Below the pieces are notes generated by a model. It had not been told where the DNA came from, did not search any database, and saw only the letters and a list, made by a program, of their open reading frames with translations. Both the position numbers and the translations under genes were made by a program. Of a DNA stretch of 64,000 nt, positions 1 to 64,000 are shown piece after piece; the first letter of the stretch is position 1, and the number at the start of each line of letters is the position of its first letter. This stretch comes from Bacteroidota bacterium (lineage in GTDB: Bacteria; Bacteroidota; Bacteroidia; Bacteroidales; JAADJA01). Location of the stretch: assembly GCA_020444515.1 (NCBI GenBank), contig JAHLKX010000003.1, positions 1 through 64,000 on the forward strand. The letters run 5' to 3'.

Positions 1-337
1 ATGAAATGAATAATCCCTACTTTTGAATTTAAATTTGCATCAAACTTTTCCAGTTAGACCGAATCAAATGCTCTGCATTTGCATGAGGGATCAAAACAAA
101 AAAGACTCAGCCCTGAAAGGGCGTGCTTTTTATGTTGGACATCACCCGTTTAGGGATCTTGAATGAAATGAATAATCCCTACTTTTGAATTTAAATTTGC
201 ATCAAACTTTTCCAGTTGGACCGAATCAAATGCCTTGCATTTGTAAGAGGGATCAAAACAAAAAAGACTCAGCCCTGAAAAGGGCGTGCTTTTTATGTTG
301 GACATCACCATTTTGGGGATCATGAGTGAAATAGAAA
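1..337. repeat. Two tandem copies of a 162-bp non-coding unit
   Basis: Copy 1 occupies 1-162 and copy 2 starts at 163 with the same opening, ATGAAATGAATAATCCCT. The copies are nearly identical apart from scattered substitutions and one extra A in copy 2. After about 325 the similarity decays. Each copy carries a short hairpin, GCCCT-GAA-AGGGC (110-122 and 272-285), flanked by A-rich and T-rich tracts, so each could terminate transcription in either direction. The copy at 272-285 lies just after the yaaA stop and may end that transcript. An open frame can be drawn through part of the repeat, but it resembles no protein I know. The array may continue to the left of the window. Confidence 0.85.
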
Positions 338-361
338 TCTGGATAAAGACCAAGGTATTGT

Positions 362-1129
362 TTATCCACGGGTAAAAACCCAGTTATCTCCTTTACTCAG
401 GGTATCATTAAAATAATATCCTTCATCATCAAAGAGTTTTAGCGCATCCGGTTCATCGATTTGCTGTTGGATAATATAGCGGGCCATCATACCCCTTGCC
501 TTTTTACCATAGGCCGTCATAAATTTATAAACTCCATTATGAAAATCCTTAAAAACAGGGGTAATGATCCTGCATGAAAGTTTTTCAGCATCAATGGCCT
601 CAAAATATTCATTGGATGAGAGGTTAACAAGAACCTTATCATGTTGATCCTGCATCTGCTTATTCAATGCATCGGTCAATTGATCTCCCCAGAATTCATA
701 GAGGTTTTTCCATTTTCGGGTTTTCCATTTAATCCCCATTTCAAGCCGGTAGGGTTGGATCAGGTCCATTGGTTTCAGCAATCCATATAATCCCGATAAA
801 ATGCGAAGTTTTTTCTGTGCAAAATGAAGATCCTTTTCTGATAAGGATTCTGCCTTGAGGCCATTGTAAACCTCGCCTTTGAAAGTTAATACAGCTTCCT
901 GCGCATTGGCTGAACCAAACGGGACATACCATTCCTGATAACGTTCATAATTCAGCTGGGTAAGTTTAGGATTAATGTTCATCATGGAGGCCAGACTTTT
1001 AACGGATTTCCTTTTCAGTTCCCCTACCAGGGTCTCGCTTTCAGCCAAAAAATCAGGAAGTGTGTAGAAATCGGTTTTTGCAGTACCGCCAAAATCAAGG
1101 GTTTTAGAAGGTGAGATTAAAATAAACAT
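362..1129 (-). CDS. yaaA: Peroxide stress protein YaaA (UPF0246/DUF328)
   Basis: The 255-residue length is normal for the YaaA family, which limits free intracellular iron and oxidative DNA damage during hydrogen peroxide stress in E. coli; the protein is cytoplasmic. The family signature is visible at both ends: the N-terminus reads MFILISPSKTLDF, and SGLYGLLKP at residues 112-120 and VNLSSNEYF at 168-176 are characteristic. The C-terminus ends KGDNWVFTRG. The ATG start at 1129 is the only one that keeps the conserved N-terminus. The gene stands alone, with about 160 bp separating it from the next gene on its strand, and its stop runs into the tandem repeat at the left edge. No regulatory site (for example an OxyR box) is recognisable. 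The family assignment is firm; the physiological role is transferred from E. coli. Confidence 0.93.
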   Translation of the reverse strand: MFILISPSKTLDFGGTAKTDFYTLPDFLAESETLVGELKRKSVKSLASMMNINPKLTQLNYERYQEWYVPFGSANAQEAVLTFKGEVYNGLKAESLSEKDLHFAQKKLRILSGLYGLLKPMDLIQPYRLEMGIKWKTRKWKNLYEFWGDQLTDALNKQMQDQHDKVLVNLSSNEYFEAIDAEKLSCRIITPVFKDFHNGVYKFMTAYGKKARGMMARYIIQQQIDEPDALKLFDDEGYYFNDTLSKGDNWVFTRG

Positions 1130-1220
1130 AAGCTTAATTCAAATTCGATAATACATACAATAAATTAATTCAATTAACAGTTACTTATATGTGTTTCTTT
1201 AACACAGAACAGCGAAGCGA

Positions 1221-1247
1221 GGTGGTAAAATCCAGGATTTTACCACC
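1221..1247. terminator. Perfect 13-bp inverted repeat, terminator-like on the plus strand
   Basis: GGTGGTAAAATCC and its exact reverse complement are separated by a single A, followed on the plus strand by TTTACTTTTTTAA. It lies between two minus-strand genes (the RsmI-like gene ending at 1289 and yaaA starting at 1129). A T-run after the hairpin on the minus strand is lacking, so if it terminates, it terminates plus-strand transcripts. It could instead be an operator for yaaA or a small mobile palindrome. Confidence 0.5.
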
Positions 1248-1288
1248 TTTACTTTTTTAAACAAGCCATCATTCAAATCGTTCATCCC

Positions 1289-2011
1289 CTATTTGTTTGT
1301 ATACATCAGAAAAACTGCAGGTCTTTTATGCAAGTCAGGAATGTTGCTCGACCACTCTGCCAGAGATTTTGTGCGAATAAATTCTTTTTCCGGATCACTG
1401 ATATCGGCAGCGATCGTCAACAACGTTGAGGGATGACAAACCTTTATTATCGACCGGACCAGTTGATTATTGCGAAAAGGTGTTTCCATGAATATCTGGG
1501 TTTGCTGAATTGCATTGGACTGCCTCTCGATCTCCCTCAATTTATTTTCACGTTCCCTGGTATGTATGGGAAGATAACCGTGAAAGACAAATTGCTGCCC
1601 ATTCAAACCCGATGCAATCAATGCCATCAGGATGGAGGAGGCACCTGCCAGTGGGATTACCCGAATGGATTGCTCATGGGCCAGCTTAACAACTCCAGAT
1701 CCCGGATCAGCAATACAGGGCATGCCTGCTTCAGAGATCAAACCCATATCATTTCCTGAAATTGCCGGCTTCAAATAATTTGCTATTTGAGCAGGATCGG
1801 TATGTTTGTTCAATTCATAAAAAATCACTTCATTGAATGGTGCATCAAATCCTACTTTTCGTAAAAACCGGCGGGCTGTCCTCACCTGCTCCACAATAAA
1901 ATACCGGATATCTTTCATGTATGAAAGATTTTCGGCAGATATAGAATCGACATTATTGGTTGGACTAATAAAAGAGGGGATCAGTATTAACCGGCCTGTT
2001 GTTTTTTGCAT
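1289..2011 (-). CDS. RsmI-like SAM-dependent methyltransferase (tetrapyrrole methylase fold)
   Basis: This 240-residue protein has the tetrapyrrole methylase fold of RsmI, the enzyme that 2'-O-methylates C1402 of 16S rRNA. The glycine-rich cofactor loop GLISEAGMPCIADPG is at residues 90-104, close to the canonical RsmI loop. It is shorter than RsmI proper (about 280 residues) and seems to lack the C-terminal extension, so it belongs to the short Bacteroidota RsmI-like group whose substrate I do not know. As I recall, in many Bacteroidota it sits directly after dnaA and a low-molecular-weight phosphatase; here a PLP enzyme gene lies between. It ends 13 bp before the PLP gene's stop, so co-transcription with the genes upstream is likely. 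Fold confidence is high; rRNA as substrate is an inference. Confidence 0.82.
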   Translation of the reverse strand: MQKTTGRLILIPSFISPTNNVDSISAENLSYMKDIRYFIVEQVRTARRFLRKVGFDAPFNEVIFYELNKHTDPAQIANYLKPAISGNDMGLISEAGMPCIADPGSGVVKLAHEQSIRVIPLAGASSILMALIASGLNGQQFVFHGYLPIHTRERENKLREIERQSNAIQQTQIFMETPFRNNQLVRSIIKVCHPSTLLTIAADISDPEKEFIRTKSLAEWSSNIPDLHKRPAVFLMYTNK

Positions 2012-2024
2012 AGGGTTGATCTAT

Positions 2025-2990
2025 TCAATTCCAGGGCAATTTTTGTAAATCGACATTTCCACCTGAAATAATGATTCCAGTGCGTTTGCCTGCAAAGATA
2101 TCATGATTCTCTAATATGGCAGCAAAAGGTACTGCCGAAGAGGGTTCAACAATAATTTTCATCCGCTCCCAAATAAGCTTCATGGCGGTAACTATGGAGT
2201 TTTCTGACACCCGCAGGATATCTGATACATATTGCTGAATAATGGGGTAAGTCAAGGTTCCCATGGAGGTAAGCAGTCCATCAGCAATGGTATTAGGGTT
2301 GTTGGAGGGGATAAACCTACCTTCATAAAAGGACCGGTATGCATCATCGGCTCCGGCTGGTTCTGCGGCCATAACCTGTATATTTGGAGCAAAATATTTA
2401 GCAGCGAGTGCAGTACCACTCAACAGGCCTCCTCCCCCAACAGGAGCCAGGATTATATCCAGATCCTTAATGTCCTCAATGAGTTCTTGTGCAGCCGTTG
2501 CCTGACCAGCGATGATCCGATAATCGTTGTAGGGATGGATTTCGATAGCTCCTGTTTTTTCTATTACCTCTTTCAAGGTATCCTCCCTCGACTTGAGATT
2601 GGGTTTACAAAAAGTAATTTTACCCCCATAATGTTTCACTGCGGCAATTTTAACCCTGGAAGAATTTTCAGGCATAACAATATAAGCCTTTGCATTCCGC
2701 AGACCTGCCGCCCTGCTTAAGGCAGCCGCATGATTTCCGGAAGAATGTGTGCAAACCCCTTTAATCAACTCTTGCTTCTTAAGAGAAAAAACCGCATTGG
2801 TTGCGCCCCGCGATTTAAAAGCACCCGCTTTTTGAAAGTTTTCGCATTTAAAATAAAGAAAAGCGTCTGTAACGGTATTTAAATTTTCGGAAGTGAGAAT
2901 AGGGGTTCTATGAATAAAAGGCCTAATATTATGAGAAACCGTAACAATATCCTGCCGGTTGGGCAATGTCTGAAACTCCACTGACTGCAC
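2025..2990 (-). CDS. PLP-dependent threonine dehydratase / serine racemase family
   Basis: A fold-type II PLP enzyme of 321 residues without the C-terminal ACT-type regulatory domains of biosynthetic IlvA, so it matches the short catabolic threonine ammonia-lyase/serine racemase group. The Schiff-base lysine is K59 in FKSRGA, SSGNHA at 83-88 lines the substrate carboxylate, and GGGGLL at 185-190 binds the cofactor phosphate. Products would be 2-oxobutanoate and ammonia from threonine, or D-serine/pyruvate from serine; sequence alone does not decide. The start is a GTG at 2990, leaving only 2 bp after the upstream phosphatase gene, so the two are probably co-transcribed. Its position inside the conserved dnaA cluster looks like a lineage-specific insertion. 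Confidence 0.88.
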   Translation of the reverse strand: MQSVEFQTLPNRQDIVTVSHNIRPFIHRTPILTSENLNTVTDAFLYFKCENFQKAGAFKSRGATNAVFSLKKQELIKGVCTHSSGNHAAALSRAAGLRNAKAYIVMPENSSRVKIAAVKHYGGKITFCKPNLKSREDTLKEVIEKTGAIEIHPYNDYRIIAGQATAAQELIEDIKDLDIILAPVGGGGLLSGTALAAKYFAPNIQVMAAEPAGADDAYRSFYEGRFIPSNNPNTIADGLLTSMGTLTYPIIQQYVSDILRVSENSIVTAMKLIWERMKIIVEPSSAVPFAAILENHDIFAGKRTGIIISGGNVDLQKLPWN

Positions 2991-2992
2991 TA

Positions 2993-3463
2993 TTAATTCA
3001 ATTGTTCTTCTTTGAGGGTATCGGCAATCCTTTCACAGGCCTTATGCAGCAATTCAAAGGTTTGATCATAGGCATCATTATTCTGCGCATGAGGATTGGG
3101 AATGGGCTCATTTTTACCGGGATTGATAACATTCATCAAAAAATCGACTTTGGTCCGGTCCAGATCATCCCGTGCAAATTCAATGGCATTGCGATAGGCC
3201 AACGTATCCATGACATAAATTTTATCAAATTTGTCAAAATCCGATTGTGTAAATAACCTAACCCGTTTCGTTGAAATATCCACACCCTTATCCATCGCTT
3301 TTCTGATTACATGATCCTCGGGTGATTCATTGATATAATAGGCTTCAAAACCTGCAGAATCAACAAAGGCATCAATGTTTCTGTTTTTAAAGATCAACTT
3401 GAGTAGTCCTTCAGCCAGTGGTGAGCGACACATGTTCGCATTGCATAAAAACAAAATTCTCAT
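2993..3463 (-). CDS. Low-molecular-weight protein tyrosine phosphatase homologue, general acid substituted
   Basis: The 156-residue protein has the LMW-PTP fold. The phosphate-binding loop is intact: C7 and R13-S14 in CNANMCRS fit the C-x5-R-S rule. The usual DPY motif that supplies the catalytic general acid is replaced by NPH (N123-P124-H125), so dephosphorylation of tyrosine may be slow or the protein may act on another substrate. A more distal aspartate (D130) could substitute. The gene lies between dnaA and the PLP enzyme gene, 118 bp after dnaA's stop, all on the minus strand. Cytoplasmic, no signal peptide. An arsenate-reductase-like role cannot be excluded from the fold alone. Confidence 0.8.
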   Translation of the reverse strand: MRILFLCNANMCRSPLAEGLLKLIFKNRNIDAFVDSAGFEAYYINESPEDHVIRKAMDKGVDISTKRVRLFTQSDFDKFDKIYVMDTLAYRNAIEFARDDLDRTKVDFLMNVINPGKNEPIPNPHAQNNDAYDQTFELLHKACERIADTLKEEQLN

Positions 3464-3531
3464 AATATCCTGAATTAATTAACCTACTTATCCAACTGCG
3501 TCAGATAGATATTATTGTGTACCTACATGAT

Positions 3532-3540
3532 TGTGGAAAA
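3532..3540 (-). promoter_or_regulatory. Single DnaA-box-like 9-mer downstream of dnaA
   Basis: On the minus strand the sequence reads TTTTCCACA, which fits the relaxed DnaA box TTWTNCACA. A weaker near-match, TTATCCAAC, lies at 3488-3496 on the plus strand. One good box is not enough to call an origin, and nothing comparable is seen upstream of dnaA. Confidence 0.3.
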
Positions 3541-3581
3541 TTACAAAAAAAAAATGAGATAAACAAATTATCGTAGAAGTT

Positions 3582-5021
3582 TTACAGGGTGATTTTTTTA
3601 TCCAGTTCTTCTACATAATTACGAAACTGCTTATCTGTTTCAATGAGGTTATTTACAGTGCGACAGGCATGAAGAACAGTGGCATGATCTTTATTCCCGC
3701 AATGCAATCCAATGGTAGCCAGGGAGGCTTTGGTAAGTTTTTTTGAAAAATACATGGCCAGTTGCCTTGCCTGAACAATTTCACGTTTTCTTGTTTTGGA
3801 GTGAATGGCCTCCAGCGGCAACCCAAAATAATCGCTGACCACCTTTTGTATGTAATCGATTGATATTTCACGAGATGTATTTTTCACAAACTTATCAATC
3901 ATTTTTTTGGCAAGATCCAAATTGATCGCCTTTTTATTGAGAGATGACTGGGCCAGAATTGAAATCAATGCACCTTCCAGCTCACGCACATTGGTCGTTA
4001 TACTGTAAGCTAAATACTCAATCACATCCTTGGGCATTTCCAAACCATCCTTGTACAGTTTTTTCTCAATGATGGCAATCCGGGTTTCCAAATCAGGGAC
4101 CTGCAGATCGGCAGATAACCCCCACTTAAACCTCGATAGCAACCGGGCATTCATCCCTTCCATCTCAACTGGTGGCTTATCTGAGGTAATGATGAGTTGT
4201 TTATTGTTTTGATGAAGATGGTTGAATATATGGAAATAGATTTCTTGGGTTTTTTCCTTTTTTACCAAAAACTGAATATCATCAATGATCAGCACATCGA
4301 TCATTTGGTAAAAATGGACAAAATCATTTTGATTGTTATTTTTTACAGCATCAATATATTGATTGGTAAATTGCTCTGAAGTTACATACAATACCGTTTT
4401 CTCAGGAAAATTGACTTTAACTTCAAGTCCAATGGCATGGGCCAAGTGGGTTTTTCCCAGTCCGACATTGCTATAAATCAACAATGGGTTAAAGGCTGTT
4501 TTACCCGGGTTGCTGGCTACGGCAAACCCAGCTGATCGCGCTAACCGGTTGCAATCCCCTTCTATGAAGTTTTCGAAAGAATAATTTTCATTTAGCTGAC
4601 TGTTAACTTTGATTTTTTTAAGTCCGGGAATGATAAAAGGATTTGGGATTTCCTTGGATGATCCTTTATTTAAATCAATGGGCATATTTACAGCCGGATT
4701 GGAAGTTGCTTTCTTATTACTGGTAGGAAATTTAATGGTATAGGGGGAATTATTCCCACTATAATTGTTATCCATGATGATACTATACTCTAACCGACCC
4801 TCTGATCCCAGTTCTTTTTTAATGGTCTTTTTGAGAAGGGTGATATAATGCTCCTCCAACCATTCGTAAAAAAACTGGCTGGGAACCATGATGGTCAGTA
4901 TATTATCCTCAAGTTTAACCGGCTTGATAGGCTCAAACCAGGTTTTAAAACTTTGATGGCTGATGTTGTCTTTAATTACTTTAAGACAATTATCCCAGAC
5001 TGCTTTACAATTTTTCTTCAT
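3582..5021 (-). CDS. dnaA: Chromosomal replication initiator DnaA
   Basis: DnaA is the AAA+ ATPase that binds DnaA boxes at the origin and melts the duplex. All four domains are present in 479 residues. An N-terminal DnaB-interaction domain (about 1-75) is followed by a polar linker (about 85-135). The AAA+ core has Walker A at NVGLGKTH (185-192) and Walker B at VLIIDDIQ (243-250). The C-terminal helix-turn-helix contains the signature DHATVLHACRTV at about 445-456. The ATG start at 5021 gives the usual N-terminus (MKKNCKAVWDNCL). The 118-bp downstream gap contains one DnaA-box-like site; the 208 bp upstream are AT-rich without a box cluster. In Bacteroidota dnaA is often not adjacent to the origin, so its position does not locate oriC. 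Confidence 0.98.
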   Translation of the reverse strand: MKKNCKAVWDNCLKVIKDNISHQSFKTWFEPIKPVKLEDNILTIMVPSQFFYEWLEEHYITLLKKTIKKELGSEGRLEYSIIMDNNYSGNNSPYTIKFPTSNKKATSNPAVNMPIDLNKGSSKEIPNPFIIPGLKKIKVNSQLNENYSFENFIEGDCNRLARSAGFAVASNPGKTAFNPLLIYSNVGLGKTHLAHAIGLEVKVNFPEKTVLYVTSEQFTNQYIDAVKNNNQNDFVHFYQMIDVLIIDDIQFLVKKEKTQEIYFHIFNHLHQNNKQLIITSDKPPVEMEGMNARLLSRFKWGLSADLQVPDLETRIAIIEKKLYKDGLEMPKDVIEYLAYSITTNVRELEGALISILAQSSLNKKAINLDLAKKMIDKFVKNTSREISIDYIQKVVSDYFGLPLEAIHSKTRKREIVQARQLAMYFSKKLTKASLATIGLHCGNKDHATVLHACRTVNNLIETDKQFRNYVEELDKKITL

Positions 5022-5229
5022 TCTTATTTAATTGTTTTAAGCAATTAAATTTAATGTGTTAATTTTCTATTACTATTTTCAATGATTTACAACCTTTGGA
5101 ACAGTCAGTTCTTGTCAGGAAATTTCGAACAAAATTCTAATAAAAAAAGTTTAAAAAAAAACAATATCCCCCTTGATTTTCTAGAAATTTATCCGTATAA
5201 AAACAGATGTAAATCATAAACATATAAAT

Positions 5230-5844
5230 TCATATGGTTCGTAAATAGTTTATTTTTAGACCATTGATTTTATTGAACTTTTCATACACCCGATTGGCAT
5301 CTGATTTTCGAACGTCAAATTCAATTTGACAAGCCAAATCAAAGTTTTGTTTTCGGATATTTAAGTTTTCATCCTTAACAAGGCTCATGACGCTATTCAT
5401 TAACGGGTATTCAAAATCCACCGTATAAATCTCATTGATGGTCTTAGTTATTTTATCAGCGCTTTCGAGGGCATTAGCGGTTGCTGATTTATAGGCATCG
5501 ATCAATCCTCTTACACCTAATTTGGCACCTCCGAAATAACGAACCACAACAACCAAAATATTCGTTAAATCATTGGAGTTTATCTGACCCAGGATCGGTC
5601 TCCCTGCCGTACCAGAGGGTTCTCCGTCATCGTTCATCCGATAGGTTGACTTATCCTGCCCTAATAAATAAGCAAAACAATGATGGCGTGCATCATGATA
5701 AGCGGTCTTTATTTCAGCCAGTTCTTTTTTAACGTCATCTTCACTACTTACAGGAACAGCCAATGCGATAAATTTACTTCCCCGATCTTTAAATGTTCCT
5801 TCACTTTTACCTTTAATTGTTTTGTAAGTATCTTCAAACAGCAT
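5230..5844 (-). CDS. IMPACT/YigZ family protein
   Basis: This 204-residue protein has the YigZ/IMPACT (UPF0029) architecture. The N-terminal UPF0029 domain carries the motif RHHCFAY and then DGEPSGTAGRPIL, followed by VVVVRYFGGAKLGVRGL, the family hallmark. A smaller C-terminal ferredoxin-like (DUF1949) domain follows. Homologues bind nucleic acid or ribosomes, and eukaryotic IMPACT inhibits GCN2, but the bacterial function is not established. I take the ATG at 5844 rather than the TTG one codon earlier. The gene is flanked by 208 bp before dnaA's start and 255 bp beyond its own start with no other recognisable gene. Family assignment is firm. Confidence 0.9.
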   Translation of the reverse strand: MLFEDTYKTIKGKSEGTFKDRGSKFIALAVPVSSEDDVKKELAEIKTAYHDARHHCFAYLLGQDKSTYRMNDDGEPSGTAGRPILGQINSNDLTNILVVVVRYFGGAKLGVRGLIDAYKSATANALESADKITKTINEIYTVDFEYPLMNSVMSLVKDENLNIRKQNFDLACQIEFDVRKSDANRVYEKFNKINGLKINYLRTI

Positions 5845-6045
5845 CAAAGTCAGATTATTAAACCAAAGAGCAACGTAAATTTTTGAATGGCTAAATATAG
5901 CAATTATAATTTACCCAACAGAATGAATCATAAATTTTATTGAAAAAAAATATTGATTCGGGTCTTCTATATCCCTGATCAATGCCTGATAAGTGACTAA
6001 AATTGAATGACTAATAGAGATCGATCTAAAGTCTATTTTACAACC

Positions 6046-6087
6046 AAAAAAAAACGGATCACTTGATAACAAAGGATCCGCTTTTTT
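6046..6087 (-). terminator. Rho-independent terminator of the malic enzyme gene
   Basis: On the minus strand a GCGGATC/GATCCG stem (arms at 6075-6081 and 6055-6060) is followed by a run of nine T (plus-strand A-run 6046-6054). It starts about 20 bp after the malic enzyme stop. Confidence 0.8.
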
Positions 6088-6102
6088 GGATAAAGGCAAT
6101 TT

Positions 6103-8397
6103 TTATACACAACCTTCCCCTTTTGCTCTTTTCTCAACACATTGTGCATCCATTACAGCAATCATTACCATATTAACGATTTCAGAAACGGAAGCCCCAA
6201 TGGGAAGCACATGAACCGATTTACTGAGTCCATTGATTACCGGACCAATGACCTCAAATTTACCCATGGTCTGGAGTAATTTGTAAGCAATATTTCCAGC
6301 TGTAAGATAGGGGAAAATAAGGGTATTAGCCCGTCCACCAGCCAATTTGCTGAAAGGGAAAGTATCAGAGATAATTTCTTCTGTAAGGGCAACATTCACC
6401 TGCATTTCTCCATCCACAATCAAATCGGGATAGTCGCGATGCAGAATGCTCACGGCCTCTCTTTGTTTTTGTGGAATATTGCCATCATTGGAACCAAAGT
6501 TAGAATAGGATACGAACGCAATTCGAGGTTTAATCCTGAGCTGCTCTATCGCAAAGGCAGTCTGCAGGGTTATTTCGACCATCTGCTCTACCGTTGGGTT
6601 TTTATTCACCGTACAGTCGGCCAGAAAGTGAGGTCCCTCCTTGGTGTTAATGATATACATCCCGGAGACGATCCTGGTTCCATTCTTTTTACCAATAACC
6701 TCCAGTGCAGGCCTCAAGGTGTCGGCATAGTGGCGGGTAAGGCCTGAGATCATGGCATCGGCATATCCTGTCTCAACCAACATAGGACTGAAATAATTTC
6801 GGTGCACCATCAAATCCTGTGCGGAATTAAAAGTAACCCCTTTTCGATGCCGCATATCCCAGAGGATTTTGGCAAACTGATCCCGCCTTTCATTTTCTTC
6901 ATCTGATCTTGGATCAATAATTTCAACACCATTTAGTTCGAGGTCATTGACTTCAATGATCTCCAGGATATTCTTTTTATTTCCAAGTAAGATCGGCTTG
7001 GCCAGGTTTTCATTATAGACGATCTCAGCAGCTTTCAGCATTTTATAATTTTCAGCTTCTGCAAATACAACCCGCTTGGGATCGCGCTTGGCAGCCATTT
7101 TTATTTGTCGGATCAACGGATTGCTGATACCCAGACGTTTTCTCAATTCTTCCTGATAACGGGCCCAATTATCAATCGGTTTGCGGGCTACCCCTGATTC
7201 CATTGCTGCTTTTGCAACGGCGGGAGCGACATGCTCAATCAATCGGGGATCGGTTGGTTTGGGAATAATATAATCGCGACCAAATTTTAAGTTGGTGGTC
7301 TGGAATGCAATGTTCACCTCTTCAGGAACCGGCAATTTAGCCAGGTCTGCCAGTGCCACTGATGCAGCAAGTTTCATTTCATCATTGATGGCGGTTGCTT
7401 TTACATCCATGGCCCCTCTGAAAATAAAGGGAAATCCCAGGACATTGTTTATCTGGTTCGGATAATCCGATCGACCGGTAGCCATAATGATATCATCTCG
7501 CATGGATAAAGCTTCCTCCGGAAGGATCTCAGGAACCGGATTGGCCAGGGCGAAGACAATAGGATGTGGCGCCATTTTCACGAGCCACTCTTTTTTGAGG
7601 GCCCCGGCAACGGAAAGACCCAGAAACATATCCGCTCCATCCAATGCTTCCTCAAGTGTTCTCACAGATCGATCTGTGATGAATTGCTTTTTGGTCTCAT
7701 TCAGATCGGTCCGGTCTTTATGGATCACACCGCGGCTGTCGAGCATCACAATGTTTTCGGGTTTAACCCCAAGTTTAATGTAGAGCTTGGTGCAGGAAAC
7801 GGCAGAAGCACCGGCTCCATTCACAACGATTTTAATTTCATCTATTTTTTTACCATTGATCTCAAGCGCATTCAATAATCCGGCTGAGGTAATAATAGCC
7901 GTTCCATGCTGGTCATCGTGCATTACCGGAATATCCAGCGCCGCTTTCACCCGTTCCTCTACTTCAAAACATTCTGGGGCCTTGATATCTTCAAGGTTGA
8001 TTCCTCCAAAAGTGGGTGCGATGGCAATAATGGTTTCTACCAGCTTATCAACATTCTTTTCGTTGATCTCAATATCAAAAACATCGATGTCAGCGAATAC
8101 TTTAAAAAGCAAACCTTTCCCTTCCATAACCGGTTTTCCCGCTTCAGGGCCAATATCGCCTAAACCCAGCACAGCAGTACCGTTTGAAATAACCGCGACC
8201 AGGTTACCTTTGGCGGTGTACTTGTATACATCATCTAAATTATCTTTGATGGCAAGACAGGGTTCAGCAACACCCGGTGTATAAGCCAGCGATAGATCGC
8301 GTTGAGTCGAGTAAGGCTTTGTGGGTATGACCTCCAGCTTACCCGGTCTCCCTTGTGCATGATAATTAAATGCATCTTTTCTAAATAGGTTATCCAT
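6103..8397 (-). CDS. maeB: NADP-dependent malic enzyme, MaeB type (malic + phosphotransacetylase-like domains)
   Basis: Oxidative decarboxylation of malate to pyruvate with NADP+, supplying NADPH and linking the TCA cycle to pyruvate. The 764-residue length is typical of the two-domain MaeB. The N-terminal malic and NAD-binding domains run to about residue 410 (SLAYTPGVAEPC, then VMHDDQHGTAI and the dinucleotide motif NGAGASAVSC). The C-terminal half, about 430-760, is the phosphotransacetylase-like regulatory domain (RVVFAEAENYKML near its start). In characterised MaeB proteins that domain binds acetyl-CoA as an allosteric inhibitor. Monocistronic: 205 bp upstream to the divergent ruvA, with a possible TAGATTTG minus-10-like element on the minus strand at 8437-8444, and its own terminator. 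Confidence 0.96.
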   Translation of the reverse strand: MDNLFRKDAFNYHAQGRPGKLEVIPTKPYSTQRDLSLAYTPGVAEPCLAIKDNLDDVYKYTAKGNLVAVISNGTAVLGLGDIGPEAGKPVMEGKGLLFKVFADIDVFDIEINEKNVDKLVETIIAIAPTFGGINLEDIKAPECFEVEERVKAALDIPVMHDDQHGTAIITSAGLLNALEINGKKIDEIKIVVNGAGASAVSCTKLYIKLGVKPENIVMLDSRGVIHKDRTDLNETKKQFITDRSVRTLEEALDGADMFLGLSVAGALKKEWLVKMAPHPIVFALANPVPEILPEEALSMRDDIIMATGRSDYPNQINNVLGFPFIFRGAMDVKATAINDEMKLAASVALADLAKLPVPEEVNIAFQTTNLKFGRDYIIPKPTDPRLIEHVAPAVAKAAMESGVARKPIDNWARYQEELRKRLGISNPLIRQIKMAAKRDPKRVVFAEAENYKMLKAAEIVYNENLAKPILLGNKKNILEIIEVNDLELNGVEIIDPRSDEENERRDQFAKILWDMRHRKGVTFNSAQDLMVHRNYFSPMLVETGYADAMISGLTRHYADTLRPALEVIGKKNGTRIVSGMYIINTKEGPHFLADCTVNKNPTVEQMVEITLQTAFAIEQLRIKPRIAFVSYSNFGSNDGNIPQKQREAVSILHRDYPDLIVDGEMQVNVALTEEIISDTFPFSKLAGGRANTLIFPYLTAGNIAYKLLQTMGKFEVIGPVINGLSKSVHVLPIGASVSEIVNMVMIAVMDAQCVEKRAKGEGCV

Positions 8398-8436
8398 GGA
8401 ATCAATCGATTTATTGTGAATTATTTAACAAAAGCG

Positions 8437-8444
8437 CAAATCTA
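8437..8444 (-). promoter_or_regulatory. Possible Bacteroidota -7 element for malic enzyme
   Basis: TAGATTTG on the minus strand fits TAnnTTTG, 40 bp upstream of the ATG. No TTG lies at the expected -33 spacing, so this is a weak call. Confidence 0.35.
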
Positions 8445-8604
8445 AGAAAATTGCATCCAGTTTGTTTAATTTTTTCATGGTTATTTGTAAATATATAATG
8501 TTTACAAATAATTTTGTTCTCAATTACTTGCTAAATATAAATTTCTATTTTAGCGCTTCTTTAAAAATTATTAATAACGAATTTGATTAACACTTAAAAA
8601 TACA

Positions 8605-9204
8605 ATGTATTCCTATATTGAGGGAGCGATTCAGGAACTAAATCCAGCTTATGTTGTAATTGACTGCCACGGTATCGGTTATGACATCAACATATCCCTG
8701 AATACGTTCAGTCAGATTAAAAATCAGCAACAATGTAAACTGTTTATGCATTTGGCCATAAAAAATGAAGCCACCACTCCCACTGGTTTTGTATTGTATG
8801 GATTTGCAGATGTCAATGAGCGCGCCCTATTCCGACAGCTGATTTCTGTCAGTGGGATTGGTTACAGCACGGCCATTTTGATGCTTTCTTCTTTGCCTCC
8901 CGATACATTATTCAATGCCATCAGGGAAAACAATGTAGGCTTGCTGCAATCAGTCAAAGGTATTGGAGCCAAATCGGCCCAGCGCATCATCATCGATCTG
9001 AAAGATAAACTGGACAAGGGTAAGATTTCATCAGAATTTGTCAGCACCTCATACAATACAAATAGAGATGAAGCGTTATCAGGTCTGACAGTTCTGGGGT
9101 TCAATAAATCAGGTTCAGAAAAAGCATTGGATAAAATAATTCAAAAGACAGGACCCGATGCGGCTGTTGAAGAATTGATCAAGGAAGCATTAAAAATATT
9201 ATAA
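8605..9204 (+). CDS. ruvA: Holliday junction branch migration protein RuvA
   Basis: RuvA binds the four-way junction and loads the RuvB helicase; the 199-residue length is usual. Domain I is an OB fold starting MYSYIEGAIQELNPAYVVID. Domain II holds two helix-hairpin-helix motifs, seen at LISVSGIGYSTAI and QSVKGIGAKSAQRIIIDLK. Domain III (about 150-199), the RuvB-contacting part, contains ALSGLTVLGFNKS. No ruvB or ruvC is nearby, which is common in this phylum. The gene is followed 71 bp later by sprA; the ruvA-sprA-gcvH order is conserved across Bacteroidota, probably by shared transcription. Confidence 0.97.
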   Translation: MYSYIEGAIQELNPAYVVIDCHGIGYDINISLNTFSQIKNQQQCKLFMHLAIKNEATTPTGFVLYGFADVNERALFRQLISVSGIGYSTAILMLSSLPPDTLFNAIRENNVGLLQSVKGIGAKSAQRIIIDLKDKLDKGKISSEFVSTSYNTNRDEALSGLTVLGFNKSGSEKALDKIIQKTGPDAAVEELIKEALKIL

Positions 9205-9275
9205 CAATTCATCATGGGGGTTAATTTACTTTGATTTTCTTGCAGGTTCTAAACACCTAAGAAATTCAAAGTTTT

Positions 9276-12200
9276 TTGGTTATAGAAACGACTTTTTATT
9301 TGGAGCGGTTTGTAAGATACAAAAGTTATTTGGCGTTTATTCTGTTATTGGTTGCTTCTGCGGCATCAGGGAATTCGTGGAAACATACCAGTAATGCGGA
9401 TAATCATCATGTAGTGAATAAGTTCCTGTTTCCACCCGATTCAACCGAAACAGGCGACACCTCTAAATACCTCAAGACCCCCTATCCTTTTGAAGAGGAG
9501 AAATTCCCCTACACCGGCCAGGAAAACACAAATCCGCTTTTCTTAAAAGTTCCCGAGAGTGTAAAATCCGAAGTCGAATATGATCCGGAAACAGGTCTCT
9601 ATATCCTCCGACACAAAATGGGTGACATGGATTACCGCCCACCCACCTATATGACACTGGAAGAATATCGGGAATATGAGTTACAGAATGCTGTAAATGG
9701 TTATTGGGATGAAAGAGCAGCTGCTTCAGGATCGGGCTCCCGCAATGGAATAATCCCATCGGTATATATTGGAGGAAAGGCGTTTGATAAGATTTTCGGA
9801 GGACATACCATCGATATCCGACCCTCTGGAAACGTGGAATTGATATTCCAGGTTCTGGGAAATAGCCGGGATGATCCTACCCTTGATGTTAAACAAAGAC
9901 GGCAGGTAAATTTCGATTTCCAGGAACGAATACAAATGAATGTGGTGGCCAAGATTGGTGATAAGATTGAATTTAAAACCAATTACAATACCGAGGCCAC
10001 TTTTGAATTTGAAAACAAGCTTAATCTCCGCTATGAGGGGGATGAAGATGAAATCCTTCAACTTCTTGAGGCCGGGGATGTAAATCTGCCCTTGAACAGT
10101 ACACTGATCACAGGCAGTCAAAGTTTGTTCGGGATTAAATCGAAACTGCGGTTTGGAAAGACTACCGTAACGGCCATTTTTTCTGAACAGGAAAGTGAAA
10201 CCTCGACCATCACCGTGCAAGGTGGAGCCCAAACGAATGACTTTTTGTTGAAGGCCAATGAATATGAAGAAAACAAGCACTTTTTCCTGGCGCACTATTT
10301 CAGGGATAATTATGAACGTGGGCTGGAAGATCTGCCCATCATCAATTCGCAGGTAAATATTACTAAAATAGAAGTTTGGGTGACCAATATAGGAGCAGCA
10401 GTTACGCAAAACAGGAACATTGTGGCATTTACTGATTTAGGTGAAACTGACCGCATCAACAATAACATGATCCAACCCACCACCCTGTCACCTTTACCAA
10501 ATAATACTGCCAATAACCTACTCAACAAAAACATGGTCGATACCAGCCAAATAAGGAACATCAATAATGTGAATGATTATTTGCTGGGCCAGGGATTTGT
10601 GCCGGGAGAGGATTTTGATAAAATCGAACTGGCCAGGAAATTACAGTCTACCGAATTCACTTTTAATAGCAAGCTTGGATTTATTTCACTGAACAGCACC
10701 TTAAATTCGGATCAAACCCTGGCGGTTGCTTTCCAGTACCAGGTAATCGGAGGCGCCTCCAATGATTCGACGGTTTACCAGGTTGGAGAATTCTCTGATG
10801 AAGGGATTACCGGTCAGGATGCCCTGGTGGTAAAACTTCTCAAAAGCACCTATATTAATATACGGAATCCGCTGTGGGATCTGATGATGAAAAACGTTTA
10901 CTCCCTCAATGCTTACCAGGTCAATCGCGAAGATTTTACACTGGATATCCTTTTCTCCGGAAATGAATCGGGTGTCCCGACCGGATACCTCGAAGAAGGC
11001 CCTTTTGAGGGAGATCCCCTGATACAGGTGTTTAACCTCGACAACCTTGATCAGCAGCTCAATCCACCTTATGATGGTGTTTTTGACTTTATCGATAATG
11101 CCGCCACCCAGGGAGGAACCATTAATTCCTCCAATGGCCGGGTCTTTTTCCCTGTACTGGAGCCATTTGGTTCCTATTTGCGTGAACAACTGGGCCCGGA
11201 TTATGCCGAACTGGCTGACCAGATCTGCTATGATTCATTGTATACCCTCACCAAAACCGGTGCAGAGCAGTATGCAGAAAAGAACAAATTTTTGATCAGC
11301 GGATATTATAAATCACAATCCGGATCAGAGATTTCATTGAATGCACTTAATGTTCCTCAGGGTTCGGTAACCGTTACTGCAGGTGGGGTTCCCCTGACTG
11401 AAAACGTCGATTACACAGTAGATTACACCCTTGGGAGGGTGAGGATCATCAATGAAGGGATCCTTAATTCAGGAACACCAATCAACATAAAAATGGAAAG
11501 CAACTCTTTATTCAGCATCCAAACAAAAAGGCTGATGGGAGCTCATGTTGATTATGATGTGAACCGTAATTTTCACCTCGGAGGTACCATATTGAATCTC
11601 CATGAACGGCCGCTCACCCAAAAAGTCAATTATGGCGACGACCCTATTTCCAACACCATTTGGGGATTGGATGGTAGTTATCAAACCGAATCCAGGTTCA
11701 TTACCAAATTGGTTGATAAACTTCCTTTCATCAGCACTTCAGCAGTATCCAATGTGGCAGTAGATGGAGAATTTGCCCATTTCATCCCAGGCCACTCAAG
11801 GGCTGTCGGAAAAGAAGGAGTATCTTACATTGATGACTTTGAAGGCACCAAATCAACCATTGACCTTCGCAATTTTACCACCTGGTATATTGCCAGTACG
11901 CCCCAGTTTCAGATGGACATCTTTCCGGAAGGTGAGTACTATAATGATGTCACCAATGGTTTTAACCGTGCCCGACTTGCCTGGTATGTCATTGATCCTT
12001 CGGTTTTTTATGATCGCTCCAGTAACATTCGGCCTCCCAATATTACCAATGATGAATTATCGAACCATTATGTTCGTCAGGTTCTGGAAACTGAGGTTTT
12101 TCCCAACAAAGACATCCCGAATGGAACCCCAACCAATATCGGCGTATTGAACGTTGCTTTTTATCCTTCGGAACGGGGTCCTTACAATTTTGACGTAGAA

Positions 12201-15200
12201 GGGAACAATGGGATTTCACAAGGCTTAAACCCTGATGGCTCCCTGAAATCGCCTGAAACACGATGGGGAGGGATGATGCGCAAAATTGAAACCCCAGATT
12301 TTGAAGCCGCCAATATAGAATACATCGAATTCTGGATGATGGACCCGTTCACCGATGACTCTCCTAATTCTGGTTCGGGTGGTGATCTTTATATTAACCT
12401 GGGAGACGTCTCGGAAGACATTTTGAACGATGGCCGAAAAAGTTACGAGCATGGATTGCCCATATCTGAGACCTATCCTGAAACAGATGTGGTTTCAACC
12501 CCATGGGGAAGAACGCCCAACAAACTTGACCTGGTCCAGTCATTCTCCAATGAAGCAGGTGCACGTGCTTTCCAGGATGTGGGATATGATGGTTTGAGGG
12601 ATGTGGACGAACAATATTATTTTTCCAATGCCAATACGGAACTGGAAGCTGACAAAGTGTATGATTATTTTGGAAAGTTGGCCACCTTTTTATCAACCAA
12701 TTCTGAAGCTTATGCCAATGCTGTTGAAGACCCATCCGGTGATAATTATCACAATTACAGGGGTGATGACTATGACAACGATCCCACATACAACAGTGTT
12801 TTAAACCGCTATAAAAAATACAACGGACCTGATGGTAACTCCCCAGAAAATACCGAAGGAGGTGTTTATGATGGCAATACCCGCCAACCCAACGTAGAAG
12901 ACCTCAACGATGACAATACCCTGAGCGAAGGCGAACGGTATTATCAATATCGCATCCAGCTCCAGCCGAATAAAATGGAGGTGGGAGAAAACTATATCAC
13001 AGATGTTTATGAAGCCGCGGGCATTCCACTTGCAAATGGTGAAAAAGGTACGGTAAAGTGGTACCAGTTCAAGGTTCCAGTCCGGACTCCGGATAAGGTA
13101 GTGGGGAGCATCGCCGATTTCAAATCCATACGGTTTATGCGAATGTTCATGCGGAACTTTCAGGAACCCATTGTTCTCCGCTTTGCTACCCTCGACCTGG
13201 TGCGTGGAGAATGGAGAAGGTATCCCACCAGCGAGGACTTGCTGGCTCCGGGTGAATACATCCCATCCAGTTCATCCAACATTACAACCTTTGATATTTC
13301 CGCTGTCAATATTGAGGAAAATGGTCGAAGAACCCCCATTCCTTATGTAATTCCACCGGGCATTGAACGTGAAGTAAATATCGGAACCACCAACCTGACG
13401 CGTTTAAATGAACAATCGATGGTCATGCGCGTCTGCGACCTGGTTGATGGTGACGTGTCGGCTGCTTATAAAACGGCAGATTTTGATTTCCGGCAATTTA
13501 AAAAACTACGCATGTTTGTGCATGCAGAGAAGTCCAGGGAGTCGGACGTACTTAAATACGGGGATCTTTCAATTTTTATCCGCATTGGTTCCGATTTTAC
13601 CCAGAATTATTATGAATATGAAGTTCCGTTAACATTTACCAACTGGTTCACCAATAATCCGGATGCCATATGGCCGGTTAGCAACGAATTGGATATAGAC
13701 CTTGAACGACTGACAGATTTTAAACTTAAAAGGAATGAAGCCCTTCGAGAGGAAGGTTCAGGCGTTAATTTAAATTTTCCATATGTAGCTTATGATGGAA
13801 AAAACAAAGTGACCATAATAGGATCCCCCAGCATCAGTGATGTTAAGGCTATCCTGATCGGTATCAGGAATCCTAAAAAAACGGAGGCCACTCCCGATGA
13901 TGATGGTGAGCCCAAATGTGCAGAAATCTGGATCAATGAGCTCCGACTCACAGAATTCAATAAACAGAGCGGATGGGCTACAACAGGTCGCATTTCAATG
14001 AACCTGGCCGACCTGGGAAACCTTGCCATCAGTGGAACTTATAATTCTCCCTGGTTTTCATCCATTGATAAAAAAATAACTGAGATCCCACTGGAAGGAC
14101 ATTCTTCATTCGATATTGCAACCAACCTGGAATTGGGGAAATTCTTCCCGGAGAAAACGGGAATTCGAATACCCATGCACTTTGATTATGGTGAAACCCG
14201 GATCAAACCAAAATACAACCCCCTTGATCCTGATCTTGAGCTGCAGGATGTACTGGATTCCTATAACAATAATATCCAGGAAGATAGTATCAAGGCATTG
14301 ACCATTGACTATACCCAGCGTAAAAACCTCAACTTTATGAATGTGCGAAAAGATAAAGTGGGGGCACAATCCAAATCGCGTATTTATGACATTGAAAATT
14401 TCGATGTTTCCTATTCATATTCTGAAATTTATCATCGAAACATCGATATTGAGTCAAGCATGGAGAAGACTTACATGGGAGGACTGGGCTATAATTATAA
14501 TGCCAATCCCAAAAATGTAAAACCTTTTGAAAAAATTGGGTTCATTTCTAAATCCAAGGCCCTTCAGTTTATCAAAGACTTTAACTTCTATTTTCTACCA
14601 AAAATGTTCTCCTTCAGGACTACCATGGATCGCATGTACAGTGAGAAGAAACTGAGGAACAAAAATTTTGGATATGATATCATTACATATCCTCGGTATA
14701 ATAAAACATGGAACTGGAATCGTTTGTACGATCTTAAATTTGACCTGGCCACATCCCTAACGCTGAGCTTTAATGCCAATGCAACCAGTTTTATCAATGA
14801 ATTACCTGGTTCCAATTCAAAGAAATGGGAAGGAAGAATTGACGGTGCTGATACAACCTTCTACCCGGAAGACAAAAAAGAACGGGTAAGAAGTGAAATT
14901 TTGAGGGGAGGGACCAAAAGCCGCTATAATCAAACTGTAGCCCTTAATTATAATATCCCGATCAATAAATTCCCACTTCTTGATTGGGTCACGGCCACTG
15001 CTGGTTTTAATGTTGCCTATTCATGGACCGCCTCTCCTGTTTCGATTCAGAATGAATTGGGAAATACCGTTGCCAATAACCAGAACTGGAATATCAATGG
15101 AAATGCCGATCTTAATAAACTTTATAACAAGATTGGCTTCCTGAAGAAAATTAATCAACCTTCGCGCAAGCGACCGCCCAATAGAGGAAGCACAGCACAA

Positions 15201-16661
15201 AAAGAGCCACAGAATCCCGAAGACTCAACCCAGACAAAACCCAAAATTAATTATGGTAAAATCGCTTATGAATCAGTTCTTAAACTGCTTATGAGTATCA
15301 AAAAAGTATCGATTCAGTATTCGGTGAATAATGGAACCACGATGCCAGGCTTCATGCCCGAACCTGATGCCATGGGTAATAATTGGGGATTAAATGCACC
15401 AGGCATGCAATTCATCCTGGGTTATCAACCCAATGACCCGTCTTATTTTAACCGGGATGGCTGGCTATCAACCAGCCAGAGTTTGAATACTGCGTTTACA
15501 CAAATGTACAATGAGAACCTGAATTTCAGGGTCACCATGGAGCCATTTAAAGAATTTAAAATTGAATTAACAGCCGATCGCGCCTACGCCAATAATGCGC
15601 AATCTTATTATGTCTATGACACACTGGAAAATCGCTTTGTGGAAAACAGCCGGATGCAAATGGGTAGTTTTTCGATGTCCTATATTACCTGGGGTACAGC
15701 TTTCGGTGGATCACTTGAAAATGAGAAATCTCAGTATTTTGAAAACCTGAAAAGTTATCGTCTTGAAATTGCCCAAAGGGTAGCCGCAGAGGATCCCAGA
15801 GATAATCCAGTGAATGATACCACAGGATACCCCTCAGGGTATGGTCCAACTTCGCAATATGTGCTCCTGCCCTCATTCATCGCAGCCTATTCAGGCAAAA
15901 GTCCCGATAAGGTGAATATGAGTCCATTCCCAAAAATCCCATTGCCCAATTGGCGTATCTCTTACTCCGGATTATCAAAGATACCATTCCTCCAGGGTAT
16001 TTTTAAAAATGTGACGGTCAACCATGTTTACCGTTCAAGCTACAGCATCGGTTCTTATACCTCCAATGTCAAATTTATTGGAGACACCATCAATGGAGAG
16101 GTTTACCCTGCTATGACGGACCTCAATCTTAATTCGAACGGGGATTTTTATCCCGTCTACGAATTCGGAATGGTATCTGTGAATGAACAATTTAGTCCGT
16201 TGATTAACTTCGATATGACCTTGCAAAATAGCTTGTTGGCCAAGTTGGAAATGAAAAAATCCAGGACGTTGACCCTTAGCTTTGCCAATAACCAGCTCAC
16301 GGAGGTAAGTACCGAAGAATTTATCATTGGCAGTGGATACCGTTTTAAAGATGTGCCACTTACTTTTGGAAGTTTGGGTGGCGGCGGTGCACGAACCTTT
16401 AAAAGTGACCTCAATATCAAGGCAGATTTTTCGATTAAAAACTCCAAAACTGTTCTAAGAAGCATCGATACAGACCTCAACCAGATTTCTTCAGGACAGA
16501 AGATCCTTTCCATTAATACTTCTGTCGATTATGCCTTCTCTCAGTCACTCACCCTACAGTTCTTTTTCAGAAAGACCATTAACAATCCTTATTTACCTTC
16601 ACAATACCGGAATTCAAACACAGAAGGTGGATTTAGTCTTCGCTTTTCACTGGCCCAGTAG
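9276..16661 (+). CDS. sprA: SprA/Sov, outer-membrane translocon of the type IX secretion system
   Basis: At 2461 residues this is the largest gene in the window and matches SprA, the 36-stranded outer-membrane barrel through which T9SS substrates and gliding adhesins leave the cell. Support comes from length, position between ruvA and gcvH, an N-terminal hydrophobic signal (YLAFILLLVASAASG), long stretches of alternating aromatic/polar residues typical of barrel strands, SprA-type segments such as VSYIDDFEGTKS, and a C-terminus ending GGFSLRFSLAQ. The start is not ATG: TTG at 9276 and TTG at 9300 are both possible, the second giving a more usual signal peptide (MERFVRYKSYLAF). A basic, proline-rich loop lies near residues 1965-1990. 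Other T9SS genes in the window are porQ and a porE-like gene; porK/L/M/N are absent here. Confidence 0.95.
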   Translation: MVIETTFYLERFVRYKSYLAFILLLVASAASGNSWKHTSNADNHHVVNKFLFPPDSTETGDTSKYLKTPYPFEEEKFPYTGQENTNPLFLKVPESVKSEVEYDPETGLYILRHKMGDMDYRPPTYMTLEEYREYELQNAVNGYWDERAAASGSGSRNGIIPSVYIGGKAFDKIFGGHTIDIRPSGNVELIFQVLGNSRDDPTLDVKQRRQVNFDFQERIQMNVVAKIGDKIEFKTNYNTEATFEFENKLNLRYEGDEDEILQLLEAGDVNLPLNSTLITGSQSLFGIKSKLRFGKTTVTAIFSEQESETSTITVQGGAQTNDFLLKANEYEENKHFFLAHYFRDNYERGLEDLPIINSQVNITKIEVWVTNIGAAVTQNRNIVAFTDLGETDRINNNMIQPTTLSPLPNNTANNLLNKNMVDTSQIRNINNVNDYLLGQGFVPGEDFDKIELARKLQSTEFTFNSKLGFISLNSTLNSDQTLAVAFQYQVIGGASNDSTVYQVGEFSDEGITGQDALVVKLLKSTYINIRNPLWDLMMKNVYSLNAYQVNREDFTLDILFSGNESGVPTGYLEEGPFEGDPLIQVFNLDNLDQQLNPPYDGVFDFIDNAATQGGTINSSNGRVFFPVLEPFGSYLREQLGPDYAELADQICYDSLYTLTKTGAEQYAEKNKFLISGYYKSQSGSEISLNALNVPQGSVTVTAGGVPLTENVDYTVDYTLGRVRIINEGILNSGTPINIKMESNSLFSIQTKRLMGAHVDYDVNRNFHLGGTILNLHERPLTQKVNYGDDPISNTIWGLDGSYQTESRFITKLVDKLPFISTSAVSNVAVDGEFAHFIPGHSRAVGKEGVSYIDDFEGTKSTIDLRNFTTWYIASTPQFQMDIFPEGEYYNDVTNGFNRARLAWYVIDPSVFYDRSSNIRPPNITNDELSNHYVRQVLETEVFPNKDIPNGTPTNIGVLNVAFYPSERGPYNFDVEGNNGISQGLNPDGSLKSPETRWGGMMRKIETPDFEAANIEYIEFWMMDPFTDDSPNSGSGGDLYINLGDVSEDILNDGRKSYEHGLPISETYPETDVVSTPWGRTPNKLDLVQSFSNEAGARAFQDVGYDGLRDVDEQYYFSNANTELEADKVYDYFGKLATFLSTNSEAYANAVEDPSGDNYHNYRGDDYDNDPTYNSVLNRYKKYNGPDGNSPENTEGGVYDGNTRQPNVEDLNDDNTLSEGERYYQYRIQLQPNKMEVGENYITDVYEAAGIPLANGEKGTVKWYQFKVPVRTPDKVVGSIADFKSIRFMRMFMRNFQEPIVLRFATLDLVRGEWRRYPTSEDLLAPGEYIPSSSSNITTFDISAVNIEENGRRTPIPYVIPPGIEREVNIGTTNLTRLNEQSMVMRVCDLVDGDVSAAYKTADFDFRQFKKLRMFVHAEKSRESDVLKYGDLSIFIRIGSDFTQNYYEYEVPLTFTNWFTNNPDAIWPVSNELDIDLERLTDFKLKRNEALREEGSGVNLNFPYVAYDGKNKVTIIGSPSISDVKAILIGIRNPKKTEATPDDDGEPKCAEIWINELRLTEFNKQSGWATTGRISMNLADLGNLAISGTYNSPWFSSIDKKITEIPLEGHSSFDIATNLELGKFFPEKTGIRIPMHFDYGETRIKPKYNPLDPDLELQDVLDSYNNNIQEDSIKALTIDYTQRKNLNFMNVRKDKVGAQSKSRIYDIENFDVSYSYSEIYHRNIDIESSMEKTYMGGLGYNYNANPKNVKPFEKIGFISKSKALQFIKDFNFYFLPKMFSFRTTMDRMYSEKKLRNKNFGYDIITYPRYNKTWNWNRLYDLKFDLATSLTLSFNANATSFINELPGSNSKKWEGRIDGADTTFYPEDKKERVRSEILRGGTKSRYNQTVALNYNIPINKFPLLDWVTATAGFNVAYSWTASPVSIQNELGNTVANNQNWNINGNADLNKLYNKIGFLKKINQPSRKRPPNRGSTAQKEPQNPEDSTQTKPKINYGKIAYESVLKLLMSIKKVSIQYSVNNGTTMPGFMPEPDAMGNNWGLNAPGMQFILGYQPNDPSYFNRDGWLSTSQSLNTAFTQMYNENLNFRVTMEPFKEFKIELTADRAYANNAQSYYVYDTLENRFVENSRMQMGSFSMSYITWGTAFGGSLENEKSQYFENLKSYRLEIAQRVAAEDPRDNPVNDTTGYPSGYGPTSQYVLLPSFIAAYSGKSPDKVNMSPFPKIPLPNWRISYSGLSKIPFLQGIFKNVTVNHVYRSSYSIGSYTSNVKFIGDTINGEVYPAMTDLNLNSNGDFYPVYEFGMVSVNEQFSPLINFDMTLQNSLLAKLEMKKSRTLTLSFANNQLTEVSTEEFIIGSGYRFKDVPLTFGSLGGGGARTFKSDLNIKADFSIKNSKTVLRSIDTDLNQISSGQKILSINTSVDYAFSQSLTLQFFFRKTINNPYLPSQYRNSNTEGGFSLRFSLAQ

Positions 16662-16714
16662 TCTGAATCATTGGAAATTTCTTAACAAAATGATGGATAA
16701 AAATTGATTGGCAG

Positions 16715-16747
16715 TTTGCTTTTTGACTTTTTAATTTATTACTTTTG
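16715..16747 (+). promoter_or_regulatory. Promoter upstream of gcvH
   Basis: TTTG at 16715-16718 and TACTTTTG at 16740-16747 are separated by 21 bp, matching the Bacteroidota primary-sigma consensus. The gcvH ATG lies 25 bp further on. Confidence 0.55.
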
Positions 16748-16772
16748 ACCGGAAAAATTAAAAACACTGCAA

Positions 16773-17153
16773 ATGAACATTCCAGAGAAATTAAAGTACA
16801 CGAAAGACCATGAATGGTTAAAAATTAATGGTGATGAAGCCTATATCGGGATTACGGATTTCGCGCAAAAAGAACTGGGCGACATTGTTTTTGTTGAAGT
16901 AGATACCGTTGACGAAAGTTTGGATAAGGAAGAAACATTTGGAACGATTGAGGCTGTTAAGACAGTTTCCGATCTTTTTATGCCCGTTGGCGGTCAAGTC
17001 CTGGAATTTAATGAGGCTCTCGAATCCGAGCCGGAAACCATCAATTCCGATCCTTATGGTGATGGCTGGATCGTTAAAATTAAAATGAATGATCCTGCTG
17101 AAGCAGATGAATTGTATGATGCTGCAGGGTATAAAGATTTAATTGAATCCTGA
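16773..17153 (+). CDS. gcvH: Glycine cleavage system H protein
   Basis: The H protein carries the aminomethyl intermediate between the P, T and L proteins on a lipoyl arm during glycine breakdown. The 126-residue length is standard. The lipoyl-lysine is K63 in [13 protein letters not shown], and the surrounding barwin-like barrel is recognisable from [19 protein letters not shown] onward. No gcvP, gcvT or lpd is in the window, so this is the usual isolated Bacteroidota gcvH after sprA. A good promoter lies just upstream, so it need not depend on sprA transcription. Confidence 0.97.
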
Positions 17154-17286
17154 TAACTTCAGGAAACCTGGATCATAATAATAAGCTACCGGCATACGTT
17201 AACTTAATAACTGCATTTCTATAACATTGAAATATTTATTATTTTAGCACGCTGAAAATTAAAACTCAGAAATATCCATCACAATC

Positions 17287-17967
17287 ATGAGAGATCAAAA
17301 GAAATCAAAAAAAGCCGACCTCGAAAGCAAAAAGATCATTTTTATTGAGATCGGCCTGGTCATAGCTCTTGCTGCTGTTTTACTGGCATTCGAATGGAAG
17401 AGCTATGAAAAACAGGAAATTAATCTGGGAGCGTTGGTCGTAGATGATACGCCTGAGGAGATGGTAGAAATCACCCAGCAAAATCAACCTCCTCCGCCAC
17501 CTCCTCCGCAACAGCAAACCACCATTATCGAAATTGTTGAAGATGATATGGAAATTGAAGATGAAATCGAAATTGATGTGGAGGCCGACCAGGAAACCGT
17601 AGTTCAAGAGTATATACCCGTTGAAGAGGAAGAGGAAGAAGCCGAAGAAGCACAAATTTTTACAGTGGTTGAATCCATGCCTGGCTTCCCTGGTGGAGAT
17701 GAAGCCCGTATAAAATACTTAAATGAAAACATCAATTATCCCCAGATGGCTCGTGAGAGTGGAATTCAGGGAAGGGTATTTGTAACCTTCGTTGTGGAGA
17801 AAGATGGCAGTGTTACAGATGTAAGGGTATTGCGTGGAATTGGCGGTGGTTGTGATGAGGAAGCCGTGCGCGTTATCAAAAATATGCCCAAATGGAACCC
17901 TGGCAAGCAGCGTGGAAAACCGGTTAGGGTTCAGTTTAACATGCCTATCTTATTTAAGCTCAATTAA
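17287..17967 (+). CDS. Energy transducer TonB family protein
   Basis: TonB passes proton-motive energy from ExbB/ExbD to outer-membrane receptors. The 226 residues show a single inner-membrane helix at about 17-35 and a seven-proline run at 68-74. A very acidic periplasmic linker (about 85-125) follows, then the C-terminal TonB domain (about 135-226) with the motifs FPGGDEARIKYL, NINYPQMARESGIQGRV and VRVQFNMPILF, the usual Bacteroidota form. No exbB/exbD is adjacent. In related genomes, as I recall, a VanZ-like gene often lies between gcvH and tonB; it is missing here. A strong terminator follows directly. Confidence 0.93.
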   Translation: MRDQKKSKKADLESKKIIFIEIGLVIALAAVLLAFEWKSYEKQEINLGALVVDDTPEEMVEITQQNQPPPPPPPQQQTTIIEIVEDDMEIEDEIEIDVEADQETVVQEYIPVEEEEEEAEEAQIFTVVESMPGFPGGDEARIKYLNENINYPQMARESGIQGRVFVTFVVEKDGSVTDVRVLRGIGGGCDEEAVRVIKNMPKWNPGKQRGKPVRVQFNMPILFKLN

Positions 17968-17972
17968 AAACA

Positions 17973-18007
17973 TAAAAGAGCGGTCAAATTGACCGCTCTT
18001 TTTTTAT
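17973..18007. terminator. Bidirectional terminator between tonB and the MORN lipoprotein gene
   Basis: An 11-bp perfect stem (AGAGCGGTCAA and its complement, 17977-17999) has T-rich sequence after it on the plus strand and A-rich sequence before it. It serves the convergent genes on both sides. Confidence 0.9.
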
Positions 18008-18813
18008 TTTGCCTTTTTACCGTTCTTAAATTCCTCCCGGGAAATCAATTTACCTTTTTCATTCCAGTTACTAAATGTTCCGTCCTTTTTACCATCTGTC
18101 CAGTTTCCTTCCATCTTTTTTTCACCAGAGGCATAATATTGAACAATGGATCCATCTGCCATCCCATCTTTCCAATTTTCAACAGATTCAAGTTGGCCAT
18201 TATCATAATACCATCTCCACTCACCGGTTTGATTTCCATCATTGAACTGACCCTCGCTCCTCAACTGACCGTTTTGATAATATTTTTTCTCCCAACCATG
18301 TTGTAGACCCGCTTTCCATTCCACCTCTGATTGCAAAGTTCCATTCCTGAAAAAACTTTTCCAGGTACCATCCTGTAAGTCATCCTTCCAATGACCCTGG
18401 TATTGCAGGGTATCATTATCATGCCAGTATTTCCATTCTCCTGTTTTTTTCCCATCAACAAATTCACCAACGAGTGACTTGATTCCATTTTCATAATAGC
18501 GGGCCCAGGAACCGGATCGCATTCCCAGAATATAATTGCCTTGTGCCTTGATGCCACCCTGCGGATAATATTCAATATAGGGCCCATCCAATAACCCATT
18601 TTGATATTGACTTTGTTCAATAATTTGCCCATTATCATTTTGGTCATAAGCTGCTCCGGAATAGGGCTTACCTTCGAAATAGGAAGTATCATTGATTTCC
18701 TCCAGAGAAGATTTATCAATGTTGGATTCACTGCATGCAGCAAACATAATGGCTACAAATATGAGTAAAAAAAAACGGAAGAAATAGGAACCAACTGGTT
18801 GGAGATTGTTCAT
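18004..18813 (-). CDS. MORN-variant repeat lipoprotein (YwqK-like)
   Basis: A 269-residue protein with a hydrophobic signal ending in a lipobox (IMFAAC), so it is probably a membrane-anchored lipoprotein. The rest consists of about nine MORN-2-type repeats of roughly 23 residues, built around G-W/Y-x-x-Y-Y-x-N-G (for example GSWARYYENG, GEWRWYYDNG). Databases label such proteins YwqK-type 'antitoxins', but no toxin gene is adjacent, and I would treat it as a repeat scaffold of unknown function. It is separated by 32 bp from the upstream outer-membrane protein gene on the same strand and shares the bidirectional terminator with tonB. Confidence 0.75.
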   Translation of the reverse strand: MNNLQPVGSYFFRFFLLIFVAIMFAACSESNIDKSSLEEINDTSYFEGKPYSGAAYDQNDNGQIIEQSQYQNGLLDGPYIEYYPQGGIKAQGNYILGMRSGSWARYYENGIKSLVGEFVDGKKTGEWKYWHDNDTLQYQGHWKDDLQDGTWKSFFRNGTLQSEVEWKAGLQHGWEKKYYQNGQLRSEGQFNDGNQTGEWRWYYDNGQLESVENWKDGMADGSIVQYYASGEKKMEGNWTDGKKDGTFSNWNEKGKLISREEFKNGKKAK

Positions 18814-18845
18814 TGTTTAGTGATTTGGAAATTAATTGGGCGAAA

Positions 18846-20342
18846 TTAGAAATTTCTAAAATCAAATGTCTCAATATTCCTCAACTTTTTATGATCGCAA
18901 TATCCCTTAATGTAGTTCATTCTGAAGTTATTTGTCAAATTCAAACGAATTCCAGCATAAAAATCAATTCCAGTTACATTGGCTGAAGTAACTAAAATAT
19001 TCAGTTTATCTGTTCCTAAAAAGAAATTACCATAACGAAACATAATACCCAATCTTACTTTTGCAAAATCATAGTCATATAGAGAGATCGGCATGCTCAC
19101 CTCCAAACGAGCAGTTTCATAACGAGGTGCAACGGATACAACCGAAGGTCTGAAAATACTTCTGGAAGAAAGATTCAGCGGATGAATTAAAGTTCCGTTG
19201 ATGTACCAGGTTTTATTTAAATGAAAATCAGCTTGCAAACTGGCGACAGTGGGTAGATAAACTGTGAAATAGTCGGTTACATCAGCTTCCGTCATAGAGT
19301 CCTCAAAGAATTGTGAAATCTTGGTATTAATTTCTTCTATCGAATTGGGATTAATGGTATCATAAGGTTTATACCATTCTGTATTGGCCCCTTCATAAGA
19401 AATCAACTGGGCATTTTTGCTGTAACGGATATACCCTAAATCCAAAATAGAAAATCCAATACGGTAATTATAATCCTCATAAGACTGTTCACACAACCTG
19501 GAAAAGTACATATTTGAGTGTCCTTTTGTTGTTTTTGCAAAAGTGATTCCAATATCAGTGCTCAAACCAAATCCTTTAAAAGTCGGAGATGGATTGTAAG
19601 TATTGCTTTCATATTCCAGCGGGAGCGCATAACCGTATTGAAAACTCGCGTCATAAACCGTTGCCGAATCATCGTAATGGACGGTATAATCAAGATTATC
19701 AATAGAAGCAAATGCAGCTGTTAATCCCATGATTGGCTTTATGGTGATCCCTGCTGTCCAGGAATTCCATCTATAGCGATGAAAATTATAGGCATAACTT
19801 AATCCCAACTCGGCCCATGAAATTGAAGCCGTGGCGATGCGATCGAAGTGGGTGTAATTGATTTTATGCTGGAACTCATAGTCAATAGCCTCATATAAAA
19901 ACACGGCCATATCTGGAGGTAATCCATCAAAAGAATTGATGGACCGGATGGCAGTCGTCAAACCAAAAGCATGTTTACCATACACCAGCATACCTGACGG
20001 TCCCATTATTTCAACACTCTGGTATCCGTTTTTTGGTATATTATCCCTGTAGATGGTAAAGTTTCTTTCTTCATTTTCGTCCGTATAATAAATGGGTAAT
20101 TCCCTGCTTGAAAGGAATTGCATAAAATCTTCCTTTTCCCAGTAGACATAGTTGTTTTCAAAAAATGATTGAAAAGTTAAGAGGTTATAGTCCATGTACA
20201 ATTTGGATCCTTGCATGGAGGAGGGATTGATACCAATACCATACACACCGGAATAATTACTTCCGATCATTCCCAGCATTTCCTGACCTTGAACGGTAAT
20301 AAATAACAAAAGAAATATATGTATGGAAAGTATCTTTTTCAT
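18846..20342 (-). CDS. Predicted outer-membrane beta-barrel protein (DUF5723-like)
   Basis: A 498-residue protein with a cleavable signal (MKKILSIHIFLLLFITVQGQ) and a body of alternating hydrophobic/aromatic and polar residues. GIGINPSSMQGSKLYMDYNL near residues 36-55 resembles the opening of the DUF5723 family found in Bacteroidota outer membranes. The C-terminal third contains repeated amphipathic strand-like segments (VRLGIMFRYGNFFLG, FYAGIRLNLTNNFRMNYI), compatible with a barrel. No catalytic motif is visible and the function is unknown. The MORN lipoprotein gene follows 32 bp downstream, suggesting joint transcription. The family label is from memory. Confidence 0.65.
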   Translation of the reverse strand: MKKILSIHIFLLLFITVQGQEMLGMIGSNYSGVYGIGINPSSMQGSKLYMDYNLLTFQSFFENNYVYWEKEDFMQFLSSRELPIYYTDENEERNFTIYRDNIPKNGYQSVEIMGPSGMLVYGKHAFGLTTAIRSINSFDGLPPDMAVFLYEAIDYEFQHKINYTHFDRIATASISWAELGLSYAYNFHRYRWNSWTAGITIKPIMGLTAAFASIDNLDYTVHYDDSATVYDASFQYGYALPLEYESNTYNPSPTFKGFGLSTDIGITFAKTTKGHSNMYFSRLCEQSYEDYNYRIGFSILDLGYIRYSKNAQLISYEGANTEWYKPYDTINPNSIEEINTKISQFFEDSMTEADVTDYFTVYLPTVASLQADFHLNKTWYINGTLIHPLNLSSRSIFRPSVVSVAPRYETARLEVSMPISLYDYDFAKVRLGIMFRYGNFFLGTDKLNILVTSANVTGIDFYAGIRLNLTNNFRMNYIKGYCDHKKLRNIETFDFRNF

Positions 20343-20472
20343 TAATCACTCTCGCACCGGAAACATACTACCGGCAATTATAAAATCATTACCTGATTTT
20401 ATACTTTCAATAATAAATAAGGTTGTAACGTGAATTTAGTCTGTAAAATTACAAACACCGACCAGCTATAAA

Positions 20473-20518
20473 AGAAAAAAGGCCAGAAAACATTAAATAA
20501 TATAAGTTTTCTGACCTA
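20473..20518 (-). terminator. Hairpin terminator, minus strand
   Basis: Arms AGGTCAGAAAAC and GTTTTCTGGCCT (plus-strand 20506-20517 and 20480-20491) pair along 12 bp with one G-U, followed on the minus strand by six T. It lies about 320 bp after the rimO stop, or may belong to an unrecognised transcript. Confidence 0.6.
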
Positions 20519-20562
20519 ATTAACCAACCAAAACCAAATTTTACAAATAAAAATTAACCACC

Positions 20563-20652
20563 ATGAAAAATTATCAGATTACATTAACTAGTTTGATGTT
20601 ATGTATCAAAGAACTTCAATGCCTTTTTCAAAGGACGTGCCAAAAAACATAA
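20563..20652 (+). pseudogene. Possible 5' remnant of an envelope-protein gene
   Basis: A 29-codon frame begins ATGAAAAATTATCAGATT and is preceded by ATAAAAATTAACCACC. Both closely match the start of the OmpA/TPR gene at 46250 (ATGAAAAAAAATTATCAGATT, preceded by ATAAAAATTAACACAC). After seven to ten codons the resemblance ends and the frame stops. It may be the stump of a deleted paralogue or a short leader peptide. Confidence 0.3.
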
Positions 20653-20840
20653 AACTCTGATTTTGTAATCATTACAATAGCATAATTTCAGGAATTTGAA
20701 TTCAGCAGATAATCTTCTTCAGCCCTATTAGTAAAAGTTGCTGATTTTCAGCGAATTAACAAATCCAAACCAAGGAGGCGCTTATCCGTTTCCGGAGCAT
20801 TTGCATAGATGAGTTGGTAATATTTTAAAGAGACAAGATT

Positions 20841-22157
20841 CTACAATTGGGAAATATGCCCATAAAGATCAAAGTAGTCAGCCTTATAGATGTGCACAGG
20901 GTAAAACCCTCCGATTTGAATATCCGATGCCGGAGAATCGATTAACACTTCATTATCCACTTCCGGAGAATCAGCTTCAGTTCGCCCAATATAGTAATCA
21001 TTTTCGCGGCGATCGATAATCACATTGTATACCTCACCTACCCTGGACTGATTCAATTTCAAAGAGATTTCCTGCTGAGCCTCCATGATTTCTTCAAGGC
21101 GCTGCTGTTTAATGGATTCCGGAACATTATCTTGCAATCGAAAAGCGGTAGTCCCTTCCTCGTGCGAGTAACTGAAAACTCCAACCCGGTCGAATTTGAA
21201 ATCTTTAACAAACTGGAGCAGTTCACGGAACTCTTCGTCTGTTTCGCCAGGAAAACCAACAATCAGCGTTGTCCGCAACGTAACATTGGGAATAGCCAAA
21301 CGGATATCATGCAATAACTTTAGGGTACCTTCGCGGCTGTGCCCCCTTTGCATGAGGGATAATATCCTGTTATTGATATGCTGAATAGGCATATCAATGT
21401 AATTACAAACCTTAGGGTTTTCGCTGATAATGGGCAATATTTCCATTGGGAAACCAGCAGGGTAAGCATAATGCAATCGGATCCACTTTAAACCCTGAAT
21501 CTCAGACAGTGATTGCAGAAGATCAGCAAACATATTTTTTTTGTAAAGATCAATACCATAATAGGTAAGGTCTTGCGCAATGAGCATAATCTCCTTCACG
21601 CCCCGGGCAACAAGCCTTCGTGCCTCTGCGAGCACCTCATCTTTTGGTTTGGATTTATGTTTACCCCGGATACCAGGAATTGCACAAAAGGTGCATCTTC
21701 TGTCGCATCCTTCAGATATTTTCAAATAGGCGTAGTGCGAGGGAGTGGTAATTTTTCTCTCCCCAATTAATTCATAACGGTAATCTCCTCCCAGTTCTTC
21801 AACAATTTTCTGTATATCATTTACTCCGAAATATTGATCAACATCCGGGATTTCGGTTTGCAATTCCCGAATGTATCGCTCCGACAGACAACCCATAACG
21901 TAAACCTGCCCTATTTCACCTCTTTGTTTAGCCTCGATGTGATTCAGAATGGTATCAATGGATTCTTGCTTGGCATCATTGATAAAGCCGCAAGTATTAA
22001 TGACAACTGCATCACTTCCTTCGGATTGTCCTTCAAAAGAAATATCGAAATTATTGAGCTGCAGCTGTCCCATAAGCGCTTCCGAATCAACAAGGTTTTT
22101 GGAACATCCCAGGGATATGAGGTTTATTTTTTTCTTTTTAGCAGGTTTTGTTTGCAA
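20841..22157 (-). CDS. rimO: Ribosomal protein S12 methylthiotransferase RimO
   Basis: RimO is a radical-SAM enzyme that adds a methylthio group to an aspartate of ribosomal protein S12. The 438 residues show the N-terminal MTTase domain, whose three cysteines (C18, C56, C90) hold one Fe-S cluster. The radical-SAM CxxxCxxC is at C151/C155/C158, and a C-terminal TRAM domain runs from about 370. SLGCSKNLVDSE and the segment after the SAM motif (AIPGIRGKHKSK) mark RimO rather than MiaB. The start appears to be TTG at 22157; no in-frame ATG lies upstream. It follows ftsY by 24 bp on the same strand, so it belongs to the rpmG-DUF4295-ftsY-rimO unit. Confidence 0.96.
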   Translation of the reverse strand: MQTKPAKKKKINLISLGCSKNLVDSEALMGQLQLNNFDISFEGQSEGSDAVVINTCGFINDAKQESIDTILNHIEAKQRGEIGQVYVMGCLSERYIRELQTEIPDVDQYFGVNDIQKIVEELGGDYRYELIGERKITTPSHYAYLKISEGCDRRCTFCAIPGIRGKHKSKPKDEVLAEARRLVARGVKEIMLIAQDLTYYGIDLYKKNMFADLLQSLSEIQGLKWIRLHYAYPAGFPMEILPIISENPKVCNYIDMPIQHINNRILSLMQRGHSREGTLKLLHDIRLAIPNVTLRTTLIVGFPGETDEEFRELLQFVKDFKFDRVGVFSYSHEEGTTAFRLQDNVPESIKQQRLEEIMEAQQEISLKLNQSRVGEVYNVIIDRRENDYYIGRTEADSPEVDNEVLIDSPASDIQIGGFYPVHIYKADYFDLYGHISQL

Positions 22158-22181
22158 TATGTTATGATTTAAATAGGATGA

Positions 22182-23132
22182 TTAGTTAAAGAGGCTATCG
22201 ACAAATTCATTGCGATTAAATGCCTGCAGATCTTCCATTTTTTCACCAATACCAATATACTTGACAGGAATTTTAAATTGATCGGAGATGCCGATTACAA
22301 CACCACCTTTTGCGGTTCCATCAAGTTTGGTCAGGGCAAGTGCATTCACTTCAGTTGCAGCTGTAAATTGTTTGGCCTGTTCAATGGCATTTTGACCTGT
22401 TGAAGCATCCAATATGAGCAATATTTCATGCGGAGCATCGGGAATCAGTTTTTGCATCACCCGTTTTATTTTGGTAAGTTCATTCATCAGGTTGATTTTA
22501 TTATGAAGTCGTCCAGCGGTATCAATAATCACAACATCTACATCCTGTGATAAAGCTGATTTAACGGTATCATATGCTACTGAAGCCGGGTCTGCACCCA
22601 TTCCCTGATTGATAATAGGCACATCCACCCGCTGCGACCAAATCATGAGTTGATCAACTGCAGCTGCTCTAAAAGTGTCTGCGGCACCCAACAGAACATT
22701 TTTCCCGGCCTTTTTAAAATGAAAGGCCAGTTTACCGATGGTGGTCGTTTTGCCAACACCATTTACTCCAACCACAAGAATGATATAAGGTTTCTTGTCC
22801 TCCGGAATGGTGAAACCACTATCATCAGCCGAATTATTTTCCTGCAAGAGTGCCGCGATTTCTTCCTTTAATATTGTATTCAACTCTGCTGTCCCCAGGT
22901 ATTTATCCCGGGCAACCCGCCCTTCAATACGCTCAATGATTTTTAGTGTCGTTTCAACACCTACATCAGAAGTTACCAGAATCTCTTCCAGGTTATCAAG
23001 TACTTCATCATCTACCTTTGATTTTCCAGCAACAGCACGAGAAAGTTTACTGAATACACTTTCTTTTGTTTTTGATAAACCCTCGTCAAGCTTTTCTTTT
23101 TTATCGCGGGAAAAAATATCGAATATGCCCAT
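22182..23132 (-). CDS. ftsY: Signal recognition particle receptor FtsY
   Basis: FtsY is the SRP receptor GTPase that docks ribosome-nascent chains at the membrane. The 316-residue protein lacks the long acidic A domain of E. coli FtsY, as usual in this phylum, and begins with a short amphipathic segment (MGIFDIFSRDKKEKL). The N domain spans about 20-100. The G domain has the P-loop GVNGVGKTT (122-130), then DTFRAAAVDQL, DTAGRL and TKLDGTAKGG. It sits between the DUF4295 gene (75 bp upstream) and rimO, a conserved arrangement. Confidence 0.97.
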   Translation of the reverse strand: MGIFDIFSRDKKEKLDEGLSKTKESVFSKLSRAVAGKSKVDDEVLDNLEEILVTSDVGVETTLKIIERIEGRVARDKYLGTAELNTILKEEIAALLQENNSADDSGFTIPEDKKPYIILVVGVNGVGKTTTIGKLAFHFKKAGKNVLLGAADTFRAAAVDQLMIWSQRVDVPIINQGMGADPASVAYDTVKSALSQDVDVVIIDTAGRLHNKINLMNELTKIKRVMQKLIPDAPHEILLILDASTGQNAIEQAKQFTAATEVNALALTKLDGTAKGGVVIGISDQFKIPVKYIGIGEKMEDLQAFNRNEFVDSLFN

Positions 23133-23207
23133 TTTATCAATTATTAAAAAAGCTTCTTCCTTTCCCGGAAAAAGCTTTTAGTGCCATTCATATATTTAAG
23201 GTATATG

Positions 23208-23360
23208 TTATTTTTTTGCCAGGTAATCCTTAACCTGTTCCACGTGCATTACGTTTTCTTTAAAGGAATAGGCACCTGATTTAGGTGATTTTACCATTTT
23301 AATCACCTTTGCATAATTTTTACTACCTGTCTGCAGTGATGCAACTACTTTCTTTGCCAT
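23208..23360 (-). CDS. DUF4295 small basic protein
   Basis: A 50-codon gene reading MAKKVVASLQTGSKNYAKVI at its start and ending VKDYLAKK. The small, lysine-rich protein is the DUF4295 family, which in Bacteroidota nearly always follows rpmG and precedes ftsY. It probably interacts with the ribosome, but no function is established. It begins 8 bp after the rpmG stop, so translation coupling is likely. Confidence 0.85.
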   Translation of the reverse strand: MAKKVVASLQTGSKNYAKVIKMVKSPKSGAYSFKENVMHVEQVKDYLAKK

Positions 23361-23368
23361 GACTCAAA

Positions 23369-23557
23369 TTATTTAATTTCTTTATGAACTGTCATCCTTT
23401 TCAGGATTGGGTTGAATTTCTTAAGCTCAAGCCTTTCAGGGCTGTTCTTTTTATTTTTAGTGGTAATGTATCGGGATGTCCCGGGCATACCGCTTTCCTT
23501 GTGCTCCGTGCATTCCAGAATTACCTGAACCCTTGCGTCTTTACTCTTTTTTGCCAT
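23369..23557 (-). CDS. rpmG: 50S ribosomal protein L33
   Basis: The 62-residue protein begins [20 protein letters not shown] and ends [14 protein letters not shown], both typical of L33. A single cysteine is seen (C16), so this is the zinc-free form. As I recall, rpmB (L28) usually lies immediately upstream in Bacteroidota; here the 159 bp to xerD contain no rpmB, so L28 must be encoded elsewhere. Confidence 0.95.
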
Positions 23558-23703
23558 TACGATTTACTTCTTTAAAATTCGGGGTGCAAAAGTATTATTT
23601 TCCTAATTAAAATCCAAATTAATTATCATCACTTCTTGCCTTTGGTAAAATAAATCAAGATCCAATTACTCACTCCTGATGGAATTCAATCAGAATAATG
23701 TCA

Positions 23704-23711
23704 TACCTTTG
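23704..23711 (+). promoter_or_regulatory. -7 element directly in front of xerD
   Basis: TACCTTTG fits TAnnTTTG and ends only 5 bp before the xerD ATG at 23717. A transcript from it would be leaderless or nearly so. No clear -33 TTG is present. Confidence 0.35.
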
Positions 23712-23716
23712 ACCAA

Positions 23717-24646
23717 ATGGTTTGGCAAAGTTATATAAAAGGATTCAGAAATTACCTGAAGCTTGAAAAGTCGCTTTCAGAAAACTCAGTTTTTGCCTAT
23801 ATCAGGGATGTAAAAAACCTGGAAAACTATGTTCTTTCAAATTTTCCTGGCTTAACCCCTGAACAGATCAAACTTCAACACCTTCAAAAATTTATTTCGA
23901 CCCTCAACGATTTGGGAATCTCGGCCTCCTCACAAGCAAGAATGATCTCAGGAATAAAAGCATTTTACAAATACCTTTTAATTGAAGATACCATCCAATC
24001 CGATCCCACCGAACTTCTTGAAAGTCCAAAGCTGGGTCGTAAACTTCCGGACACCCTCTCCCCCGATGAAGTTGAGTTGCTGATCAACACCATTGATATG
24101 AGCAAAACGGAGGGGACGAGAAACAAAGCAATGCTCGAAACACTCTACGGATGTGGTTTGCGAGTTTCGGAGTTGATTAATTTGAAAATATCAAATCTGT
24201 ATTTTCGTGAGGGATTTATCAAGATCATCGGCAAGGGCGACAAAGAGCGGCTGGCGCCCATTGGGCAATCTGCCATTAAATGGATCAATCTGTACTTGGA
24301 AACAGTGCGAATTCACATAAATGTTAAAAAAGATTCTACAGATATTGTTTTTCTTAATAACCGGGGCAGCCAATTATCGCGCGTTATGATTTTTTTAATT
24401 ATCAAAGATCTGGTAGATAAGGCGGGTCTCCGCAAAAACATAAGTCCCCATACTTTTAGGCATTCCTTTGCCACCCACCTCATTGAAGGGGGTGCCGATC
24501 TCAGGGCTGTTCAGGAAATGCTGGGGCATGAATCCATTACCACTACTGAAATCTATACCCATCTCGACAAAGATTTTTTGCGAACAATAATCCTGGAACA
24601 TCATCCACGATCACCTATCAACCTAAAAAAGAAAAAATCTATTTGA
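23717..24646 (+). CDS. Site-specific tyrosine recombinase, XerC/XerD type
   Basis: A 309-residue recombinase with the SAM-like N-terminal DNA-binding domain (about 1-90) and a catalytic domain holding the full active set: R149, K173, H245, R248, H271 and the nucleophile Y280 (in LGHESITTTEIYTHLD). Length and the HTFRHSFATHL motif match XerD of the dimer-resolution system, which acts at dif with FtsK. No neighbouring mobile element argues for an integrase role. The 3' end overlaps the convergent SDR gene by 8 bp. XerD rather than XerC is an inference from overall likeness. Confidence 0.9.
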   Translation: MVWQSYIKGFRNYLKLEKSLSENSVFAYIRDVKNLENYVLSNFPGLTPEQIKLQHLQKFISTLNDLGISASSQARMISGIKAFYKYLLIEDTIQSDPTELLESPKLGRKLPDTLSPDEVELLINTIDMSKTEGTRNKAMLETLYGCGLRVSELINLKISNLYFREGFIKIIGKGDKERLAPIGQSAIKWINLYLETVRIHINVKKDSTDIVFLNNRGSQLSRVMIFLIIKDLVDKAGLRKNISPHTFRHSFATHLIEGGADLRAVQEMLGHESITTTEIYTHLDKDFLRTIILEHHPRSPINLKKKKSI

Positions 24647-25439
24647 ATGGGGAATTGGGTTCTTTGGCCATATGATTATAAACCATTTTATCCATAAACC
24701 TGGGGAAAAACTTATTGAGCATAACCGTCAATTTTCCTTGTGTCGTCAGGGTTAGTCGGTGTTTCCTCTTTTCAACAGCGCTAATAATCCGCGCAGCAAC
24801 CTCTTCCGCTGACATCATTTTTGCTTCATCCCTGGGCGATTCACCTTGCTGGGTCCCATCTGCGGTTAATGATGTATTCCTGATGTTAGAAGCTGTAAAA
24901 CCAGGACAGGCGATCAGCACATGTAATCCCTTTTTCATATTTTCGATCCGCAAAACTTCTAAAAATCCCTGAAGGGCAAATTTAGATGCTGAATATCCTG
25001 TACGTCCGGGTAGGCCTTTATAGCCAGCAATAGAAGAAACACCAACCACACTTCCACGACTTTGGAGCAAATAGGGTAAGGCAAACTTTGTACAATATAC
25101 TGAACCATAAAAGTTGACGTCCATGAGTTGTTTCAGGACTTTAATATCCATCTCTTCAAATAGTGCCCGCATGGATATGCCAGCATTATTAATTAGAATA
25201 TCAATTGTACCAAAAGTATCAATTGTTTGCTGGATGAGCATTCTGCAATCCGATTCTTTACTAACATCTGTCTTGACCGAAAGAACTTTATCGGCTTCAA
25301 ATTGTTTTTTAACCTCCTCCAGTTTATCAAGACTTCTGGCTGCCAAAACTACATTTGCTCCTTTTTTACCAAATTGAATGGCCAACTGTTTACCAATCCC
25401 TGATGAGGCACCTGTGATAACTACCACCTTTCCTTTCAT
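24639..25439 (-). CDS. SDR family NAD(P)-dependent oxidoreductase
   Basis: A classical short-chain dehydrogenase of 266 residues: the cofactor motif TGASSGIG is at 9-16, NNAG at 84-87, a serine at 135-136, and the catalytic Y149-x3-K153. R35 after the second strand (AARS) suggests NADP(H). It resembles the DHRS7B-like group with a C-terminal extension (about 220-266), which may bind membrane. Substrate unknown. It converges on and overlaps xerD; a possible TAATTTTG element on its own strand lies at 25460-25467, 21 bp before the ATG. Confidence 0.88.
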   Translation of the reverse strand: MKGKVVVITGASSGIGKQLAIQFGKKGANVVLAARSLDKLEEVKKQFEADKVLSVKTDVSKESDCRMLIQQTIDTFGTIDILINNAGISMRALFEEMDIKVLKQLMDVNFYGSVYCTKFALPYLLQSRGSVVGVSSIAGYKGLPGRTGYSASKFALQGFLEVLRIENMKKGLHVLIACPGFTASNIRNTSLTADGTQQGESPRDEAKMMSAEEVAARIISAVEKRKHRLTLTTQGKLTVMLNKFFPRFMDKMVYNHMAKEPNSPFK

Positions 25440-25520
25440 ACACTATAAATATAAGTTTGCAAAATTAAGAATTTATAAACTGTTTTGGGATAAATGGGTA
25501 ACTTTGAAAAAAAGTAAAGC

Positions 25521-26708
25521 ATGTTATCGAACCGAGAGATCTTTTTCAGGCATATGGGATTGCCCGCGGCCGAGCCATTGGGAATAGAAGTAGATCGTGC
25601 AAAAGACATTTATTTATTTGACCGGAAGGGTAAACGCTATACCGATCTGGTATCAGGTGTTGCTGTAAGTAATATTGGTCATCTCCACCCTGCCGTTGTA
25701 AAAAGTGTAACAGATCAACTCGAAAAATATATGCACCTCATGGTGTATGGTGAAATGATCCAAACTCCACAAACCGAGCTCACAGCATTGTTGTCTAAAT
25801 TGTTACCGAACTCTCTTGATTGTGTATATTATGTTAATTCTGGAAGTGAGGCTATTGAAGGTGCTCTTAAATTAGCAAAACGATACACAGGTCGCAGTGA
25901 AATTATTGCCTTTAAAAAAGCCTATCATGGAGGAACCCATGGAGCATTGAGCATATTAGGGGATGAACGACTTAAAAATGCATTTCGCCCCTTATTGCCG
26001 GGAATCACCATGCTGGAATTTAATCGGTTTGAAGACCTGCAAAAAATTACTAAAAAAACAGCATGCATCGTAGCAGAAACAATACAGGCAGAGGCCGGCA
26101 TTATTTTGCCAGAAGCAGAATTCCTGACCGCACTGAGGGACCGCTGTAATCAAACCGGCACCTTGCTGATCATCGATGATATTCAAATGGGGTTTGGCAG
26201 AACAGGGAAACTATTCAGCTTCGAGAAATTTGGTATCACTCCCGATATATTAACTCTCGCAAAAGCAATGGGAGGTGGAATGCCCATCGGTGCTTTTATC
26301 TCATCCCATGAAACCATGAAGCACCTCACCTTTAATCCTGAACTGGGTCATATAACCACTTTTGGAGGACACCCTGTTAGCTGCGCTGCCGCAATAGCAA
26401 GCCTTAATGTAATACTGGAAAACAAGCTTACTGAATTAGCCATGATGAAGGGGCAACGCTTTACAAAAGCATTGGAAAACCACCCTGAAATAAAGGCAAT
26501 CAGGCACTCAGGCTTAATGATCGGGATGGATACAGAAAGTCCAGAAAAAACATCCAGATTGGTTTCATGTTTTCTGCAAAACGGCTTGATTACCGACCGA
26601 TTTCTTTTCCGTCCACAAGCCTTCCGAATAGCACCACCATTAACCATAACCGATGATCAAATTGATGAAACCATAGAATTGATCCTTCAAAGTCTTAATC
26701 AAATATAA
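25521..26708 (+). CDS. Class III aminotransferase (acetylornithine/ornithine aminotransferase family)
   Basis: A fold-type I PLP enzyme of 395 residues. The Schiff-base lysine is K248 in LTLAKAMGGGMP, GSE at 108-110 binds the cofactor phosphate, and AYHGGTHG lies at 134-141. The usual D-E-V-Q at the pyridine nitrogen is D-D-I-Q here (219-222), keeping the essential aspartate. It is annotated best as an aspartate-aminotransferase-family class III enzyme; the amino donor cannot be told, and no arginine-biosynthesis genes are adjacent. A TAACTTTG element at 25499-25506 lies 14 bp before the ATG. Confidence 0.85.
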   Translation: MLSNREIFFRHMGLPAAEPLGIEVDRAKDIYLFDRKGKRYTDLVSGVAVSNIGHLHPAVVKSVTDQLEKYMHLMVYGEMIQTPQTELTALLSKLLPNSLDCVYYVNSGSEAIEGALKLAKRYTGRSEIIAFKKAYHGGTHGALSILGDERLKNAFRPLLPGITMLEFNRFEDLQKITKKTACIVAETIQAEAGIILPEAEFLTALRDRCNQTGTLLIIDDIQMGFGRTGKLFSFEKFGITPDILTLAKAMGGGMPIGAFISSHETMKHLTFNPELGHITTFGGHPVSCAAAIASLNVILENKLTELAMMKGQRFTKALENHPEIKAIRHSGLMIGMDTESPEKTSRLVSCFLQNGLITDRFLFRPQAFRIAPPLTITDDQIDETIELILQSLNQI

Positions 26709-26873
26709 ATGCCAATATGGCACTATTTCTTGCCTAAAAATTTAATAATTGCGCCACTTTGTCCTGATTTCTTAAAATTACACTGCAAAAGACAAGCAAA
26801 TTTGCTCTGGAATGCGAATTGTTAGACGATGAATGATCAATTGAAAATTCAATAAATAAAATTAATAAATATT

Positions 26874-26880
26874 AGGAGGA
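26874..26880 (+). promoter_or_regulatory. Strong Shine-Dalgarno of hsp20
   Basis: AGGAGGA ends 7 bp before the ATG at 26888. Such perfect ribosome-binding sites are rare in this phylum and in this window. Confidence 0.8.
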
Positions 26881-26887
26881 CAAAGTT

Positions 26888-27322
26888 ATGTTACCAATTG
26901 TTAGAAAAAGAGTTTACAGCCCGAGCTATTTGAATGATTTTCTCGGTAAAGATTTTTTAACTTCAATTTTCAGTGATGGCGCAGATTACACTGTACCAGC
27001 GGTGAACATCAGGGAGTCCGAAAAGAAATTCGAAATTGAAGTAGCAGCTCCAGGATTGAATAAAGAGGACTTTACCATCAAAATAGAAAATGACCTTCTG
27101 ACCATTTCATCGGAGAAAGAATCCAGTGAAGAGCAAAAAGAAGAAGGCCATTTCATGCGCAGGGAATTCGGATTCAGGTCTTTTAGTAGATCATTTTCAA
27201 TTCCTGAATTTGTTGATCAGGATAAAATTAAAGCATCCCATAAAAATGGTGTATTGATGATTGAACTTCCCAAGATGGAAGAGTCGAAAATGAAGAACAG
27301 CAAAATGATTAAAATTTCTTAA
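26888..27322 (+). CDS. Hsp20/alpha-crystallin family small heat-shock protein
   Basis: A 144-residue ATP-independent chaperone that holds unfolding proteins. A short N-terminal arm (about 1-35) is followed by the alpha-crystallin domain (about 36-130) with the family features AVNIRESEKKFEIEVAAPGL and the GVL motif (KNGVLMIELPK). A short C-terminal tail contains an I-K-I, the usual I-x-I/V oligomerisation anchor. It is monocistronic, with a perfect Shine-Dalgarno upstream and a terminator just after the stop, an arrangement suited to strong induced expression. No CIRCE or similar operator is evident in the 179-bp leader region. Confidence 0.95.
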   Translation: MLPIVRKRVYSPSYLNDFLGKDFLTSIFSDGADYTVPAVNIRESEKKFEIEVAAPGLNKEDFTIKIENDLLTISSEKESSEEQKEEGHFMRREFGFRSFSRSFSIPEFVDQDKIKASHKNGVLMIELPKMEESKMKNSKMIKIS

Positions 27323-27324
27323 AC

Positions 27325-27353
27325 AAAGAAGGCCGTTAACACGGCCTTTTTTA
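27325..27353. terminator. Terminator between hsp20 and mlaD
   Basis: AAGGCCGT-TAAC-ACGGCCTT (27329-27348) followed by TTTTTT; the A-rich left flank also allows termination of the convergent mlaD transcript. Confidence 0.88.
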
Positions 27354-27378
27354 TTTCTTATCTTTTTCTCGCGTCCAA

Positions 27379-28326
27379 TTAGAATATTGAAAACTTAACA
27401 TATTTTTTGGGATTGGTCCGGATATCTTCCAAAAGCAATTTTAATTCCCGGGATGTGTTTTCAAGTTCAATATAAAGGGTATCGTTATTCACAAGCATTC
27501 CCAAACTGCCTTGTCCCTCATCAATCTTACCTGAAATATCTGCCAGGCTTTTCATCGTTTTATCAACATTGTACATGGTTTGCGCAAATCTTATTTGCGC
27601 CAGGCTATCACTAATGGCCCCAAAGTTTGAAATAATCGCATTGAATTGTTCTTCATTATCTTTAAGATTCGCAGTAATCGATTCAATGTTGCCAAGTATA
27701 TGTTCTATCCGGTTGCGTTGACCAGACACCAGTGTATCCAGCGAACTGGTAGTGTTTTCAAGATTTTCGAATGAATTAGCAATATGCATCACACTTTTCG
27801 AAAAGTTATCGGCATTGGTGGTGCTGAAGATACCCTGTAGCATGGATAGCACAGTATCGATGGATGACATGAGATCCTCAGCTTTGTTTTTTATCGGTGC
27901 AATTTGTCTGTTCACCTCCTCTTTGATCGATATCTCAACTTCCGCCAAAAGGGTATCACCCGATTCAGCCAGTAATTCTGAATTACCCAGCTTGATTTCC
28001 ACTTCTTTTGATCCCAGCAGGTCGGAACTACTGATTTTAGCAGTTGAGTTAGCAGGAATGGGAATATCATTGCTCAAAATGAATTCAATTACTACCCTGG
28101 AGCTATTGTCATTTTTAAAAAACATATTCCTCACCCGTCCAACGCTCAGTCCATTAATTTTAACCGGGTTTGTTTTTTCCAATCCGGCAACATCTTTATA
28201 AACTGCATAAAAAATTCGATCATTGGAAAAGATATCTTCCCCTTTCAGAAAATTAAATCCCCAATAAAGCAATGCCATAGCAAGGGTTACAATCAATCCG
28301 ATTTTAAATTCTTTGGATAATTTCAA
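27379..28326 (-). CDS. MlaD/MCE family lipid-transport protein
   Basis: A 315-residue inner-membrane-anchored MCE protein. A transmembrane helix (about 10-27) is followed by one MCE domain (about 36-115: NPVKINGLSVGRV, then SSDLLGSKEVEIKLG) and a long helical, coiled-coil-like C-terminus. MlaD hexamers shuttle phospholipids between inner and outer membranes together with MlaE/MlaF; those genes are not in the window. The start appears to be TTG at 28326. A TACTTTTG element at 28344-28351 on this strand could drive it separately from the MCE-SPOR gene that ends 37 bp upstream. The assignment is firm; the lipid is not known. Confidence 0.9.
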   Translation of the reverse strand: MKLSKEFKIGLIVTLAMALLYWGFNFLKGEDIFSNDRIFYAVYKDVAGLEKTNPVKINGLSVGRVRNMFFKNDNSSRVVIEFILSNDIPIPANSTAKISSSDLLGSKEVEIKLGNSELLAESGDTLLAEVEISIKEEVNRQIAPIKNKAEDLMSSIDTVLSMLQGIFSTTNADNFSKSVMHIANSFENLENTTSSLDTLVSGQRNRIEHILGNIESITANLKDNEEQFNAIISNFGAISDSLAQIRFAQTMYNVDKTMKSLADISGKIDEGQGSLGMLVNNDTLYIELENTSRELKLLLEDIRTNPKKYVKFSIF

Positions 28327-28343
28327 AATGTGCTGATTTTTAA

Positions 28344-28351
28344 CAAAAGTA
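28344..28351 (-). promoter_or_regulatory. -7 element in front of mlaD
   Basis: TACTTTTG on the minus strand, 17 bp upstream of the TTG start. No good -33 element is seen. Confidence 0.35.
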
Positions 28352-28363
28352 TAACTAATTTTA

Positions 28364-29083
28364 TTATTTCAGAGCATCTTCAACCGAAATTCTCTTTGTG
28401 CCTCGGTATGCTGTAATGAAAGCATCCTTCAATCCCGCTTCTTTCAATTCCGTCCTTGATCTCTTCGCTTCTTCAAATTCGCTGTAAGGACCCACGTAAT
28501 ATTTATACCAACCTTCTTCTTCAAAATGTTTAATATCATGCTTACCCATGAACTTATTAGAATTTGAATTTAATTCCTCTCGGGAGGCCAGGATTTGCAC
28601 CCTGAATTCAATTGGCGGTTCTGCCACCTCAGGCTTTATTGGAGAGGGCTCAACAACTTCCTCGTTATCACTCGAAACGAAAAACAAACCGCTGGGCAGA
28701 TCCGGATCCAATTTAACAACATGAATGGTGTCACCCCTGTGAAAATAGTCATTCGATGCATTCAAATCTACCTTGACAACTACCCTGGATTGATTATCAG
28801 TAGTCAATTTAAAAGCTGAACGTTTGGGAATATTTACTTTCTGCTCAAAATCCATTCGATAGAGAAAATTTTGATCGGGTAGTTTTTCTTCTAACCTTAA
28901 TTCTCCAACCTTCACCCCGTCTATCAAAACACGACTACCACTGATATCGACTGTAATTTGCTCAACTTTGATGTACAGGGCATCCCGTTGGCTCTTTAAA
29001 AGAATAACGGCCACAGCCACAGCAAGAAGCAATAAAATGGCTGCGGAAATAAAGAATAATTTCCTGTTCCCTTTTATTTGCAT
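28364..29083 (-). CDS. Membrane-anchored MCE-like domain fused to a SPOR domain
   Basis: A 239-residue protein with one transmembrane helix (about 9-29). Residues 37-125 align by eye with the MCE domain of the neighbouring MlaD: compare GSRVLIDGVKVGELRL with NPVKINGLSVGRV, and a later VVVKVDLN with EVEIKLG, ending in RGDTI against SGDTL. An acidic, proline-rich linker (about 138-157) leads to a C-terminal SPOR domain (about 158-239) that should bind denuded septal peptidoglycan. The last residues (RISVEDA) mirror those of the amidase's SPOR domain (RISIDEA), suggesting the SPOR part was copied from it. The ATG overlaps the amidase stop by 1 bp. I know no established function for an MCE-SPOR fusion. 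Confidence 0.75.
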   Translation of the reverse strand: MQIKGNRKLFFISAAILLLLAVAVAVILLKSQRDALYIKVEQITVDISGSRVLIDGVKVGELRLEEKLPDQNFLYRMDFEQKVNIPKRSAFKLTTDNQSRVVVKVDLNASNDYFHRGDTIHVVKLDPDLPSGLFFVSSDNEEVVEPSPIKPEVAEPPIEFRVQILASREELNSNSNKFMGKHDIKHFEEEGWYKYYVGPYSEFEEAKRSRTELKEAGLKDAFITAYRGTKRISVEDALK

Positions 29084-30186
29084 CAGGGGGTTATCTTTTG
29101 TTGATCTGCAATTACCCTTGCTTCATCAATGGAAATTCGATTTTCATTCATAAAAGCCACCACAAACACATCCTTAAATCCCATTTCGATCATTTCTTGC
29201 TTTATCTTTTTTGCTCCTTCGAACGTCAATTCATTACCGACCGTATATTTATATTGTCCATCATGCTCGTACATTTTAACATTTTTGAGACCTCTGAATT
29301 TTCTAAAATCCAGTTCTTTTTCACGGTTATAGGAAGCAAACTGGACCCGATAATAAACAGGCACTACCTCTTCTACTGGTTTGGGAACAATAGGTTTTAA
29401 TTCATTGGCTCGGGCTTCATAATCATTCTTATAATCCCTGAAAGCTCTGTATATGGCTGAAGCCATATAGACCTGGCCTTCTTCAGTCATGAGGAATTTT
29501 TCTTCTTCCGGATGACTTAAAAATCCCAATTCAATGAGGATCCCGGGCATCGTTGTTTTGTAAAGCACCCAAAACCCGGCTTGTTTTACACCCCGATCTT
29601 TTCGACCAACCCTTTCCCGAAATTGATCCTGTATATGAGAACTCAATTCAATACTTTGATCTATATTGGCATTCTGGAACATATTCAGGACTATGTAATC
29701 TTCATCAGATTCCGGGTTAAATCCCTCATATTGGGTTTTATAATCTTCCTCAAAATAGATGGCTGCATTTTCGGTCTTTGCCACTTCCAGATTCTCAATA
29801 CTTTTGTGCAAGCCCATTACATAGGTTTCAGCACCATAAGGCCTGGAAGATTTATTTGAATTGCAATGGATGGAAATAAATACATCAGCTCCACTTTCAT
29901 TGGCAATTTTAGCTCTTTTATGAAGTTCAACAAAAACATCTGTTTTACGCGTGTAGACAACTTCCACTCCCTTCATATTTTCCTCTATATACTTGCCGGT
30001 TTTGAGCGCTACTGCCAATACAATATCTTTCTCCTTGGAATATCTTCCAAGAGCACCAGGGTCTTTTCCACCATGGCCTGCATCAATGATTACCTTATTG
30101 ATATGATTGGGTACCTGAGCATAGGTCTCGTTCAAGAGACCTAACAACAGCATTAAGATACCAAAAATTAAAACCAATCGTTTCAC
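29083..30186 (-). CDS. N-acetylmuramoyl-L-alanine amidase with C-terminal SPOR domain
   Basis: A secreted peptidoglycan amidase of 367 residues: signal peptide (about 1-23), an Amidase_3 domain (about 30-245) and a SPOR domain (about 285-360). Zinc ligands are H38 (IIDAGHGG), E52 and H108 (ISIHCNS); the catalytic glutamate is E220 (ILIELGF). The enzyme cleaves the stem peptide from muramic acid, typically during septum splitting, and SPOR targets it to the division site. The start is GTG at 30186. It is the first gene of a probable operon with the MCE-SPOR gene and mlaD, divergent from lptD, with a TAAATTTG element at 30248-30255. Confidence 0.93.
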   Translation of the reverse strand: MKRLVLIFGILMLLLGLLNETYAQVPNHINKVIIDAGHGGKDPGALGRYSKEKDIVLAVALKTGKYIEENMKGVEVVYTRKTDVFVELHKRAKIANESGADVFISIHCNSNKSSRPYGAETYVMGLHKSIENLEVAKTENAAIYFEEDYKTQYEGFNPESDEDYIVLNMFQNANIDQSIELSSHIQDQFRERVGRKDRGVKQAGFWVLYKTTMPGILIELGFLSHPEEEKFLMTEEGQVYMASAIYRAFRDYKNDYEARANELKPIVPKPVEEVVPVYYRVQFASYNREKELDFRKFRGLKNVKMYEHDGQYKYTVGNELTFEGAKKIKQEMIEMGFKDVFVVAFMNENRISIDEARVIADQQKITP

Positions 30187-30273
30187 AATATTGGAATATT
30201 TTTTGATTAGTTTTGAAATCGTTTTTCGACTACAATTACAACTCTTGCAAATTTAACATTTTACAAACGAGAA

Positions 30274-32943
30274 TTGATACACAAATTGTCAACTAAATTA
30301 TTAACACAATTATTGTTCAGATTATCATTACTCGCTGTAACTGCTCTGTTAACAAACGGCATTGCCATTTCACAAACCGATTCAACCTTACTGAAAAACC
30401 GTCCGGACAGCCTGATTGTTCAAAATGATTCATTGAATGTAGATACAGCTTTCAGGCTCTCTCCCAATGCCATCGAATCAACGGTTGATTACAAGGCAGA
30501 TGACTCCATCCGTATTGACATGACTACCAAAAAGGTGTACATGTATAAAAATAATGAAATAAAATACCAGGATATCAACCTAAAAGCGGATTATGTAGAA
30601 ATTGAATTTACCAATAGTGAGGTGTATGCTACCGGAAGCGAAGATTCACTTGGCAACCTTGTTGGCAGACCGGTATTTACCATGGCCGATAACAGTTTTG
30701 AATCGGAGGCCATGCGTTATAATTACGAAACAAAAAAAGGATTGGTAGAAAAGGTCATAACCGAAGATGCTGAGGGATATCTGCATGGAGAAACGGTAAA
30801 AAAGATGCCCAACGATGTCACCAATGTCTACCATGGCTCCTATACCACCTGCGAACTTGAGCATCCACATTTCGCATTTGAATTCAATAAGGCAAAAGTT
30901 ATCCCGGAAAATAAAATTGTAACGGGTCCAGCCTATATGGTCATTGAAGATGTTCCGACCCCACTTTTTATTCCCTTCGGACTTTTCCCCAATAAAAAAG
31001 GCCAGCGATCCGGAATTATCATACCAACATGGGGAGAATCTACCCAAAGGGGATTTTATTTTGAAAATGGAGGGTATTACCTCGCCATCAATGATTACCT
31101 CGATTTTAAATTGGTAGGCGATATCTATACACTTGGAAGTTGGGCTGTTAAACCCAGCATGAACTATCGCAAGAGATACAAATATAACGGATACCTGAAT
31201 GCCAACTATGCCATCAACATTTTGGGAGAACAAGGCACTCCGGATTATAGCAGGAACAAAGACTTTTCCATTCGATGGATACACAACCAGGATCCCAAGG
31301 CAAGACCCAGAAGTAAATTTTCAGCCAATGTAAACCTGGTTAGTTCTCAATACAATAAATTCAACCCGGTCAGCTCAAATGCTTATTTATCCAATACCTT
31401 CCAATCGAGTGTGAGTTATTCTACCAATTTTGCCAACAAATACTTTCTAAACCTCTCCCTTAATCACTCTCAGAATACCATCACCCGGGAATTGAGTTTA
31501 TCACTGCCGACTGTAAGCTTTAATGTGAACCGTTTTTATCCATTCAGAGCGAAAGAAATAGCCGGAAAGCTTAAGTGGTATGAAAACATTAGTGTGAACT
31601 ATAGCATGGCTGCAGATAATCGCATTGATACTTATGACACCCTCTTATTTGAAAAGGATCTGGTTGGCCAAATGCGCAATGGCATGAAACATGATATTTC
31701 GGTTTCCAGCGGATCCATTAAGTTATTAAAACACATTGTTTGGAGCAATAGCATGAAATATACAGAGAGGTGGTATTCGCAACAGCATGTGCAGAGTTGG
31801 AGAAACGACACCCTCTACCTCGATGAAGGACCCATTGAGGGTTATGTTGGAACGGACACCATATATGGGTTTAATGCGGTGCGTGATTTTAGTTTTAACA
31901 CCAACCTGGGTACAACACTGTACGGCATGTTCGCTTATAAGAAGGGTCCGGTCAGAGCTATCCGCCATGTAATCAGACCATCCATTGGATTTTCCATACG
32001 TCCGGATTTCAGTACTCCCGGATGGGGCTATTATCGTTATTTCATCAATGAAAATGGTGAGCGTGAGAAATATTCATTATACGACGGGTTTATCTATGGT
32101 ACAGCCCCCGAAGGTCGATCCGGCGCATTGAGTTTCAGATTGAGCAATAACCTTGAAATGAAAGTCAGATCAAGAAAAGATACTGTAAATGGCACTAAAA
32201 AAGTTGTTTTGATCGAAGACTTATCCCTCTCAACCGGTTATGATATTGCGCGCGATTCATTAAATCTCAACAAATTGACCATCTCAGGAAGAACAACCCT
32301 CTTCAAACAATTGCAGGTTAACTACTCAAGCTCATTTGATCCATATGTTTTGGATTCCAACGGACGCAGGCTCAATAAATTTGAATGGACCGAAAACAAA
32401 CGTCTTTATCGACCGGAAAATCATAGTTGGCGATTGGGTATTAGTTGGCGATTGAGTTCAGAAACATTAGGAAAAAATAAAAATAAAAAACAGGAGGTTG
32501 CTGAAAAAAGAGAATCTGATGCCGGAACACCTCAAGAATTGCAGGATCTGAACCAAAACCTGGAAGGATATGTTGATTGGAATGTTCCCTGGTCCTTAAA
32601 TTTATCATACGATTTTAATTATTCATTGCGGTATAAATATGAAAATGGGTATTGGAATTACGATGTTACAAAGGATAAACAGCTGATTCAGACACTGAGC
32701 TTTTCAGGAGATGTGAATATTACACCCAAGTGGAAATTCGGCTTTAGATCGGGATACAATTTTGAAACCAAAGAGCTGACTTATACATCCATTGACATCT
32801 ATCGCGACCTGCACTGCTGGGAAATGCGGTTTAACTGGATTCCCTATGGATTCAGACAAAGCTGGAATTTCTCCATCAATATCAAATCAAGCCTGCTGCA
32901 GGATCTCAAACTGGATAAGAAGAAAGACTTCAGAGATTTTTAA
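30274..32943 (+). CDS. lptD: LPS-assembly protein LptD (putative, Bacteroidota type)
   Basis: An 889-residue outer-membrane protein. A signal (to about residue 33) is followed by an OstA/LptA-like N-terminal domain (about 70-200, with IRIDMTTKKVYMYKNNEIKY and LKADYVEIEF). A long barrel domain is rich in tyrosine and aromatic strand ends (SVSYSTNFANKYFLNLSLNH and similar). The segment PLFIPFGLFPNKKGQRSGI at about 227-246 is the usual LptD insertion-gate region. LptD with LptE places LPS in the outer leaflet. The start is TTG at 30274; no in-frame ATG precedes it. The gene diverges from the amidase operon, and ridA follows 18 bp downstream. Confidence 0.88.
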   Translation: MIHKLSTKLLTQLLFRLSLLAVTALLTNGIAISQTDSTLLKNRPDSLIVQNDSLNVDTAFRLSPNAIESTVDYKADDSIRIDMTTKKVYMYKNNEIKYQDINLKADYVEIEFTNSEVYATGSEDSLGNLVGRPVFTMADNSFESEAMRYNYETKKGLVEKVITEDAEGYLHGETVKKMPNDVTNVYHGSYTTCELEHPHFAFEFNKAKVIPENKIVTGPAYMVIEDVPTPLFIPFGLFPNKKGQRSGIIIPTWGESTQRGFYFENGGYYLAINDYLDFKLVGDIYTLGSWAVKPSMNYRKRYKYNGYLNANYAINILGEQGTPDYSRNKDFSIRWIHNQDPKARPRSKFSANVNLVSSQYNKFNPVSSNAYLSNTFQSSVSYSTNFANKYFLNLSLNHSQNTITRELSLSLPTVSFNVNRFYPFRAKEIAGKLKWYENISVNYSMAADNRIDTYDTLLFEKDLVGQMRNGMKHDISVSSGSIKLLKHIVWSNSMKYTERWYSQQHVQSWRNDTLYLDEGPIEGYVGTDTIYGFNAVRDFSFNTNLGTTLYGMFAYKKGPVRAIRHVIRPSIGFSIRPDFSTPGWGYYRYFINENGEREKYSLYDGFIYGTAPEGRSGALSFRLSNNLEMKVRSRKDTVNGTKKVVLIEDLSLSTGYDIARDSLNLNKLTISGRTTLFKQLQVNYSSSFDPYVLDSNGRRLNKFEWTENKRLYRPENHSWRLGISWRLSSETLGKNKNKKQEVAEKRESDAGTPQELQDLNQNLEGYVDWNVPWSLNLSYDFNYSLRYKYENGYWNYDVTKDKQLIQTLSFSGDVNITPKWKFGFRSGYNFETKELTYTSIDIYRDLHCWEMRFNWIPYGFRQSWNFSINIKSSLLQDLKLDKKKDFRDF

Positions 32944-32961
32944 TCAATAAATACAACCGAT

Positions 32962-33339
32962 ATGAAAAAAATCATTCAAACGAACAAAGCGCCGGGTGCC
33001 ATCGGCCCTTACAGCCAGGCTACCGAGATAAATGGCATGTTATTTATTTCAGGGCAGGTACCCCTCAATCCCGAAACCGGGAAAGTCATTCCCGGCGGAA
33101 TCAAAGAGCAAACCCAACAAGTGATGGAAAATATTGGAGCAATACTTACGTCGGCCGGTTATACTTTTGATGATGTCGTAAAGTCGACCTGTTTGCTGAG
33201 TGACATGAATAATTTCGCTGCCATGAATGAAGTTTATGGGCAATATTACTCCGTTAATCCACCAGCCCGGGCAGCCTATGGTGTCGTGCAACTACCATTG
33301 GGGGTAATGATTGAAATTGAAACCATTGCTGTTAAATAA
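32962..33339 (+). CDS. RidA family reactive-intermediate deaminase
   Basis: The 125-residue protein fits RidA (YjgF/YER057c/UK114), which hydrolyses reactive enamine/imine intermediates released by PLP enzymes such as threonine dehydratase. The signature APGAIGPYSQA is at residues 9-19, followed by LFISGQVPL. The arginine that binds the substrate carboxylate is in PPARAAYGVVQLPLG. The gene follows lptD by 18 bp and is probably read from the same transcript. A threonine dehydratase-like gene occurs elsewhere in the window at 2025-2990, so a functional link is plausible but the genes are not adjacent. Confidence 0.95.
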   Translation: MKKIIQTNKAPGAIGPYSQATEINGMLFISGQVPLNPETGKVIPGGIKEQTQQVMENIGAILTSAGYTFDDVVKSTCLLSDMNNFAAMNEVYGQYYSVNPPARAAYGVVQLPLGVMIEIETIAVK

Positions 33340-33401
33340 TTTACTATTTTAGTAAACTCTTCAATCACAAATGGGTTTTATACCCATGAATAAATTATTG
33401 T

Positions 33402-34496
33402 ATGAAAAAACTTGGGATAATACTTTTCCTACTTTCTTCACTTGTCATACATGGATTTGGGCAGCAACTTGCCGCTTTCAATGATAATCTGCAAAAATTC
33501 TGGGTTTTTGATGGCGGGACCTTTCAACAATTGGAATATCTTGAAATACAGGATTACCAGGTGGGTGGCTACCTGGTCGCATACATTGACAACGGCAGCA
33601 GGTTAAAATTGTACCGCAATGGAGAAGTTAAAACTTTGCTGACGGGATCACCCATAAAATATACCACAACTGATTATTTATTAGGCTATTCGCTTTATGA
33701 ACAGCTCAATGTTTATGACAATGGACAATCCATTGTTTTAAGCACACAATGTGATGCATATGAAGTTAGGGATAGTTTAATCGGATGGCACAACAGAATT
33801 GATCAAACCATACAGGTTTACTATGAGGGTGGTATTTATACCATTGAAGATGGCCTCATTTATAATCCTTTGGATAGCTATAAGATGGGTGACAATACCA
33901 TTGTGTATGTACAATCCTCTACCCAACAACTCAAACTTTTTTACCAGGGTGAAATGATTATTTTGGATGATTTCGTTGAGGATATAAGCTATGAAGCAGG
34001 AAGAGATATTGTAGCTTTTATTGATTCACCCGATCAATCCTTCAATGTTTTCTACAAAGGTGAAGTTATCAGTTTGGAGACATTTAAACCCAAATCTTTT
34101 CAAGTTGGTGATGAAATATTGGCTTATGTCAGTAATTTAGGTCGATTGAAATATTTCAGTAAAGGTATCGTAAAGGAGGTTTCAAACTATGAGCCACAGT
34201 TTTATGATGTCGTTGATAATGTACTTGTATTCGAAGAACAAGGTTTTTTAAAAACCGTGTGCAATGGCGAAATATATATCATCGAACGGTATATTCCACA
34301 ACCTTATATCATTGATTGGAATACAGTAGCTTATTTAGATGAGAACCGCTTTGTCAAGATTTTTCAAAATTGCGAATCAGAAGCAATCACCTATGAAAAA
34401 GTCAATGAAATCAATGTCATTCGTGACCTTGTAATATTTGTTGAAGGGATTAATAAGACCAAAATTTATTTCATGGGCCAGATATTTGAAAAATAA
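33402..34496 (+). CDS. Secreted ten-repeat protein of unknown function (propeller-like)
   Basis: I do not recognise a family. The 364-residue protein has a signal peptide (to about residue 20) and then consists of about ten units of roughly 35-37 residues. Each is marked by a hydrophobic-Lys-hydrophobic-aromatic-x-x-Gly-Glu motif: LKLYRNGEVKTL, LNVYDNGQSIVL, IQVYYEGGIYTI, LKLFYQGEMIIL, FNVFYKGEVISL, LKYFSKGIVKEV, LKTVCNGEIYII, TKIYFMGQIFEK. Between motifs a GDxIxAYxD-type turn recurs. This suggests a beta-propeller or beta-solenoid in the periplasm or on the surface. No catalytic residues or T9SS sorting domain are visible. A 55-residue membrane-protein gene follows 32 bp later; ridA lies 62 bp upstream with a TATTTTAG motif between. 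Confidence 0.7.
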   Translation: MKKLGIILFLLSSLVIHGFGQQLAAFNDNLQKFWVFDGGTFQQLEYLEIQDYQVGGYLVAYIDNGSRLKLYRNGEVKTLLTGSPIKYTTTDYLLGYSLYEQLNVYDNGQSIVLSTQCDAYEVRDSLIGWHNRIDQTIQVYYEGGIYTIEDGLIYNPLDSYKMGDNTIVYVQSSTQQLKLFYQGEMIILDDFVEDISYEAGRDIVAFIDSPDQSFNVFYKGEVISLETFKPKSFQVGDEILAYVSNLGRLKYFSKGIVKEVSNYEPQFYDVVDNVLVFEEQGFLKTVCNGEIYIIERYIPQPYIIDWNTVAYLDENRFVKIFQNCESEAITYEKVNEINVIRDLVIFVEGINKTKIYFMGQIFEK

Positions 34497-34528
34497 ATGG
34501 TACCATCATCTTAGCAAAATTTTTACCA

Positions 34529-34696
34529 ATGATTGTTCAATTATTTGTTTTTGCAATTTTAGCCATGGGCTTCGGAATCTATGCTTTGGTCAAGAAGAAA
34601 CAAATGGTCGGTGTTATGTTCCTGTTGATGGGTATATTGCTTTTGGTGGTAGGATTGGTAGTCGTATACGTATATCCGCATTCATGGCCGTGGTAA
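34529..34696 (+). CDS. Small membrane protein of 55 residues
   Basis: The frame reads MIVQLFVFAILAMGFGIYAL and continues through a short basic loop (VKKKQ) into a second hydrophobic stretch (MFLLMGILLLVVGLVVVYVY), ending PHSWPW. Two transmembrane helices fill most of the protein. Function unknown. It follows the repeat-protein gene at 32 bp on the same strand and could be co-transcribed. It is short, but the clean two-helix pattern and the basic loop make it likely to be real. Confidence 0.6.
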   Translation: MIVQLFVFAILAMGFGIYALVKKKQMVGVMFLLMGILLLVVGLVVVYVYPHSWPW

Positions 34697-34875
34697 TTTT
34701 TTTTTGATTTAGCCATCCATTTTAATTACCCATTTCGAATTTTATTCTCACTCAAAATAATATCAGTTCTGGCTATTTCATTATTCCTGAATTTGATTCT
34801 ATTTCAACTCCCAAATGAAGTGTTAAACTTTTGTTAAAGTCATTTTAATATCCTTTCCAGAACCATTCAATCTCC

Positions 34876-34883
34876 TACTTTTG
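34876..34883 (+). promoter_or_regulatory. -7 element upstream of the cytochrome gene
   Basis: TACTTTTG, 23 bp before the ATG at 34907. The -33 TTG is not evident. Confidence 0.4.
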
Positions 34884-34906
34884 ATATAACCAACTCCTGC
34901 ATTAAT

Positions 34907-35887
34907 ATGAAAAAGCTCGTCAAAGTTGTTCTGATTCTGCTACTGATCATTTTGGTGGCCATTGGAGGTTTGTTAATTTATGTAGGCATTTTACTGCCAA
35001 ATATTGAAGCATCGAAAGACCTGCAAGTAGAGGCAACAGCTGAAAGGATAGAACGGGGACGGTATCTGGCCAACGAGGTCATGGGCTGCGTTGGATGCCA
35101 CGCCACCCGTGATTATACAAAATTTGCAGGACCCATTCTTGAAGAGACAAAAGGATCAGGTGGTGAAAGATGGGATCATGCCATGGGCTTTCCGGGTACT
35201 TTGTATGCACCCAATATAACACCCACTTATCTTAAGGATTGGACTGATGGTGAAGTTTTCAGGGCTATCACAGCAGGTATTGACAAAGATGGAAATGCCC
35301 TCTTTCCCATCATGCCTTATCACCAATATGGTAAATTACCCAAAGAAGATATATATGCTGTGATTGCTTATATCAGGACCCTTAAACCAACGGTTCAGGA
35401 TTATCCGAAGCGGAAACTTGATTTCCCTTTGAATCTGATTGTCAATACCATGCCAAAAGAAGGAACCCATCACCTTAAAGCCGATAAATCGGATCCGGCA
35501 AAATATGGAGAATACCTGATAACAGCAGCTGCCTGTTATGATTGCCACACCAAAATGGACGAAAGAGGGCAATTTATACCTGAGATGGCATTTGCTGGTG
35601 GATCGGAGTTTCCCATGATTACAGGAGGAATTGTCAGATCAGCCAACCTGACACCCGACAAAGAAACCGGGCTTGGTAACTGGTCTGAAGAAATGTTTGT
35701 GAACCGGTTTTTAATGTATGCTGACTCATCTTATACACCCCATACAGTCAATCAAGGTGAATTTAATACCTATATGCCCTGGGAATATTATTCAAAACTT
35801 AAAAAAGAAGATCTGGAAGCTATGTATGCCTATTTAAAAACCCTCGAACCCATCCATCATGAAGTTGTAAAGTTTTCTCCCAATTAA
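34907..35887 (+). CDS. Membrane-anchored diheme cytochrome c
   Basis: A 326-residue periplasmic cytochrome tethered by an N-terminal helix (about 5-28). Two covalent heme sites are visible: C61-x2-C64-H65 and C210-x2-C213-H214, one in each of two similar class I cytochrome domains. Candidate axial methionines are in FPIMPYH (about 133-139) and in TYMPWEYY near the C-terminus. The arrangement resembles cytochrome subunits of periplasmic alcohol/sugar dehydrogenases, but no dehydrogenase gene is adjacent, so its redox partner is unknown. Monocistronic, with a likely promoter upstream. Confidence 0.88.
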   Translation: MKKLVKVVLILLLIILVAIGGLLIYVGILLPNIEASKDLQVEATAERIERGRYLANEVMGCVGCHATRDYTKFAGPILEETKGSGGERWDHAMGFPGTLYAPNITPTYLKDWTDGEVFRAITAGIDKDGNALFPIMPYHQYGKLPKEDIYAVIAYIRTLKPTVQDYPKRKLDFPLNLIVNTMPKEGTHHLKADKSDPAKYGEYLITAAACYDCHTKMDERGQFIPEMAFAGGSEFPMITGGIVRSANLTPDKETGLGNWSEEMFVNRFLMYADSSYTPHTVNQGEFNTYMPWEYYSKLKKEDLEAMYAYLKTLEPIHHEVVKFSPN

Positions 35888-35948
35888 ATCAGTGAGTTGA
35901 TTGGGATCTTTTTCAGAGGTTTATCCAAAAACAATTCTAATTTTATAG

Positions 35949-35978
35949 TTGTTACTTCATGGCAAATACTTACCTTTG
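35949..35978 (+). promoter_or_regulatory. Promoter of the thrS-infC-rpmI-rplT operon
   Basis: TTG at 35949-35951, 19 bp, then TACCTTTG at 35971-35978: a full match to the Bacteroidota consensus. The thrS ATG lies 31 bp downstream, leaving a leader too short for a T-box or attenuator. Confidence 0.7.
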
Positions 35979-36009
35979 CACCCAATTTTCTCAATAGGTT
36001 AGCATTATA

Positions 36010-37953
36010 ATGATTGATATTACATTGCCGGATGGCTCGGTACGAAAGTATGAAAGAGGGGTAACAGCCCTTGAAATCGCCCAAAGCATTAGCGAAGGAT
36101 TGGCGCGTAATGTATTGTCTGCCAAAGTTAACGATCAGGTCATTGACGCAACCCGACCCATTAATGAAAATGCGAAAGTTCAGTTACTGACCTGGAATGA
36201 TCAGGAAGGTAAAGCCACCATGTGGCACTCTTCGGCCCACCTTATGGCTGAGGCAGTTGAAAATCTTTACCCGGGCGTCAAATTCGGGATCGGACCGGAT
36301 ATTGAGAATGGATTTTATTATGATATTGACTTTGGCGAATACACGATCTCCGATAGTGATTTCAAGAAGATCGAAGATAAGATGCTCGAATTTGCCCGTG
36401 AAAAACAGACATTTCAAAGGGAGGAAGTATCCAAAAAAGATGCCCTGAAGTATTTCAACGAAAAAGGGGATGAGTACAAACTCGAATTGATCAATGAATT
36501 GGAAGATGGAGAAATTACTTTCTATAAATCAGGGGACTTTGTAGATCTCTGTCGTGGACCGCATCTCCCTGATACCAGCCCGATCAAAGCTGTAAAAGTA
36601 CTCAGCCTGGCTGGGGCTTACTGGAGAGGAAATGAAAATCGCAAACAACTCACCCGCTTATATGGCATTACATTTCCAAAGAAAAAGGAGCTCGACGAGT
36701 ACCTTGTCAGGCTGGAAGAAGCCAAAAAAAGGGATCACCGGAAAATAGGCAAAGAATTAGAACTTTTTACATTTTCTCAAAATGTTGGCCAGGGGCTCCC
36801 GTTATGGTTACCCAATGGTGCCATCATCCGTGAGCGGCTGGAACAGTTCCTGAAAAAGGTGCAGAAAGATGCGGGATACTTGCCGGTGATTTCACCCCAT
36901 ATTGGAAATGTGAACCTGTATAAAACCTCAGGGCATTATGATAAATATGGCAGTGACTCTTTTCAGCCCATTAAAACACCCATCGAAGGAGAAGAATTCT
37001 TTCTGAAACCCATGAATTGTCCGCATCATTGTGAGATTTATAAAAGCAGGCCGGTTTCGTATAAGGATCTACCACTGCGCCTTGCTGAGTTTGGAACAGT
37101 TTATCGTTACGAACAAAGTGGCGAATTGCATGGGCTCACACGGGTTCGGGGATTCACACAGGATGATGCACACATCTTTTGTACACCAGACCAGGTAAAA
37201 GATGAATTCAAGGGTGTGATGGCTATCGTGATGAAGATTTTCAAAGCACTTGATTTTAAAGATTTTATTGTTCAGATTTCACTGCGGGATAAAGAAGATA
37301 AAACCAAGTATATCGGTTCAGATGAAAACTGGGATAAAGCTGAGCAAGCGATCATGGAAGTTGCTGAGGAAAGCGGACTGGATACCATTGTTGAGTATGG
37401 AGAAGCAGCTTTTTACGGACCTAAGATGGACTTTATGGTAAAAGATGCCCTGGGCAGGAAATGGCAATTGGGCACCATTCAGGTTGATTATAATCTTCCT
37501 GAACGATTTGAACTGGAATACACAGGCAGCGATAATGAAAAGCACCGACCTGTGATGATTCATCGGGCTCCTTTTGGATCCATGGAAAGATTTGTGGCTG
37601 TTTTGATTGAACACACATCTGGAAAATTCCCGTTGTGGCTTACTCCTGAACAGGCTATCATATTGCCAATCAGTGAAAAATATCAAAAATATGCCGAAAA
37701 AGTTTTAAAATTCCTGAATAATTCCGAAATTCGCGCCCAAATTGATGACCGTAGTGAGAAGACCGGTCGGAAGATACGGGATGCCGAATTAAAGCGGATC
37801 CCGTTTATGTTGATCGTAGGGGAGAAAGAAGAGGAAAGCAATACCGTTTCCGTGCGACAACAGGGAACAGGTGATCTGGGAACATTTGAATTGCAGGCAT
37901 TTGCTGACCTGATTCATAAGGAAGTGGAAAAAGCAACCGAAAATAATAACTAA
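36010..37953 (+). CDS. thrS: Threonine-tRNA ligase
   Basis: Class II aminoacyl-tRNA synthetase charging tRNA-Thr; 647 residues is normal. The TGS domain (1-60, [17 protein letters not shown]) is followed by the editing domain with its [11 protein letters not shown] metal/active-site motif at about 73-83. The catalytic core has the zinc cysteine in [14 protein letters not shown] (motif 2 region), and the anticodon-binding domain lies at the C-terminus. It is the first gene of a four-gene translation operon, 19 bp ahead of infC, and has a good promoter of its own. Confidence 0.98.
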
Positions 37954-37972
37954 ATTTAAAGGAGGATTTACA

Positions 37973-38530
37973 ATAGCTAAACAATTTAACAGATTCCGCA
38001 AAGGATTCAGGGGAAGACCGGTAAAAGAAGAGCCATTCAGGGTCAATAACCGTATTACGGCCCCTATGGTCAGACTTGTTGGCGAAAATGTGGAGAATGG
38101 TATATACCAGGTTCGTGAAGCCATTAAAATGGCCGAAGAACAGGAACTTGATCTGGTAGAAATTTCACCGACTGCAAACCCACCTGTTTGTAAGATCATT
38201 GACTATAAAAAGTTCATATACGACAGGAAGAAAAAACAAAAGGAGATCAAAGCGAAAACCCAAAAGGTTGTCGTTAAAGAAATTAGGTTAGGACCTCATA
38301 CAGATGATCATGATTTTAATTTTAAATTGAGGCATGCCGAAAAATTCCTTAAAGAAGGAGCAAAAGTAAAAGTGGACGTATTTTTTAAGGGTCGTACCAT
38401 TGTTTACAAGGATGATGGTAAAATCATGCTGTTGAGGTTTGCACAGGAATTGGAGGAATTTGGCAAAGTGGAAAAAATGCCACTGCTTGAGGGGAAACGG
38501 ATGATCATGATCTTAACACCAAAGAAATAA
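37973..38530 (+). CDS. infC: Translation initiation factor IF-3, starting at AUA
   Basis: IF-3 keeps 30S and 50S subunits apart and proofreads the start codon. The ATG at 38066 would cut off the conserved N-terminal part. Reading upstream in frame reaches ATA at 37973, preceded at 7 bp by a strong GGAGG (37961-37965). This gives a 185-residue product beginning [16 protein letters not shown] with the IF-3 N-domain ([22 protein letters not shown]) complete. Rare start codons in infC are a known autoregulatory device: IF-3 discriminates against them, as with AUU in E. coli. The C-domain ends [17 protein letters not shown]. The gene is 23 bp ahead of rpmI. Confidence 0.93.
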
Positions 38531-38553
38531 TCTTTAATTAATATATAGAAGTA

Positions 38554-38748
38554 ATGCCAAAAATGAAGTCGAAATCCGGAGCAAAAAAACGGTTTACATT
38601 TACCGGCTCCGGTAAGTTGAAAAGGAAGCATGCTTACAAAAGTCACATTTTGACTAAAAAGTCGAAAAAGCGTAAACGTAACCTGGGTTACTTTGCCATT
38701 GTTGACAAAGCCGACGCCGGCAATATCAAAGACATGCTTGCTAAGTAA
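38554..38748 (+). CDS. rpmI: 50S ribosomal protein L35
   Basis: The 64-residue protein [20 protein letters not shown] onward is a typical L35, very rich in lysine and arginine, ending KDMLAK. It is located between infC and rplT as in most bacteria. The 83-bp gap to rplT contains a structured element. Confidence 0.97.
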
Positions 38749-38774
38749 AATTAAATTTAATGAATGTTTAACTT

Positions 38775-38816
38775 GCTTTTAGCTCAAAAAGATCTCCCGT
38801 TGGGAGGCGCTAAAGC
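38775..38816 (+). promoter_or_regulatory. Two-tier stem-loop leader upstream of rplT, candidate L20 autoregulatory site
   Basis: An outer stem pairs GCTTTTAGC (38775-38783) with GCTAAAGC (38809-38816), with one bulged base. An inner stem, CTCCC-GTT-GGGAG (38794-38806), sits inside an asymmetric loop. No T-run follows, so it is not a terminator. L20 represses its own operon in other bacteria by binding rRNA-like leader structures; that this element does the same is inference. Confidence 0.5.
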
Positions 38817-38831
38817 GAAAATTTAAAAACA

Positions 38832-39176
38832 ATGCCACGATCAGTAAATGCAGTAGCATCGCGCGCCAAAAGAAAAAAGATCCTGAAAAAAGTGAAGGGT
38901 CAATTTGGGCGTCGTAAAAATGTTTGGACGGTGGCCAAAAATGCATATGAAAAAGGCCAACAATATGCATACCGTGACAGACGAACCAAAAAACGTAACT
39001 TTAGAAGCCTCTGGATTCAGAGGATCAATGCAGCAGCCCGTGAACACGGAATGTCTTATTCTGAATTCATGGGTGCCCTGCACAAAAAGAACATTGATAT
39101 CAGTCGCAAGTCACTGGCCGATTTGGCCATGAATAACCCCGAGGCTTTCAAAGCCATTGTGGATGCGATCAAATAA
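38832..39176 (+). CDS. rplT: 50S ribosomal protein L20
   Basis: The 114-residue protein starts [20 protein letters not shown] and contains [21 protein letters not shown] in fragments typical of L20: a long basic N-terminal helix that penetrates rRNA plus a globular C-terminal half. It ends the thrS-infC-rpmI-rplT operon and is followed within 5 bp by a strong terminator. Expression is probably autoregulated through the leader structure just upstream. Confidence 0.98.
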
Positions 39177-39180
39177 AATT

Positions 39181-39206
39181 ATCCGCCGTCGGGCGGATTT
39201 TTTTTT
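39181..39206 (+). terminator. Terminator of the rplT operon
   Basis: ATCCGCC-GTCG-GGCGGAT (39181-39198) followed by nine T. It separates the operon from porQ. Confidence 0.93.
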
Positions 39207-39291
39207 ACTTTTACGTTGCAAAAATAAATATGGTAATTTTCCGTTTTTGACTTTTACCATTGAAGAATTGATAAAGTTAAAGCAACACCGT

Positions 39292-40341
39292 GTGAAAAAT
39301 CATCTCTTACTATTTCTTCTCGTTTTTTTTAGCTTCCCATTGGTACAAGGTCAAATTGGAGGTGATAACACCTATGAATTCATTAATTTGACAAGCTCCC
39401 CGAGAATCGCGGGAATGGGTGGTGATTTTCTGACCATTAATGACAATGATATCCTGCTCTCTGTTTCCAATCCATCCCTTATCACCGAAAGGATGCACAA
39501 TCATTTGGCTGTTAGTTTTGTGGATTTTTACAGTGATGTCAATTATGGGTTTGCGGCCTATTCGAGAAGTATCAAAAACATTGGAAACTTTGTTGCTTCG
39601 GTTCAATATATTAATTATGGTACCTTTGAAGGTGCTGATATAACCGGTGAAAGAACTGGAAAATTTTATGCCGGCGAATCAGCTTATAACGTGGGCTGGG
39701 GCAGACAACTGGATTCATTGTTTTCCATTGGGGCCAATTTGAAGTTTATTTATTCTTCACTCGAAAGCTATAATTCATTTGGATTGGCTGTAGATATAGC
39801 GGGAAGCTACAACAGTCGTGACGGAAGCTTTACAGCTTCTCTGATTGCTAAAAATATTGGAAGACAATTAACAGCCTATGAAGGAAGCAACATTGAGCCC
39901 CTTCCTTTCGAATTACAGATAGGATTGTCAAAAAAATTGAAACATCTTCCATTCAGATACTCACTTTTGATCAACCATCTAGACCGATGGGATCTTCGAT
40001 ATGATGATCCTTCTGCACAGCAAGTCGATCCCATCTCCGGGGAAGTGATCGAAGATTCAAACCTGGAAACTTTTGCTGATAACTTCATGCGTCATATCGT
40101 TCTGGGAGGAGAGTTGCTAATCGGAAAAAACCTGAGTGTACAGGCTGGATACAATTACAAGCGCCGACAGGAACTCAAAATAGAATCCAAAACGGCCACG
40201 GTTGGATTCTCATGGGGGGTGGGTCTTCGTATTTCGAAATTCCATATTAACTATGCGCGATCGACTTACCATCTCAATGGTTCTCCCAATTATATTGCTA
40301 TCCGTACCTCCCTTTCCGACTTTTTCGTGAAACAGAATTAA
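39292..40341 (+). CDS. porQ: Type IX secretion system protein PorQ
   Basis: PorQ is an outer-membrane FadL-like barrel that, with PorU, PorV and PorZ, forms the complex that trims and attaches T9SS cargo. The frame runs open into rplT, but the true start is GTG at 39292, giving 349 residues with a signal peptide (MKNHLLLFLLVFFSFPLVQG) after the rplT terminator. Family marks are TYEFINLTSSPRIAGMGGDF, NPSLI and the C-terminal SPNYIAIRTSLSDFF. Other por genes are not adjacent; sprA and a porE-like gene occur elsewhere in the window. Confidence 0.92.
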   Translation: MKNHLLLFLLVFFSFPLVQGQIGGDNTYEFINLTSSPRIAGMGGDFLTINDNDILLSVSNPSLITERMHNHLAVSFVDFYSDVNYGFAAYSRSIKNIGNFVASVQYINYGTFEGADITGERTGKFYAGESAYNVGWGRQLDSLFSIGANLKFIYSSLESYNSFGLAVDIAGSYNSRDGSFTASLIAKNIGRQLTAYEGSNIEPLPFELQIGLSKKLKHLPFRYSLLINHLDRWDLRYDDPSAQQVDPISGEVIEDSNLETFADNFMRHIVLGGELLIGKNLSVQAGYNYKRRQELKIESKTATVGFSWGVGLRISKFHINYARSTYHLNGSPNYIAIRTSLSDFFVKQN

Positions 40342-40344
40342 GCC

Positions 40345-40352
40345 TATCTTTG
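40345..40352 (+). promoter_or_regulatory. -7 element of the ispH-recF-DUF721 unit
   Basis: TATCTTTG begins 4 bp after the porQ stop and lies 30 bp before the ispH ATG. The -33 region shows only a weak TTTTTCG. Confidence 0.45.
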
Positions 40353-40382
40353 CACCATTCTGATACCCGGATAAAATAAATT

Positions 40383-41255
40383 ATGGATGTTGTTATTGAT
40401 CCCGATGCAGGATTTTGTTTTGGTGTAGAAAAAGCTATTCAAATGGCTGAGATCTCCCTCCAAAAGGAGCAGGAACTCTATTGCCTGGGCGAAATTGTAC
40501 ACAATGAGCTTGAAACCGGCCGCTTAAAAAATCTGGGATTGAAAGTCATTGATCACAAACAATATCAACACTTACATAACGTGACAGTTCTGATCAGGGC
40601 TCATGGGGAGCCGCCGCAAACATACATCCATGCAAAGGAAAATAATATTCGTTTAATTGAAGCAACCTGCCCTGTTGTTCTAAAGCTTCAGCAAAGAATT
40701 CAACTTACCCAACACACCATAAAAAAGAAGGGACAGGTGGTCATTGCTGGCAAAAAGAAACATCCGGAAGTGATCAGCCTGGCAGGGCAGACAAACGGTT
40801 CTGCGATTATTATTGAATCTCCCGATGATATTGAAAAGATCGATTTTACAAAATCCATCGAATTATTTGCACAAACAACCCTTTCAGGAGATCTGTTTGA
40901 TGAAATTGTTAATGTGATAAACCGACGGTTGGATTATGCTGGCACAGAGGCAGAGTTAAGGGTACACCGAACCATTTGCAGGCAGGTAGCTCATCGTGTT
41001 CCACAACTTAAATTGTTTTGTAAAAAATATGATGTGATCGTATTTGTCAGCGGGAAAAATAGCTCCAACGGAAAGGCACTGTTTGAAGTCTGCAAAAAAA
41101 CGAATCCCTATAGTTATCAAATTTCATCACCTGATGAATTTCAAACAAAATGGATGCGGGGAGCACTGAGTATAGGCATTAGCGGGGCTACTTCTACCCC
41201 ACCCTGGCTGATGGAAGAAGTTGCATCAAAAATCAAGGAATTACAATGCACCTGA
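40383..41255 (+). CDS. ispH: 4-hydroxy-3-methylbut-2-enyl diphosphate reductase
   Basis: IspH (LytB) makes IPP and DMAPP from HMBPP in the last step of the MEP isoprenoid pathway. The 290-residue protein has the three cysteines that hold its iron-sulphur cluster: C12 (GFCFGV), C96 (EATCPVV) and C199 (RTICRQ). The active-site glutamate is in the usual region, replaced in spelling by IGISGATSTPPWLMEEV at the C-terminus, the normal LytB ending. The recF start overlaps its 3' end by 10 bp. Confidence 0.96.
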   Translation: MDVVIDPDAGFCFGVEKAIQMAEISLQKEQELYCLGEIVHNELETGRLKNLGLKVIDHKQYQHLHNVTVLIRAHGEPPQTYIHAKENNIRLIEATCPVVLKLQQRIQLTQHTIKKKGQVVIAGKKKHPEVISLAGQTNGSAIIIESPDDIEKIDFTKSIELFAQTTLSGDLFDEIVNVINRRLDYAGTEAELRVHRTICRQVAHRVPQLKLFCKKYDVIVFVSGKNSSNGKALFEVCKKTNPYSYQISSPDEFQTKWMRGALSIGISGATSTPPWLMEEVASKIKELQCT

Positions 41256-42376
41256 GACAATTAAAACTGGCTAATTTCAAAAATTACGCAGAAGCTGATC
41301 TTGTTTTCTCCAATAAGATCAATTGTTTTATTGGTAATAATGGGGCTGGGAAAACCAATGTTCTGGATGCCATTTATTATCTTTCATTTTGTAAAAGTTA
41401 TTTTAACCTGGTCGATTCGCAGAACATCCTGCATGAAGCTCCATTTTTTGCCATTCATGGAACCTACAACAAAAATGGAAATCCGGAAGATTTGGTCTCT
41501 TGTATTCAGAAACGCAGTCAAAAAAAGCAGTTTATCCTGAATGATAAAGAATATGATAGACTTGCTGATCACATCGGATTGATTCCGCTGGTCATGATCT
41601 CCCCTTATGATCGTGACCTCATCAACGAAGGCAGTGATACCCGGAGAAAATATATCGATTCAGTAATCTCACAGTTTGACAAGTTTTACCTGGATGATTT
41701 GATTGCTTATAACAAAGCGCTACAGCATCGAAATAACCTCCTTAAAAATTTTGCTGAACGTAATTATTTCGATCAGGTTTCTATCGAAATTTGGGATGCT
41801 CAACTCGTAAAACTCGGCGAACGGATCCATCAAAAGCGCAAGGAGTTCATTGAAGCTTTTGCCCCACTCTTCCAGCATTATTTTGATTATATTGCCATGG
41901 GCAATGAAAAAGTTTGTATCGAATATGATTCACAATTGAAAGACCGATCGCTCGATGAACTTTTAGCTGTTAATATTGAAAAGGACCGGATGTTCAAATA
42001 TACCACCACTGGAATTCATAAGGATGACTTGCAGATGAAAATCGATGGACATCCCATCAAAAAATTTGGATCACAGGGGCAGCAAAAATCATTTGTAATT
42101 GCCATTAAACTTGCACAGTTTGATTTCACGAAAAACAAAAAGGGGTTTCATCCTCTGCTACTTCTCGATGATATCTTTGACAAATTGGATGAAGGCCGTG
42201 TAAAACAGATCATTCACCTTGTTGGAGACAACAGCTTCGGTCAGGTTTTTATCACCGATACACAGCGCGAACGCATTGAAAATATTTTTAGGCAGGTCAG
42301 GATAGATCATAAAATTTTTGAGGTTGTTTCAGGAAATGCAATTGAAATTGCCGACTTCAATCATAAAATAGCATAA
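41246..42376 (+). CDS. recF: DNA replication and repair protein RecF
   Basis: RecF is an SMC/ABC-like ATPase that loads RecA at single-strand gaps with RecO and RecR. The 376-residue protein has Walker A at GNNGAGKT (30-37), the ABC signature region in KKFGSQGQQKSFVIAIK and Walker B in LLLLDDIFDKLD. The N-terminus MHLRQLKLANFKNYAE is typical. It overlaps ispH by 10 bp and is followed 2 bp later by a DUF721 gene, the conserved Bacteroidota recF-DUF721 pair. dnaA is far away. Confidence 0.97.
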   Translation: MHLRQLKLANFKNYAEADLVFSNKINCFIGNNGAGKTNVLDAIYYLSFCKSYFNLVDSQNILHEAPFFAIHGTYNKNGNPEDLVSCIQKRSQKKQFILNDKEYDRLADHIGLIPLVMISPYDRDLINEGSDTRRKYIDSVISQFDKFYLDDLIAYNKALQHRNNLLKNFAERNYFDQVSIEIWDAQLVKLGERIHQKRKEFIEAFAPLFQHYFDYIAMGNEKVCIEYDSQLKDRSLDELLAVNIEKDRMFKYTTTGIHKDDLQMKIDGHPIKKFGSQGQQKSFVIAIKLAQFDFTKNKKGFHPLLLLDDIFDKLDEGRVKQIIHLVGDNSFGQVFITDTQRERIENIFRQVRIDHKIFEVVSGNAIEIADFNHKIA

Positions 42377-42378
42377 CC

Positions 42379-42672
42379 ATGTATGGAAGTTCCAATGAGC
42401 AAACCCTGAAAGAATTAATTCAACAGTTGCTCGACAATTACAAATTACAGGATGGAATCACCCGGGCCAAATTGATTGGTTCATGGGAGAAGATTGCAGG
42501 AAAATATATTGCCGGACAAACGGATAAAATCTATATCAAAAACGGCATCCTCTATCTAAAGATCAAGTCACCGGCTCTCAAGCACGAACTCTCTTTTGCC
42601 AAATCGAAATTAATGGCCGCCCTCAATAAAAGTATCGGACAGGACTATATCAAGGAAGTAGTTTTCATTTGA
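42379..42672 (+). CDS. DUF721 (DciA-like) protein
   Basis: The 97-residue protein has the DUF721 core: GSWEKIAGKYIAGQTDKIYI followed by LYLKIKSPALKHELSFAKSKL, ending IKEVVFI. The family includes DciA, the helicase operator that helps load DnaB in bacteria lacking DnaC; this short, domain-only form is usual in Bacteroidota next to recF. Role in helicase loading is inferred by homology. Its stop is only 5 bp from that of the convergent sppA. Confidence 0.85.
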   Translation: MYGSSNEQTLKELIQQLLDNYKLQDGITRAKLIGSWEKIAGKYIAGQTDKIYIKNGILYLKIKSPALKHELSFAKSKLMAALNKSIGQDYIKEVVFI

Positions 42673-42677
42673 TCACA

Positions 42678-44450
42678 TTATTCCACTGAAATATAAAATG
42701 GCAAACGCGTCTGTATGCCAGTGCTGTTCTTTAAATTAGCGATATAGTAGTAAAGTGGATAATACGCACCCAATTCGGCTTTTAATAAACTGGTCCGGGT
42801 CGTTTCACCCATAAGGCTTTCCATCAGCTGCTCGATTGGCTCCTTTTGTTCGGGTAGATCAATGGTCCGGTAATCCTCCAATCCTGCCAGATCAGCTGCC
42901 AGTTTGATGGCATCATTAAGTCCTCCAAGCTGATCCACCAATCCCCTTTCAAGAGCATCCTTACCGCTCCATACGCGCCCCTGACCAATTTCATCAACTT
43001 GCTCTGGAGTCATATTTCGGCCTACTGCAACATGGTTGATAAAGGTGGTGTAAAAACGTTCTATTTCATTTTGAATAACTTCACGCTGATAAGGTGAAAG
43101 TGGCTGAGTAACACTAATGTAATCGGAATTTTGATTGGTCCCAACACCATCGAATGTAATGCCCAGTTTATCATTAAAAAATTTCTTAAAATTAGGAATA
43201 ACGCCAAATACGCCAATAGAACCCGTAATGGTGGTGGGTTGCGCAACAATTTTATCGGCTGAGCAAGCAATGTAATATCCACCGGAAGCTGCATAATTGC
43301 CCATCGAAACAACCACGGGCATGGTTTCACCGGCAAGCTTCATCTCACGGAGAATAATGTCAGAAGCCAATCCATCGCCACCAGGGCTGTTAACGCGCAA
43401 AACCATAGCTTTAATGGATTCATCCATTCGAACATTGCGGAGGGTCCTCGACAATTTATCGGAACTGATGATATTTTCAGGACCATTTCCCTGCATTATG
43501 TCACCCTCTGCAAAGACTACGGCAATTTTGTTTTTACTTCTTGAACCATCATTCTTTTTGACATAGACGTTATCATATTTATTCAGGCTAATGAAGTTGT
43601 TGGTTTTTATAACCTCCACGCCAATTTCAGTGGCAAGCAATTCCAGGAATTGGTCCATGTATAACAATGAATCCACCACTCCCAGTTGATGTGCTTCTTT
43701 TGGCTGCTGAGCCAACAACATATCGGCAATACGGTTAATTTCAGCAATGTCCATTCCACGATCAGCTGCCATTTTTGAACAGGCATCTTCCCACATTGAT
43801 GAAACGAATGCCAATGTTTGCTCCCGGTTTTCATCACTCATCTCATCATACAACAAAGGTTCAACTGCGGCTTTGAACTTGCCATGACGCATAACCTGCG
43901 CTTCTATACCCAGTTTATCGAGCATTCCTTTAATAAAGGCGACCTGCCCCTGGAAGCCCCGCATTTCAATAAAACCTTCAGGATTCAGAAACACTTTGTC
44001 TGCAACTGAGGCCAGGAAATAGGCTTTTTGCGTGTAAATATTGCCATAAGCATAAACAAATTTCCCGGAATTTTTAAATTCTTGAAGGGCGTTTCGTATC
44101 TCAGTTACGGTTGCCAATCCGGAGGGAACATCAGTTAAATCCAGGTAAATTCCTTTAATCCGATCATCCCTTTCGGCTTTCTCAATATTTTCAAGTATCT
44201 GCTTTAGTCCGGGCTTTGGGTTTAGGGAACTCAGGTCCCACATAAACTGTATGGGAAGACTTTCCGTTCGATCATTGATGTCATAACTGAGCGACATCTT
44301 GAGAATAGAGGGATTTTCTACTACAACTTCTTCAGGCTGTGTAAATGATAATGCAGCCATGATAAATGCCATAAAGAGAAAAAACAAAATCACTATGGTC
44401 AGGAAAAATCCAAGCATGGAAGCAAACATGAATTTGAAAAAATCTTTCAT
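42678..44450 (-). CDS. sppA: Signal peptide peptidase SppA, 67K type
   Basis: SppA degrades cleaved signal peptides in the inner membrane. The 590-residue length fits the tandem-domain (67K) S49 peptidase: one N-terminal helix (about 7-33), an N-domain that provides the catalytic lysine, and a C-domain with the nucleophilic serine in NYAASGGYYIACSADKIVA. The S49 segment VLRVNSPGGDGLASDIIL precedes it. It converges on the DUF721 gene and is preceded by about 200 bp shared with divergent folK. Firm. Confidence 0.95.
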   Translation of the reverse strand: MKDFFKFMFASMLGFFLTIVILFFLFMAFIMAALSFTQPEEVVVENPSILKMSLSYDINDRTESLPIQFMWDLSSLNPKPGLKQILENIEKAERDDRIKGIYLDLTDVPSGLATVTEIRNALQEFKNSGKFVYAYGNIYTQKAYFLASVADKVFLNPEGFIEMRGFQGQVAFIKGMLDKLGIEAQVMRHGKFKAAVEPLLYDEMSDENREQTLAFVSSMWEDACSKMAADRGMDIAEINRIADMLLAQQPKEAHQLGVVDSLLYMDQFLELLATEIGVEVIKTNNFISLNKYDNVYVKKNDGSRSKNKIAVVFAEGDIMQGNGPENIISSDKLSRTLRNVRMDESIKAMVLRVNSPGGDGLASDIILREMKLAGETMPVVVSMGNYAASGGYYIACSADKIVAQPTTITGSIGVFGVIPNFKKFFNDKLGITFDGVGTNQNSDYISVTQPLSPYQREVIQNEIERFYTTFINHVAVGRNMTPEQVDEIGQGRVWSGKDALERGLVDQLGGLNDAIKLAADLAGLEDYRTIDLPEQKEPIEQLMESLMGETTRTSLLKAELGAYYPLYYYIANLKNSTGIQTRLPFYISVE

Positions 44451-44623
44451 CTTAATTAGGTATTAAGTAAATGTTAAATCGAAGCCTATTTTTCTATTTT
44501 AAAAATAACGAAGGATGGTACATCACGACGCTTGAGCTTAGTGCAATAATACTAAAAAACAAGGAAAAATTGTAACGGGGATGAGAAAATTAATAAAGAA
44601 TAATGAAAAAATTCAGGAGTTTG

Positions 44624-44631
44624 TACTTTTG
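44624..44631 (+). promoter_or_regulatory. -7 element of folK
   Basis: TACTTTTG ends 16 bp before the ATG at 44648. It lies within the longer reading frame that would start at 44603, which argues for the downstream ATG as the real start. Confidence 0.5.
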
Positions 44632-44647
44632 CAAGCTTAAAACTGCT

Positions 44648-45178
44648 ATGGCAAAAAATGTAGCATACATATTATTGGGTGGCAATGTCGGAAATCGAGA
44701 ACAATTGCTTGCTGAGGCAATTGATAAGATAGAACACTCAGCCGGACCAATCCTCACATTATCTACCATTTATGAAACTGATTCATGGGGTTTTGAATCC
44801 GGTGAGAAGTTTCTGAACCAGGTTATCAAAATAAATACATCCTTATCCCCTCATGACCTGCTTTATCAGTTAAAAAAAATAGAAACCAGCCTTGGCAGAA
44901 TCAGAAAAAAAAGCAAGGAATACACCAACCGCACCATTGATCTTGATATTCTTTTGTTTCAAGATTTGATCATTCATGACAGTGACCTGAATATCCCCCA
45001 TCCCCGCATGCATCTTCGAAAATTCACATTGGTGCCACTTGCTGAAATCGCCGGACTGGAAGTGCATCCTGAATTGAACCTTAATATTGATGAGCTGCTT
45101 AAGCAATGCCAGGATGATCTGAAGGTACATGTTTTTAGTTCCCCAAAAACAATGGCAATGGCAAACCATGAGGTATAA
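44648..45178 (+). CDS. folK: 2-amino-4-hydroxy-6-hydroxymethyldihydropteridine diphosphokinase
   Basis: FolK pyrophosphorylates the pterin precursor of folate. The 176-residue product from ATG 44648 begins MAKNVAYILLGGNVGNREQL, the standard HPPK start; an upstream ATG at 44603 would add 15 residues that include the promoter region and is unlikely. Signature segments are GRIRKKSKEYTNRTIDLDIL and HPRMHLRKFTLVPLAEIAG. Its last 11 bp overlap the deoxynucleoside kinase gene. No other folate genes are nearby. Confidence 0.94.
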   Translation: MAKNVAYILLGGNVGNREQLLAEAIDKIEHSAGPILTLSTIYETDSWGFESGEKFLNQVIKINTSLSPHDLLYQLKKIETSLGRIRKKSKEYTNRTIDLDILLFQDLIIHDSDLNIPHPRMHLRKFTLVPLAEIAGLEVHPELNLNIDELLKQCQDDLKVHVFSSPKTMAMANHEV

Positions 45179-45803
45179 TTACATTGCCATAGAAGGAAAC
45201 ATCGGGTCCGGGAAAACCTCCCTTGCAAAATTAATTGCTGAAGAATTCAATGCACGGATTATTCTGGAACGATTCGAGGACAATTCATTTCTGCCCAAAT
45301 TCTATAAAGACCCTGATAAATATGCTTTTCCACTTGAGATGAGTTTCCTTGCAGATCGTTACCAGCAACTCAGAGAAGAACTGGCAAAAGGAGATTTATT
45401 TAAAAGCTTCACCATTGCTGATTATTTTATTGATAAATCCCTGATATTTGCCCGAAACAATCTTCAGGCTGATGAATTTAATCTGTATTCGAAACTATTT
45501 GATATCATTAACTCAACCCTGCCTAAACCTGAATTGATTGTGTTTCTGTATAATTCAATCGATCGTTTACAGGACAACATCCGATTAAGGGGTCGATTAT
45601 ATGAAAAAAGCATTCAATCTGATTACCTCGAAAAAATTCAGGAAGGTTATTTCAACTATTTTAAATTGAATAAGCTCACAAGGGTACTAATTATAGACAC
45701 CCAGTCTATTGATTTTGTATCAAATCCAAAGGATTATGCTAAAATATTGAGCATAATCAAAAAAGAATATCCTACTGGTGTCCATCGGATCACATTTCTA
45801 TAG
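45168..45803 (+). CDS. Deoxynucleoside kinase (deoxyadenosine/deoxyguanosine kinase family)
   Basis: A P-loop kinase that phosphorylates deoxynucleosides in the salvage pathway. The 211-residue protein from ATG 45168 begins MRYNYIAIEGNIGSGKTSLA with the P-loop at 10-17; the upstream in-frame ATG (45129) lies inside folK and would add a non-homologous tail. The dNK motif DRYQQLREEL supplies the substrate-binding arginine, and the LID segment RGRLYEKSIQSDYLEKIQ is typical. The folK-dNK pairing is common in Bacteroidota and is translationally coupled here by an 11-bp overlap. Confidence 0.9.
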   Translation: MRYNYIAIEGNIGSGKTSLAKLIAEEFNARIILERFEDNSFLPKFYKDPDKYAFPLEMSFLADRYQQLREELAKGDLFKSFTIADYFIDKSLIFARNNLQADEFNLYSKLFDIINSTLPKPELIVFLYNSIDRLQDNIRLRGRLYEKSIQSDYLEKIQEGYFNYFKLNKLTRVLIIDTQSIDFVSNPKDYAKILSIIKKEYPTGVHRITFL

Positions 45804-45830
45804 CCCGCCATCAAACAGTTATAATTATTT

Positions 45831-45862
45831 TTTGTTTTTCTAATTTGAATCAGTTATCTTTG
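45831..45862 (+). promoter_or_regulatory. Distal promoter of the OmpA/TPR gene
   Basis: TTTG at 45831-45834, 20 bp spacer, TATCTTTG at 45855-45862: a full match to the Bacteroidota consensus. Confidence 0.55.
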
Positions 45863-46158
45863 TTTTAGAAATTTTTTCATTTTGGGAAAAAGTTGATCAA
45901 AATTACAAACTAAAATCCAAAACAAGCAATCTAAATGATTAATTTCTAATCAACTAAAGTCATGGCACAATGATTGGCTATGTCAGAAGAAAGGTATGCG
46001 GTTAGTTTGAGTTATCAATATAAAACTGTTGATAAAAACGACTCTCCAACGACTAACCTTTTACTTTTCAGTAAATTAACAATTAAAGCAGTAAATAAGA
46101 TGTCTGTGGTGATTTAAAAAAATAGAATTTGATAAATGTAAGTAATTGATTATTTTTT

Positions 46159-46166
46159 TACTTTTG
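46159..46166 (+). promoter_or_regulatory. Proximal -7 element of the OmpA/TPR gene
   Basis: TACTTTTG, giving a leader of about 80 nt. The -33 position is weak. Confidence 0.4.
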
Positions 46167-46249
46167 ATGAAAATTACTAGACTAGACCAACATTGCAGAC
46201 ATTCGAATAAAAATTAACACACACATAAACAAAGTAAAATTTGTACATT

Positions 46250-48637
46250 ATGAAAAAAAATTATCAGATTGTATCAAAGGCCCTAATAATGGCAATTATA
46301 TTTATTTTGCCAATGTCATTATTAGCGCAAAATGCAAACCGGGAAGACGGAAGCGACAAATTATACTATCAGTGGTACATTAATGTTAACGGAGGTATTT
46401 CACAAGCCTATGGAGATATTTTATCTGGTAGCTGGCATGGTGACATGCTTTCAAATGATGATATCGAGTTTGGTTATGGAATCAGGCTTGGAAAACATAT
46501 CAGCCCTGTTTTTGGCATTTATGGATCCTATATCAACTCCCCTTTGACGGGTATCAGTGGAAAAGATACAAAAAACATGTATTTTGAAACCGATCTCTCT
46601 GATTTTATCCTGGGAACAACTGTTAGTTTTTCCAATCTTTTTTTCGGATACAAACCCAGGTTGATCAATATTTACGGAACCACAGGTATCGGCCTTGTTG
46701 ATTTTGATGCCTATGCTTATCGCCAGGACACAGATCCTCCTGAACAAGTAGGAGAAGGATATCCGGGTACCACCGAAACAATGATCCCAACAGGAGCCGG
46801 TGTTGATTTCAGGCTGAACAACCGGTGGGATATTAATTTGGAGACAACCATTCGTTGGTTCGATTCGGACAAACTGGACGGATATGTTAGTGGAGAAAAG
46901 AATGATGCTTACTTCTTCACTTCTCTTGGTGTTGGATACAGTTTCTGGAGGCCCAGCACGGGCGCCAAAATGCAAATTGAGACCGAACCGGCTATGCTCG
47001 CCTTACATGGTGACTCTATTCCTGTTACCATCAGAGGTAGTTTCCCGGATTCCTATAATAAAAGGGCAGTTGTTGATTTTACACCGGTTCTTAAATATGG
47101 TGACCAAAGTAAGCAATTAGAAACCCTCTATTTCCAGGGAGAAGATGTTGCTGAGGAATATCAAAAGCCGGGTGCTATAGTAATGCCGGATGCCGGTGGT
47201 TCATTTACCTATACAACTTATGTAAAGTATGAACCAGGAATGGATGTGTGTGAACTTTATGTTGAGCCTATGTCTAGTGTTAAAGGTCGGACACCTGGAT
47301 CAATGGGAGACCGTAAAATTGCGGATGGTCTCATCATGACTTCAAAACGGATGAATAACACAGAAAAAATCTTGCTGGCCGATCATGGTTATCAACGGGA
47401 TATCGTGGTTACTGAAACCGGAACAATTTATTACATCGTCAATAGACATAACATTAATTTCAGCTATAAACTCAATAAAACAGATATAGCAAAATCAGCC
47501 CTTTCAGAAATGGTTAACTTTATAGAAAAAGGTTGGGAGATAAAAAATATTGAAATCGATGCATGGGCGTCTCCCGAAGGTGAGGAATCGTTTAACCAGG
47601 GGTTGTCGGAACGCAGATCTGAAAGTGCTAAACAATATGTTCAAAAAGAATATGATCAGTATATTGCCAAAAAGGCCAAAGAGCTGGGTGTTTCTAAAGA
47701 AGAACTTTCACAAGAGCTGAATTTCGAATTGGCAGCCAATGGTGAAGATTGGGATGGATTTATGCGAGCATTGCAAAATTCAGATATCAAAGATAAAAAC
47801 ATCATTGCCAATGTGGTTAATTCACAATCCGATCCAACCAAGCGGGAGCAGGAAATCAGGAACATGACTGTTATTTATAAGGAAATTGAAGAAATGATCC
47901 TGCCTCCTTTGAGAAGGGCTGAAATTCATGTTAATTGTTATGAACCTTCACTTACCGATAATCAAATTGCACAATATGCCACAACCTCTCCCGATTCACT
48001 GAAAATTAGTGAACTCCTATATGCAGGTACCCTGACGGATGATCCGAATTCACAACTCAATATCTACAAATCAGTCATCGAACTTTATCCGGATGACTGG
48101 AGAGGATACAACAATGCAGGTTATGCCAGCATGGAATTGAATGATTATGATAATGCGGTATCCTATTTTTCAAAAGCCCGGTCACTCGCAGCTGAGGATG
48201 GTATTGTGTTAAACAACTCTGGTGCAATGGCTGCTAAGGCCAAAGATTATGACAAAGCACGTGAGTTATACATGGCTGCTCAAAAGAAAGGTGTTGATGT
48301 AAACTACAACATGGGTATTGTTAAAATTGCAGAAGGGAATTACAATGGCGCCATCAATTCATTTGGCGGTACCAAGTGCGACTATAACCTTGCCCTTGCA
48401 CATACGCTCAGTGGAAATTACAATGCAGCGACTTCCACATTGAATTGCGCTGAAAAAACGGGTGATGTATATTATCTGCAAGCAATCATTGGCGCAAGAA
48501 CAAACAATGATGCCATGGTTTTTGAAAATCTCAAGAAGGCAATTGGAGAAAATATCATGTATAAAGATACAGCCAAAGATGATAAGGAATTCATGAAATA
48601 CTATTCCAATCCCGACTTCATGAATATCGTAAAATAA
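46250..48637 (+). CDS. Outer-membrane protein with barrel, OmpA-like and TPR domains
   Basis: A 795-residue envelope protein. A signal peptide (to about residue 27) precedes an eight-strand-like barrel (about 35-235, WYINVNGGISQAYGD onward), then an Ig-like linker region (about 245-395). An OmpA-type peptidoglycan-binding domain (about 405-570) is marked by EIDAWASPEGEESFNQGLSE and SERRSESAKQYV. It carries a long helical insertion typical of Bacteroidota OmpA variants. The C-terminal TPR array spans about 600-760. It probably links outer membrane to cell wall and scaffolds other proteins. The start is ATG 46250, not the TTG three codons earlier. Monocistronic, ending at a bidirectional terminator. 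Confidence 0.8.
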   Translation: MKKNYQIVSKALIMAIIFILPMSLLAQNANREDGSDKLYYQWYINVNGGISQAYGDILSGSWHGDMLSNDDIEFGYGIRLGKHISPVFGIYGSYINSPLTGISGKDTKNMYFETDLSDFILGTTVSFSNLFFGYKPRLINIYGTTGIGLVDFDAYAYRQDTDPPEQVGEGYPGTTETMIPTGAGVDFRLNNRWDINLETTIRWFDSDKLDGYVSGEKNDAYFFTSLGVGYSFWRPSTGAKMQIETEPAMLALHGDSIPVTIRGSFPDSYNKRAVVDFTPVLKYGDQSKQLETLYFQGEDVAEEYQKPGAIVMPDAGGSFTYTTYVKYEPGMDVCELYVEPMSSVKGRTPGSMGDRKIADGLIMTSKRMNNTEKILLADHGYQRDIVVTETGTIYYIVNRHNINFSYKLNKTDIAKSALSEMVNFIEKGWEIKNIEIDAWASPEGEESFNQGLSERRSESAKQYVQKEYDQYIAKKAKELGVSKEELSQELNFELAANGEDWDGFMRALQNSDIKDKNIIANVVNSQSDPTKREQEIRNMTVIYKEIEEMILPPLRRAEIHVNCYEPSLTDNQIAQYATTSPDSLKISELLYAGTLTDDPNSQLNIYKSVIELYPDDWRGYNNAGYASMELNDYDNAVSYFSKARSLAAEDGIVLNNSGAMAAKAKDYDKARELYMAAQKKGVDVNYNMGIVKIAEGNYNGAINSFGGTKCDYNLALAHTLSGNYNAATSTLNCAEKTGDVYYLQAIIGARTNNDAMVFENLKKAIGENIMYKDTAKDDKEFMKYYSNPDFMNIVK

Positions 48638-48654
48638 TACAATTCTGATAATTG

Positions 48655-48686
48655 AAAAAGGCTGCTCCTCACCGGGCAGCCTTTTT
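48655..48686. terminator. Bidirectional terminator overlapping a 3' coding end
   Basis: AAAAAGGCTGC and GCAGCCTTTTT pair around a 10-base loop. The right arm also encodes the last residues (KKAAR) of the minus-strand methyltransferase, whose stop lies in the loop. Confidence 0.85.
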
Positions 48687-49214
48687 ATTTTGTCGTTTGT
48701 AATAAAAATGCCACAATACAATTCCTGCGCTAACACTTACATTCAGTGAATGTTTGGTACCGAATTGAGGAATCTCTATAAAGAGGTCAGCATAATCCAG
48801 AATAGCTTCTGAAACACCCTTTATTTCATTCCCAAAAACCAGTGCATACTTCATATCCTTTTCAACATTAAAATCATCAAGTAGCAGGCTATTTTCAACC
48901 TGCTCAATGAGTGCAATTCGGAATCCTTTGTTTTTGCATTTTTTTACTGCGTCCAGCGCGCTTTCGAAATAACTCCATTGAACAGATTCAGTGGCACCAA
49001 GGGCCGTTTTGTGGATTTCACGGTGTGGAGGTTTTGCCGTAATACCGCACAAATAGATAGCTTCTATCAAAAAAGAATCTGCAGTACGAAAAACTGATCC
49101 TATATTATTCAAACTCCTGATGTTATCCAAAATAATGATGATCGGGACTTTTTCCGCTTCATGAAAATCTTTGACTGATAACCGGTTTAATTCTTCATTT
49201 CTAAGTTTTCGCAT
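48669..49214 (-). CDS. TrmH/SpoU family RNA 2'-O-methyltransferase
   Basis: A SPOUT-fold methyltransferase of 181 residues from ATG 49214; an upstream ATG would add ten residues with no family likeness. The three SpoU motifs are visible: LDNIRSLNNIGSVFRTAD (motif 1), ALVFGNEIKGVSEAIL (motif 2) and IEIPQFGTKHSLNVSVSAGIVLW in pieces (motif 3), forming the knotted SAM site. The RNA target (tRNA G18 or rRNA) cannot be told. It diverges from mutS by about 90 bp. High confidence in the family. Confidence 0.9.
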   Translation of the reverse strand: MRKLRNEELNRLSVKDFHEAEKVPIIIILDNIRSLNNIGSVFRTADSFLIEAIYLCGITAKPPHREIHKTALGATESVQWSYFESALDAVKKCKNKGFRIALIEQVENSLLLDDFNVEKDMKYALVFGNEIKGVSEAILDYADLFIEIPQFGTKHSLNVSVSAGIVLWHFYYKRQNKKAAR

Positions 49215-49307
49215 GTGCTTTTTTTGCAAAATTAACAATGGCATCTAAAATGTGAATATAATTTCAGGATTTATACCATTTATCGTTATATTTTTGTTTT
49301 TTGAAAT

Positions 49308-51923
49308 ATGGCCGAGACAAAGAAAATAGCCGAAACTCCTTTGATGAAGCAATACAATGCCATCAAAGCAAAATATCCAGATGCGCTCTTGCTTTTCAGG
49401 GTGGGTGATTTTTATGAAACCTTTGGAGAGGATGCAGTGAGAGCATCGAAAGTACTGGGTATCGTGCTGACCAAAAGAGCAAATGGGGCTGCCTCTTATG
49501 TTGATCTTGCCGGATTCCCACATCACTCACTGGACACCTACTTGCCGAAACTGGTTCGTGCAGGTCATCGTGTTGCGATCTGCGATCAGCTTGAAGATCC
49601 AAAGCTCGCAAAGAAAATTGTTAAGCGAGGAGTAACGGAATTGGTAACACCTGGTGTTACATACAATGATAATGTTTTAGAAAACAACCGGAATAATTTC
49701 CTGGCTGCCATTCATTTCAATGAAACCAAATCCGGTGTCTCATTTTTGGATGTATCAACGGGAGAATTCCTGGTGGCCCAGGGAAGCAATGAATACATTG
49801 ATAAACTCATACAGAGTTTCAAACCCAGTGAAGTAATCGTCCAACGTGAAAAGGTTAGTGATTTTAAAATGGCTTTTGGGAACCAGTTTTATGTTAACAC
49901 TTTTGAAGAATGGATATTCTCAACAGAATTTACCCACGACCTGCTGCTCAACCATTTTGGGACCAAAAGCCTGAAGGGATTCGGGGTGGAGGATCTCAGA
50001 TTGGGTAACATTGCCGCTGGGGTTATTCTTCACTATTTAAAAGAGACCCACCATGAGCAATCGGATCATATTTCAAAAATGGCCCGGATCGAAGAGGAGC
50101 ACTATGTGTGGCTTGATAAGTTCTCGATCAAGAACCTGGAACTAGTCCATTCACCCAATGAACAAGCTGTAACCCTTCTTCAGACACTTGATCAAAGTGC
50201 CACCCCTATGGGATCCAGAATGCTTCGCCGATGGATGGTACTCCCATTGAAAGATAAAAAACCCATTGAACGAAGGCTGGACATGGTTGATTATTTTTCA
50301 GGACATCCCGATGAAATGGAGACGCTCAGACAGGAATTGAAGTCATTCGGTGACCTTGAAAGATTGATTTCCAAAGTAGCCATCGGTAAAGTATCTCCCC
50401 GCGAGATCCTCAAAATAAAGGAAGCCCTCATCATTGCAGGAAAGATAAAAACAGATTACAGCAAATCCGGTAATCCAGCGTTGCAAAGTTTGCTGGATAG
50501 GATCAATCATCTTCCCTCTGTTATCGAACAAATTGAAAACACATTGCATGAAGATCCCCCGGCAGTGGTCGCCAAAGGACATGTGATTGCCGGCGGTGTC
50601 TCAAAAGATCTTGATGAATTGCGTGATATTGTGCATTCGGGGAAGGACTACCTGATCAAAATTCAGCAGCGAGAAATAGAAAAGACCGGCATCAGTTCAC
50701 TAAAAATTGGCTATAACAATGTTTTCGGATATTACCTTGAAGTAACGCATACCCATCGGGAAAAAGTGCCTGAAAGCTGGCATCGCAAGCAAACACTCAC
50801 CAACTCCGAGCGGTACATTACAGAAGAATTAAAAGAGTATGAATCAAAAATCCTGGGTGCCGAAGATAAAATTTTGTCTCTCGAAATCCGGCTCTTCAAT
50901 GACCTTGTTCTCAGTATTTCAGATTATATTCAACCGATCCAGACCAATGCCCAGGTTATAGCCCAGCTGGATACCCTACTATCTTTTTCCTTTGTATCAC
51001 GAACAAATCATTATTCGCGACCCGAAATCAACGACTCTTATACCATTGATATCAAGGGTGGGCGCCATCCTGTTATTGAAACACAAATGCCTGTTGGGGA
51101 AAAATACATTCCCAATGACATTTATCTTGATAACACGAAACAGCAAATACTCATCATAACAGGACCGAATATGTCGGGTAAATCTGCACTTCTGCGTCAG
51201 ACAGCATTGATTGCCCTCATGGCTCAAATGGGATGTTTTGTTCCTGCGGAAAAAGCGAAGATTGGAATCGTTGATAAGGTTTTTACCCGGATAGGTGCTT
51301 CTGACAACCTTTCGCTGGGAGAATCAACTTTCATGGTAGAAATGATCGAGACATCCAGTATTTTAAATAATCTCTCAGAACGAAGTCTAATTTTATTGGA
51401 TGAGATCGGGCGCGGTACCAGCACCTACGACGGCATTTCCATTGCGTGGTCCATTACCGAATTCCTGCATGAACACCCATTGTTCAAAGCAAAGGTTCTA
51501 TTTGCAACCCATTATCATGAGCTTAACGAGATGGCAGCTAACTTTCAAAGGGTCAAGAATTATCATGTATCAATCAAAGAAATCAATAATCAGATTATCT
51601 TTCTAAGAAAGATCATGCCCGGCGGGAGTGAACATAGCTTTGGCATCCATGTAGCTAAGATGGCAGGAATGCCCCAAATCATTATTGAACGGGCCAACCA
51701 GCTGCTTAAAGTCTTTGAAAAATCACACAGCAGCGAGGAACTAAAGAAAAAGGCCGCCAATGTTCAATCCACCAAAAACAATTTCCAATTGAGTTTTATT
51801 CAGTTGGATGATCCACTATTGCAGCAGATTAAAGAAGATATACTGAATACCGATATCAATACACTGACCCCGGTAGAAGCTCTGATGAAACTCAATGAGA
51901 TAAAAAAACTATTGGGTAAATAA
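49308..51923 (+). CDS. mutS: DNA mismatch repair protein MutS
   Basis: MutS recognises mismatches as a dimer and recruits MutL. The 871-residue protein contains the mismatch-binding domain with the Phe-x-Glu of FRVGDFYETFGEDA, the connector, lever and clamp domains, and the ATPase domain. There Walker A is GPNMSGKSA at about 619 and Walker B LLDEIGRGTSTYDG at about 697-710. A helix-turn-helix tail ends EALMKLNEIKKLLGK. mutL is not in the window. Its stop lies 2 bp from that of convergent aqpZ, leaving no room for a separate terminator. Confidence 0.98.
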   Translation: MAETKKIAETPLMKQYNAIKAKYPDALLLFRVGDFYETFGEDAVRASKVLGIVLTKRANGAASYVDLAGFPHHSLDTYLPKLVRAGHRVAICDQLEDPKLAKKIVKRGVTELVTPGVTYNDNVLENNRNNFLAAIHFNETKSGVSFLDVSTGEFLVAQGSNEYIDKLIQSFKPSEVIVQREKVSDFKMAFGNQFYVNTFEEWIFSTEFTHDLLLNHFGTKSLKGFGVEDLRLGNIAAGVILHYLKETHHEQSDHISKMARIEEEHYVWLDKFSIKNLELVHSPNEQAVTLLQTLDQSATPMGSRMLRRWMVLPLKDKKPIERRLDMVDYFSGHPDEMETLRQELKSFGDLERLISKVAIGKVSPREILKIKEALIIAGKIKTDYSKSGNPALQSLLDRINHLPSVIEQIENTLHEDPPAVVAKGHVIAGGVSKDLDELRDIVHSGKDYLIKIQQREIEKTGISSLKIGYNNVFGYYLEVTHTHREKVPESWHRKQTLTNSERYITEELKEYESKILGAEDKILSLEIRLFNDLVLSISDYIQPIQTNAQVIAQLDTLLSFSFVSRTNHYSRPEINDSYTIDIKGGRHPVIETQMPVGEKYIPNDIYLDNTKQQILIITGPNMSGKSALLRQTALIALMAQMGCFVPAEKAKIGIVDKVFTRIGASDNLSLGESTFMVEMIETSSILNNLSERSLILLDEIGRGTSTYDGISIAWSITEFLHEHPLFKAKVLFATHYHELNEMAANFQRVKNYHVSIKEINNQIIFLRKIMPGGSEHSFGIHVAKMAGMPQIIIERANQLLKVFEKSHSSEELKKKAANVQSTKNNFQLSFIQLDDPLLQQIKEDILNTDINTLTPVEALMKLNEIKKLLGK

Positions 51924-51925
51924 AA

Positions 51926-52624
51926 TTATTTATCCTTCCCTAACCAGACATAGAGCCAACCTCCCAAAATTCCACCGATGATGGGTGCTAACCAAAACAA
52001 CCATAACTGACTGAAGGCCCAGGCATCAGCATAAAGGGCAACGCCAGTACTTCTGGCAGGATTAACCGATGTATTGGATACCGGAATACTGATCAGGTGT
52101 ATGAGGGTAAGCCCCAGCCCAATGGCAATTGGAGCGAATCCTTTGGGTGCTCTTGGTTCAGTTGAACCCATAATGATCACAAGGAACATAGCGGTCATTA
52201 CGATCTCAGTAATGATCACTGAAATCATGGAAAATCCTCCCGGGGAATGTTCGCCATACCCATTGGAAGCAAATCCTCCTGCTGAAACAAAATCATCTTT
52301 ACCACTTACAATGAGATACAAAACACCACCTGCAGCAATAGCGCCAATTACCTGTGAAATTATATAGGGTAGCACTTCGTTTCCCGGAAACCGTTTTCCG
52401 GCCCATAATCCAACGGTAACTGCAGGATTAAAATGGGCTCCCGAAATATGCCCAACGGCAAAAGCCATCGTCAACACTGTCAATCCAAAGGCCAAAGCAA
52501 CGCCGGCAAAACCAATTCCAAGTTCAGGATAGGCGGCTGCCAGCACAGCGCTACCACAGCCACCCAATACCAGCCAGAAAGTGCCAAAAAATTCTGCACC
52601 GGTTTTTTTTATAATTCCGTTCAT
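51926..52624 (-). CDS. aqpZ: Aquaporin Z
   Basis: A six-helix MIP-family water channel of 232 residues. Both NPA boxes are present: HFNPAV (N66-A68) and SVNPARS (N188-A190 with the selectivity-filter arginine R191). The bulky residues near the filter and the absence of the larger glycerol-facilitator loops favour water over glycerol. Monocistronic and convergent with mutS; the 213 bp upstream to the tRNA genes hold no other gene. Confidence 0.94.
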
Positions 52625-52790
52625 GATGAATGTTTTAGTTGGTACTTAAATAAAAATAGAAGTGAAGAAATTTTAGTTTAAATATTGTGCTATTGCACAT
52701 TTTAGTCGATTAAAAATATATATAATTTTAATGCTAAATTACATTGGGTAAAAAAAACAACATACCCTCATCAAAAAACTCAAATTTTTA

Positions 52791-52820
52791 TTGGCAGAAA
52801 AATATTTTTATATACATTTG
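52791..52820 (+). promoter_or_regulatory. Promoter of the tRNA genes
   Basis: TTG at 52791-52793, 19 bp spacer, TACATTTG at 52813-52820. It is a full consensus match, and the tRNA starts 18 bp downstream. Confidence 0.75.
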
Positions 52821-52837
52821 CACTCCATTTCGGAAAT

Positions 52838-52910
<73 letters not shown>

Positions 52911-52925
52911 CAAAAAAAGTGAAGG

Positions 52926-52954
52926 TATCTCTCAGGCTTGAGAGATATTTTTTT
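52926..52954 (+). terminator. Terminator-like hairpin between the two tRNAs
   Basis: TATCTCTCA-GGCT-TGAGAGATA followed by TTTTTTT. If efficient, it would separate tRNA-Gly from tRNA-Leu, yet no promoter fits in the few bases before tRNA-Leu, so read-through or processing may be needed. Confidence 0.8.
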
Positions 52955-52962
52955 GAAATCAT

Positions 52963-53047
52963 GCCCGGGTGGTGGAATTGGTAGACACGTTGGACTTAAA
53001 ATCCAATGGCCATTGCGGCCGTGCGGGTTCAAGTCCCGCCCCGGGTA
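52963..53047 (+). tRNA. tRNA-Leu (TAA)
   Basis: 85-nt class II cloverleaf: acceptor GCCCGGG pairs with CCCGGGT, anticodon loop ACTTAAAAT with anticodon TAA, long variable arm, T-arm GCGGG-TTCAAGT-CCCGC, discriminator A. No CCA is encoded. Its 3' end is repeated downstream at 53328-53374. Confidence 0.96.
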
Positions 53048-53050
53048 CTG

Positions 53051-53079
53051 AAAGGGTATTTTTTAAATACCCTTTTTTT
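53051..53079 (+). terminator. Terminator after tRNA-Leu
   Basis: AAAGGGTATTT-TTT-AAATACCCTTT followed by more T. It lies directly after the tRNA. Confidence 0.88.
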
Positions 53080-53094
53080 ATTAAATCAAGGCGA

Positions 53095-53326
53095 ATGTAT
53101 TTTGTTTATGCTATTAAAAGGATTCAACGTAAATATATTTACATTGGAATTACTGATAATCCCAAACGCAAGCTTAACCAAAATCAACAAGGTTATGAAA
53201 ATTACAAAGCCTAACAATCCCTCCAAATTAGTTCTACTCAAAGGTTTTGATTCCAGACCAGATGCACGAAAAAGGGAGAAGTATCTAAATTCAGGCTTCG
53301 GAAAAGAATTTCATTATTCAATCTAA
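53095..53326 (+). pseudogene. GIY-YIG endonuclease gene with a frameshift
   Basis: The frame from ATG 53095 gives MYFVYAIKRIQRKYIYIGIT, the Y-V-Y...Y-I-G pattern of a small GIY-YIG nuclease, then NPKRKLNQNQQGY, before it stops at 53214. The rest of the family's C-terminus (TKPNNPSKLVLLKGFD, then ARKREKYLNSGFGKEF) continues in the +1 frame to a stop at 53326. Removing one A from the AAAA run at 53198-53201 would join the two halves as GYEITKPNNP. A normal member is about 77-80 residues, which matches the joined length. It is either a decayed gene, a sequencing error or a frameshifted product. It is flanked by tRNA-Leu and a copy of that tRNA's 3' end. Confidence 0.8.
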
Positions 53327-53327
53327 A

Positions 53328-53374
53328 GTGCGGGTCTGCCTGCCAGCAGGCTGGTTCAAGTCCGCTTCCGGGTA
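53328..53374 (+). repeat. Interrupted copy of the tRNA-Leu 3' end
   Basis: GTGCGGG followed, after a 19-20-bp palindromic insert, by GTTCAAGTCCGCTTCCGGGTA. Compare tRNA-Leu 53021-53047, where GTGCGGG is continuous with TTCAAGTCCCGCCCCGGGTA. The insert contains CCTGC-CA-GCAGG. It cannot fold into a full tRNA, so it is a remnant or attachment-like duplicate. Confidence 0.75.
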
Positions 53375-53381
53375 AAAAAAT

Positions 53382-53402
53382 GGCGCTTACAGCGCCTTTT
53401 TT
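53382..53402 (+). terminator. Terminator after the tRNA-Leu 3'-end copy
   Basis: GGCGCT-TAC-AGCGCC followed by TTTTTT. It may be the original terminator of tRNA-Leu before the intervening segment arrived. Confidence 0.85.
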
Positions 53403-53567
53403 GTTCTAAGATTATAATTTGTTTTCAACTTTGCATTTTGAAGCAAACTGGTTTTATATACATTACCTTTTCATTCAGCTTGTCGCATGCTAAACTATTT
53501 TTTTCATTTTATCAAAATTCAATCGAGTTAAGATTGTAGATTATAAAAGGCCAATTAAAAAAATCAA

Positions 53568-53891
53568 TTAGATCTCATCGATCTTAGCCGCCAGGATAAA
53601 ATCATTTTTCGATAGACCTCCGATTGCATGGGTACTTAACGAAACGTCTACTTTTTTGTATTGAATGCAAAGATTAGGATGATGATTTTCTTTTTCGGCA
53701 AGGAGCGCAATTTGATTGGCAAATGCCATTCCTCTATTAAAATTTTCAAAGAGGAAAGATTTGTGTATTGATTGATCATCTTTAACGCTCCATCCCTGGC
53801 TCAGCTCCTCCTGAAGACGAATGATATCTTTATGATCCAAGGGATCTTCCCCACCTTCACAGGGTTTACAATGCATTTCTTTGAGTTCCAT
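53568..53891 (-). CDS. 4a-hydroxytetrahydrobiopterin dehydratase (pterin-4a-carbinolamine dehydratase)
   Basis: The 107-residue product from ATG 53891 matches the PCD/PhhB fold, which recycles the oxidised pterin cofactor of aromatic amino acid hydroxylases. The active-site histidines are H70-H71 in KENHHPN, with H88 in STHAIGGLS. The frame could extend to an ATG at 53999, but the added 36 residues show no family likeness. No phenylalanine hydroxylase gene is in the window, so the physiological partner is unknown. Length agrees with the family (about 100). Confidence 0.9.
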   Translation of the reverse strand: MELKEMHCKPCEGGEDPLDHKDIIRLQEELSQGWSVKDDQSIHKSFLFENFNRGMAFANQIALLAEKENHHPNLCIQYKKVDVSLSTHAIGGLSKNDFILAAKIDEI

Positions 53892-54277
53892 ATTATTTTT
53901 TAAGATGGCAGTATTGGAAAAATCATGCCATACACAATTTGGGTTTCTGTAATACAATTCAATCACCCATCCAAACCATATTGCAGAATATAATAACATT
54001 TATTTGATATGTGAAGAAATATCAATAGGGATTATAGCTGGTTATAAAATACACACAATGTGTGGTAAATCCACAGAACATAAAATCATACCCCTGGATT
54101 TAAAACATGCTCATTTTAAACATGATGCAATCTTTTAAAAGTATCGGGATGATCTAAGATACTTAAATTAAATAAATTATTAATGGCTGGTTTCAGAGGA
54201 ATTTTCATCATTAAAAATTCAAGTAAAAAAAATCATAGTCTGCATCATTTTTGACCTAAAATGAAAAAATTATAAAT
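53892..54277. other. 386-bp gene-free divergent region
   Basis: AT-rich sequence between the divergent dehydratase and glycine-zipper genes. It contains a perfect short inverted repeat CACACA-A-TGTGTG at 54052-54064 that could be an operator. No consensus promoter or further gene is evident. Confidence 0.5.
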
Positions 54278-54766
54278 ATGAATTCAGTAATTGGTATTTA
54301 TCACACACATGAAGAAGCAATTAATGCAGTTAGATTGCTTAAAGGAGATGATATCCCCGATGAAAGTCTTTCATTGATGGGAAAAACTTCTATTCATCCA
54401 ACAAAAGAAGGATTGACAGAACACGCTAACCTCAAGGAGGCACCGGTAGCCATAGGCGCTATAGCAGGCCCAGTATTAGGTGTACTCACTGGTGTGGGTA
54501 TATTTGCCATTCCAGGTCTGGGCTTTCTCTATGGGGCAGGGGCATTGGTCGGAGCGCTCGCAGGTTTGGACTTTGGTCTGGTAGGTGGAGGTATCATCAG
54601 CCTATTGGCTACCCTCGGGATTAGAGAAAATTATCAGATCAAACTCAAGGAGCACCTGGATGAAGGCAAAGTAATTTTGATCGTAAAAGGTAACAAAGAA
54701 ATAATTGATAAAGCCCATAAAATATTACAGGACTATAATAAACACCATGAGTTGATGCATGCATGA
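54278..54766 (+). CDS. Glycine-zipper membrane protein, general-stress-protein-like
   Basis: The 162-residue protein begins MNSVIGIYHTHEEAINAVRLL, resembling the N-terminal domain of general stress protein 17M/YflT-type proteins. A glycine-rich hydrophobic centre (about 66-113, GAIAGPVLGVLTGVGIFAIP and repeats of GxxxG) would form two membrane helices or a glycine zipper. The C-terminus (about 115-162) resembles the start of a ferredoxin-like GSP domain (LDEGKVILIVKGNKE). A stress role is inferred from relatives; no mechanism is known. Monocistronic. Confidence 0.6.
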   Translation: MNSVIGIYHTHEEAINAVRLLKGDDIPDESLSLMGKTSIHPTKEGLTEHANLKEAPVAIGAIAGPVLGVLTGVGIFAIPGLGFLYGAGALVGALAGLDFGLVGGGIISLLATLGIRENYQIKLKEHLDEGKVILIVKGNKEIIDKAHKILQDYNKHHELMHA

Positions 54767-54808
54767 TTATTAACTCAATCGTATCTTTTTGACTGAGCGG
54801 AGGTTAAT

Positions 54809-55477
54809 CTATTTCGCAATGTTATAGGAAAGCAGAAAGATATTACCCGACATGCCACTTTTTTCAATCAGGCCAATACCCTTAGCCCAAAAATAATCAT
54901 CCGTAGAGGCAAGGATTTCCTGTCCCATCATCACTGTATACAGGTCCAGGCTTATATGAATGATCTCGGTGTATTCAATCCCCTCAACAGTCTTTGTGTC
55001 GATCATACCTTCATAGGTAAATACATACTTATTCTGAACTTCATTACCATTTGCGCTCATGGTAATAACATGCTCCCATTGATTACCCTCAGCAACATTT
55101 TCTTTCATATAAATCATATTGAGTTCTGGTGTCATTGCACCAGCAGGCAAGTAACATGAATAATCACCACCTTCGCAATTGAAATAACCATTATCGGCAG
55201 CGCCGAGAAATCCCTGAATTTCAACATAATATTTACCATTGATCTCTTTCCCCTCTAGAACAGTCCATGTAGACGTACTTGTACCGCTGAATGTCTCATA
55301 CTTATAATCGAAAGTAGATCCGGTGGTGTAAGGTGCAAATTGGCCTGTAGTGACACCGTTATTCAGTTGCGTTAAGTCAGCTTTGGTCACCTGAGGCTCC
55401 TCATTTTCATCTTCATCCTTGTTACATGATACCAAAACAGTCAGTATTATAAAAGCAAATAAATAAAACTTTTTCAT
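54809..55477 (-). CDS. Predicted lipoprotein of unknown function
   Basis: I recognise no family. The 222-residue product from ATG 55477 starts MKKFYLFAFIILTVLVSCNK with a lipobox ending at C18, then a short acidic tether (DEDENEEPQ). The body is mostly beta-like with repeated Y/G turns (STWTVLEGKEINGKYYVEI, IEYTEIIHISLDLYTVMMG) and ends FLLSYNIAK. The shape recalls small periplasmic lipocalin- or immunoglobulin-like lipoproteins, often surface-displayed in this phylum. An upstream in-frame ATG at 55501 would add eight residues that are not part of a signal peptide. It is convergent with the glycine-zipper gene. Confidence 0.65.
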   Translation of the reverse strand: MKKFYLFAFIILTVLVSCNKDEDENEEPQVTKADLTQLNNGVTTGQFAPYTTGSTFDYKYETFSGTSTSTWTVLEGKEINGKYYVEIQGFLGAADNGYFNCEGGDYSCYLPAGAMTPELNMIYMKENVAEGNQWEHVITMSANGNEVQNKYVFTYEGMIDTKTVEGIEYTEIIHISLDLYTVMMGQEILASTDDYFWAKGIGLIEKSGMSGNIFLLSYNIAK

Positions 55478-55717
55478 TTCTTGTTTTTTAAAATTAATCA
55501 TTAGAGAGTTTTAAATTATTAATATTGTGTGGTCCTCTTTTATCCGGAAATCATCGATGAGGTTAAAAGTAAAAGAAAAAAACAGACAGAAACAAAAATC
55601 TGCAGGGAACTCGCCAAATCAGGCTTAATTTAAAATGAATTCACATAAGCATGCCTGTTTGGACCCGAGTTAGATTAAAATATTATTATCTTCGACCATT
55701 CATTTAAAAGTACAGCG

Positions 55718-57472
55718 ATGAAACAAAAACCCCGTTTATCTTTCTGGCAAATCTGGAACATGAGTTTCGGGTTTTTAGGAATTCAGTTTGGTTTTGCACT
55801 GCAGAATGCAAATGTCAGCCGGATATTTGAAACCCTGGGGGCCAATGTGGATGATATTCCAATTTTATGGATTGCTGCTCCTGTAACCGGATTGATTATT
55901 CAACCCATCATTGGTCATATGAGTGATAATACCTGGAACCGGTTTGGCAGAAGAAGACCTTACTTCCTGGTTGGAGCTATATTGGCTTCATTGGCTTTAT
56001 TGATCATGCCCAATTCACCGACTTTATGGGTAGCTGCCGGTATGCTATGGATCATGGATGCTTCTATCAATATCTCCATGGAACCTTTCAGGGCTTTTGT
56101 TGGTGATATGCTTCCTTCACGACAACGAACAATGGGTTTTGCCATGCAAAGTTTCTTTATCGGAATTGGGGCGATAGTCGCCTCAGCCCTACCCTACATC
56201 ATGACCAACTGGATTGGGATTTCAAATGTTGCACCTGAAGGTCAGATACCTCCTTCTGTGCGCTATTCATTCTATATCGGCGGTGCAGTATTTTTTCTGG
56301 CAGTTTTATGGACGGTGGCTCGGACCAAAGAATACTCACCCGAAGAGCTGGATGAATTTGATGCCGCAGAAAAAGGGGGAGAACAGCATCCTAAAAATGA
56401 AATTCAGAATGAATATATCAAACATAGCAGGTTCTTTAAAAGCAGTACTTTTTGGGTACTGGCCGGAGTTATCATTTCATTTGTGATTTACTGGTTCAAA
56501 CTGGAGAAGGAACTCTATATTCTCGGTGGTGGTTTACTTGTTTTCGGTATAATCCAGTTAATTGTTGGAGTAATGACCAAATCGGGTAATACAGAAAATG
56601 GTATGGTTGAGGTGATCAACGACTTGTTTAAAATGCCTTTAACCATGAAGCAACTTGCTTTTGTACAGTTTTTTTCATGGTTTGCCCTTTTTGCCATGTG
56701 GATTTACACCACTGCAGGTGTAACCAGTTCCAAATACGATATGAAGCTATTTCCTGAACATGTCGCAGAACTATTGGAAAGAACCAATGCTTTCGACACA
56801 ACCCATTTAAAAGGCAATTACAGGGAATTCGAAGGGATACAAGAAGAAATTGGGAAATACAAAAATAAAATTGATGAAGGCGAAACGCAGGTAATTACTT
56901 CAGTGAAAGTAATCAAGTTTTTTAATGATACAACGCGCAGAATTGAAATGGGGATATCACCCGGTTTGATTAAACGGTTCGAGTACATCCAGAAAGAATA
57001 CAATACTGGAGCTGACTGGGTTGGCGTGCTAATGGCAGTTTATAATGGGTTTGCAGCCATCATGGCTTTTGTGCTGATCATCCTGGCACGGCTCACCAAT
57101 CGTAAGACGGTCCACTTTATTAGCCTTGTAATTGGTGGTATCAGTTTGATTTCATTCTATTTCATCAATAATCCGAATATGCTCATGATCTCAGAGCTGG
57201 GTATTGGACTGGCATGGGCAAGTATCCTGGCCATGCCTTATGCGATTTTAACAGGTTCATTACCGCAACATAAAATGGGAACCTATATGGGGATTTTCAA
57301 TTTCTTTATTGTTATCCCGCAAATTCTGGCTGCAACCATACTTGGATTTTTTGTGAAACATATTGCCGGTGAGCAGCCTATCCTGGCCCTGGTACTGGGC
57401 GGTTCATCGATGATCATTGCCGGATTCCTGACACTCTTTGTAAAAGATGTTGATGAACCAGTTAAGTCTTGA
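55718..57472 (+). CDS. MFS transporter, SLC45-like (GPH/sugar:cation family)
   Basis: A 12-helix transporter of 584 residues. The motif NRFGRRRPYFLVGA in the first cytoplasmic loop and the early FGFLGIQFGFALQNANVSRIF match the SLC45-like sugar:proton symporters common in Bacteroidota. Two features enlarge it. The central loop is long. An insertion of about 90 polar residues (about 337-428, rich in E, K and R) sits between a transmembrane helix and the TM segment starting DWVGVLM, on the outer side by topology. Substrate is probably a sugar or oligosaccharide but cannot be told; a GH13 gene lies about 3.3 kb downstream. The TPR gene follows 29 bp later. Confidence 0.82.
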   Translation: MKQKPRLSFWQIWNMSFGFLGIQFGFALQNANVSRIFETLGANVDDIPILWIAAPVTGLIIQPIIGHMSDNTWNRFGRRRPYFLVGAILASLALLIMPNSPTLWVAAGMLWIMDASINISMEPFRAFVGDMLPSRQRTMGFAMQSFFIGIGAIVASALPYIMTNWIGISNVAPEGQIPPSVRYSFYIGGAVFFLAVLWTVARTKEYSPEELDEFDAAEKGGEQHPKNEIQNEYIKHSRFFKSSTFWVLAGVIISFVIYWFKLEKELYILGGGLLVFGIIQLIVGVMTKSGNTENGMVEVINDLFKMPLTMKQLAFVQFFSWFALFAMWIYTTAGVTSSKYDMKLFPEHVAELLERTNAFDTTHLKGNYREFEGIQEEIGKYKNKIDEGETQVITSVKVIKFFNDTTRRIEMGISPGLIKRFEYIQKEYNTGADWVGVLMAVYNGFAAIMAFVLIILARLTNRKTVHFISLVIGGISLISFYFINNPNMLMISELGIGLAWASILAMPYAILTGSLPQHKMGTYMGIFNFFIVIPQILAATILGFFVKHIAGEQPILALVLGGSSMIIAGFLTLFVKDVDEPVKS

Positions 57473-57501
57473 TTCTTTAAAACTAAACAAAATATGATTC
57501 A

Positions 57502-58647
57502 ATGAAAAAAGGTATGCTTTTTTTCGGTTCTTTATTGCTTTCTATATTATTGTATTCACAACAAGACTCAATCGGTATTGAGTCCATTTTGCCTGATTCC
57601 ATTGGGAGCATTGATAGTACCCTCACCCTTGATGAAGTCATGTTTAGCGACTCCATTGCCCGGATCAATAAGGAAACAAAAATTCTGAAAGAGGCACAGG
57701 AAGCTTATAATAATGGTATCGCGGAGTTCGGCCAGAAGAATTTTGAATCCGCATGGCAGTTTTTTACTAAGGCCATTGAACTGAAACCCGATTTTACGGA
57801 AGCATATTTCAACAAGGGCATGGTCGCTCTGAAAATCAATAAGTTGGAATCAGCCATCGCCAACTTCAGCAGGGTCATCGAATCCGATCCCAATCATACT
57901 GACGCCTTTTACAACCGGGCTGAAGCCTTTATCCTCAGCGAATCCTGGGATAATGCCATTGCCGATTACAACCGTTTGATGGAACTTGAGCCCCTAAATA
58001 ACAAACCGCCCTACCTGCTTGGTGAAGCTTATTTTCTGAAAGGAGATTACAACAAAGCCATTGAATTTTTCAATCTATCACTGGAAATAAAGCAAGGTTA
58101 CAGCAATGCATACAACGACATTGCAAGCAGTTATCGCAAGCTCGAAAACTATGAAACCGCTCTGAAGGCTCAGCAAGAAGGAATTTCTTTAGATCCCGGA
58201 AAAGCATTCATGGTGAACAACCTGGGCAGCATTTATAAAAAAATGGGTGAAAATGATAAGGCTATGCAGGCATACAGCAATGCGATTCAAATGAGCCCGG
58301 ATTATTTCCTGGCTTACAACAATCGGGGTAGCATATACCTGGAGCAGGAGAGCTATCCCAATGCAATCAAAGATTTTTCCAAAGCCATTGACATCAACCC
58401 CTCCTACCCGATCGCTTATAACAACCGAGCCATTGCTTATTTTAAGCAAAAGGAATACGACAAGTCATTGGCTGATTTTGATAAAGCGATTTCCCTTGAC
58501 CCCAATTATGCAACAGCTTATCTCAACCGGGGGATTCTGAAAGAGAGTCAGCGAGATCGCGAAGGCTGTTGCAGCGACTGGCAAATGGCTGTGGAGCTTG
58601 GTGTTGAGACGGCCAGGAAATTCCTGGATGTTGAATGTGCGCAATAA
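57502..58647 (+). CDS. Secreted TPR-repeat protein
   Basis: The 381-residue protein has a signal (MKKGMLFFGSLLLSILLYSQ), a short acidic linker, then about eight or nine consecutive TPRs from residue 73 to 360 with the canonical W/L-G/A-Y/F-A-P pattern (for example AYNNRGSIYLEQESYPNAIK). The ending REGCCSDWQMAVELGVETAR is a common cap in Bacteroidota TPR proteins. It probably scaffolds a periplasmic complex; partner unknown. The PorE-like gene starts 17 bp downstream, so the pair is probably an operon. Confidence 0.85.
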   Translation: MKKGMLFFGSLLLSILLYSQQDSIGIESILPDSIGSIDSTLTLDEVMFSDSIARINKETKILKEAQEAYNNGIAEFGQKNFESAWQFFTKAIELKPDFTEAYFNKGMVALKINKLESAIANFSRVIESDPNHTDAFYNRAEAFILSESWDNAIADYNRLMELEPLNNKPPYLLGEAYFLKGDYNKAIEFFNLSLEIKQGYSNAYNDIASSYRKLENYETALKAQQEGISLDPGKAFMVNNLGSIYKKMGENDKAMQAYSNAIQMSPDYFLAYNNRGSIYLEQESYPNAIKDFSKAIDINPSYPIAYNNRAIAYFKQKEYDKSLADFDKAISLDPNYATAYLNRGILKESQRDREGCCSDWQMAVELGVETARKFLDVECAQ

Positions 58648-58664
58648 TTTTTAAATGTAAGTCA

Positions 58665-60794
58665 ATGTTATTCACAAACAATCCCAATAATTCAAGCAAG
58701 ATTTTGACGGTATTCATTACCCTTATTTTGTTTTTCCCACTTCTGTTATCCGCTCAAAATGTTGACTTTAAAACGTCCAATTTCAAGGATAAGAAAGACG
58801 AATTAAAGCGTGTTATCGAAAAAATTGAAAAAGCAGATGCGCTGGTGGAGGCTGGTTTTCAATGGCTAACAGAAAACGAAGAACACAGTTACTCTTTTCT
58901 GCAAGCATTGACACTTTACAATGAAGCCCAACAATTTAACCCGGACAATGCGGAACTGAATTTTAAGATCGGGCGTTGTATGGTTCTTTCTGCAAATGAA
59001 ATTGAAGCCATTCCTTATCTTGAAAAAGCCATCAAACTTGATCCGGAACTGAATGCCGAAGTCTATTATTATTTGGGACTGGCCTTTAAATACAATGAAG
59101 ATTTTGATAATGCCGAAAAGAACTTTAAGTTTTGCAGGGGAAAGCTGAAGGGTAAGGAAGAAGAAATCTTCACACCAAAAATTAAAAAGGAATTACAGGA
59201 ATGTAAATCGGCGCAGGAACTCATCGCCAATCCGGCCCGGGTTTGGGTGGAAAATATTGATGCACTCAATTCACCATATGATGATTATGCGGCTTCAGTC
59301 TCTGCAGACGAATCGGTCATTATTTTCAATTCCCGCAGGCCGGAAAATACGGGTGGTTCCAAAAATCAAAACGATCAGTATTATTCGGACATCTATATTT
59401 CGGAATACCAGGATGGGCAATGGAGTAGACCGGAGATCATGGCCGACAACCTCAACACACCTGCGGATGATGAATGCGTTGCCCTGGCAGCAGACGCACA
59501 ACGGTTGTTTCTTGTCCGTGACAACGGCGGTAACAAGGATATTTACCTGAGTGAACTGAAAGGAAGCATTTGGGGACCGCTCAAAGAACTCGCCCGGAAC
59601 GGCAGCATCAATACAGAATATGATGAGTCCTATGCCAGCTTTTCGCACGATGATATCAAGATTTATTTTGTCACCAATAATCCATACGCCAACAAAGGTG
59701 GCATGGACATGTTCTTTAGCGGGCGCGTCAATACCCGATTTAAGGAAGAATGGGGCAAGGCTTTTACCGCCGGATCGGAATTGAATACTCCATACAACGA
59801 GGCCTGTATCTTTTTCCATCCCGACGGAAAAACCATCTATTTTACCTCGCAGGGTCATAATTCAATGGGTGGTTACGACGTGTTTAAAAGTGTTCGTGAA
59901 GCGGGGCGATGGTCAACACCTGTCAACCTGGGTTACCCTGTGAATACAGTATATGATGAAAAATACATTTCTGTTTCTGCCAGCGGGAAACATGCTTATA
60001 TTACTTCCAATCGAAAAGGCAGCGGTGAAGGTGGCTACGATATTTACCGCGTGACCTTTCTTGGACCTGAAAAACCAATGTTCATCGATACTGAAGACCA
60101 GCTGCTGGCCAGTCGCGCCACAACCATCCATGAATCCACGCTTGAGGCACCTGTACAGATCGATGCCAAAAATCTGACTGTCCTCAAAGGACGAATCCTG
60201 GATGAATTCACCAAAGAGCCAATAAGTGCCGATATCGAAATCGTGGATAACGAAAAGAACGAAGTTATCATGACTGTTCATTCCAACAGTGAAACCGGGA
60301 AGTTCCTGGTGTCGTTGCCATCCGGAATCAACTACGGGATTGCTGTTATCGCCACAGATTACCTTTTCTATTCCGAAAATTTTGACCTACCGGAAATGAG
60401 TGATTATCAACTTGTGAAAAAGGATATTTACCTTCAAAATGTATGCATCGGTTGTAAGATCGTTTTGCGAAACGTATTTTTCGATGTGGGCAAATTTACT
60501 TTACGGTCTGAATCAACTCCCGAACTTGAAAGGCTATACAAATTACTGAATGAACTGCCCCGCCTCAAAGTTGAAATTTCTGGTCACACTGACAACACAG
60601 GTTCCGAATCCACCAATCAAAAGCTATCTGAGAACAGGGCCAAAGCAGTGGTGGACTATTTGATCAGAAAAGGAATTGCTCAGGATAGAATGGTCTACAA
60701 GGGTTATGGATCATCAGAACCGGTAGCAGATAATAATACAGCGGCCGGCCGGCAACTAAACCGGCGGACAGAGTTTAAAATCATGGAGAATTAG
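58665..60794 (+). CDS. PorE-like OmpA family protein (TPR, PD40 propeller, regulatory-like, OmpA)
   Basis: The 709-residue protein has the domain order of PorE, a T9SS component bound to peptidoglycan. After a signal (to about 37), TPRs occupy about 55-190 and a PD40/WD40-like propeller about 200-470 (repeated SADESVIIFNSRRP, ADAQRLFLVRDNGGN, HPDGKTIYFTSQGHN). A carboxypeptidase-regulatory-like domain (about 525-590, LKGRILDEFTKEPISADIEI) and a C-terminal OmpA domain (about 600-709) follow. The OmpA domain has VFFDVGKFTL, ISGHTDNTG and LSENRAKAVVDYL, binding diaminopimelate. Many paralogues exist, so PorE itself is not proven. I chose ATG 58665 because it gives a proper signal peptide and avoids overlap with the TPR gene. 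Confidence 0.8.
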   Translation: MLFTNNPNNSSKILTVFITLILFFPLLLSAQNVDFKTSNFKDKKDELKRVIEKIEKADALVEAGFQWLTENEEHSYSFLQALTLYNEAQQFNPDNAELNFKIGRCMVLSANEIEAIPYLEKAIKLDPELNAEVYYYLGLAFKYNEDFDNAEKNFKFCRGKLKGKEEEIFTPKIKKELQECKSAQELIANPARVWVENIDALNSPYDDYAASVSADESVIIFNSRRPENTGGSKNQNDQYYSDIYISEYQDGQWSRPEIMADNLNTPADDECVALAADAQRLFLVRDNGGNKDIYLSELKGSIWGPLKELARNGSINTEYDESYASFSHDDIKIYFVTNNPYANKGGMDMFFSGRVNTRFKEEWGKAFTAGSELNTPYNEACIFFHPDGKTIYFTSQGHNSMGGYDVFKSVREAGRWSTPVNLGYPVNTVYDEKYISVSASGKHAYITSNRKGSGEGGYDIYRVTFLGPEKPMFIDTEDQLLASRATTIHESTLEAPVQIDAKNLTVLKGRILDEFTKEPISADIEIVDNEKNEVIMTVHSNSETGKFLVSLPSGINYGIAVIATDYLFYSENFDLPEMSDYQLVKKDIYLQNVCIGCKIVLRNVFFDVGKFTLRSESTPELERLYKLLNELPRLKVEISGHTDNTGSESTNQKLSENRAKAVVDYLIRKGIAQDRMVYKGYGSSEPVADNNTAAGRQLNRRTEFKIMEN

Positions 60795-60824
60795 ATACTT
60801 TAATTGTTTAACAAACTTCACGAT

Positions 60825-62096
60825 CTATTTTACCAAAACAATATAGCCGTGAGCTGATAGCTTAAATTGATTATGGCAGCTATAATCCGTTTCATCTTCT
60901 TGCTGCAGTGCGTTCCAGAAGGGTCCTTCAAGTTGCTGGCATTTTACATAAAAATCAACCTCTTTATCTGAAAGATTCAATAATAACAAACATTTTGCTT
61001 CTCCTTCAAACAAAGCTATGGCAAGTATTTTCTCCGGGACATCGGATTTGATAACACGCACTTCAACCGCATCAGAAAAATTGGGTAGGGTACTTTTCAG
61101 TTTGGCCATCTTTTGATAAAGCACGAACATTTTGTCGTCCTTCCATTCGATCTCATCCTTGTCGAAAAATTTCAAGCGATGGTAATTCCCGGCTTCCTGC
61201 CCGGAATAGATCAGGGGTATTCCCGGTATCAGGAACGAGAGTACTGTTAACGGTTCCAAAAAATAATGAATACGTTCGATGGCCGAACCCTGCCACGAAT
61301 TTTCGTCGTGGTTACTGGTAAAATTCAAAAAAGAAGCATCTCCCGGTAGGTATTTTAATTCGTTTTCAATTACTTTTCCCAGATCTTTCGCAGAAGATTT
61401 ACCAGCTGCCAAATCATTCATCGCATGCATCAGTTTCCAGTTATAAATGGTATCAAATGCATATTCCAGTAAATCAAAATTTTCCGATTCAGCCAACAAA
61501 TAAACGGACTTGATCGCATCCAAATCCCGGCGGGCCCGGTTCCAAAACAAGGTTGGAACAAGATGAGCCATATCACACCTAAAACCATCAATATCAGATT
61601 CCGTGAGCCAAAACTTCATGTCGTCAATCATGGCATCCCATAGATCAGGATTGCCATAATCCAGGTGGATCACATCTTCCCAATCCTCTACAGGCGCTTT
61701 GAAATTCCCATTATCATCCCTGTCATAAAAATCTGGATGATCCAAAGTCCAGTGATGATCCCATGCAGTATGATTGGCCACCCAGTCGATGATCACTCTT
61801 ATATCCAGATCATGAATTTTTTTCACGAGTGACTTAAAATCTTCTAGCGTTCCAAATTCGGGATTGATAGCTGTGTAATTACTGATCGAATAATAACTGC
61901 CCAGTGTTCCTTTCCGGTTTTTTTCCCCAATGGGTTGGATAGGCATGAACCATAAAATTCCAACCCCCAACTCCTTCAATCTTGGAAGATGTTCCTCAAA
62001 TGCCTTGATCGTACCTTCTTTTGAAAATTGCCGGAGATTGACTTCGTATATGGTGTTGCCTGCCACCCAGGCGGGGGTTTTTATTTTTCGCTGCAT
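60825..62096 (-). CDS. Alpha-amylase family glycoside hydrolase (GH13)
   Basis: A 423-residue cytoplasmic GH13 enzyme with a (beta/alpha)8 barrel. The four conserved regions are present: DWVANH (104-109), DGFRCDMAH with nucleophile D175, LAESENF with acid/base E203, and FTSNHDENS with D264. No signal peptide or carbohydrate-binding module is visible. Such enzymes hydrolyse or transglycosylate alpha-glucans or maltodextrins; the exact specificity is unknown. It converges on the PorE-like gene with a 30-bp gap and lies 30 bp beyond the toxin gene's stop on the same strand, but functional linkage to the toxin pair is unlikely. Confidence 0.9.
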   Translation of the reverse strand: MQRKIKTPAWVAGNTIYEVNLRQFSKEGTIKAFEEHLPRLKELGVGILWFMPIQPIGEKNRKGTLGSYYSISNYTAINPEFGTLEDFKSLVKKIHDLDIRVIIDWVANHTAWDHHWTLDHPDFYDRDDNGNFKAPVEDWEDVIHLDYGNPDLWDAMIDDMKFWLTESDIDGFRCDMAHLVPTLFWNRARRDLDAIKSVYLLAESENFDLLEYAFDTIYNWKLMHAMNDLAAGKSSAKDLGKVIENELKYLPGDASFLNFTSNHDENSWQGSAIERIHYFLEPLTVLSFLIPGIPLIYSGQEAGNYHRLKFFDKDEIEWKDDKMFVLYQKMAKLKSTLPNFSDAVEVRVIKSDVPEKILAIALFEGEAKCLLLLNLSDKEVDFYVKCQQLEGPFWNALQQEDETDYSCHNQFKLSAHGYIVLVK

Positions 62097-62126
62097 GGTT
62101 ATAAGAATGGTTTCTTATTGATAATT

Positions 62127-62459
62127 TTAATATTTTAAAATATCATTTAGAGTCCGCTTTATCTGCACAAGTTCTGCTTCTGCTATTTTACCAATTTTCT
62201 TCGACAAGCGCTCCTTCGATATGGACCTGATCTGAAAAATCAGCACCTCTGATTTTTCAGACAATCCATTCATTTCATTTGGTTCAAGAATTACGTTTCC
62301 TTTGTAGGCTTTTATTTTGCTGGTTAAAGGACAGGCAATTACAATTGGAAGATATTTATTAAGCATATTCCCACTAATGATGACAACAGGGCGAAACCCT
62401 TTCTGTTCGCTTCCTTTCACTGGATTCAAATCTGCCAACCAGATTTCACACTGTTTCAT
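62127..62459 (-). CDS. MazF/PemK-family mRNA interferase toxin
   Basis: A 110-residue toxin of the MazF/PemK (CcdB-like) fold that cuts mRNA at short sequences. Motifs: EIWLADLNPVKGSEQKGFRP near the start with the arginine-proline (RPVVIIS) core, PLTSKIKAYKGNVIL, and QIRSISKERL, where the catalytic basic and hydroxyl residues lie. Its first 14 bp overlap the antitoxin gene, the usual antitoxin-first order with coupled translation. Type II toxin-antitoxin assignment is firm; the cleavage sequence is unknown. Confidence 0.93.
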   Translation of the reverse strand: MKQCEIWLADLNPVKGSEQKGFRPVVIISGNMLNKYLPIVIACPLTSKIKAYKGNVILEPNEMNGLSEKSEVLIFQIRSISKERLSKKIGKIAEAELVQIKRTLNDILKY

Positions 62460-62688
62460 CTTCGAGTTGTTTCAGGTAGTCTGACATTCCTTCTTCTGCC
62501 AGGGTTATAATATCTTGATCATGCGCAGCCTGACTGTATGATTTGATATATTCCGCACGAATAAGTTGATCAAGATAAATCTTTAATGCCTTTTCGATGA
62601 TTTTATTTTTTGGCATCGCCAGTTTTCCCGACATTTCATTGAGTTGCTCAATGATGTCATCCGGTAAGGTGCTTGTGAATGTAGTCAT
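62446..62688 (-). CDS. Ribbon-helix-helix antitoxin
   Basis: The 80-residue partner of the MazF-like toxin. The N-terminal part (TSTLPDDIIEQLNEMSGKL, then MPKNKIIEKALKIYLDQLIR) is a CopG/MetJ-type RHH domain that should bind its own promoter; the acidic C-terminal tail (EEGMSDYLKQLEDETV) would wrap the toxin. It starts 26 bp downstream of a consensus promoter element at 62714-62744, so autorepression there is likely. Confidence 0.92.
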   Translation of the reverse strand: MTTFTSTLPDDIIEQLNEMSGKLAMPKNKIIEKALKIYLDQLIRAEYIKSYSQAAHDQDIITLAEEGMSDYLKQLEDETV

Positions 62689-62713
62689 GTTTTCAAATTA
62701 TATTTATCATTCG

Positions 62714-62744
62714 CAAATATAATATACAAATATGAATTTTACAA
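62714..62744 (-). promoter_or_regulatory. Promoter of the toxin-antitoxin operon
   Basis: On the minus strand TTG (62742-62744), 20 bp, then TATATTTG (62714-62721). The region is dense in short A/T repeats and is a plausible RHH operator. Confidence 0.6.
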
Positions 62745-62768
62745 CTATCATCAATCAATATAAGGAAA

Positions 62769-63410
62769 CTATGCCTTTACCACCGCATAATCCTTTGTCA
62801 CGATCAGGTCGGCTCGAGGTTTCAGGGCGCTCACCATTTTATGTTCCTGGCCCAGTGTAGCCCAACGGACTTCATCCATCACCTCTTTTCCGCGGGCATC
62901 TTTGGTGTGTTTTTCCTTTGTTTCGAGATAGGTTAAATCGATGAATACGGCCAGGTCAACGCCTTCTGTTTTGATGGCATATAAACCATCTACGATCAAC
63001 ATATCCACCGTGCTGAAATCGGTGATCAGCCGGTCGATTTGTTCGGTGACCAGATCCACGCAGGGCATCTCAGATTTACGGCCATTTTTAAAATCGTCGA
63101 TCACCCGGTAAATGTCATCCCACAAGTATTCATTGTAACCCACTACATTTTCAATTCCCTGTTCCATACGCCACTGACGGCGTTTCAATGGATCGGTATT
63201 GTAAAAATTATCGATGTGCAAGGGCTTGGCAAAAATGCCGTGTTTACGCAGTCCTTTGGCAATTACATGCGCCAGTTCAGATTTTCCTGATCCTGATTCC
63301 CCGGAGATGGCAATCATCATTTTATCTTTCTTCTGCTCAAGAATCCTTTCAATAATTGCCTCACCGGCCCGCTTATGCTTATCCTGGATGAGTAATACGT
63401 CTCCTAACAT
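62769..63410 (-). CDS. Uridine-kinase-like P-loop kinase, copy 1
   Basis: A 213-residue P-loop NTPase. Walker A is GESGSGKS at 37-44. The LHIDNFY motif after the second strand is the uridine/phosphoribulokinase-type substrate aspartate. VDMLIVDGLYAIK forms the Walker B-like strand. It is related to uridine kinase and pantothenate kinase folds, but the central region (RQWRMEQGIENVVGYNEYLWDD) differs from true Udk, so I call it uridine-kinase-like. It lies 11 bp after the paralogous gene on the same strand; the pair is probably an operon produced by tandem duplication. Confidence 0.8.
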   Translation of the reverse strand: MLGDVLLIQDKHKRAGEAIIERILEQKKDKMMIAISGESGSGKSELAHVIAKGLRKHGIFAKPLHIDNFYNTDPLKRRQWRMEQGIENVVGYNEYLWDDIYRVIDDFKNGRKSEMPCVDLVTEQIDRLITDFSTVDMLIVDGLYAIKTEGVDLAVFIDLTYLETKEKHTKDARGKEVMDEVRWATLGQEHKMVSALKPRADLIVTKDYAVVKA

Positions 63411-63421
63411 AATATTTGTGT

Positions 63422-64000
63422 TTATAAATGATACATATTTAGGGAGGTATCCAAATCTACATAATAATTGGCTTCATCCTTGATTGATTTGATCACCTCA
63501 TGTTCTCGCTGGAGAACCTTTAATCGCCACTCATCCATTTCCTCCATATCTTTCCTTATTTGAAGATCTGTTGTTTGTTTATAGCTCACTTCAATAAATA
63601 TTCTAAGGTCCGCTTCTTTTACTTTGATGCTGTAAAGTCCGTTTATAATGAGCAATTCAATTTCACTAAAATCAGTGGTCAATCGGTCGATCTGATTGGA
63701 GATCACATCCCCATAGGGCATTTCAGAAACTGATCCAGCTTTAAAATTGCGGATTACCCGTTCAATGGTTTTCCAGTCATACTCATTGTAGCCTATGCTT
63801 TTTACCCCATGTTTTTGTCGCCACGCCCTTCGCTCCAATGGAGGAATTTTGTAAAAGCTATCCATGTTAATAATTTTACTGCGGATTCCCTTTTTACGCA
63901 GCAATCGACCCAGCACATGTGAAATTTCCGACTTCCCGGATTCTGATTCACCCGAAACCGCGATAATATATTTGTCTGTGCGCTCTTCCACCACCTTTTC
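63422..64000 (-). CDS. Uridine-kinase-like P-loop kinase, copy 2 (5' end beyond the window)
   Basis: The frame is open to the last base, reading EKVVEERTDK at the edge, so the start lies outside; a GTG at 63994 is internal. The visible 190-odd residues parallel copy 1 throughout: GESESGKSE, INMDSFYKIPPLERRAWRQK, SIGYNEYDWKTIERVIRNF, IDRLTTDFSEIELLIINGLY. One P-loop glycine is replaced by glutamate (GESESGKS against GESGSGKS), which still satisfies G-x4-G-K-S. The substrate is unknown. Its C-terminus differs more than the core, hinting at divergent specificity. Confidence 0.8.
   Translation of the reverse strand, partial: EKVVEERTDKYIIAVSGESESGKSEISHVLGRLLRKKGIRSKIINMDSFYKIPPLERRAWRQKHGVKSIGYNEYDWKTIERVIRNFKAGSVSEMPYGDVISNQIDRLTTDFSEIELLIINGLYSIKVKEADLRIFIEVSYKQTTDLQIRKDMEEMDEWRLKVLQREHEVIKSIKDEANYYVDLDTSLNMYHL

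Follow-up and report, generated by a model that had tools for sequence, protein, structure and literature searches.

The window, a stretch of 64,000 nucleotides from a Bacteroidota genome (G000), contains an intact tRNA-Leu(TAA) gene whose 3' segment is repeated downstream, with a terminator and a small, broken GIY-YIG nuclease gene lying between the two copies (Table 1). The whole decayed unit spans about 330 bases and holds little beyond this one gene. A first-pass annotation, made from the sequence alone, had described the repeated tRNA-Leu segment as split by a palindrome and followed by a terminator of its own, and the ARAGORN call and the direct repeat confirm that description.

Table 1. 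Features of the tRNA-Leu locus in the window. The assignments as restored, imported, displaced or original rest on comparison with other genomes.
Feature	Coordinates	Strand	Basis or comparison
tRNA-Leu(TAA), intact, presumably functional	52963..53048	+	ARAGORN
Restored, unit-borne 3' part of the intact tRNA-Leu(TAA)	begins ~53028	+	
Terminator GGGTAT..ATACCC, imported by the unit, sequence GGGTATttttttaaATACCC-T(n)	53054..53079	+	common to occupied sites L058/L190 and L046/L189
GIY-YIG nuclease pseudogene, ~77 codons	53095..53326	+	PF01541 match; intact frames in G014 and G011
GTGCGGG, short repeat of the tRNA-Leu bases preceding the interruption point	53328..53334	+	identical 7 nt ahead of the palindrome in L058 and L071
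Palindromic 20-nt insert TCTGCCTGCCAGCAGGCTGG at the T-stem/T-loop boundary of the displaced copy	53335..53354	+	
Displaced original tRNA-Leu 3' end, decayed, TTCAAGTCCGCTTCCGGGTA	53355..53374	+	direct repeat and empty-site comparison
Original tRNA-Leu terminator GGCGC..GCGCC, sequence GGCGCttacaGCGCC-T(n)	53382..53402	+	empty sites G006, G009

The nuclease gene had also been reported as broken by a single base, which proved correct. The frame that opens with the ATG at 53095 reaches a stop at 53212-53214, and the remainder, up to 53326, resumes the family in another frame, so that a one-base shift breaks family continuity and no intact reading frame is left. The N-terminal half (39 residues) matches PF01541 with E=4.6e-6, and the copy scored 23.6 bits, with 1 stop, when its own genome was scanned with that profile. 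The palindrome in the window is imperfect as well: its folding against shuffles gives z of about -1.9 (p 0.075) when taken alone, and it lies 3 substitutions away from the perfect palindrome CCTGCCTGCCGGCAGGCAGG found at the same site in the G014 unit (L058/L190). Because the nuclease gene is broken and both the palindrome and the tRNA remnant are decayed, the window copy is, to judge from its sequence, inactive. The split-tRNA arrangement that it preserves is not a product of chance, since it recurs in many genomes.

By its sequence features, the protein is a GIY-YIG nuclease. Intact relatives score over the PF01541 cut-off, residues Y5, Y16, G18, R26, H30 and E62 are invariant in 19 relatives, and the AlphaFold model is confident (pLDDT 96). 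Profile comparison recovered as sequence relatives the UPF0213 proteins BH0048 and EF2693 (E 1e-15), SLX1 (6e-8) and I-TevI (1e-3), whose catalytic domains are the same GIY-YIG domain; the UPF0213 entries are hypothetical proteins, and SLX1 and I-TevI carry further domains that are absent here. NCBIfam has no family above threshold for the small GIY-YIG proteins. A phage collection and a plasmid collection held 14 and 5 relative records, respectively, all below 60% identity, and because these relatives are so few and distant no vector could be identified. Among intact nuclease genes pN is far below pS, from which we infer that active units retain their protein; with dS largely saturated, dN/dS can be read only qualitatively.

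Occupied and empty tRNA-Leu sites

The locus formed by tRNA-Gly and tRNA-Leu is occupied by the unit in the window genome, G011 and G014, and is free of it in G003, G006, G008, G009, G013 and G015, so that occupied and empty alleles differ between species of one genus. At this site the nuclease frame is open over 80 codons in G014 and over 89 in G011, where the unit (L046/L189) runs off the contig just past the start of the palindrome. Comparison with unit-free strains, which had been proposed in the first-pass annotation, does turn up uninterrupted homologous sites. The one in G008 (L191) has an 86-nt tRNA-Leu identical to that of occupied G014 (L190) and the same transporter gene downstream, with no downstream tRNA copy.

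The terminators allow the two tRNA ends to be told apart. In the empty sites of G006 and G009, GGCGC/GCGCC stands directly after tRNA-Leu; the window and G014 have this terminator behind the far copy. All three occupied sites have GGGTAT/ATACCC after the intact tRNA-Leu, whereas empty sites carry other terminators. Since the empty-site terminator matches the one after the far copy, we take the far copy to be the original tRNA-Leu end. By the same comparison, what the unit contributed was the restored 3' part with its terminator, the nuclease gene, and the palindrome with the GTGCGGG that precedes it. The unit-free G008 site and the swapped terminators thus agree with the earlier proposal that an incoming unit restored the tRNA and left the old end behind; they demonstrate, by comparison, that a unit entered an empty site, that the tRNA was restored and that the old end was displaced together with its terminator.

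Units and palindromes at other tRNA genes

We scanned this genome with PF01541 and obtained 8 matches, of which 2 are long proteins (630 and 454 residues) and 6 are small. Five of the 6 small genes adjoin a same-strand tRNA gene, namely Leu, Val(TAC), Arg(CCT) and, twice in tandem, Arg(ACG), and each of these 5 units has across the gene a partial, hairpin-interrupted tRNA copy; the sixth small gene (L012, C4:7520) has no tRNA nearby. As the genome has just 41 tRNA genes in 5.0 Mb, we estimate that a randomly chosen gene would have a same-strand tRNA within 300 bp in well under 1% of cases. The hairpin CCTGCCTGCCG...GGCAGGCAGG occurs in the D-loop of the tRNA copies of both Arg(ACG) and Arg(CCT) at an identical position, GGATA^GA, and in the tRNA-Val copy TCCCGACTAACAAGTCGGGA replaces the anticodon arm. 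The Arg(ACG) units are mirror forms, with the 5' part of the tRNA duplicated and the nuclease gene upstream of the intact tRNA.

Palindromes were also seen at non-tRNA sites (L099, L100) and in tRNA fragments that have no nuclease gene. At L098 (~1340-1711; C3:184.8-185.1 kb of the window genome) and L061 (1036-1455), tandem tRNA-Met 5' fragments with upstream sequence bear hairpin inserts and have no nuclease gene between them; these fragments are possibly non-autonomous derivatives.

The first-pass annotation had proposed a search of relatives for small GIY-YIG genes beside tRNA genes, to see whether each has a downstream tRNA-end copy and the palindrome. Such genes are found throughout the genus and beyond, and the far side normally holds a hairpin-split copy, often with CCTGCC...GGCAGG. 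About 80 further small loci came from a PF01541 search of 40 related genomes. Species genomes were also scanned widely with a single Arg-type protein as the query, which yielded 80 loci from Bacteroidota, Chlorobiota, Patescibacteria lineages, Verrucomicrobiota, Omnitrophota, Elusimicrobiota and others. Across the relatives and the multi-phylum scan, a same-strand tRNA lay within 300 bp in 88 of 164 small GIY-YIG loci (35/66 in the genus set, 9/18 in the order set and 44/80 in the wide set), while an opposite-strand tRNA lay within that distance in none of the 164. Many of the loci without a nearby tRNA are at contig ends or come from a separate protein group. We also ran a profile, A2, on 198 Bacteroidota genomes sampled evenly over the phylum, and 126 of them had a match. 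Among the 29 best-hit loci examined, 28 had a same-strand tRNA within 212 bp and none had one on the opposite strand, the single exception being cut by a contig end, and 26 had a tRNA copy across the nuclease gene. Because the rows of A2 were drawn from tRNA-adjacent loci and best hits were the ones examined, these figures test that subfamily and not all small GIY-YIG genes.

Intact units of 300-370 bp, each with a GIY-YIG gene, recur in many genomes, and units are found at the tRNA genes of most amino acids, including in candidate phyla. Tandem units are frequent, with two in L010 and L062 and three in L027, L069 and L229. That such a unit enters at a tRNA 3' end, as had been inferred for the window, holds there and in relatives, but entry is not confined to 3' ends: in mirror units the 5' part of the tRNA is duplicated together with upstream sequence, and the unit lies upstream of the intact tRNA. 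In several of these 5' forms there is no gap between the nuclease gene and the tRNA start, or the two overlap, so that a single transcript may cover both. At L108, L111, L112, L113 and L116, the GIY-YIG frame abuts the start of the intact tRNA or overlaps it by up to a few bases, and it apparently ends within the tRNA, with a stop triplet taken from the tRNA sequence. A further locus, L030 (831-2572), is an array in which two identical GIY-YIG genes are surrounded by many copies resembling tRNA-Val, whose anticodon arms are altered.

Judged from the protein tree, the relatedness of the nucleases follows tRNA identity across taxa. Placing tRNA identity on the tree takes 40 changes, against a mean of 62.8 when identities are shuffled (minimum 56, 500 shuffles), and the multi-phylum set alone takes 25 against 32.3 (minimum 27). 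The Leu clade, with 99% support, unites the window, G011 and G014 with a member of another family of the order. The nuclease alignment has few columns, and the deep forks of the tree are unresolved.

The palindrome that had been noted as splitting the tRNA copy in the window is present, but it is not an incidental detail of this locus, as inserts of this kind recur, nearly always in tRNA loops or at stem-loop boundaries. An automated count found terminal stems of at least 6 in 26 of 62 inserts; since insert edges are ambiguous and this procedure undercounts, we curated inserts by eye and folded them. Forty of 49 curated inserts fold at z<-2 relative to shuffles. On ARAGORN structures, 33 of 37 lie in a loop or exactly at the end of a helix and the other 4 lie within a helix by one or two bases (for this count, two tRNA-Leu(TAA) inserts were placed at GTGCGGG^TTC). 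Many other inserts split the T-loop at GGTTC^GA. The insert ends CCYGCC..GGCRGG recur from Bacteroidota to Patescibacteria in inserts whose sequence is otherwise variable, and different palindromes can occupy the same tRNA site. Within the Arg nuclease clade the palindrome follows nucleotide 9, 18 or 22, and because its position differs within one clade the palindromes need not mark the cut exactly. At L221 and L229, paired hairpin inserts flank a 5-nt piece of tRNA (GGTTC or GGTTG) and have complementary TAAA/TTTA ends, as if made to pair.

A homing interpretation and its rivals

We consider it probable, though well short of certain, that the window preserves an inactivated copy of a minimal mobile element, of the homing-endonuclease type, whose targets are tRNA genes. 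The first-pass annotation had already suggested that the nuclease itself may have driven the homing. When active, such a unit would comprise about 300-370 bp, with one GIY-YIG gene of about 80 codons, a piece of tRNA at one end (the 3' part with a terminator, or the 5' part with upstream sequence) that would rebuild the split tRNA, and at its other end a short palindrome, within the displaced tRNA remnant. The nuclease would cut one type of tRNA gene, in or near the arm that bears the palindrome, and repair templated by the unit would copy the unit in while the tRNA stays functional. The palindrome would part the half-sites of the remnant, so that the remnant is no longer a target, and repeated cutting could explain the tandem arrays. 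Two comparative criteria for a free-standing homing gene, a polymorphic site and protein relatedness that follows the target, are fulfilled; cleavage of the tRNA gene, the specificity of the nuclease, the position of its cut and the role of the palindrome are all inferred. One difficulty for homing remains unresolved. In the occupied allele the remnant is interrupted by the palindrome, yet the restored tRNA retains the uninterrupted sequence, so that a unit should cut its own chromosome unless it is protected or the cutting is tolerated in some way; with the target kept in the restored tRNA, one or the other has to be in place. Also weighing against homing are the palindromes at non-tRNA sites or in tRNA fragments without a nuclease gene, and the varying palindrome positions within the Arg clade.

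Several other explanations could account for parts of this pattern. It is possible that the palindromes are the actual mobile units and are moved by the small GIY-YIG protein, much as RAYT transposases are believed to mobilise REP sequences, with tRNA arms favoured for their resemblance to recognised hairpins and an intact tRNA surviving only by means of the rest of the array. The recurrence of CCYGCC..GGCRGG ends across phyla at the same structural positions would fit, as would inserts at helix ends, the palindromes carried by nuclease-free tRNA fragments (L061, L098), the other dispersed palindromic repeats that flank a non-tRNA sister group of the nucleases and the presence of the structure-specific SLX1 among the sequence relatives. 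We nonetheless regard this explanation as unlikely, although worth keeping in mind, because the exact palindrome of the window is rare in its own genome (10 sites at up to 2 mismatches), unlike a REP, and because nuclease clades track tRNA identity and not palindrome sequence, with the same site holding different palindromes. We give little credence to a system acting at the level of RNA, in which a hairpin-bearing, tRNA-like transcript would guard against a tRNA-acting nuclease, or be its substrate, after the manner of a toxin and an RNA antidote. The placement of palindromes in loops would keep tRNA-like folding, and co-transcription is possible where the nuclease gene abuts the tRNA in the 5' form, but the duplicated stretches extend into upstream sequence or terminators, which favours a process at the level of DNA, empty alleles are common, and to our knowledge DNA is the substrate of the GIY-YIG enzymes that have been characterised.

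The tRNA ends at this locus also recall genomic islands. Displaced and restored tRNA 3' ends are a hallmark of tyrosine-integrase islands (established knowledge; Islander), and the feature could in principle be the remnant of one, stripped of nearly everything and with the GIY-YIG gene as a passenger. This seems to us extremely improbable, since intact units of the same size (300-370 bp) with a GIY-YIG gene recur in many genomes, and neither mirror 5' units nor palindromes are features of islands. The units examined have room only for the GIY-YIG gene, which bears out the earlier observation that no integrase is present. Finally, although tRNA genes do duplicate in tandem, a chance duplication with a bystander gene can scarcely be entertained when the nearby tRNAs are on the same strand in 88 of 88 cases, the clades are tRNA-specific and the hairpins stand at recurring positions, and we consider it refuted by these counts. 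A search of 20 tRNA-less loci against Rfam returned one group I intron (L129); splicing is unnecessary in the split-tRNA arrangement because a separate intact tRNA is present.

A broader reading is also possible. We raise only tentatively, and with more doubt than conviction, the proposal that small GIY-YIG nucleases drive an undescribed class of minimal bacterial mobile DNA over many phyla, which breaks essential genes for RNA (tRNA genes and, it appears, those of tmRNA and rRNA), rebuilds them from a carried copy and uses palindromes as its own machinery, as a counterpart of REP/RAYT that would include the dispersed palindromic repeats of non-tRNA members. Selfish genes in essential genes normally hide in an intron or intein or sit beside their target; these units seem to have found a different way, in which the tRNA is split and a functional copy is returned. 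Their spread may account for numerous tRNA pseudogenes, and likewise for numerous annotated GIY-YIG proteins of 80 residues that have no assigned role. Nucleases of 80 residues, each apparently tied to one type of tRNA, would also form a panel for studying how small proteins choose DNA sites. We found no description of such tRNA-splitting GIY-YIG units in the open-access literature searched, which is weak evidence of absence.

Known systems and small GIY-YIG genes away from tRNA genes

The closest known case is SegB of phages T4 and T6, a free-standing GIY-YIG homing endonuclease that, in the passages covered, is described as cutting inside tRNA genes and promoting its own inheritance (PMC13096335, PMC2988022), with the motif RAWTSGAAC and nuclease-dependent tandem amplification of tRNA and segB (PMC13096335). 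By our comparison, the reverse complement of that motif, GTTCSAWTY, corresponds in sequence to the T-loop motif that many inserts split here. Both systems have GIY-YIG genes near tRNA genes and both have tandem copies; however, SegB is borne by phages, between the tRNAs of a phage array, whereas the units described here are chromosomal, have one nuclease clade per type of tRNA and split and rebuild the tRNA gene. They also leave a displaced tRNA remnant with a palindromic insert, and those passages describe neither for SegB. In CPR bacteria, GIY-YIG-encoding insertions that are not introns occur in rRNA genes, where most insertions are at the top or base of stem-loops (PMC11270868). These resemble our units in placing a GIY-YIG gene in an insertion in a structural RNA gene, but they lie inside the rRNA gene, and the main text of that paper mentions neither tRNA nor palindromes.

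REP/REPIN-RAYT systems are similar in pairing short palindromes with a small gene whose product processes DNA. Their enzyme, RAYT, is a Y1/HUH transposase and REPs are abundant and intergenic, whereas here the enzyme is a GIY-YIG protein and the palindromes are in tRNA copies; a REP/RAYT system proper is ruled out, as the gene is GIY-YIG and there is no Y1/HUH transposase. Tyrosine-integrase islands likewise restore the tRNA and leave a displaced end behind. Our units differ in their 300-370 bp size, their 5' mirror forms and the palindrome at the displaced junction, and identity with such an island is ruled out by the lack of an integrase gene in the element.

The sister group of small GIY-YIG genes that are not near tRNAs (L013, L015, L016, L018, L020, L022, L033, L051, L059, L072 and, in the window genome, L012) is flanked, often on both sides, by other dispersed palindromic repeats, which vary from locus to locus (examples are GTCATCCTGAGC..TCGAAGG and GTCATTGCGAGC..GAAGCAATC). 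This hints that palindromic repeats may be connected with small GIY-YIG genes in general. In two genomes, at L122 (~2820-3139) and L128 (~2827-3265), a GIY-YIG gene lies directly upstream of the tmRNA gene, and hairpin inserts with CCCGCC-type ends are found in and just ahead of the tmRNA. At L166 (2395-4208), which is of the same kind as the CPR rRNA insertions, a 16S rRNA gene is interrupted near its 5' end by a GIY-YIG gene, which occupies the loop of a stem.
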